A program made the translations under genes and the position numbers. From assembly GCA_022451865.1 (NCBI GenBank), contig JAKUNM010000012.1:1-32266 (forward strand): 32,266 nucleotides of DNA, given 5' to 3'. The DNA comes from Dehalococcoidia bacterium. Lineage in GTDB: Bacteria > Chloroflexota > Dehalococcoidia > UBA2979. Each line of letters starts with the position of its first letter. Position 1 is the first letter of the stretch. The notes below the pieces were generated by a model, which ran no database searches, was not told the origin of the DNA, and saw only the letters and a program-made list of their open reading frames with translations. Shown here one piece after another: positions 1 to 32,266 of the stretch.

Positions 1-66
1 CCAACACCAACACCAACACCAACACCAACACCAACACCAACACCAACACCAACACCAACACCAACA
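1..66 (+). repeat. Perfect tandem hexanucleotide array (CCAACA)x11, continuing to the window edge
   Basis: Bases 1-66 are eleven uninterrupted CCAACA units. The array may extend upstream of the window. Confidence 0.98.
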
Positions 67-96
67 GGCCCTCCAGGGCCTGCAGGTAATCAATAA
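1..96 (+). CDS. 3' end of an upstream gene: (Pro-Thr)n tail followed by GPPGPAGNQ-stop (partial, truncated by window edge)
   Basis: Frame 1 reads PTPT...PTGPPGPAGNQ and stops at TAA 94-96, which shares a base with the rsmD ATG (TAATG). The other two frames are also open through the repeat, so the frame choice rests on the stop/start overlap and the collagen-like GPPGPAG motif. Confidence 0.5.
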   Translation, partial: PTPTPTPTPTPTPTPTPTPTPTGPPGPAGNQ

Positions 97-635
97 TGTC
101 GATCAGAATTAATGGAGGATCAGCAAATGGAATTATGTTGAAGATGCCATCAGGAAAAACTCGACCTACATCTTCACGACTCAAAGAAAGTTTGTTCGGT
201 ATTTTAGAATCTGCAAATTTATTAAGATCATCAGTAGTGGATCTCTATGCTGGTAGTGGTGCATTAGGAATTGAAGCATTATCTCGTGGAGCAGAAAGAT
301 GTATTTTCGTTGAATCAAATAGAAAAAACTGTCACACAATTCGAGAAAATTTGGATATAGCAAAAGTTATAGGTGGTAGCGTGATTAACGCTAGTGTAGG
401 AGAATGGCAAGCCTCTGATCATGAACAAATCTCACTTGTTATTGCAGATCCCCCGTATGATGATATTAATTGTTGGTTAGATATCAATGATTCTTTAGAT
501 GGAGGACTTACTAAAGATGCAACAGTAGTTGTCGAACATAGATTTAATACTATCCCTCCTCTGAATCTTGTGGGTTTGCCATTTTGGAGAACACGTCGTC
601 AGGGTGATGGAGCAATTACTATATATCGACTCTGA
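96..635 (+). CDS. rsmD: 16S rRNA (guanine966-N2)-methyltransferase RsmD
   Basis: Motifs RPTSSRLKESLFGIL, DLYAGSGALGIEALSRGA and the NPPY-like ADPPYD. Followed by coaD, a common gene order. Confidence 0.93.
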   Translation: MSIRINGGSANGIMLKMPSGKTRPTSSRLKESLFGILESANLLRSSVVDLYAGSGALGIEALSRGAERCIFVESNRKNCHTIRENLDIAKVIGGSVINASVGEWQASDHEQISLVIADPPYDDINCWLDINDSLDGGLTKDATVVVEHRFNTIPPLNLVGLPFWRTRRQGDGAITIYRL

Positions 636-658
636 AGACATATTTGAAAGGAATAATA

Positions 659-1135
659 ATGACTATTGCAATGTATCCCGGACGTTTTGATCCCATGACC
701 AAAGGTCATGTTGATATCACCAGTCGAGCATCAAAAATGTTTGAGGAAGTTATTGTTGCTGTAGCTGAATCTCGTAGCACTATGTTTACTACTGAAGAAC
801 GATGTGAGTTGGCACGTGGTGCAGTTGCTGATCTCAAAAATGTTCGAGTTATGCCCTTTTCAGGATTAACTGTTGATGTAGCAGACGAAAATGGTGTAAC
901 AGTTATTATTCGTGGTTTACGTGCGATCACAGATTTTACGGTAGAATTTGATATGGCGTTAATGAACCGTAAGATGGCACCACATATAGAATCTGCATAT
1001 TTAATGACAGAAGCTGAATATATGTTTGTTAGTGCTTCTCGAGTTCGCGAGCTTGTGGGCTTCGATCGTGATGTTTCAGATCTTGTCCCACCGAATGTGG
1101 CGGAAGCAATTATTGCAAAGATGAACTCGAATTAG
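659..1135 (+). CDS. coaD: Phosphopantetheine adenylyltransferase
   Basis: MTIAMYPGRFDPMTKGHVDI, then VIIRGLRAITDFTVEFDMALMNR and SASRVREL. Start moved to ATG 659, preceded by AAAGGA; the listed ORF starts at TTG 644. Confidence 0.95.
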   Translation: MTIAMYPGRFDPMTKGHVDITSRASKMFEEVIVAVAESRSTMFTTEERCELARGAVADLKNVRVMPFSGLTVDVADENGVTVIIRGLRAITDFTVEFDMALMNRKMAPHIESAYLMTEAEYMFVSASRVRELVGFDRDVSDLVPPNVAEAIIAKMNSN

Positions 1136-1161
1136 TCGAATGGATTAAACTAAAGGGATAT

Positions 1162-2010
1162 GTGATGGATTTACTATACTTGGTTGATAGATTAGAAGAG
1201 CTTGTTGGGGGTGCACGTCGTTTGCCAATAAGTAATAAGTTACTTTTAGATCAACAAGTGTTATTAGAGCTTATCGATCAAATACGTGTAGCTATCCCAA
1301 AAGAAGTAAAAGAAGCTACAGAGATTACGGCACAGCGTGAGCGTATTTTCATGGATGCTCAAGAAGAATCACGCATCATGATAGCTCGTGCTGAGCAAAC
1401 ATCATCTCATCTCATATCAGAACATACTATTGCAGAATCGGCACGAAAGCGTGCTCAAGAAATAGCTGATGAAGCTGAAAAACGTCTACGTGAAAGAGTC
1501 GATCATGCTAATGCTGAAATTCAGCAACGCATTACAGATTCTCGACAAGTTGCCCAATCCCAGATGGATGATGCTGATGGGTATTCTTTAGAGTTATTAC
1601 GCCGCTTAGAAAAGCAATTAAATTTATACGCTCATTCTATCGGGAGAGCGATTCAACAATTAGATGTTAACCACGAAGTTAAAGATGTAAATCACACAGA
1701 GGACACCCCCTTATCTTTAGATGCTGAAAGTAATCAAGAAAGTAAATTCACGGATAATTCTAATCAAATACTTAATAATGAAGATGTTGATTTGGAACAT
1801 TTAGCGATTCAAGAAAAATCGCATTCTAATGTTGATGAAGATGAACCAGCTGATGCAGATGAACCAGCTGATAAAGATGAACCAGCTGATGAAGATGAAA
1901 CTATCGATGAAGATGAGCCTCTAGTTAATTTGTTAAATGAGGTTAGCGATGAGGTTATAGATGATTTTGACAATAAACCTTTAGATGACGAGCCAGCTAA
2001 AAATAATTGA
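1162..2010 (+). CDS. DivIVA/ATPase-subunit-like coiled-coil protein with acidic repeat tail
   Basis: Long Ala/Glu/Arg-rich coiled coil (ITAQRERIFMDAQEESRIMIARAEQ...ARKRAQEIADEAEKRLRE) downstream of coaD. GTG 1162 or ATG 1165 start. Confidence 0.7.
   Translation: MMDLLYLVDRLEELVGGARRLPISNKLLLDQQVLLELIDQIRVAIPKEVKEATEITAQRERIFMDAQEESRIMIARAEQTSSHLISEHTIAESARKRAQEIADEAEKRLRERVDHANAEIQQRITDSRQVAQSQMDDADGYSLELLRRLEKQLNLYAHSIGRAIQQLDVNHEVKDVNHTEDTPLSLDAESNQESKFTDNSNQILNNEDVDLEHLAIQEKSHSNVDEDEPADADEPADKDEPADEDETIDEDEPLVNLLNEVSDEVIDDFDNKPLDDEPAKNN
1840..1920 (+). repeat. 18-bp in-frame tandem repeat encoding DEPAD[A/K/E] x3 plus a degenerate unit DETIDE and DEP
   Basis: GATGAACCAGCTGATGCA / GATGAACCAGCTGATAAA / GATGAACCAGCTGATGAA / GATGAAACTATCGATGAA / GATGAGCCT. 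Confidence 0.9.
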
Positions 2011-2015
2011 AATAA

Positions 2016-4511
2016 TTAAGTTACGGGCTTGATTACTATGTTTAGTAACCGTTCTGGCACATAAATTATCCGAATGATTTCATTACTTCCTACTATTTCA
2101 GACCATCTTTCAAGTTTCTTTGCTAATTCGAGTACTTCAGTTTCAGTAGCATTTCTTGGGATTAGAATATGTTCTCTAAGTTTTCCATTAATTTGCATTG
2201 GAATTTTAATATTTTCTTCTTTAGTAAAACTTTCTATGTACTCAGGCCATGAGTGCTGGTGTATTGAGTAGTTATTCCCTACTATTTCCCAAAGTTCTTC
2301 AGCTATGTGTGGACAAAAAGGAGCCAGAAGTAACAAAAGGTTATCAGTTGTTTCTTTCCATATCGTTGAATCTATTGTCGTATTTGTTCGCAAGGTATAG
2401 AGATCATTTGTTAAGGACATAAGTGTTGCAATCGCCGTATTGAATTGCTTATTTTCAATATCGGTTGTTACTTTGGCGATAGCATTATGGTTCAAGTACC
2501 GTAATTTTTCAGTGGTTTCAACATTTTCTGTATTAGATAAATTCGATTTATTATTGACGAGATTCCAAACACGATTTAACCAACGCGAAATACCCACGAT
2601 GCCATCAATATCATAAGGTCCACCTTGCTCCCAAGGTCCGAGGAACATCAAGTACGCTCTAAACGTATCTGCTCCCCATTTTGTTACTTGATCATCTGGA
2701 GGCACTACATTACCCCTTGATTTTGACATTCTTTTTCCATCAGGACCTAGTATTTGTCCTTGACTGTAATAACGCGTGAAAGGTTCATCACCTGGGACCA
2801 ACCCCATATCACGTGCTGCCTTGTAAAAAAAGCGTGCATACAAAAGATGCATTACTGCATGTTCAGAGCCGCCAGTGTATTGATCTACGGGTAACCATTT
2901 GTTTGCGATATCTCTGTCTATTGCATTGGTTTCATTATTTGGATCACAATAACGTATGTAATACCATGACGAGCACATAAATGTGTCCATGGTGTCGGTT
3001 TCACGTCGAGCTTCTTCATTACACTCTGGGCATTTTGTATTTACAAAATCGTCAGAAAGATTAAGAGGTGATTCTCCTGTGGGGCGGAACTCAACATCGA
3101 AGGGAAGTTCGATTGGTAGATTTTCTTCTGGTACTGGGACAATTCCACATGCTTTGCAGTAAATCATGGGGATAGGTGAACCCCAATACCTTTGTCTAGA
3201 TATTAACCAATCTCTAAGGCGGTATTGTGTTTTCTTTTCCCCCCAACCTTTTTCAGCTAAATATTCAGTAATTTGTTCAATAGCAACTATATTATCGATT
3301 CCATTAAATGACTCAGAATTGATGAGTTTTCCTGATCCTGTGTAAGCCTCCTCTATTTCAAGTTCTGGGACATCCAATTGTTGTACCACTGGTTTGATCT
3401 GTAAATTAAATTTTTGTGCAAATTCGAAATCTCGTTGATCATGTGCAGGAACTGCCATGATGGCACCTGTCCCATACGTTGAGAGTACATAATCACTGAT
3501 CCAAATTGGTATGGGTTCTTCGTTTAGTCTATTAACACAATACGCTCCAGTGAAAACTCCTGTTTTTTCACGATCGGTTGATTGTCTTTCAATTTCAGTT
3601 GCTAGTTTTGTTTGTTCAATATAATTTGCAACTTCGTTTTTTTGTTCTTGAGTAGTTATCTTGGAAACTAAAGGGTGTTCTGGAGCTAGTACCATGAATG
3701 TTGCTCCATACAGGGTGTCTGGACGTGTAGTAAATACACGAATTTCTGAATCATCAGAAGGATTATTTGTTTCCATTCGAAAACTTACATCTGCACCAAT
3801 TGATTTTCCAATCCAGTTCCTTTGCATTATTTTTACTGGCTCAGGCCAATCGAGTTCGCCATTGTCTAATAATTCTTCAGCGTAATCTGTTATCCGGAAA
3901 AACCACTGTTCTAATTCACGTTGTTCTACAGTAGATTCACAGCGTTCACATGTTCCATTGATGACCTGCTCATTTGCCAGAACAGTTTCACAATCGAGGC
4001 ACCAATTTACAGGAGCTTTTTTTCGTTCAGCTAATCCATTTTTGAAAAGTTGAAGGAACCACCACTGTGTCCATTTATAATACTCTGGTAAAGATGAATT
4101 GACCTCACGTTGCCAATCAAACATTGCCCCCATTTGTCTTAGTTGATCACGCATTTTCTTAATATTTTGTTCTGTCCAAGTTTGCGGATGTGTATCACCT
4201 TTAAGCGCTGCATTTTCTGCAGGTAATCCAAATGCATCAAAACCCATGGGAAAAAGAATGTTGTAGCCTTGCATACGAAAATAGCGTGCCAATGCATCTG
4301 AAGGTGTCATTGCGAACCAATGGCCAACATGTAAATCACCAGATGGGTAAGGGAGCATGGTTAAGTGGTAGCGATTCTCTTTACCTTCAACTTCATCTTC
4401 AGTTCTATATAAACTGGTATCGGCCCATTTTTTTTGCCATTTTGATTCGATTATACCTGGGCGATATTTTACTTCATCACCTGGTGCATTATGTGAATCA
4501 TTGTTATTCAT
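2016..4511 (-). CDS. leuS: Leucyl-tRNA synthetase
   Basis: PYPSGDLHVGHW (HIGH region), KMSKSRGNVV (KMSKS), CP1 editing-domain signatures TTRPDTLYGATFMVLAPEHPL and YGTGAIMAVPAHDQRD. GAGGTAATT precedes the ATG. Confidence 0.98.
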   Translation of the reverse strand: MNNNDSHNAPGDEVKYRPGIIESKWQKKWADTSLYRTEDEVEGKENRYHLTMLPYPSGDLHVGHWFAMTPSDALARYFRMQGYNILFPMGFDAFGLPAENAALKGDTHPQTWTEQNIKKMRDQLRQMGAMFDWQREVNSSLPEYYKWTQWWFLQLFKNGLAERKKAPVNWCLDCETVLANEQVINGTCERCESTVEQRELEQWFFRITDYAEELLDNGELDWPEPVKIMQRNWIGKSIGADVSFRMETNNPSDDSEIRVFTTRPDTLYGATFMVLAPEHPLVSKITTQEQKNEVANYIEQTKLATEIERQSTDREKTGVFTGAYCVNRLNEEPIPIWISDYVLSTYGTGAIMAVPAHDQRDFEFAQKFNLQIKPVVQQLDVPELEIEEAYTGSGKLINSESFNGIDNIVAIEQITEYLAEKGWGEKKTQYRLRDWLISRQRYWGSPIPMIYCKACGIVPVPEENLPIELPFDVEFRPTGESPLNLSDDFVNTKCPECNEEARRETDTMDTFMCSSWYYIRYCDPNNETNAIDRDIANKWLPVDQYTGGSEHAVMHLLYARFFYKAARDMGLVPGDEPFTRYYSQGQILGPDGKRMSKSRGNVVPPDDQVTKWGADTFRAYLMFLGPWEQGGPYDIDGIVGISRWLNRVWNLVNNKSNLSNTENVETTEKLRYLNHNAIAKVTTDIENKQFNTAIATLMSLTNDLYTLRTNTTIDSTIWKETTDNLLLLLAPFCPHIAEELWEIVGNNYSIHQHSWPEYIESFTKEENIKIPMQINGKLREHILIPRNATETEVLELAKKLERWSEIVGSNEIIRIIYVPERLLNIVIKPVT

Positions 4512-4541
4512 TAATTACCTCACAGTTGTAATATTGGTATA

Positions 4542-4721
4542 TCACATAAAAAGAAGAATAAATGCTACGAGCAATGGAACGCCAATACTTACTATCGTTA
4601 ACAGTGCGAGTGCATTTTTTAGCCTTTGTCGAGGGTCCCTTTCTTTAACAGCTCGGAACATCATAAACGTTGTCAATAACACATAACAGGAAAATAATAT
4701 AACCATTAAAATTTCAATCAT
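4542..4721 (-). CDS. 59-aa predicted two-helix membrane microprotein (not in supplied ORF list)
   Basis: Manual reverse-strand reading: ATG at 4721 with AAGGAAAAATA upstream. Translation MIEILMVILFSCYVLLTTFMMFRAVKERDPRQRLKNALALLTIVSIGVPLLVAFILLFM-stop, two hydrophobic segments around a basic loop. It lies 30 bp upstream of leuS on the same strand. Confidence 0.65.
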   Translation of the reverse strand: MIEILMVILFSCYVLLTTFMMFRAVKERDPRQRLKNALALLTIVSIGVPLLVAFILLFM

Positions 4722-4814
4722 TATTTTTCCTTACATTGCACAATAAATGTTATCGTCCCTTTAGAATTTAATGCATCATGCGTGATAGATAAAATAATAT
4801 GCTAAGGAATCCTT

Positions 4815-6266
4815 ATGTCTCGTGTAATTGTTTTCGTTTTTGATGGACTTCAGAAAGAACTAGTAACAGAAGAATTAATGCCTAATTTAAAGGAATTCAC
4901 TTCTAAGGGAGTGAGATTTTTATCACATCAACCGGTTTTTCCAACTGTAACGCGAGTTAATTCTGCGACAATGGTAACGGGTTGTTTTCCTGCGACACAT
5001 GGTTTAATGGGTAATACGGCGATTGTTCCTGAATTTAGTAAAACAGAACCAATGAATACGTACTTAAAAGATCACTTTGTTGAACTTATTGATAAAGGCG
5101 GAGATCCATTGCTTGTTCCGACATTGGCTCAATCAATGGCTACTCTCAATTTGCAATATACTGCCATAGGTATTGGATCGACTGGACAATCATTTGTACA
5201 TCATCCTTACCTTTCCGATGAAGAGTATGGATCCACCATACACCCCGAATATTCAATCCCTGAAAGATTGAATGATGAAATTATTTCGAAGTTTGGTCCG
5301 TGGCCAGAAGCATCAAGACCGAATACAAGTCGTATTGAACGGATGATAGATATTTGTATCGATTTTGCATTAGTGGAACAGCAGGCAGATGTAACATTTC
5401 TATGGTGCTCTGAACCGGATGGTTCTCAACATGGAACACTCTTAGGTTCAGATACTGTTTTTGAAAGTGTAAAGGCTGCTGACAAAGGATTTGGACGATT
5501 ACTCTCATGGATAGAAGATAATGATATGCAAGATGAAATCGATATCATTGTAACCTGTGATCATGGTCATAGCTCTGCAGAAAAGATCATACCAATTAAT
5601 GAAATGCTATTAGAAGCTAACTTTGCTCCTCCTGGCATGCCTGATGGGGTTACGGTTGCTGATAATGGTGGTGCATTACTGTTCTATATTGAAGGAAAAG
5701 ATTTTGAAACAGGTCAATCTTTAATTCAGTGGTTATTTTCTCAATACTGGTCAGGGCCTTTGCTTGCTGCAGACTACTTACAAGAAATACCAGGAGTATT
5801 ACCTACCTCTTTGGTAGGCCTTGATGGTGTACGTGGCCCCGATATAGCACTTTCTTTTGCATGGAATGAAAACGCTAATCTTAATGGTGTTAAGGGTTTT
5901 AGTTATGTAGCTAGTGGTAGAGAAGGATGTGGTCAGCATGGTTCGATGAACCCTACTGAATTAAGAACATTCACGGTTGCTAATGGACCTGGTTTTCTAA
6001 AAGATGTCTCTATCTCGTCTGTCTCAGGGCATCCTGATATTGCTCCAACAATTATGTATTTGTTGGGACACTCGCCTCCATCACATATGGAAGGTGAGAT
6101 CTTATATGAAGCTCTGAGTAGTCAAAAAGAACCAAAATCTGGACGAATCGAGAATATCTCTTATTCCTCTCAAAATGAAATAGCTAGTGATCAATATAGT
6201 CAGCAATTGATTATTAGCCCTCGTGAGAATGGTGGTTATATCGTTAGTGCAGAGTATTCGCACTAG
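4815..6266 (+). CDS. Type I phosphodiesterase / nucleotide pyrophosphatase (alkaline phosphatase superfamily)
   Basis: Metal and nucleophile-region motifs VFVFDGL, FPTVTRVNSATMVTGCFPATHGLMGN, CSEPDGSQHG, TCDHGHSS, GCGQHGSMNPTELRTFTVANGPGF. Confidence 0.88.
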   Translation: MSRVIVFVFDGLQKELVTEELMPNLKEFTSKGVRFLSHQPVFPTVTRVNSATMVTGCFPATHGLMGNTAIVPEFSKTEPMNTYLKDHFVELIDKGGDPLLVPTLAQSMATLNLQYTAIGIGSTGQSFVHHPYLSDEEYGSTIHPEYSIPERLNDEIISKFGPWPEASRPNTSRIERMIDICIDFALVEQQADVTFLWCSEPDGSQHGTLLGSDTVFESVKAADKGFGRLLSWIEDNDMQDEIDIIVTCDHGHSSAEKIIPINEMLLEANFAPPGMPDGVTVADNGGALLFYIEGKDFETGQSLIQWLFSQYWSGPLLAADYLQEIPGVLPTSLVGLDGVRGPDIALSFAWNENANLNGVKGFSYVASGREGCGQHGSMNPTELRTFTVANGPGFLKDVSISSVSGHPDIAPTIMYLLGHSPPSHMEGEILYEALSSQKEPKSGRIENISYSSQNEIASDQYSQQLIISPRENGGYIVSAEYSH

Positions 6267-6289
6267 CTTTGGTTATCATATTTTATAAT

Positions 6290-6661
6290 TTAAACAGCCC
6301 GCCCAATAATTAGGCCACTAATCATAACTATGAGTCCTAATAATATTGTTGCAGTAATTAATATAATTGCTGCTAGCCAATTTGTTTCTTCAACATGATA
6401 GATGAAATCATACATAAAAGTCGAAAAGGTGGTAAATCCGCCTAACAGTCCTATAGTTAGACCATTTTTTATTGGTTCTGAAAGCTCGAGTCGATTTTCA
6501 GTCATTCCTAAAATCATCCCTAATAAAAATGCACCTAATGTGTTAACAATTAATGTTCCAAGACCTTGCAAGTCAGTGAACTCTTTTGTTGCTGCAGTTA
6601 ACATGTAGCGTCCAACTGACCCTAATGCACCACCCAATGCCACAGCTAAGATGATTTGCAT
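6290..6661 (-). CDS. crcB: Fluoride ion transporter CrcB/Fluc
   Basis: GGALGSVGRYML, GTLIVNTLGAFLLG, GLLGGFTTFSTF. Start moved to ATG 6661 preceded by AGAGGAAAT. Confidence 0.93.
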   Translation of the reverse strand: MQIILAVALGGALGSVGRYMLTAATKEFTDLQGLGTLIVNTLGAFLLGMILGMTENRLELSEPIKNGLTIGLLGGFTTFSTFMYDFIYHVEETNWLAAIILITATILLGLIVMISGLIIGRAV

Positions 6662-6718
6662 ATTTCCTCTTTTAATTTCATGTGTATATTCTTTCATATA
6701 TAGGAGAAAGAAGTATAT

Positions 6719-7345
6719 ATGTTAGAAATTGATCATCTTGTTTATGTTACATCGAATGTAACTGCTTCCACAGAAGAATTAACTAATAAACTTGGAGTAG
6801 CCCCTATTTTTGGAGGTAGTCATATTGGTCGTGGTACTTGTAATGCATTGCTTTCTTTAGGGGAATATCAATATTTAGAGATATTAGGCCCTGATCCTAC
6901 ACAAGAATTTCAGCTTCCTTCAGAACGCTTTCCTGAAATTCCTTTACTGCGTACTTGGGCTGCCCGTACTACAAATATTATTCAGTTAGTCAAGTCTGCT
7001 AATGCTAAAGGTATTGATTTTGGTTCTGTTCGGGATATGTCACGGATTCGTGCTGATGGGATAAGGCTTGACTGGGAATTAACCACGGGAAGTGGTGGCG
7101 GGCTTGGTCGTGATAATAATGTTGCAGTACTTCCATTTTTGATTGACTGGAAAGATTCTCCCCATCCATCGATCGATGCTCCATCAGGTTGTTCTCTTGT
7201 TGAATTGCGAATTGGACACCCAGATTACAAGACAATTAGTGGTCAGTTAGAATTTCTTAATTTAAATATTCCTATCAGATATGCTACAGAAAGTAGTTTG
7301 ACTGCGGTAATTGATACTCCATTGGGACAAGTAGAAATTAGTTAG
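6719..7345 (+). CDS. Glyoxalase-like domain (VOC superfamily) protein
   Basis: MLEIDHLVYVTSNV...GGSHIGRGTCNALLSLGEYQYLEILGPDP, characteristic of the Glyoxalase_3/VOC-like family. Confidence 0.8.
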   Translation: MLEIDHLVYVTSNVTASTEELTNKLGVAPIFGGSHIGRGTCNALLSLGEYQYLEILGPDPTQEFQLPSERFPEIPLLRTWAARTTNIIQLVKSANAKGIDFGSVRDMSRIRADGIRLDWELTTGSGGGLGRDNNVAVLPFLIDWKDSPHPSIDAPSGCSLVELRIGHPDYKTISGQLEFLNLNIPIRYATESSLTAVIDTPLGQVEIS

Positions 7346-7346
7346 T

Positions 7347-7880
7347 TTAGCATTCTCTTATTCCACCTGTACCATCTGGATTAGTGAACTCGAGCCTTTG
7401 AATTCGTGCTAAACCTTTATCGGAAACTGCTATTATTACATCTGGATTTTCTGGGATGTTGCCAGAACCTTGTGGTACAAAACATTTTTGGATGTTGGGA
7501 TATTCTACATGTAGTGGTTTTACCTCTTGGATTATCGCTTTTAAGAATACATTTTCTGAGCTTATTTCACTTGGCAATGGTTTGTTTTTATAAATTCCGA
7601 TTGGCTCCCAATAATATGATTGTTGTTCGAAAATTATGAATATTGATTCTTCTATAGTTATTTCAGGGCTTGGCAGGTGATCTAAATTGGTAGCACGGTA
7701 ATCTAGTATTATGAAATCACCGCGCAAGGGATCTCGAGGATCTACAGGAATAGATTCGAGAACTATTAGTTCTTCATTACTAAGCTTTTCTTCATTAAGT
7801 ATCACTACGGACAAGAAAATGATTTGTGCCAGTATAAGCACTACGAAGAAGAATATATGTTTTCGCGATTTAATTTTCAT
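7347..7880 (-). CDS. GDYXXLXY-type protein (RGDFIILDY), partner of DUF2157 membrane protein
   Basis: N-terminal TM helix, then VDPRDPLRGDFIILDYRA. Start at ATG 7880 or 7895; the CDS start overlaps the end of the upstream DUF2157 gene. Confidence 0.75.
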   Translation of the reverse strand: MKIKSRKHIFFFVVLILAQIIFLSVVILNEEKLSNEELIVLESIPVDPRDPLRGDFIILDYRATNLDHLPSPEITIEESIFIIFEQQSYYWEPIGIYKNKPLPSEISSENVFLKAIIQEVKPLHVEYPNIQKCFVPQGSGNIPENPDVIIAVSDKGLARIQRLEFTNPDGTGGIREC

Positions 7881-9078
7881 GGTATTTTTTCTCAATTATT
7901 TTACGTGTGCGTTCTAGCACAAAAGCCAATACGAAGAATAAAATTCCTGCTCCTATAAAAAGCAGCCCTGTTTGATCATATCTACTGAAAAGATCGAAAT
8001 ATCTAGTAAGTATAAAAATTCCAATAAAGATCAGTGGTCCGTTTATCCAGAATCCTCTATCTGTCAGAAGTCCAATCCAAATGGTTACTGCGCAGAGCAT
8101 AATGAAAAAGAACCAATAGCTAATTGTGAATATTTCCGTAGTAATATCATTGTGCAGCCAAGAAAATGTACCAATTAATGCGGTAAAAATTAATAGCAAT
8201 ATAAGCATTGAATATGTTGTCAGATATGGGTATGAAATTTCAGAGGGATTGATTCTATTTAGAAAGTGGTATTTTTTCTTGTTGAGCGAACTTGCTAATA
8301 AGAGAGCAAATATGAAAGCGGGCAGCAACAAAAATACGAGTAGATCTATTGTGGATAAAGTCTCTTCGATATCAAAATGTCTCAAAAAGCCTAAATAAAA
8401 AATACTAAAATATAGAGACACTCCACCTATTGTTTCGAATGGTAACGATAGATATGAAAAATTAATCAGACGATTTATTATCGAAATTATCAATAACCAA
8501 ACACTAAGACCTAAGATTATAAATACTAGTAATTCTTCTTCGACAGGCCAGATTGAATTTTCTTGTTGTGTCGAAAATATAAAGATCGTGATCAATAGAA
8601 CTGCTGATACAAATCCAAAAATTCTCGACATTAGAAAATAGGTTAGTAAAAACGTAACAAGAAATGTGAGCCAGAATCCCAGAAGCGAATCATCACTGAG
8701 GTTGTATTGTTGTCCAATTAATACCGTATTAGCAAAAAACATTCCTGAACCAGCTAAAATTAATCCGTTTCCAGTTTTTAGGAGCTGTCTTGATCTAAAA
8801 CGTAAGATGTATCCAGTGCTATAGAAAAAGACCATGAGCACTATTCCTGAAATGAGTTTTATTAAGCTAGGAATATTGTCCCAGTTAGCGGAAATTACGC
8901 TGATAATGCCTAAAACAACCATTGCTGCACCGAGTACCGATAATATCGGTATTAGGCGACGTGATATGTGTTTTTGTGTGTAATTTTCATTCAGAATTTC
9001 TGTTCTTTGATTTTCTGAGATTATGCCCTTACTAACCCATTCTTTAGAGTATTCGAATAATTCTTGGGCAAATGGCAT
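7870..9078 (-). CDS. DUF2157-like multi-pass membrane protein
   Basis: N-terminal LFEYSKEWVSKGIISENQRTEIL, then many TM helices (LGAAMVVLGIISVISANWDNIP). Adjacent to the GDYXXLXY gene. Confidence 0.78.
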   Translation of the reverse strand: MPFAQELFEYSKEWVSKGIISENQRTEILNENYTQKHISRRLIPILSVLGAAMVVLGIISVISANWDNIPSLIKLISGIVLMVFFYSTGYILRFRSRQLLKTGNGLILAGSGMFFANTVLIGQQYNLSDDSLLGFWLTFLVTFLLTYFLMSRIFGFVSAVLLITIFIFSTQQENSIWPVEEELLVFIILGLSVWLLIISIINRLINFSYLSLPFETIGGVSLYFSIFYLGFLRHFDIEETLSTIDLLVFLLLPAFIFALLLASSLNKKKYHFLNRINPSEISYPYLTTYSMLILLLIFTALIGTFSWLHNDITTEIFTISYWFFFIMLCAVTIWIGLLTDRGFWINGPLIFIGIFILTRYFDLFSRYDQTGLLFIGAGILFFVLAFVLERTRKIIEKKYHEN

Positions 9079-9098
9079 TGATACCTTCTTTCAAGTAA

Positions 9099-10376
9099 TC
9101 AATTAATAGTCCCGTTCGTACGTAATTTTTCTATTTGTTCTATTGAATAACCAGCATTCGATAGAATTGATTCCGTGTCACGCCCTAAAGGTGGTGATGC
9201 CAAATTAGCTCTTAAAGGCGTTTTACTCATCTTTAGTAATGGACCAACTTGTCGTTGTTCACCGCTTAGATCATGCGTGAGATGAATAATGCCATCATTT
9301 TGAATAACTTGTTCGTCATCAATTAAATCCTCTGGAAAATTTAATGCACCATTAGGGACACCATGTTCAGTAAAAATTTTTCCCCATTCTTTGGTGGTTT
9401 TACTTTGTACATGTTCTTCTATTTTCTGTACTTCTTCTCGAGCTGATGAAACCCAGCTACTATCTTGGGGATTGAACTCCGGATCTGCCATCCCTAGGAA
9501 GTTGGTACCAAGAGCAGCTCGCACTTTTGTCCATAATGAACTTGAAAGCGCTCCCACTGCGATTGCACCGTCACGCGTACTATAAGGACGATAATAGATA
9601 TTTCCTTCAGACAATTGTGATAAAGGATTATGTGCGTCAATTAATTCAGGGTAAGAAGCTCCTTTTTCTTGGAGTTGATGGACATTTTCCATTCGTTCGT
9701 ATTTTAAAGTATCTGCTGCGGGTAAATCCATGACATGACTGCCTTGGAATGCTAGGGCTGTCTGTAATAAATTACTCTCAATGAGTTGACCCTCTCCTGT
9801 TTTTTCGCGGTGATACAAAGCTGCACATACTCCCCAGGCAATCGCAATACCGGTACCATAATCAGCAATAGGTGTTGAAGCGATATTTTTTGGAGTTCCG
9901 GTTACTGCATCATATTTTCCTTCATTGACCATTAAGCCTGATAAAGCCTGTGCGATTATGTCGTAACCTGGTTTGTCAGAGTTTGGTCCTTTTCTTCCGA
10001 ATGCAGTGTTATCGACATAGATCAGATCTTTACGGAAATGTTGGAGTGTCTCATAGTCAATATTTAATTTTTTTGGTACATCAGGTCTATAATTAATAAT
10101 AACTACATCAATTTCAGGTATTAGTTTGTGGACTACCTCTTGTGCTTCTAGGTGTTGTAGATTAAGAACGAGAGAGTATTTACCGCGATTTAATGATTGA
10201 AAATACTTTCCTTCACCAGGAATAAATTGATTAAAAACTCGCCAAGCTTCTCCTTCCGGAGGTTCTACTTTAATTACTTCGGCACCCATATCTGCTAAAT
10301 TTTGACAAGCAAAAGGACCGGCGATGATTTGTGTGAACTCGAGTACACGTATTCCTGATAGCGGTCCTTCTGCCAT
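9099..10376 (-). CDS. CaiB/BaiF family CoA-transferase
   Basis: GPLSGIRVLEFTQIIAGPFACQNLADMGAEVIKVEPPEGE, INYRPDVPKKLNIDYE, GYDIIAQALSGLM. ORF opens at 10397; ATG 10376 is the more likely start. Confidence 0.93.
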   Translation of the reverse strand: MAEGPLSGIRVLEFTQIIAGPFACQNLADMGAEVIKVEPPEGEAWRVFNQFIPGEGKYFQSLNRGKYSLVLNLQHLEAQEVVHKLIPEIDVVIINYRPDVPKKLNIDYETLQHFRKDLIYVDNTAFGRKGPNSDKPGYDIIAQALSGLMVNEGKYDAVTGTPKNIASTPIADYGTGIAIAWGVCAALYHREKTGEGQLIESNLLQTALAFQGSHVMDLPAADTLKYERMENVHQLQEKGASYPELIDAHNPLSQLSEGNIYYRPYSTRDGAIAVGALSSSLWTKVRAALGTNFLGMADPEFNPQDSSWVSSAREEVQKIEEHVQSKTTKEWGKIFTEHGVPNGALNFPEDLIDDEQVIQNDGIIHLTHDLSGEQRQVGPLLKMSKTPLRANLASPPLGRDTESILSNAGYSIEQIEKLRTNGTIN

Positions 10377-10410
10377 TTCTACCCTTTTTGATCTCATTAA
10401 TGGTTTTCTA

Positions 10411-10450
10411 AATGATACTCCAACAAGCTTAACCCTTGTAGAGTATCATT
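10411..10450. promoter_or_regulatory. Long inverted repeat in a divergent intergenic region (candidate operator)
   Basis: AATGATACTC (10411-10420) and GAGTATCATT (10441-10450) are perfect reverse complements, extended by one A/T pair. A nested ACAAG (10423-10427)/CTTGT (10435-10439) arm lies inside. Confidence 0.65.
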
Positions 10451-10490
10451 TTTACAGTTAGGTTAACCAATAATAATGATGGAGATACAA

Positions 10491-11000
10491 ATGATTTACG
10501 CAGAATCTATACCTGCTGAGCCATTCCTGAAGGCTATTCAATCGGTAGGTTTTACTGATGTGGTTGCTGTTCCAGATACACATCAGCGAAGTTTGATAGA
10601 TATTTTATCAAAACATGAAACCCCTCGCTTTATACAAGCAGCAACAGAAGATGAAGCTATTGCTATAGCTGCAGGACTTATTGTGGGAGGGCGTATCCCA
10701 CTTGTACAAATTCAGCATGCTGGACTTTATGCTTCGGTGAATCATTTACGAGGAATTGCTGAAGATGGAAGATTCCCTATGGTCTTGCTTATTGGCCTTT
10801 TGAGCCGTGATGCAGAATTACTTCCTCACGAGCATGGGGGATCGATGGTACGATTGGCACAACCATTACTCGATACATTTGATATTCCGCACTATCTGAT
10901 GGAAAAAGAAGACGATCTTAATTTTATTGAATTGGCTTATCAATCAGCTCTGGAACGAGAAGGTCCTGTTGCTTTATTGGTGGGTGTTGCAACTAGTTAG
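10491..11000 (+). CDS. TPP-dependent decarboxylase, N-terminal (pyrimidine-binding) subunit; sulfopyruvate/phosphonopyruvate decarboxylase alpha-like
   Basis: FTDVVAVPDTHQRSLID..., ATEDEAIAIAAGLIVGGRIPLVQIQHAGLYASVNHLRG. GGAG precedes ATG 10491. Confidence 0.85.
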   Translation: MIYAESIPAEPFLKAIQSVGFTDVVAVPDTHQRSLIDILSKHETPRFIQAATEDEAIAIAAGLIVGGRIPLVQIQHAGLYASVNHLRGIAEDGRFPMVLLIGLLSRDAELLPHEHGGSMVRLAQPLLDTFDIPHYLMEKEDDLNFIELAYQSALEREGPVALLVGVATS

Positions 11001-11008
11001 GTAACAAA

Positions 11009-11632
11009 ATGAGTGATACAAGACCCTCAAAGATATCCGTAGATGCTGCTCTTAATGTTTTGGATAAAAGACGTGAAGATCAAGTAGTTGTTTCTACAAT
11101 GACAGTAATGAAGCCATGGCGTGAAGAATTTGAATCAGATAGAGATTTGTTTTGTGTTGGATTTATGGGAGGTGCATCCACCTTTGGTTTAGGTGTCCAG
11201 TTAGCACGCCCTGATGTGCCTGTTTGGATTTTTGATGGTGATGGCTCTTTAGCAATGCAATTAGGCTCTCTTCTAACGATAGCTAATGCTGCACCAAGAA
11301 AATTTTTGCATATTGTTTTCCATAATGGAATTTATGCAACTAGTGGTGCACAGCCTGTTTTGGCTGAAGGTCGTATGTCATTTGCAGAAATGGCCAAAGG
11401 TGCAGGGTATGCAGAAGCAGTTCGTTTTGATGATATTGAATCTTTCGAATTAGCTCTGGACGATTTATTAGAAGTCGAAGGACCTGTCTTCGTTGAACTT
11501 CTTACAGAACCTACAGGTGAATCATTTAAATCACCTAATAATCCACCCGTGGTTCATCCTGAAGGAGAAAGAGCACTACCCTCGGCCCTTGCTAGTAGAT
11601 GGCCAATAGTCAATGAATCTTTGCAGGAATAG
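11009..11632 (+). CDS. TPP-dependent decarboxylase, C-terminal (pyrophosphate-binding) subunit; sulfopyruvate decarboxylase beta-like
   Basis: TPP motif IFDGDGSLAMQLGSLLTIA...HIVFHNGIYATSGAQP. Starts 8 bp after the alpha subunit. Confidence 0.87.
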   Translation: MSDTRPSKISVDAALNVLDKRREDQVVVSTMTVMKPWREEFESDRDLFCVGFMGGASTFGLGVQLARPDVPVWIFDGDGSLAMQLGSLLTIANAAPRKFLHIVFHNGIYATSGAQPVLAEGRMSFAEMAKGAGYAEAVRFDDIESFELALDDLLEVEGPVFVELLTEPTGESFKSPNNPPVVHPEGERALPSALASRWPIVNESLQE

Positions 11633-11658
11633 CTAAGAATGTTCAATCTCAACTATGT

Positions 11659-12249
11659 CTAATTAACTTCGATTGTTGCTTTTTCTAAAAGAAGTCCTGA
11701 CTCAGCAGTTGGTTGTCCACTTTGTGATCCGTATGACTCTAATTGCTCAAGTGCCTCGAAACCATCAACAATTTCTCCAAAAATTGTATGTGCACCATCA
11801 AGCCAAGGTGGTTCTACAAATGTAAGGAAAAATTGACTACCGTCAGTTCGTGGACCTGCATTTGCCATGCTGAGCAATCCAGGACGATCATGTTTCACCG
11901 ATGGGTCAAATTCTCCAGCATATTGGTAGCCAGGACCACCTGTCCCGCTTCCTAATGGACAGCCGCCTTGTGCCATAAATCGTGTAATAACACGATGAAA
12001 GTTAAGGTCATCATAAAAGCCTAATAGAGTTAGATAAATTGTGCTTGTGACATGCATAGGAGCCACTTCAGGTAGAAGCTTAATTCGTATATCACCACAG
12101 TTAGTATTCAATTGCCAATAGTATGTATTTTCACTATCAAAAGTTGCTACAGGAGGTATGGTTAGAGTTGTTTTCCAATTGGATTGGTTTTTATCGATTC
12201 CTTGTGAAGCAATGAAATCATTGATTGTTGAAATTACCTGTTCTGACAT
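11659..12249 (-). CDS. Peptidyl-prolyl cis-trans isomerase, cyclophilin type
   Basis: NFHRVITRFMAQGGCPLGSGTGGPGYQY, LLSMANAGPRTDGSQFFLTFVEPPWLDGAHTIFGEIVDG. Confidence 0.95.
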   Translation of the reverse strand: MSEQVISTINDFIASQGIDKNQSNWKTTLTIPPVATFDSENTYYWQLNTNCGDIRIKLLPEVAPMHVTSTIYLTLLGFYDDLNFHRVITRFMAQGGCPLGSGTGGPGYQYAGEFDPSVKHDRPGLLSMANAGPRTDGSQFFLTFVEPPWLDGAHTIFGEIVDGFEALEQLESYGSQSGQPTAESGLLLEKATIEVN

Positions 12250-12387
12250 TATAAAAACCTCCTTGGTTCTCCGAATAATAATAAAAAATAATAATTCTTA
12301 AGGCTAATAGGTGAAAAATTTTCTCTGAAGGTATAAGTTTACCCTATATATATCGAATTAATGAATTTCGGTGGAAGTTAGGTTCTT

Positions 12388-13515
12388 ATGAGTATCCGTG
12401 GAAAAGCTGCCATAGTTGGGTTTTATGAAGTCCCAACTCGTAAAGAAATGCCAGATCGGACAACATTTGGTTTGTTAGCAGAGGTAGCTCGGGGGGCTAT
12501 TTTGGATGCTGGCTTAAAAAAAGATGATATTGATGGTCTTATTACTCCTGAACAATTTAATTCTCTCACTGTTGCCGAAGCTCTTGGTTTGCAACCTCGG
12601 TTTAACGTTTCTATGACTACACACGGTGCTAGTGGAGCTACTTCTATTGCTACTGCAGCAGAAGCTATTGCTGCAGGCGTAGTTGATTATGTACTTTGCG
12701 TTTTCGGTGAATCAAGGCCACGATCAAGTTCTCGATTACGTAGTGTTGCTGAAGCTCGTGATTCATTACCTCCTCGTAGCCGCACTACAGAATGGGAAGT
12801 TCCATATGGACCAGTAATTGCGATGAACGGTTGGTATGGCCTTATGAAGCAGCGTCATATGTTTGAGTACGGTACAACTCAAGAGCAGTTTGCAAAGATG
12901 GTAGTCGACCAGAGATTCAATGCTTCAAAAAATGTTAATGCAGTTTGGTATGAAGAACCCGTGACTATGGATGACGTACTTAATTCTCGCTTTACTAACG
13001 ACCCTTTACATTTATTAGAAAGCGTTATGCCTTGTTCAGGGGCGCATGCTGTGATTGTTACTTCTGCTGAACGTGCAAAGGCATTACCTAATCCCCCTGC
13101 GTACATTCTGGGAGTAGGAGGCCCGGCAACTCGTCATGATATTATTTGGCATGATGAAGATATGACTACTACTCCAGTAGTTGATTCTGCTCCAACAGCG
13201 TTGCAGATGGCTGAAATTAATATTAATGAAGTTGATCTTGCTCAGTTTTACGATTGTTATACCATTCTCGCAATGGCATGTTTAGAAGATGCTGGTATTG
13301 TTCAGAAAGGGGAAATTGGACCTTTCTATCAAGATACAGATACCACATTTAATGGGACTTTTCCCATTAATACAGATGGTGGGCAGATTGGTGCCGGGCA
13401 GACAGGTGGTACTGGTGGCGGTTTTCGCCATGTTGTCGAGGCTACAAGGCAAGTAATGGGTAGAGGTGGAATTCGCCAGGCTTCTAAAACAGATATATGT
13501 ATGGTGAATGGCTGA
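12388..13515 (+). CDS. SCP2/lipid-transfer-type thiolase (acetyl-CoA acetyltransferase-like), apparently truncated at a TGA
   Basis: MSIRGKAAIVGFYEVPTRK, ITPEQFNS..., NINEVDLAQFYDCYTILAMACLEDAG, GGQIGAGQTGGTGGGFRHVVEATRQVMG. The frame stays open after the TGA to TAA 13570-13572. Confidence 0.87.
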   Translation: MSIRGKAAIVGFYEVPTRKEMPDRTTFGLLAEVARGAILDAGLKKDDIDGLITPEQFNSLTVAEALGLQPRFNVSMTTHGASGATSIATAAEAIAAGVVDYVLCVFGESRPRSSSRLRSVAEARDSLPPRSRTTEWEVPYGPVIAMNGWYGLMKQRHMFEYGTTQEQFAKMVVDQRFNASKNVNAVWYEEPVTMDDVLNSRFTNDPLHLLESVMPCSGAHAVIVTSAERAKALPNPPAYILGVGGPATRHDIIWHDEDMTTTPVVDSAPTALQMAEININEVDLAQFYDCYTILAMACLEDAGIVQKGEIGPFYQDTDTTFNGTFPINTDGGQIGAGQTGGTGGGFRHVVEATRQVMGRGGIRQASKTDICMVNG

Positions 13516-13601
13516 GGAGGCTCTTCTAGCGTCATGTGTACGCTCGTCCTTGGTTCAAGTGCGACACTGTAAGAAAGAATAAGTGAAAGAAAGTTATTAA
13601 T

Positions 13602-14039
13602 ATGTCAGAAGAAACTACTCAATATAAAAAACCACTTCCTCGTCCACCAGAACCTGAATTGACAGCGCCATTTTGGGAAGCTGCAAAGCGTCATGAACTT
13701 ATACTTCCTCATTGTACACAGTGTGATAAATTTTTTTGGTATCCACGTGAGGCATGTCCTCGTTGTTTACAAAGTGATTGGTCATGGGTTGCTGCAAGTG
13801 GTAAAGCTAGACTTCATACGTATACAGTAGTACGTCAACCCGCTAATCCTGCTTTTGCAGAAGATGTTCCCTATGCTTTTGCTGTAATACAGCTCGCTGA
13901 AGATGTGCGAATGATGTCTAATATAGTTGAATGTGCTATTCCCGAAGACTTAGAAGTAAACATGCCTTTAGAGGTGGTTTTTGATGATATTGATAATGAT
14001 TGGACATTAGTAAAGTTTAGACCAGCCTCTGAAAACTAG
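13602..14039 (+). CDS. DUF35 / Zn-ribbon OB-fold acyl-CoA-associated protein (thiolase partner)
   Basis: LPHCTQCDKFFWYPREACPRCLQSDW rubredoxin-like Zn ribbon followed by an OB-fold (ASGKARLHTYTVVRQPANPAF). Adjacent to the thiolase. Confidence 0.9.
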   Translation: MSEETTQYKKPLPRPPEPELTAPFWEAAKRHELILPHCTQCDKFFWYPREACPRCLQSDWSWVAASGKARLHTYTVVRQPANPAFAEDVPYAFAVIQLAEDVRMMSNIVECAIPEDLEVNMPLEVVFDDIDNDWTLVKFRPASEN

Positions 14040-14040
14040 T

Positions 14041-14397
14041 CTAATCGCCTAATCCATATTCCTTATAAAAACTTTCAATATCTCCTGTGATTGAGTGAAG
14101 AAATTCAAAATCTGCATCTTTGGCCATCATTGCATCTACATCTGTATCCCCAATATGTAAATAATGTTCAGCCTCGAACTTGGAGCGAACATCCAGTAAC
14201 TGTTGTTTGAGTACTGTAAATTGCATAGGGACATTGTGCTTTTCCCATAGATTTTGTTGATAACTAATGGGGCGATCTGAGCAACTACCAATTAAAAATC
14301 CCAATTCGTGTGCTTGACGTACTATATCTAAAGTTATTACTCCAGGAGGATCACCAACCTCTAAAGTACCGTCGATATCAAAGCTAATCAGCTTCAC
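14041..14397 (-). CDS. Compact capless HAD-superfamily hydrolase
   Basis: FDIDGTLE (motif I), SCSDRP, YLHIGDTDVDAMMAKDADFEF (motif IV). Likely GTG or TTG start; ORF opens at 14433. Confidence 0.72.
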   Translation of the reverse strand: MKLISFDIDGTLEVGDPPGVITLDIVRQAHELGFLIGSCSDRPISYQQNLWEKHNVPMQFTVLKQQLLDVRSKFEAEHYLHIGDTDVDAMMAKDADFEFLHSITGDIESFYKEYGLGD

Positions 14398-14448
14398 CAA
14401 GATTTCATCTCCTTGTTCTTTATTCATAAACACTATTATTGGAAGCTC

Positions 14449-15657
14449 TTAGTCGCGACTTTTATCTCTATCAATTTTTAATTGTGACCGTTGCACACTG
14501 AAGACATATAACACAATTCCTAAAATAGGTAATATGCCGACAAGATAGAATCCAAATGAATATGATGTTGCATTCACGATAAAGCCGAGCAGTATTCCTC
14601 CGAACACTGCTCCTATATCCCACGCAAGAGTATAAGTCGCCATTGCTGATCCTCTTGATGAAGCAGGTGTGTTATCTATAATAATTGACATGATGGAGAC
14701 TTGTACTGATCCTAATGCGAATCCAGCTATAGCACCTGCCAAGAGCATTGTTATTTGAGATTCCGCACTTGCAAGTATGAAAAATGCAAGTGCTCCAGAT
14801 GATAAAGCTGGTAATATTACTTTTGTTCTTCCATACCGATCCCCCATAAATCCGCTGCTGAAACGAGAAATTAGTAAAGTAAATCCCCACACTGTGTAAA
14901 ATAACCCGGGGTTACCTAGTTCTCTCTCCAGTGAGAAAAGCGGAAGAAAAGCACCTGTTGCTCCCACAGTAGTCGTCATCATTACAAAAACAAGTGCAGG
15001 AAGTAATGCAGTTTTTGAGATCCACTCGCGTTTTTTCCAAGGAGTTTTGTTTTGTTTTGACAAAATTGGAGGATCTTTGTCGAGGACAAAAATTCCCGTA
15101 AATAAAGCCAATCCTGCAGCACATGCACCTAGTAGAAAAGAGATTTCATACGAACTATTGAGAGCAATTAGTACTGCTATGGGTGGGGTATAAAGTTGTG
15201 CAATTGCATTCCCCCCTTGGTAGGTGCCAATCCCTAATCCTCGCTGCTTTTCTGGGATATGACTTGCGACTATTGCTAAAAGTCCAGTAGTAAAAGCTCC
15301 CATAGCGATTCCATGTGTGATACGAAACGGGATCATTAACCATGGGTCCAAACTGAGCCCGTATCCAATAAAAGCGATAGTAGTAGCAACACCACCAATT
15401 TTTACCCATGTTTCGCGTTTACCGCTATCAACCCAAACTCCAATGAGTGGACGTGAAATCATACCAGCAAGCCCATGTACGCCGACCACTATCCCCACAA
15501 TCCAATCTGGCTGCATGGCTAGTGCACTAGGTATATTTACAATTGATAACGCATAGGATACAAAGTAAAAATGAATCGAAAGTGTTGCTAATGAAAACTG
15601 GATCGTTTTGATCGTTTCCGGAGTTTTTTTCGTGCACTGTTGTGTTTGATTAATCAT
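14449..15657 (-). CDS. MFS transporter
   Basis: Approximately 12 hydrophobic segments with MFS loop motif GFMGDRYGRTKV and GVWVDSGKRETWVK. Confidence 0.88.
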   Translation of the reverse strand: MINQTQQCTKKTPETIKTIQFSLATLSIHFYFVSYALSIVNIPSALAMQPDWIVGIVVGVHGLAGMISRPLIGVWVDSGKRETWVKIGGVATTIAFIGYGLSLDPWLMIPFRITHGIAMGAFTTGLLAIVASHIPEKQRGLGIGTYQGGNAIAQLYTPPIAVLIALNSSYEISFLLGACAAGLALFTGIFVLDKDPPILSKQNKTPWKKREWISKTALLPALVFVMMTTTVGATGAFLPLFSLERELGNPGLFYTVWGFTLLISRFSSGFMGDRYGRTKVILPALSSGALAFFILASAESQITMLLAGAIAGFALGSVQVSIMSIIIDNTPASSRGSAMATYTLAWDIGAVFGGILLGFIVNATSYSFGFYLVGILPILGIVLYVFSVQRSQLKIDRDKSRD

Positions 15658-15712
15658 TATTATCCGATCAATGACTAATCATTTTTTGAATAGATAGCAT
15701 CCTCAAAAAATA

Positions 15713-16783
15713 TTAATGATTCGGGCCACGTTGCATTGGTTGTGGTTGCCAACGTTCAAGTGGCGAATTCTGTAGAACTTGAGGATTAACTGCGCTTCTT
15801 GGCCATTTGCCTTGCAAGACTAGAGCAATTTCTTGTCCTAGGCGTCTTCTCGTTTCTGGTAAAAATCTTGCAGTGGCTGATGCTACATGTGGTGTCACGA
15901 TTACATTATCCATTCTAAGTAATGGATTTTCTACATCAATAGGCTCATTTTCGAAAACATCTAAAGCAGCGCCAGCGATTTCACCTTTTTCTAGTGCCTC
16001 AATTAAGGCAGCTTCATCTTGACTAGGTCCACGACCAGCATTGATGAACATTGCACTGTTTTTCATCATTGCGAATTGTTCTGTAGACATAATTTTTCGG
16101 GTTTCTTCATTAAGTGGTCCATGATTCGATACAAAGTCCGATCGCATCAGTAATTCTGAGAAACTTACTGGTTCTACACCCATAGAAGTCATTTCAATTT
16201 CCGAGACATAAGGATCATAAGCTAAAATGTGAAACCCAAAAGGCTTTGCACGTCTTGCTACAGCTCTTGCAACATTTCCAAAAGCTATTAATCCTAATGT
16301 TTGTCCAAATAGTCTGGGGAAACTTCTTAAGTACGGATGACTATCAGTCCATCTTCCTGCTTGCATAAGATCACGCATTTCATAAAGGTGCCGATGTATG
16401 GCTAATAGAAGTGTCATTGTATGGTCTGCCACCTCTTCAATGAATACATCGGGGACGTTTGTGACGGGTATTCCGTGTTCGGTAGCAGCTTCCACGTCAA
16501 CTCTATCTGTACCTACACTACCGCAGCCAATAATTTTACAATTATTTAACCCTGCGATTATTTCGGCTGTAATATTTCGACCTCGTGCTATTACTGCATC
16601 TGCATCTTTAGCTAATTCAATAAATTCCGCATCTGATTCTGCAGGAATTTCAACTATTGAAGCTCCAACGGGTGTCAAATATTCTTCTTCAAAACTATAA
16701 TCATCAGCATTTAGATTAAAAGAAGCTCCTCCCATTAGTTCTGTTTCTTGCGGTTTTTGTACTGCAACTGTGAACTTTGGCAT
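15713..16783 (-). CDS. D-isomer-specific 2-hydroxyacid dehydrogenase (phosphoglycerate dehydrogenase-like)
   Basis: GCGSVGTDRVDVEAATEHGIPVTNVPD, INAGRG, ALDVFENEPI, VTPHVAS catalytic motifs. Confidence 0.9.
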   Translation of the reverse strand: MPKFTVAVQKPQETELMGGASFNLNADDYSFEEEYLTPVGASIVEIPAESDAEFIELAKDADAVIARGRNITAEIIAGLNNCKIIGCGSVGTDRVDVEAATEHGIPVTNVPDVFIEEVADHTMTLLLAIHRHLYEMRDLMQAGRWTDSHPYLRSFPRLFGQTLGLIAFGNVARAVARRAKPFGFHILAYDPYVSEIEMTSMGVEPVSFSELLMRSDFVSNHGPLNEETRKIMSTEQFAMMKNSAMFINAGRGPSQDEAALIEALEKGEIAGAALDVFENEPIDVENPLLRMDNVIVTPHVASATARFLPETRRRLGQEIALVLQGKWPRSAVNPQVLQNSPLERWQPQPMQRGPNH

Positions 16784-16956
16784 TTGATGCTCCTTTATTA
16801 TTAGCCTAGTTATGTTTTAGATTGTCACTATATACTGCAAATCAAATAAATATACTATCTACTACAAAAATAATTTTCTGACAGAGAAGATCATGAGATG
16901 TTATAGATACGATTAATAAGCTTGTATAAAGTAATTATAATACTTGGAGGGTATAA

Positions 16957-18123
16957 ATGCCTGAACCTATTGATGCATTTGGAAGATTAGGTACAGAAAC
17001 AGCTTTTGAAGTTCTTGCTCGGGCGCAAAAATTAGCTGCAGAAGGTAAAGACATAATTAATCTTGGTATTGGGCAACCTGATTTTCGTACACCTGAACAT
17101 ATAGTTAATGCTGGTAAAGAAGCGTTAGATGCAGGCGCACACGGATATACTCCTGCTGCTGGTATTCCTCAGTTACGTGACGCAGTCGCTTTTGATCTCA
17201 ATAAACGTCATGGTGTGAATGTTGATGCATCTTCTGTATTGATTACACCTGGTGCAAAGCCAGTTATGTATTTTGCAATTTTGCTTTTCGGTCAAAGCGG
17301 TACAGAAATAATGTATCCAAATCCTGGATTTCCTATATACGAATCTGTCATTAATTTTACTGGTGCAACCGCAGTCCCGATAGAATTGCATGAGAGTAAT
17401 GGATTTTCATTCGACGCTGATCAAGTCCTTGCAAAAGTTACAGAAAAAACAAGACTGATTATTCTTAATAGCCCTGGCAATCCTACTGGAGGTGTGGTTC
17501 CACGTGATCAAATCGAAAAATTGATTGCTGGTCTTGAAGCATACCCTGATGTAACTATTCTCAGTGATGAAATTTATAGTTGGATTCTTTATGGAGATCG
17601 TCAACATGTTAGCCTCTTACAATATCCAGAAATACGTGATCGTCTAATTATCATTGATGGTTGGAGTAAGACATATGCGATGACTGGCTGGAGAATTGGC
17701 TATGGGATTTGGCCTGAATCACTATTTGCACATGCCGAAAGATTAGCAGTTAATTCATATTCTTGTGTTAATGCAGTCACCCAGCATGCAGCAATAGCTG
17801 CTTTGGAAGGTCCTGATACAGATATTCATACAATGTTAACAGCTTTTAATGAGCGAAGAGAAATTATCGTTCGAGAGTTGAATAATATTCCAGGCTTTAG
17901 ATGTACTGATCCTGGAGGAGCTTTCTATGCATTTCCTAATATTGCACAAACAGGATTTGATTCCTCAACTTTACAAAAAAAATTACTTGAAGAAGTAGGA
18001 GTTGCAGTAGTTTCGGGTACTAGTTTTGGGAATATGGGTGAAGGCTATTTACGATTCTCTTATGCTGCGAGTACTGAAGAAATATTAGATGCCACTTCAC
18101 GCATACGTTCTCTTTTATCTTGA
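16957..18123 (+). CDS. PLP-dependent aminotransferase, class I/II
   Basis: IGQPDFRTPEHI, NSPGNPTGGVV, DEIYSWILYG, PLP lysine motif GWSKTYAMTGWRIGYG. GGAGGG upstream of the ATG. Confidence 0.94.
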   Translation: MPEPIDAFGRLGTETAFEVLARAQKLAAEGKDIINLGIGQPDFRTPEHIVNAGKEALDAGAHGYTPAAGIPQLRDAVAFDLNKRHGVNVDASSVLITPGAKPVMYFAILLFGQSGTEIMYPNPGFPIYESVINFTGATAVPIELHESNGFSFDADQVLAKVTEKTRLIILNSPGNPTGGVVPRDQIEKLIAGLEAYPDVTILSDEIYSWILYGDRQHVSLLQYPEIRDRLIIIDGWSKTYAMTGWRIGYGIWPESLFAHAERLAVNSYSCVNAVTQHAAIAALEGPDTDIHTMLTAFNERREIIVRELNNIPGFRCTDPGGAFYAFPNIAQTGFDSSTLQKKLLEEVGVAVVSGTSFGNMGEGYLRFSYAASTEEILDATSRIRSLLS

Positions 18124-18140
18124 TAGGAATAGTTGGTTAG

Positions 18141-18902
18141 ATGATTGATAAAACTATCCCTTCTTTTGATGACGCAGTAGAAGATATTCACGACAACGCG
18201 GTTATACATTTTGGAGGATTTGTATCTCCTTGGAATAGCCCTTCCTATTTGGTTTCTGCATTAGCTCGTCAAGGTGCTAAAAACTTAACAGCAATTTCGA
18301 CATCGATGGGAAGAGGCCCTGATCAGGCACATTTGCAAACTCCATGGTTACCCGAACACTTAACGCCTACTGATTTTTGGGATGTGGGTTTATTAGCAAA
18401 ACTAGGACGAATAAAGAAAGGTATTGCAAGTTTTGCTGTAGGGCACCGGCATGATCTGGTCTATCCATTTGAAGAACGTTTATCACGTGGCGAAGTAGAA
18501 CTTGAACTTATCGGACAGGGATCTTTAGCCGAGCGTATACGATGTGCACGTGCAGGTATTCCAGCATTTTATACACCTGTCGGACCAGACACATCTGTGG
18601 CTGAAGGCAAAGAAGTAAGGTATTTCAATGGTAAACCACATATTCTGGAGACAGCATTACATGCAGATTATGCATTGATTCGTGCATATCAAGCTGATCG
18701 TTTTGGGAATTTAATATATAAAGGTGCACGTACGTTTAATGCCACCATGGCAGGCGCAGCAACAATTACTATCGCTGAAGTTGATGAGATTGTACCACTT
18801 GGATCTCTTCAACCAGAGCATATACATACACCAGGTGCATATGTACAAAGGATTATTCAACGTCCTAAGAATCCTACTCTTTCTTGGGAGGAGTCATCAT
18901 GA
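18141..18902 (+). CDS. CoA-transferase subunit A (SCOT-like)
   Basis: Family I CoA-transferase alpha features, e.g. ADYALIRAYQADRFGNLIYKGARTFNATMAGAATITIAEVDEIV. Stop overlaps the next start (ATGA). Confidence 0.88.
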   Translation: MIDKTIPSFDDAVEDIHDNAVIHFGGFVSPWNSPSYLVSALARQGAKNLTAISTSMGRGPDQAHLQTPWLPEHLTPTDFWDVGLLAKLGRIKKGIASFAVGHRHDLVYPFEERLSRGEVELELIGQGSLAERIRCARAGIPAFYTPVGPDTSVAEGKEVRYFNGKPHILETALHADYALIRAYQADRFGNLIYKGARTFNATMAGAATITIAEVDEIVPLGSLQPEHIHTPGAYVQRIIQRPKNPTLSWEESS

Positions 18903-19570
18903 ATGAACCTGAACGTCTGACTCGTGAAATTATGGCAATGATTGTTACACGTGATCTTTTTGACGGTGCAATTGTGAATCTGGGAGTAGGACTTCCATTA
19001 GAATGCGCTAATTTCTTATCGCGAGATAAAGAGATCCTCTTGCATTCGGAATTAGGATTATTAGGATTTGGACCAGTGGTCAATGACTATCGTAAAGCAG
19101 ATCCATATCTAACTATGGTGGGTGGTGTGCCAGTAACTGCACACCCTGGGATGTCTTTTATGAGTCATGATGAATCATTTGCTTTAATTCGTGGTGGTCA
19201 TATTGATGTTGCTGTGTTGGGGGGATTACAGGTTGATCAGGAAGGCAATCTTGCTAATACTCAATTAATCGGTAAACCTGCAGGTAACTTGGGAGGTGCT
19301 CAAGATCTTGCCTATGGGGCAAAAAAGACTGTGGTGTTGATGTATCATACAACTTCACGTAAAGAGAAAAAAATATTGGAACGTTGTACACTACCTCTCA
19401 CAACTCCGCGATGTGTGAATCGTATTGTTACTGATGTTGCTGTTATTGATGTCGAGAATCAAGGTCTTGTTCTTCGTGAAGTTGCTACTGGATGGAATGC
19501 TGAGATGGTTCAATCAATTACTGGAGCAAATTTGATTATTGATCCTGAACTGAAAGAAATTGAACTTTGA
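18899..19570 (+). CDS. CoA-transferase subunit B (SCOT-like)
   Basis: LHSELGLLGFGPVV retains the catalytic-Glu motif of family I CoA-transferases, with GGHIDVAVLGGLQVD. ATG 18899 overlaps the subunit A stop and is preceded by GGAGGAG. Confidence 0.9.
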   Translation: MNEPERLTREIMAMIVTRDLFDGAIVNLGVGLPLECANFLSRDKEILLHSELGLLGFGPVVNDYRKADPYLTMVGGVPVTAHPGMSFMSHDESFALIRGGHIDVAVLGGLQVDQEGNLANTQLIGKPAGNLGGAQDLAYGAKKTVVLMYHTTSRKEKKILERCTLPLTTPRCVNRIVTDVAVIDVENQGLVLREVATGWNAEMVQSITGANLIIDPELKEIEL

Positions 19571-19591
19571 TAATAAATAAAGGAGAAATAT

Positions 19592-20605
19592 ATGGTGAAC
19601 ACTCCAACTGCCACAACAAAATATATACCCGTCGCAGGGTGGGCTAAGATTCCTCATGGACTCTATATGAGAGAAGCAACATCTGTTGCAGTTGATTCCG
19701 ATGATCATGTGTACATATTTTCGCGAGGAAACATGCCAGTGATGATATTTGATCGAGATGGAAATATGATAGATGGATGGGGAAATGACGATCCTTATAC
19801 AGGTACAATTGAGAGAACTGATCCATATGGAAATACAGTTTTGAGTTGGCCAGGCAACAGATTTGTATGGGCTCATTCAATACGTGTAGATCATGAAGAT
19901 AATCTCTGGCTAGTGGATGTACAAGGTCACCAAATCCATAAAACTACGAAAAGTGGAGAAGAACTGTTGGTGATAGGGACAGGTGAACCAGCAGTTTTTC
20001 AGAGTGGAGACCCTTTCAATAGACCCACGGATGTGACTATCGATCCAAATAGTGGAGATGTGTTTATTTCAGATGGATATCGTAATTCTAGAGTCCATCG
20101 TTATGATTCAGCGGGTAATCACAAATTATCTTGGGGTTCTTCAGGGGATAGACCAGGTGAATTCAGCCTCCCTCATAACATAGCTATGTTCGGAGATGAT
20201 GCTGTTATTGTCTGTGATCGAGAAAATCATAGAGTACAAGTGTTCTCGTTAGATGGTGAATTTCGGAATCAATGGCATGTTCATAAAGCTGTCGCAGTTT
20301 GGACTGGTCGAGGTGAAGATCAGGCGGTATACGTCGCAGAACAAGGTCCTCCACCAGTACAACATGGAGTACCTAATTTAGGGCATCATTTATCAATTTT
20401 TAATCGTGATGGTGAATTGATAAATCGACTCGGTGCACCATTACCCGGTGAGCATCCAGATCAATTTCTTTGGCCACATAGTGTTGCTGTAGATTCACAT
20501 GGAGATATTTACGTTGCTGAAGTTTCATATGTTGAAGTAGGGAGCAAAGAAAATCCTCCGCGCGAGATGGTGTCTTTAAGAAAATGGCAAAGAATTTCTG
20601 ATTAG
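19592..20605 (+). CDS. NHL-repeat six-bladed beta-propeller resembling peptidyl-alpha-hydroxyglycine alpha-amidating lyase (PAL)
   Basis: FNRPTDVTIDPNSGDVFISDGYRNSRVHRYD, GEFSLPHNIAMF...VCDRENHRVQVF, FLWPHSVAVDSHGDIYVAEVS match PAL-type blade motifs. Confidence 0.82.
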   Translation: MVNTPTATTKYIPVAGWAKIPHGLYMREATSVAVDSDDHVYIFSRGNMPVMIFDRDGNMIDGWGNDDPYTGTIERTDPYGNTVLSWPGNRFVWAHSIRVDHEDNLWLVDVQGHQIHKTTKSGEELLVIGTGEPAVFQSGDPFNRPTDVTIDPNSGDVFISDGYRNSRVHRYDSAGNHKLSWGSSGDRPGEFSLPHNIAMFGDDAVIVCDRENHRVQVFSLDGEFRNQWHVHKAVAVWTGRGEDQAVYVAEQGPPPVQHGVPNLGHHLSIFNRDGELINRLGAPLPGEHPDQFLWPHSVAVDSHGDIYVAEVSYVEVGSKENPPREMVSLRKWQRISD

Positions 20606-20634
20606 GATTAAATTTATTTTCTACGGGAGGTATT

Positions 20635-21708
20635 ATGCTAGAGCAATTTCATGTTCCATCTGACGAAGAAGTTCGGATTGATCCAGAAGCAATGAGACAA
20701 ACAGTACACGAAATTTTTGTTTCATTAGGTATGTCGTATGAACATGCGAAGCAGTCTACAGATGTACTCTTATATGCTGATACACGCGGCATAGATTCAC
20801 ACGGTGTTTCAAATATGCTGCGACGTTATATCGAACAGATTCATGACGATGTAATTAATGTAAATCCTCAATGGAAAATAATACGTGAAGCTGCTGCTGT
20901 AGCCACAATAGATTCTGACGGTGCGCACGGCGGTGTCATAGGTCCTGAAGCAATGAGAATAGCCATTGAGCGTGCACGAGAATATGGGGTTGGTGCTGTC
21001 ACTGTTTTGCAGGGTGGGCACTTTGGTGCAGCTGCTTATCATGCCGCTATGGCATTGGAGCATGACATGATAGGTATTGCGATGACTGCTGGTGGGGTAC
21101 AGGTTACTCCTACATTTGGTGCAGAAGCATTGATCGGATTGAATCCTATTGCTGTTGCAATTCCTACAAAAAATGAACCTCCTTTTATTTTTGATGCGTC
21201 GATGAGCTCTGTTGCAGGTAATAAAATACGATTAGCCGAACGTATAGGACACGATGTTTTGCCGGGATGGATTGCAGGACCTGACGGAAACCCAATTATG
21301 GAAGAAACTCCTGTTCCGGAAGAATTTCTCATGTTGCCTTTAGGTGGGACTAGAGAAATAGGTTCTCATAAAGGATTTGGATTAGGCGTCATGATAGAAG
21401 TACTTACGTCTATGTTAGCTGGAAGTGGTGCTGGACCAGATCGTAGAAATGGTTCAGCACATCATATGCTAGCTTATAAAATTGATGCTTTTACTGATTT
21501 AGAAGTATTCAAAGATGACATGGATCAATACTTGAAAAAAATCCGTGAAGCAAAAACTGCTCCAGGGCATGAGCGAGTATTTTATGCTGGATTGCCTGAA
21601 CATGAGGAAGAAGGTATGCGACTTGAGAAAGGTATTCCTTATCACCCAGAAGTGATTGAATGGTTCAAAACTATTACTAGTGAATTAAATATAGAAGATA
21701 GATTCTAA
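20635..21708 (+). CDS. Malate/L-lactate dehydrogenase family (Ldh_2) oxidoreductase
   Basis: DTRGIDSHGVSNMLRRYIEQI, SHKGFGLGVMIEVLTSMLAGSG, GGHFGAAAYHAAMALEHDMIGIAMT. Confidence 0.93.
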   Translation: MLEQFHVPSDEEVRIDPEAMRQTVHEIFVSLGMSYEHAKQSTDVLLYADTRGIDSHGVSNMLRRYIEQIHDDVINVNPQWKIIREAAAVATIDSDGAHGGVIGPEAMRIAIERAREYGVGAVTVLQGGHFGAAAYHAAMALEHDMIGIAMTAGGVQVTPTFGAEALIGLNPIAVAIPTKNEPPFIFDASMSSVAGNKIRLAERIGHDVLPGWIAGPDGNPIMEETPVPEEFLMLPLGGTREIGSHKGFGLGVMIEVLTSMLAGSGAGPDRRNGSAHHMLAYKIDAFTDLEVFKDDMDQYLKKIREAKTAPGHERVFYAGLPEHEEEGMRLEKGIPYHPEVIEWFKTITSELNIEDRF

Positions 21709-21716
21709 TTTGTAAC

Positions 21717-22139
21717 CTAGTTTTGTCGTACAGCTTGTGTCTGGGTTATGACAGCTATGCATTTGCCCGTATCATTTTCTAACGATGTTTGAACTACTAA
21801 AGAAGTTCTACCATTATGTACTGTTTTTGATATTGCATCGATATAAGAGCCAGACCCAGGGCGAAGAAAGCTAATACTAAATTGTTGCGTTCCTGCCAAA
21901 TGCCCGCTTGTGTTGATACTTGCACATACCACACCTGAGATATCTGCCAATGTCATTAGTGCCCCACCGTGAAGTGAGCCATTAGAACGCGTAAGTTTTT
22001 CTTTAAATGCCATCCTTATGCGTATTGTATCTGCTGTCACCTCAATTAATTCGAGATCAAAGTGATTAGAAAACGGTATTGATTTCGCTAATGCATCGTT
22101 AGCTGATTCATATATATCTTTGTTGCGTAATTTGTCCAC
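21717..22139 (-). CDS. PaaI-family hotdog thioesterase
   Basis: RSNGSLHGGALMTLADISGVVCASI...FLRPG. Confidence 0.88.
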   Translation of the reverse strand: MDKLRNKDIYESANDALAKSIPFSNHFDLELIEVTADTIRIRMAFKEKLTRSNGSLHGGALMTLADISGVVCASINTSGHLAGTQQFSISFLRPGSGSYIDAISKTVHNGRTSLVVQTSLENDTGKCIAVITQTQAVRQN

Positions 22140-22141
22140 GT

Positions 22142-22699
22142 TTATTTTTTTTCTGGTAAGGCTTCTACACCTTCTGGGGGAGGGACTTCGAATGCATTAA
22201 GTGTAAAACCCACTATAGTGTAATATCCAACCAAACCGGTGATGTCAACGATACCTTGTTTTCCAATGTAATTTTTTAGATTTTGGAATGTTTCGTCATC
22301 AACTCGATTGTGCTTAAATAATTGTCTGACGAATGACACGATACTTGCTATTTCTGGGTCAAGTTGGGCAACACTATTTTCATTGCCGATAGTTTCAATG
22401 ATTGATTCAGACACGTCTGCTTTTTTCGCGAGCATTACATGAGATCCCCACATTAATTCGGCATCAAGGCAACGAGCAGCAGTGATGATAGCGATTTCTC
22501 TTTGTGCAGGGGTGAGGTCAGAATTCCAGCGAACATATTTTCCGAGTGCGGCTGTTTTTTCTGCTAATTCAGGGGAGTGTAATAAGATGCCGTATGGTCC
22601 GGAAACACTTCCTCCTCGGAATTCTGCAACATTATCATATGTAGTTCTGTTTTCCTCTGGTACATCATCTCGGTTGAGCATGTTTAAAAGTCTGGTCAT
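22142..22699 (-). CDS. Carboxymuconolactone decarboxylase (CMD/AhpD-fold) family protein
   Basis: LTPAQREIAIITAARCLDAELMWGSHVMLAKKADVSESIIETI and C-terminal LVGYYTIVGFTLNAFEV. Confidence 0.82.
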   Translation of the reverse strand: MTRLLNMLNRDDVPEENRTTYDNVAEFRGGSVSGPYGILLHSPELAEKTAALGKYVRWNSDLTPAQREIAIITAARCLDAELMWGSHVMLAKKADVSESIIETIGNENSVAQLDPEIASIVSFVRQLFKHNRVDDETFQNLKNYIGKQGIVDITGLVGYYTIVGFTLNAFEVPPPEGVEALPEKK

Positions 22700-22718
22700 T
22701 AGATCTCCTTATGATTTA

Positions 22719-23015
22719 TTAATGGCATTCCGAATCGTCAGATTCGTGCACCATATCTTCTTCTGGAATAAAAGGTATTTGTACTCCGCCCCGGAGTGAT
22801 GCGAGATGTGTCGCAGCAATGGAAAGTCATGGGGGTGAAGCAGGAAAGAACTCATTCACTGTTCCAGGAAGTACACCATGCCAGATACAATCTGGCCAGT
22901 AACAATCCTCTTTTTCACCTGGTTCTAGTAGATGTTTTAGACGACGTGCTTGTAACGTCAGTTCCCACCAACGTTCGTCATCTGCAAATCCACTTGTAAT
23001 ATCAGTATCAATAAT
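22719..23015 (-). pseudogene. Disrupted or recoded small protein-like ORF (about 98 codons) with internal TGA and no standard start codon
   Basis: Manual reverse-strand reading from ATT 23015: IIDTDITSGFADDERWWELTLQARRLKHLLEPGEKEDCYWPDCIWHGVLPGTVNEFFPASPP[TGA 22829-22827]LSIAATHLASLRGGVQIPFIPEEDMVHESDDSECH[TAA]. AGGAG at 23024-23020 sits in SD position. Confidence 0.55.
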
Positions 23016-23039
23016 TTTGCTCCTAACGATTTCTTTGCA

Positions 23040-24008
23040 TTAGTATCCCAGTGCTTTGTCGATAGCGCCTTCAAGTTTTTCTCCATCTTTGAAGTGTTGA
23101 ATATTTCTACAAAAACGATCAACATTTCTTCCGATTCGCAGCTGACTAGCACCTGCAGTATGAGGTGTCATGACAATGTTACGTGTTGTCCAAAGAGGGT
23201 GATTAGGTGATAAAGGTTCTTGAGGTACTACATCTAAACCAGCAGCATAAATTTGTTTATTATCAATTGCCAAGACTAGTGCATCGCCATCAACACATTC
23301 ACCTCGAGTGACATTAATTAATATTGCAGTGGTTTTCATTTTCTCAAATACTTCTGTATTGAAGAAATTTCTTGTTTCGGGAGTCAATGGGAGACCACAC
23401 GCAATTACGTCCGATTCCGCTAGTAGGTCATCTAATTTTCTTAAGTCCCATACATCAGGTATTTCAAGTGAGGCTTCTACTGGATCTCTATCGACAGCGA
23501 TGCATTTCATTCCAAAAGCATGGGCTCGTTTCGCTATTGCTCGACCTGTTCCTCCAAAACCTACAATACCCATTGTCAATCCTTCTAATTCGAACTCTTG
23601 TTGTCGATAATCAACTCTATGATTCCACGATTCTGGGCCGTCAAGTATTGCATGATCGATTCTTCTGGTTAGTGCTAATAATAATCCAAAGGCTGTTTCT
23701 GCAAGATGACTTCCGACTAAGCCTTTGTCTCCTGATAAAAGAGCATTACTTGAAGCAAATGATTCAAACAAGTAAGCGTCAGCTCCTGCTGTACTTGCAT
23801 GAACCCATTTTAATTTTGTTGTTGCAGCAAATATTTCTTCAGTAATTCTGCCAAAAATTATGTCAGCTTCAGGAGCTGCGGTAATGACCTCATGTTCATT
23901 TCGTGCGACTATAATTTTAGCCTTGTCACCTGCAGCTACACGAATTTTCTCTATAGCAACAGAGTCTATATCTTGCATTGTGAGGCTAGTCATTACCAAA
24001 ATATTCAT
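23040..24008 (-). CDS. D-isomer-specific 2-hydroxyacid dehydrogenase, NAD-binding
   Basis: MGIVGFGGTGRAIAKRAHAFG, NVTRGECVDGDAL, GLDVVPQEPL, MTPHTAG. Start at ATG 24008, 1 bp after the upstream stop. Confidence 0.9.
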   Translation of the reverse strand: MNILVMTSLTMQDIDSVAIEKIRVAAGDKAKIIVARNEHEVITAAPEADIIFGRITEEIFAATTKLKWVHASTAGADAYLFESFASSNALLSGDKGLVGSHLAETAFGLLLALTRRIDHAILDGPESWNHRVDYRQQEFELEGLTMGIVGFGGTGRAIAKRAHAFGMKCIAVDRDPVEASLEIPDVWDLRKLDDLLAESDVIACGLPLTPETRNFFNTEVFEKMKTTAILINVTRGECVDGDALVLAIDNKQIYAAGLDVVPQEPLSPNHPLWTTRNIVMTPHTAGASQLRIGRNVDRFCRNIQHFKDGEKLEGAIDKALGY

Positions 24009-24009
24009 T

Positions 24010-25005
24010 CTATCCAACCAATTTGCGATAGATTTCCGCCTGTTTCTTGGGGTCTTGTTCATCTATGCTAACTGAATGCCAATCGAACCCTGCATCAGCT
24101 GCTTCTTCTAGAGCATCGATACACTCTTCAACGCTTCCCCAGGTTCCTAATTGATCTACTAAATCATCGGGGAGTGCTGCTGCACCTCCGACTGCCTTTC
24201 CTTCTGCCCATCCTCTACGAACTGCGTTTGCTTCATCGGCATAGCCCATTCGCTGGAAATGTTCATAATAAAAATCACCCATCCTGGCTATATAAAAAGC
24301 AGTATTTTGTGCCGTTTCAGTGCGAGCTGCTGTGGAATCTTCCGTGACACGTATTGTTGAAGGGTTTCTTATAACAAAGTCCTTTCGATCACGACCTGCA
24401 TCTTGCAAAAATTCGGTCATCATATCAATTTGCGGACGCCATTGCTCACTCGGTAAATGAATAGGTAACCATCCATCTGCGATTGTAGCTGTTTGTTTAA
24501 GGGATTTAGGCGTGATCGAAGCTACATGGATAGGTATATGATTTCGTAGAGGTGTCAATCTCATTGTAAAACCTCTGGCTAGTTGAAAAATATCTCCGTC
24601 ATATTGTAAAGGCGTCTCATTAAGAATCATGTTAATAATCTCAATATATTCTCTAATACGTGTGAGAGGTTTGCTGAATTTTACACCGTGAAAATGTTCG
24701 ATAACTTGAGGTCCTGATGAGCCAATTCCTAAAATCATTCTTCCGTTCGAAATATGGTCCAATGTAGCAAAGTGTTGTGCGATTGCACCTGGCGTCCGTG
24801 AGAAAATATTTATGATGTTACTACTCAATAGAACATTATTTGTTTCATGTGCAACTACTGCTAAAAGAGATAAAGCATCAGCCCCCCAGGCCTCAGAAAT
24901 ATTAAATGTATGGACTCCAGAATCATCTGCAATTTTTGCCTGTTCAACAATACTGTCTATATTAAAATCACCAGCCCAATTTAATCCTACGGTTATCTTT
25001 CGCAT
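24010..25005 (-). CDS. LLM-class (luciferase-like, probably F420- or flavin-dependent) oxidoreductase
   Basis: VGLNWAGDFNIDSIVEQAKIADDSGVHTFNISEAW, FATLDHISNGRMILGIGSSGPQVIEHFHGVKF, PIHVASITPKSLKQTATIADGWLP. Confidence 0.92.
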   Translation of the reverse strand: MRKITVGLNWAGDFNIDSIVEQAKIADDSGVHTFNISEAWGADALSLLAVVAHETNNVLLSSNIINIFSRTPGAIAQHFATLDHISNGRMILGIGSSGPQVIEHFHGVKFSKPLTRIREYIEIINMILNETPLQYDGDIFQLARGFTMRLTPLRNHIPIHVASITPKSLKQTATIADGWLPIHLPSEQWRPQIDMMTEFLQDAGRDRKDFVIRNPSTIRVTEDSTAARTETAQNTAFYIARMGDFYYEHFQRMGYADEANAVRRGWAEGKAVGGAAALPDDLVDQLGTWGSVEECIDALEEAADAGFDWHSVSIDEQDPKKQAEIYRKLVG

Positions 25006-25096
25006 TTAATCCTCCTGAGTTTCAATTTTCCAGTGCTAGAGTAACGCAAAGATCTCTACAGCGGATAATAATTATCTTAAAAATAGGAATAGATTA

Positions 25097-26323
25097 CTAG
25101 AAGTTGATGGGTATTGTGCTTTTTGAAGCACGTTGTTGAAAAAAGAAAGTGATGATAAGCAATATTTGTATCACGATTAATACCGAGATAGCTATTTCAT
25201 AATTGTTACTAAAATCTACACTAAGCCCCATTAACATTGGACCTGCTGCACTGGCAATGTTAACAGCTATATGTTGGATACCCGTAAGGGAACCTATTTT
25301 TTCAGATCCATATACATCAGCAGTTAGGATTCCATGTAATGGAAGCATAGCTCCAAACCCTGCACCAGTTAAAAATACAAAAAGAAGACATAAAACCAAT
25401 GGCCCTGCAAAATACAACGTTCCAAGGCCAGCTAAAGAAACTATGTATAGGATGTAAAGGCTCTTACTGATACCAAATTTTTCTACTAACGGTGATAGAG
25501 TAAGGCGCCCTGGTATTTGTGAAAAACTTCTTAGTCCGCCTAAGAAAGCTGCTGTTCCTAATGTAAGGCCTGTCGCTTGGATCATTGCTACTTGATGCAA
25601 TATCAATGAGCTGCTTACTAATCCAGCTAACGTAACAATCGACATTGTGAGTAATATCTGTGGAGATCTAAGTAGCTTTTTTGTTGATTGAGGAAAATTG
25701 ATATTTTTTCCTTCATGGGGAGTAGGAAGTTTACTTCGTAATCCATAGATTGCAGGTAATGCAAATAAAATCATTACTGGTAGGAGCAATTGTACAGTTG
25801 CTCTCCATCCATAGTTTTCGGTCAAAACTCCTGCAAGTGGAACAAAAAATGGCCCCGACATAGCACCAATGATTGTGAGTATGACATATGCTTTAGTTCT
25901 ATTAGTTGGATCATAGATTTTTGCAAGAATAGGCATGGTTACGTTATAGTGCGTTGTCCCGCCTAAGATACCTGCCCCTATTACCCAAAAAACAAAAAAA
26001 TAAATCTGAGAAGAAGATATTGATGCAATTAGTATGAAAAAAGTTCCAACAATCAATCCAGAAGCTATAATTATTCGAGGTGATCTGTTGTCTAGAAATC
26101 TTCCAGCAAAAGGTGCGATTCCCCCAGCGACTAATAGACTACTGGCATAAATCCCTGCAAGAGTACTAACTGACCAACCCTCGATATCACGCATCGAATT
26201 CAGAATTACACTAAATGTATATATCGGAACTCCATACGTGCCGATGGTAAGCAATCCTAATAGAATTGCATTTTGCCATTTTTGATACCACAAAAATATA
26301 TTGCCACTCAGGATTACCTTCAT
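25097..26323 (-). CDS. MFS transporter (monocarboxylate/OFA-like)
   Basis: About 12 TM segments; GIAPFAGRFLDNRSPRIIIASGLIVG. Confidence 0.87.
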   Translation of the reverse strand: MKVILSGNIFLWYQKWQNAILLGLLTIGTYGVPIYTFSVILNSMRDIEGWSVSTLAGIYASSLLVAGGIAPFAGRFLDNRSPRIIIASGLIVGTFFILIASISSSQIYFFVFWVIGAGILGGTTHYNVTMPILAKIYDPTNRTKAYVILTIIGAMSGPFFVPLAGVLTENYGWRATVQLLLPVMILFALPAIYGLRSKLPTPHEGKNINFPQSTKKLLRSPQILLTMSIVTLAGLVSSSLILHQVAMIQATGLTLGTAAFLGGLRSFSQIPGRLTLSPLVEKFGISKSLYILYIVSLAGLGTLYFAGPLVLCLLFVFLTGAGFGAMLPLHGILTADVYGSEKIGSLTGIQHIAVNIASAAGPMLMGLSVDFSNNYEIAISVLIVIQILLIITFFFQQRASKSTIPINF

Positions 26324-26331
26324 GTAAATAA

Positions 26332-27171
26332 TTACTGAAGAGATTCTCTAAGTTCGTTCATATACTGTATTTCATGGTATTTAGGTAAACGGCTTTCTCT
26401 TAAAGCGAGTAAACCTTCTCTATGTTCAGCACTTTTTCTTGCTTTTGCGAAATTATGATTTGATCTTCTTTCAATCATAGATAGATCATTTGCAAGTAAA
26501 TCTTCCATTAGCATTAATTTTATATTTTGGAGTGTTCCTGATGGATTTGCAGCAATTTCATTTGCAAGTTCAATTGCACGTGGAACGAGGTCGTCAGGTT
26601 CTACGACCTCTCGAACTATTCCTAATTCTCGTGCTGTCTCTGCATCTAATATACGACCAGTTAGCATCATTTCTTTTGCATGTTGAAATCCTATTAATCT
26701 AGGTAATATCCAAGTACTTGATGCTTCTGGCGTTAATCCAATAGCAGGGAATCTAGCTGAAAAACGTGCCTTAGTTGATGCAATTATTAAGTCGTACCAT
26801 AAAATCGATGTGAATCCTATGCCAATTGAAACACCATTGACAGCTGCTATAGTCGGTTTCCCTTCAGCCATATACCAAGGATCAAATGCAGGATGGGGAG
26901 GTTTTTTTTCGTTGGAGGGTCCGGTGTCTCCAGTGAAAGTTCTTTCAAATCCACCGATATCTGCGCCTGAACTATATGCTCGACCAGTACCTGTGCAAAC
27001 TACAGCTCCAATCGTCTCGTCATGATTAAATGCGTCATAAGCTTCGACCCATTCAGCATACATCGTTTGGTTGAACGCATTAAGTGTTTCTGGGCGATTC
27101 CAATAAATAATTCCTACTCTACCTTCGCGTGTTACTTGGATTGTTTCATAATTGCTTGCGTATATTTCCAT
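26332..27171 (-). CDS. Enoyl-CoA hydratase/isomerase (crotonase) family protein
   Basis: GIIYWNRPETLNAFN, AYSSGADIGGF, KPTIAAVNGVSIGIGFTSILWYDLIIAS. Confidence 0.92.
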   Translation of the reverse strand: MEIYASNYETIQVTREGRVGIIYWNRPETLNAFNQTMYAEWVEAYDAFNHDETIGAVVCTGTGRAYSSGADIGGFERTFTGDTGPSNEKKPPHPAFDPWYMAEGKPTIAAVNGVSIGIGFTSILWYDLIIASTKARFSARFPAIGLTPEASSTWILPRLIGFQHAKEMMLTGRILDAETARELGIVREVVEPDDLVPRAIELANEIAANPSGTLQNIKLMLMEDLLANDLSMIERRSNHNFAKARKSAEHREGLLALRESRLPKYHEIQYMNELRESLQ

Positions 27172-27195
27172 AGCTTTCTCCTTATATCAAAATTC

Positions 27196-27753
27196 CTAGA
27201 ATGGATTGCTTTCACCATCTGGAACTGTTACCTCAAAAGTATTCAGAGTTAGAGATACCAAGCAGTAATATCCCATTATTCCGACGAGATCGATTATTCC
27301 ATTTTCTCCAATTTGTTCTTTTGTAATTTCGTACGTTTGTTCACTGATTCTATTAGTTGCAAAATATTCTTTAACAAAAATGTAAACTGCGTTGTATTGT
27401 TGTCCTTTGTCAGTTTTTGAAAAGATTGGCTGATCGCCTACGCGTACCGATTCAATGATTTCATCTGGTAAGCCAGCCTCTCGAGCTAGTCGTGCATGTG
27501 CCCAAAATTCAAATTGTGCTGTCCAATGTTTTCCGGTCAAGATAATTGCTAATTCTGCTACATCAGGGCTTAAACTTGTGTCAAAGCGACAATATGCTCC
27601 AAGATGTTGGACTCTGTCACATAATTCAGGTCTCCTAAGTAGTGATTCAAATGGGCCACGCATACTTCCTCGAGGACCTGAAAGCATTTTATCGACTACT
27701 ACCTGCTGTTGTGCAGATAAATTATCAAGATCAATAGGTGATAGACGAGGCAT
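27196..27753 (-). CDS. Carboxymuconolactone decarboxylase-fold protein, second paralog
   Basis: LSPDVAELAIILTGKHWTAQFEFWAHARLAREAGLPDEIIESV and C-terminal LVGIMGYYCLVSLTLNTFEV, same layout as 22142-22699. Confidence 0.83.
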   Translation of the reverse strand: MPRLSPIDLDNLSAQQQVVVDKMLSGPRGSMRGPFESLLRRPELCDRVQHLGAYCRFDTSLSPDVAELAIILTGKHWTAQFEFWAHARLAREAGLPDEIIESVRVGDQPIFSKTDKGQQYNAVYIFVKEYFATNRISEQTYEITKEQIGENGIIDLVGIMGYYCLVSLTLNTFEVTVPDGESNPF

Positions 27754-27843
27754 AACAACTCCTAAATTTTATATATATAAATTTCATACTAACGGAATGG
27801 TGTAGGTTTTTAATGGCTTTGTCAAAAATATGTTTGTTAAGAA

Positions 27844-28110
27844 TTATCCTCCACCAATAGGTGGAACTAGATAAATTTGTGCATCTGCAGATAACGGTTG
27901 AATAAGATTGCCATCTTCTAAAATTGTGCCGTCAATTGCGACTGCTATATCAGGGCGTAGTGAATCATCTTGTATGATTCTGTCGACTAGATCAGGATAT
28001 AATTCACTAACTTTCCTAAAAATTGCACGTAAATTATTTCCTTCTACGACAATCTCTTTTTCATCGTTACTGAGGTGAAATAATACAGCAGGTATATGTA
28101 GTGTTGGCAC
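27844..28110 (-). CDS. MoaD/ThiS-like ubiquitin-fold sulfur carrier
   Basis: 88 aa, beta-grasp length and layout, ending in LVPPIGGG (C-terminal Gly-Gly). Confidence 0.85.
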   Translation of the reverse strand: MPTLHIPAVLFHLSNDEKEIVVEGNNLRAIFRKVSELYPDLVDRIIQDDSLRPDIAVAIDGTILEDGNLIQPLSADAQIYLVPPIGGG

Positions 28111-28117
28111 CGTTTAC

Positions 28118-30403
28118 CTAATCTTTAATGACATCCATCTCTTCTAATAAGACTTGAGGTGATGCGGGAAGATTTTGTACTCTTACGCCTACAGCATCAA
28201 AAATCGCATTTGCTATTGCGGCTAATGGTGGAACTATTGGTACTTCTCCTACACCTCTAACTCCATATGGATGTCCTGGGTTAGGCACTTCAACCATAAC
28301 AGTGTCGATCATGGGTAGATCATTTGAAACAGGCATTCGATAATCTAAGAAAGAAGAATTTAGCATTTCTCCGCTTTCTGAGTAAACGTATTCTTCATTA
28401 AGTGCCATGCCTATGCCTTGTACTGCTCCTCCTTGAATTTGTCCTTCACAATAGTCTGGGTGAATAGCTCGTCCAACATCCTGGATAGCTGTATAGCGTA
28501 AGACTGTCACTTTTCCAGTTTCTCTATCCACTTCAACATCGGCTATGTGTGCACCATAACATTCACCAATTTTCCCAACATTAGTAGACACTAAGTCTGC
28601 TTGTCCTTGTATCATTCCTCCGGTCGTGGGTAATCGGCGAGAAATTTCTTTAAATGTCATCTTCTGATTGTCTGGTCCATAAATGGTCGCATCTTTTGGA
28701 TTATAATTCACATCGACTGCATTAACTTCCCAAATGGATGCAACTCGCTCTTCTATCTGCGCACGAACGTCTAATGCTGCTTGATAGACAGCCCATCCAG
28801 TTGCAAATGTGGTCCGACTTCCTCCAGTGTTACCTGTATATCCGATAGTATCGGTATCTCCAACCAAAGAGTTGATATCTTCATAAGGTATACCTAATGT
28901 TTCGGCAAATTGCATAGCCAAAGCAGCTCGTTGACCACCAATATCTACTGAACCGGTTACTAAAGTGACAGTTCCATCTTCATGAAGATTAGCATAAGCA
29001 CTTGATTCTCCACCTCCATTTTGCCAAAAGCCCATCGCCACTCCTCGGCCTATATCAGGTTTAGTTATTTCCGAAAGATAGTGTGGATGGGTCATCGTTG
29101 CTGTAATGACTTCCTGTACTCCAATAGAACCATGTACTGCACCATCACTTCGTGGCATGCCTTCGGAGGTTCCATTTTTTTGCCTGAGTTCCATCGGATC
29201 TATTTCGATCATACGTGCTAATTCATCTAATGCTGCTTCAACGCCGAAACCTGATGCCGGAGCTCCTGGTGCACGGTAGGCAGCCACTTTTGGACGATTC
29301 ACTACAATATCAAGGCCGACAATGCGTTGATTTGGGATATCATAGGTCGCAAGTGCACATCTTGCTCCACCAGCAACAGGGGAACCTGGGTAAGCACCAG
29401 CTTCATATTCCAGTCTAAGATCTGCTGCAACTAACTCGCCATCATTTTTGGCCCCAATTTTTACGAAACATCTTGTGCCAGATGTAGGCCCTGTTGCCTC
29501 AAGAACTTCGGTTCGATTCATAGAAAGTTGAACAGGGTGCCCTGATTTCTTTGAGAGTAGAGCAGCTATTGGTTCAAGGTATACAACATTTTTGGCACCG
29601 AACCCACCTCCAATTTCAGCTGGAATTACTCGAAGGTCTCCCAGTGATAAATTTAATGTACGTGCAAGATTTTGCCTGATACCAAATGCTCCCTGTGTAC
29701 TAGTCCAGATAGTCACTTTGCCGTCGCGATTCCAAGTTGCTGTTCCATTATGTGGTTCGATATATCCTTGGTGTGCCATGGCTGTTTCATATACTCTATC
29801 AATTACAATGTCAGCATCTGCAAAACCTTGGTCTAAATCACCCATTCTTAATTCCATAGTTCTAGCAATGTTTGAAGGTTGTCCGTCTATTTCTTCAAAA
29901 AGGCCATCCACTAGTTCTGAGAGACCATCGTCATGGAGTATTGGTGCGTTGGGATTGAGGGCATCTTCAATAGATGTAACTGCCGGTAAAACTTCATATT
30001 CGACCTCTATTAGATTTGCGGCATCTTCTGCGATATGAATATCAGAGGCAGATATTGCTGCAACAGGATGACCTCGAAAAAGTACTTTTCTTCTGGCCAT
30101 GATCCGTTCAGTATCCCAGGCAGCTGGTTGAGCTCCTCGGATGGTTTGCATAATTTTTTCAGAAGGTTCAGGGAAGTCATCGTGTGTAATTACGGCATGT
30201 ACACCAGGAAGTTTAAGTGCTTTGGAAAAATCTATTGACTTAATTAATGCGTGTGCGTGTGGACTTCTCAAAACTTTTCCATACAACATCCCTTGTAACT
30301 TTACATCCGCACCATAGATTGCATGTCCAGTCACCTTGTCTACACCATCAGGTCTTACTGGATTAGTCCCAATTACTGCGAACTCATTGTTATTGCTGCT
30401 CAC
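28118..30403 (-). CDS. Xanthine dehydrogenase / aldehyde oxidase family molybdopterin-binding large subunit
   Basis: GTNPVRPDGVDKVTGHAIYGADV, EIGGGFGAKN, AAYRAPGAP, catalytic-Glu region GVRGVGEVPIVPPLAAIANAI. Confidence 0.95.
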   Translation of the reverse strand: MSSNNNEFAVIGTNPVRPDGVDKVTGHAIYGADVKLQGMLYGKVLRSPHAHALIKSIDFSKALKLPGVHAVITHDDFPEPSEKIMQTIRGAQPAAWDTERIMARRKVLFRGHPVAAISASDIHIAEDAANLIEVEYEVLPAVTSIEDALNPNAPILHDDGLSELVDGLFEEIDGQPSNIARTMELRMGDLDQGFADADIVIDRVYETAMAHQGYIEPHNGTATWNRDGKVTIWTSTQGAFGIRQNLARTLNLSLGDLRVIPAEIGGGFGAKNVVYLEPIAALLSKKSGHPVQLSMNRTEVLEATGPTSGTRCFVKIGAKNDGELVAADLRLEYEAGAYPGSPVAGGARCALATYDIPNQRIVGLDIVVNRPKVAAYRAPGAPASGFGVEAALDELARMIEIDPMELRQKNGTSEGMPRSDGAVHGSIGVQEVITATMTHPHYLSEITKPDIGRGVAMGFWQNGGGESSAYANLHEDGTVTLVTGSVDIGGQRAALAMQFAETLGIPYEDINSLVGDTDTIGYTGNTGGSRTTFATGWAVYQAALDVRAQIEERVASIWEVNAVDVNYNPKDATIYGPDNQKMTFKEISRRLPTTGGMIQGQADLVSTNVGKIGECYGAHIADVEVDRETGKVTVLRYTAIQDVGRAIHPDYCEGQIQGGAVQGIGMALNEEYVYSESGEMLNSSFLDYRMPVSNDLPMIDTVMVEVPNPGHPYGVRGVGEVPIVPPLAAIANAIFDAVGVRVQNLPASPQVLLEEMDVIKD

Positions 30404-30506
30404 GTATGAACTCCTTATTCTGAATGTATGCCATAGACAGATAATACATTGTTCACAAGATTAAAGCTAAATTGAGAATGAAATAACAATTTTGGAAGGA
30501 GAATTT

Positions 30507-30917
30507 ATGTCATCAGATAATTTGATTGAAGAAGGTTCTGGATTGCATTTAGATTTTAGTAAAATTTTAAGTATTAAAAATGATGTAATTCCCTGTGCAG
30601 TACAAAACATCGACTCAGGAGAGGTAATTCTTGTTGCATATGTTAATGATGAAGCACTGAAACTTGCACTAAAAACTCATACCGCCGTTTTTTGGAGTAC
30701 TTCGCGGAATGAACTTTGGGAAAAAGGAAAGACATCTGGTGAAACGTTTACCCTATTGGAAGTATTAGTAAATTGTGAGCAAAATTCGTTAGTTTATAAA
30801 GTTAGGCCTAACGCTGGGGGTATTTGCCATACTAAAAATCAAAACGGTGATTCACGAAACTGTTACTACCGGTCAGTTGATTTCAGTTCTACTTCACTTA
30901 AGAATATTGATCTTTAG
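30507..30917 (+). CDS. hisI: Phosphoribosyl-AMP cyclohydrolase
   Basis: VILVAYVNDEALKLALKTHTAVFWSTSRNELWEKGKTSGETF, NCEQNSLVYKV, GGICHTKN...RNCYYRS. AAGGAGAA precedes ATG 30507. Confidence 0.9.
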   Translation: MSSDNLIEEGSGLHLDFSKILSIKNDVIPCAVQNIDSGEVILVAYVNDEALKLALKTHTAVFWSTSRNELWEKGKTSGETFTLLEVLVNCEQNSLVYKVRPNAGGICHTKNQNGDSRNCYYRSVDFSSTSLKNIDL

Positions 30918-32266
30918 CGGTGTAATTCTGAGTCTTCTTGGAAAGCTCTTGTTCTAACCGTAAAAATTGAATCACCAGAAAGCACTCCACCTCTACTGAA
31001 TAATCTTCCAAATTCCCAATTGGAAAGCCCTAGTTCAGGACGATTAAGTGCATATTGGCCATCTACCCAACGTGTCATACCGTTCCCAATAAAGGGAGAA
31101 TCTATATGATCAAAACAATATGCGTGTTCTGCAGGATCATTAGAAATTAAGCTAGCGATAAAATGTGGGCTGTATCGGTTGAACAAATTGATTGCATCAT
31201 CAATATCTTCAGCAACTGTTATAGTTAATTCTGGATGTATATCCCATTCCCATTCTGTTCCGATTGCATTGACGTCTATTGTATCAGTTTGAGGTTCTGT
31301 CTTTGTTGAACCATTGATTGAAAAATTTTGTTTTTCAAACCATTCTTTTGGGACTAGATCCTTATGTTCTGAGACTATATGTAACTTAACATATGTATCA
31401 CCAATTTTTTGTATTTGTGCTAATGCTTGAAATAATGCTTCTTTCAAGTGTTCAATACTATCCTTGGTAAGAACAAGGGTATTCAGCGTATTACATACTT
31501 TTCTATCAAGTGAATACGTGATGGCGTTTATAAAATCATCGAGATCTGCATTTTTCGTTGCTAGAATCCACGCGCCACCAGTTCCATGTAAACTTACGGG
31601 AGTCCCTGTTTGTCGAGCTACTGCGCCAAGTTGATTCACTGCATCACCTGAACCTCTGGCAATTGCTAATGCAAGTCTGTTGTCAGAAAACATGGCCCAT
31701 CCTGCCGCATGTGTTTCGCTAGCAACTAGTGATACTGCACCAGTAGGCAATCCTGACTTTTTGAGTGCTGGTTGTAGAGCATATTGTGTAATTGCTTTTG
31801 CTGTACCAAGTGCATCTGAACCTATGCGAAAGACAACTGTATTTCCAGTTTTTAAGACTCCAGTTGCATCGGCAAAAACATTTGGTCTTCCTTCAAAAAC
31901 AAATCCTACAGGACCTAATCCAGAATGAATTTGTTCTACTTTCCATCCAGAATGTTCAATTGTTTCTATGACCTGCCCTCGTACTGCTTTACTATCTCTC
32001 CACATGCGCAAACCATTGATCATTTCTGTTCTCATTTTTTGCGATAGGATTAATCGTTCTGTAGATCTTCCTGATTTTTGTGCACGAAGCACGTCTTTTT
32101 CATTAGCACGAATAATTGGTTCGAATGAGTTTTCTTCTTCTAGATGTTGAGCAAAAATTTCATAAAAATTTGAAATTTGTTGATTTGTAATACTTCCCAT
32201 TTTTTTGAATGCATTATATGCATCAGAAACTGCTTCATTTGCGATATTCCATGCTTCAGCTGGAAT
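30914..32266 (-). CDS. Glutamate-5-semialdehyde dehydrogenase (gamma-glutamyl phosphate reductase)-like, divergent; N-terminus runs off the window
   Basis: GPVGFVFEGRPNVFADATGVLKTGNTVVFRIGSDA, ARGSGDAVNQLGAVARQTGTPV, RKVCNTLNTLVL (catalytic Cys). The reading frame stays open past the listed Met at 32200 to the edge (IPAEAWNIANEAVSDAYNAFKKMGS). Confidence 0.82.
   Translation of the reverse strand: MPAEAWNIANEAVSDAYNAFKKMGSITNQQISNFYEIFAQHLEEENSFEPIIRANEKDVLRAQKSGRSTERLILSQKMRTEMINGLRMWRDSKAVRGQVIETIEHSGWKVEQIHSGLGPVGFVFEGRPNVFADATGVLKTGNTVVFRIGSDALGTAKAITQYALQPALKKSGLPTGAVSLVASETHAAGWAMFSDNRLALAIARGSGDAVNQLGAVARQTGTPVSLHGTGGAWILATKNADLDDFINAITYSLDRKVCNTLNTLVLTKDSIEHLKEALFQALAQIQKIGDTYVKLHIVSEHKDLVPKEWFEKQNFSINGSTKTEPQTDTIDVNAIGTEWEWDIHPELTITVAEDIDDAINLFNRYSPHFIASLISNDPAEHAYCFDHIDSPFIGNGMTRWVDGQYALNRPELGLSNWEFGRLFSRGGVLSGDSIFTVRTRAFQEDSELHR

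Follow-up and report, generated by a model that had tools for sequence, protein, structure and literature searches.

The minus strand of the window (the whole stretch of DNA analysed, 32,266 nucleotides, from the genome here called G000) very probably carries a functional gene for a selenoprotein of about 97 residues that represents a new, narrow family; we put the probability of this reading at roughly 0.87. The gene would be the middle one of an operon with a dehydrogenase gene and a CMD-family gene, and from the sequence we infer ATT initiation, SelB-guided insertion of selenocysteine (Sec) at an internal UGA, and co-transcription with both neighbours. In the proposed mechanism the operon would be transcribed in the order dehydrogenase, selenoprotein, CMD, and the ribosome would initiate weakly at ATT (ATC in a sister species) behind a conserved AGGAG. 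Selenocysteine would be added at the internal UGA by SelB with Sec-tRNA-Sec, directed by a hairpin 35 nt downstream, after which translation would run on to the TAA. The features of the locus are as follows.

23040-24062, minus strand: D-2-hydroxyacid dehydrogenase, upstream neighbour (Pfam PF02826); same neighbour in the genomes G001, G017 and G025.
23020-23024, minus strand: Shine-Dalgarno AGGAG; GTTAGGAG identical in G000 and G001.
23010-23012, minus strand: probable ATT start, 7 nt after AGGAG.
22719-23012, minus strand: candidate small selenoprotein gene, 97 codons from ATT (23012-23010) plus TAA (22721-22719), supported by orthologs and dN/dS.
22875-22904, minus strand: C-x4-C-x2-H-G motif (CYWPDCIWHG), a possible metal site with His28; C38, C43, H46, G47 and H28 invariant in six of six family members.
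22827-22829, minus strand: in-frame TGA, putative selenocysteine codon in the context PP-U-[LR]-S; same codon in all four orthologs, with SelA and SelB in the genome.
22801-22814, minus strand: a second hairpin, also small and conserved (GCGA..TCGC), that follows the TGA and precedes the SECIS-like hairpin; four of its pairs are invariant.
22783-22797, minus strand: SECIS-like hairpin, here ACTCCG-GGG-CGGAGT, whose apical loop lies 35 nt past the TGA; spacing, loop size and leading G are the same in all four orthologs.
22142-22699, minus strand: CMD-family protein, downstream neighbour (Pfam PF02627); same neighbour in G001, G017 and G025.

An earlier note on this DNA had pointed to some 98 protein-like minus-strand codons with an internal TGA that ORF calling had missed, and its peptide was reproduced letter for letter. 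Read as an ORF, the 98 codons extend from 23015 to 22722 with the TGA at 22829-22827 and a terminal TAA at 22721-22719, while the frame itself is open from 23039 to 22722, starting right after the dehydrogenase TAA (23042-23040). The distance from the dehydrogenase stop to the CMD ATG is 340 bp (22700-23039) and that from the ORF stop to the same ATG is 19 bp; these positions, like that of AGGAG plus ATT, had been given correctly. The downstream CMD-like protein and a second one at 27196-27753 (minus strand) both lack Cys at the AhpD CxxC site (AELMWGSH and AQFEFWAH, respectively), and for the second Pfam gave no match at E 1e-5.

As the earlier note had also maintained, there is no in-frame ATG, GTG or TTG upstream of the conserved part in G000. 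Besides the ATT listed above, an alternative ATT (23015-23013) lies 4 nt after AGGAG. The sister species, G001, has ATC at the same codon as the listed ATT, again 7 nt after AGGAG, and the same length to the conserved part; about the same place is occupied by GTG in G017 and by ATG in G025. On the evidence of two species, the start in G000 is probably a weak ATT (ATC in the sister species). The frame of the small gene coincides with that of the dehydrogenase TAA (23040-23042, minus strand) in G000, and in neither G001 nor G017. A fusion to the dehydrogenase through readthrough of that TAA was rejected on the coordinates, which place the two in frame in G000 but not in G001 or G017. Since the gene is out of frame with the dehydrogenase in these two genomes, independent initiation is required.

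Searching 99 related genomes at the protein level recovered the peptide with TGA at the identical codon in three other genomes: G001 (contig PANZ01000020.1, Chloroflexi SAT228; same genus; 86% identity, E 2.5e-57), G017 (JABIST010000342.1, Dehalococcoidia SI072_bin195; 64%, E 8.7e-36) and G025 (DKLZ01000030.1, Dehalococcoidia UBA6627; 52%, E 1.8e-21). In all three the gene is likewise flanked by the dehydrogenase and CMD genes. The carriers of the TGA form in the collections searched are thus four genomes from three genera, two of them from one genus. Two peptide patterns built from six sequences confirmed only the four loci among 84,980 GTDB species genomes; scanning 393 genomes of the class with a profile yielded just two further weak, partial matches (L064 and L065; E 2e-4 and 4e-4) that were not family-like on inspection, and viral contigs held no relatives of the small protein. 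The selenoprotein family therefore appears to be rare and narrowly distributed, judged from these searches.

Coding constraint, whose absence the earlier note had named as a refutation, is present on both sides of the TGA. Between G000 and G001, dN/dS (Nei-Gojobori) was 0.17 before the TGA (61 codons) and 0.22 after it (35 codons); the downstream part showed 8.0 synonymous changes per 24.7 sites and 7.0 nonsynonymous changes per 80.3 sites. Between G000 and G017, synonymous sites differed by 93% before the TGA and by 53% after it, with the TGA itself unchanged. Constraint on both sides, together with a TGA that was kept between genera despite near-saturation of synonymous sites, indicates that both halves are translated and that the TGA is under selection. 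The lower synonymous divergence after the TGA is the pattern expected from an overlapping RNA signal.

Two divergent paralogs lack the TGA, L005 in G017 and L006 in G025 (34% and 30% identity). They begin with ordinary start codons, stand beside other genes and show Phe or Leu in the Sec column, and they keep the WW, C-x4-C-x2-HG and S-x-A-x-x-H motifs as well as C-terminal residues related to those of the TGA form. In G025 the TGA form and L006 lie within 5 kb on a single contig. No homolog with Cys at the Sec site was found, the two TGA-less ones having Phe or Leu only. The earlier note had named homologs with a sense codon at the TGA as a sign of a real family; such a codon occurs only in these two paralogs. 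Given the differences in neighbours and at the Sec position, the Sec form probably performs a function that the paralogs do not.

According to the published bSECIS model, the loop comprises 3-9 nt and the stem 4-16 bp, a G occupies one of the first two loop positions, the distance from the UGA is 16-37 nt, and the MFE is at most -7.5 kcal/mol (PMC13188914). All four orthologous hairpins agree with this model in loop, stem, leading G and spacing: each has a 3-nt loop with G first and a stem of 5-7 bp, and the apical loop starts exactly 35 nt from the TGA. Their sequences are CTCCG-GGG-CGGAG in G000 and G001, CTCCG-GTC-CGGAG in G017 and CTCCA-GGT-TGGAG in G025, where the last stem pair shows a compensatory double change from G-C to A-U. 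Neither TGA-less paralog has such a SECIS-like hairpin.

The 57 nt after the TGA fold with an MFE of -12.7 to -20.4 kcal/mol in the four orthologs, while the isolated stems reach just -4.0 to -9.1 kcal/mol and are weak in G017 (-4.8) and G025 (-4.0 kcal/mol). When the codons were synonymously re-coded, the observed stability was matched at any spacing in 2.7% (G000), 0.4% (G001), 26% (G017) and 30% (G025) of trials. With the spacing fixed at 35, the figures were 0.2%, 0%, 2.1% and 2.9%, respectively. The common spacing is therefore stronger evidence than the stability of the individual stems. A pair-shuffle control on the hairpin, with four alignment rows only, gave an uninformative 93 of 500. 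The second hairpin has a fifth pair that is C-G in G017, G-C in G025, and unpaired in G000 and G001. No Rfam match was obtained at the gathering threshold.

With respect to the Sec machinery, G000 encodes SelA (E 4.6e-133) and SelB (E 8e-95, over the cut-off), and SelA occurs in each of the four carriers and in 30 of the 35 relatives that were checked. A tRNA-Sec with a TCA anticodon was detected in G001, G002, G017 and G028, that is, in two of the four carriers (G001 and G017), and none was found in the 85% complete G000 assembly or in G025. The tRNA-Sec of G001 (L034, C12:86741-86833) has a tRNA-His nearby. The whole 3-kb stretch around it has no DNA match in the G000 assembly, which suggests an assembly gap.

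The remark in the earlier note that this was the second in-frame TGA in the window also proved correct; the other one meant is most likely that of the following gene.

12388-13572, plus strand: thiolase-like gene (lipid-transfer/acetyl-CoA acetyltransferase type) with an in-frame TGA at 13513-13515 (VNG-U-GG).

The thiolase-like ORF (12388-13515) stops at this TGA, and the frame runs on for another 18 codons. The TGA is present in many thiolase-like homologs (60 relatives searched): 20 of 30 aligned homologs have TGA at the VNG-[TGA]-GG column and the remainder Asn, Gln, Ser, Thr, Val or His, with Cys in none of the 30. Most of the genes with this TGA have a SECIS-like hairpin with a G-led loop 35-37 nt past the VNG-TGA, which is weak in the window's own copy. 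A second thiolase site, YD[C/U]YT, has Cys in 24 of 30 homologs and TGA in three sequences, and the homologs L077, L094 and L095 (genomes G063 and G048) have two TGAs, at VNG-U-GG and YD-U-YT. Such an exchange between Cys and TGA is what usually marks selenocysteine. The class-wide thiolase TGA, its SECIS-like hairpin and this exchange together provide independent support for TGA meaning Sec in G000. Thiolase is absent from a table of 119 prokaryotic selenoprotein families (PMC13188914), and a literature search returned no relevant paper linking thiolase with selenocysteine and an in-frame UGA.

Had the UGA been decoded in some ribosomes by a near-cognate tRNA (e.g. Trp), the locus would yield a short and a long form by programmed or leaky readthrough, with no involvement of selenium. 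This would fit the lack of a Cys homolog at the site and the failure to find tRNA-Sec in the G000 assembly or in G025. It is nevertheless improbable, given that SelA and SelB are present, the sister species has tRNA-Sec, a bSECIS-type hairpin sits at a fixed spacing, the sequence after the TGA is nearly as constrained as that before it, and a second TGA gene has a SECIS-like hairpin and homologs that exchange Cys and TGA at a second site. The earlier note had left the choice between a decaying gene and a genuine small protein that relies on unusual initiation and on readthrough. A real gene is borne out by purifying selection, and a non-AUG start by the ATC of the sister species at the same Shine-Dalgarno spacing; readthrough is better replaced by selenocysteine insertion, in view of SelA/SelB, the hairpin and the class-wide second TGA gene.

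We consider it very improbable that the locus is a pseudogene, a decaying small gene that has lost its start and gained a stop. G000 does lack an ATG, GTG or TTG start and does have an internal TGA, as such a history would predict. Against it, four genomes from three genera keep the same TGA between stretches under purifying selection, and orthologs that start with GTG or ATG still have it. Equally hard to sustain is the notion that the TGA is a true stop and the conserved DNA downstream of it not coding, but a structured leader or an attenuator of the CMD gene. Two small hairpins do occur in the stretch from the TGA to the CMD start, but the G000-G001 changes downstream follow codons, in the proportions given above, and both TGA-less paralogs encode related C-terminal residues beside different neighbours. 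An assembly error was rejected because independent genomes conserve the TGA, and neither the pseudogene nor the sequencing-error option of the earlier note finds support. Genome-wide reassignment of TGA was rejected as well, since seven of the 34 window ORFs end in TGA (one of the seven being the thiolase-like gene now read through).

Returning to the predicted selenoprotein, the six family members share 20 invariant residues, among them R15, W16, W17, H28, C38, C43, H46, G47, H70 and E85. By sequence, a metal site could be made up of H28, C38, C43 and H46. None of the six members matched Pfam up to E 10 or NCBIfam up to E 1, and the PDB gave no meaningful match. A structure model predicted from five sequences had a pLDDT of 42, at which a specific fold or active site is unsupported. 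A tentative suggestion, which we hold to be somewhat more doubtful than likely, is that the protein, small and metal-binding (H28, C38, C43, H46), assists the dehydrogenase or the CMD enzyme as a redox or nucleophilic accessory in the breakdown of organic compounds; the accessory role is proposed because the neighbours are constant.

It is possible, at a little short of even odds, that Sec here occupies a position that is never Cys in known homologs and that initiation at AUU/AUC and decoding of the UGA are both inefficient steps in its expression. If so, this family without a Cys form and the thiolase-like gene (VNG-U-GG) would suggest that this Chloroflexota lineage acquired Sec at non-Cys positions more than once. 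Gene callers miss the combination of an in-frame TGA with a non-AUG start, and such a gene is therefore easily overlooked. Moreover, computational selenoprotein discovery often depends on Sec/Cys pairs (PMC2398784), so families with no Cys form would be systematically overlooked. If confirmed, the gene would represent a new family of selenoproteins, one for which the databases searched contain no relatives, a case of Sec not replacing Cys, and a tie between selenium use and organic-compound metabolism in marine Dehalococcoidia-related bacteria.

A literature search found no paper combining 'selenoprotein' and 'SAR202', and among the 119 prokaryotic selenoprotein families tabulated in 2026 we recognised nothing with the motif or neighbourhood of the small protein (PMC13188914). 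Besides the TGA-less paralogs described above, the closest known systems are of three kinds. The first is that of the CMD/AhpD-like selenoproteins, which carry CxxU inside the CMD domain (PF02627). The likeness lies in the syntenic CMD-family neighbour; in contrast, this neighbour, as read from its sequence, shows neither CxxC nor CxxU at the AhpD site (AELMWGSH), and the putative Sec belongs to a different small protein that is unrelated to it and unmatched in Pfam. The second is cvfC1 of S. aureus, which encodes 61 aa with a possible zinc finger and has a conserved, experimentally mapped AUU start; in poor medium, expression from non-canonical starts in S. aureus was about 10% of that from AUG (PMC13009471). 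Like cvfC1, the gene described here belongs to an operon, encodes a small protein that may bind metal, and has a non-AUG start past a conserved Shine-Dalgarno sequence, but cvfC1 is not described in that paper (PMC13009471) as a selenoprotein and its start was mapped, whereas the start proposed here derives from two species. The third comprises the bacterial selenoproteins that depend on SelA, SelB, tRNA-Sec and a bSECIS, with which the small protein shares a conserved in-frame UGA, a small apical loop starting with G at 16-37 nt downstream, and Sec machinery in the genomes (PMC13188914). Unlike these, it has no Cys counterpart and no UxxC or CxxU motif, and it has an ATT or ATC start in one genus. 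On the best reading, the small protein is a new family within the bacterial selenoproteins, made unusual by its missing Cys counterpart and its non-AUG start.
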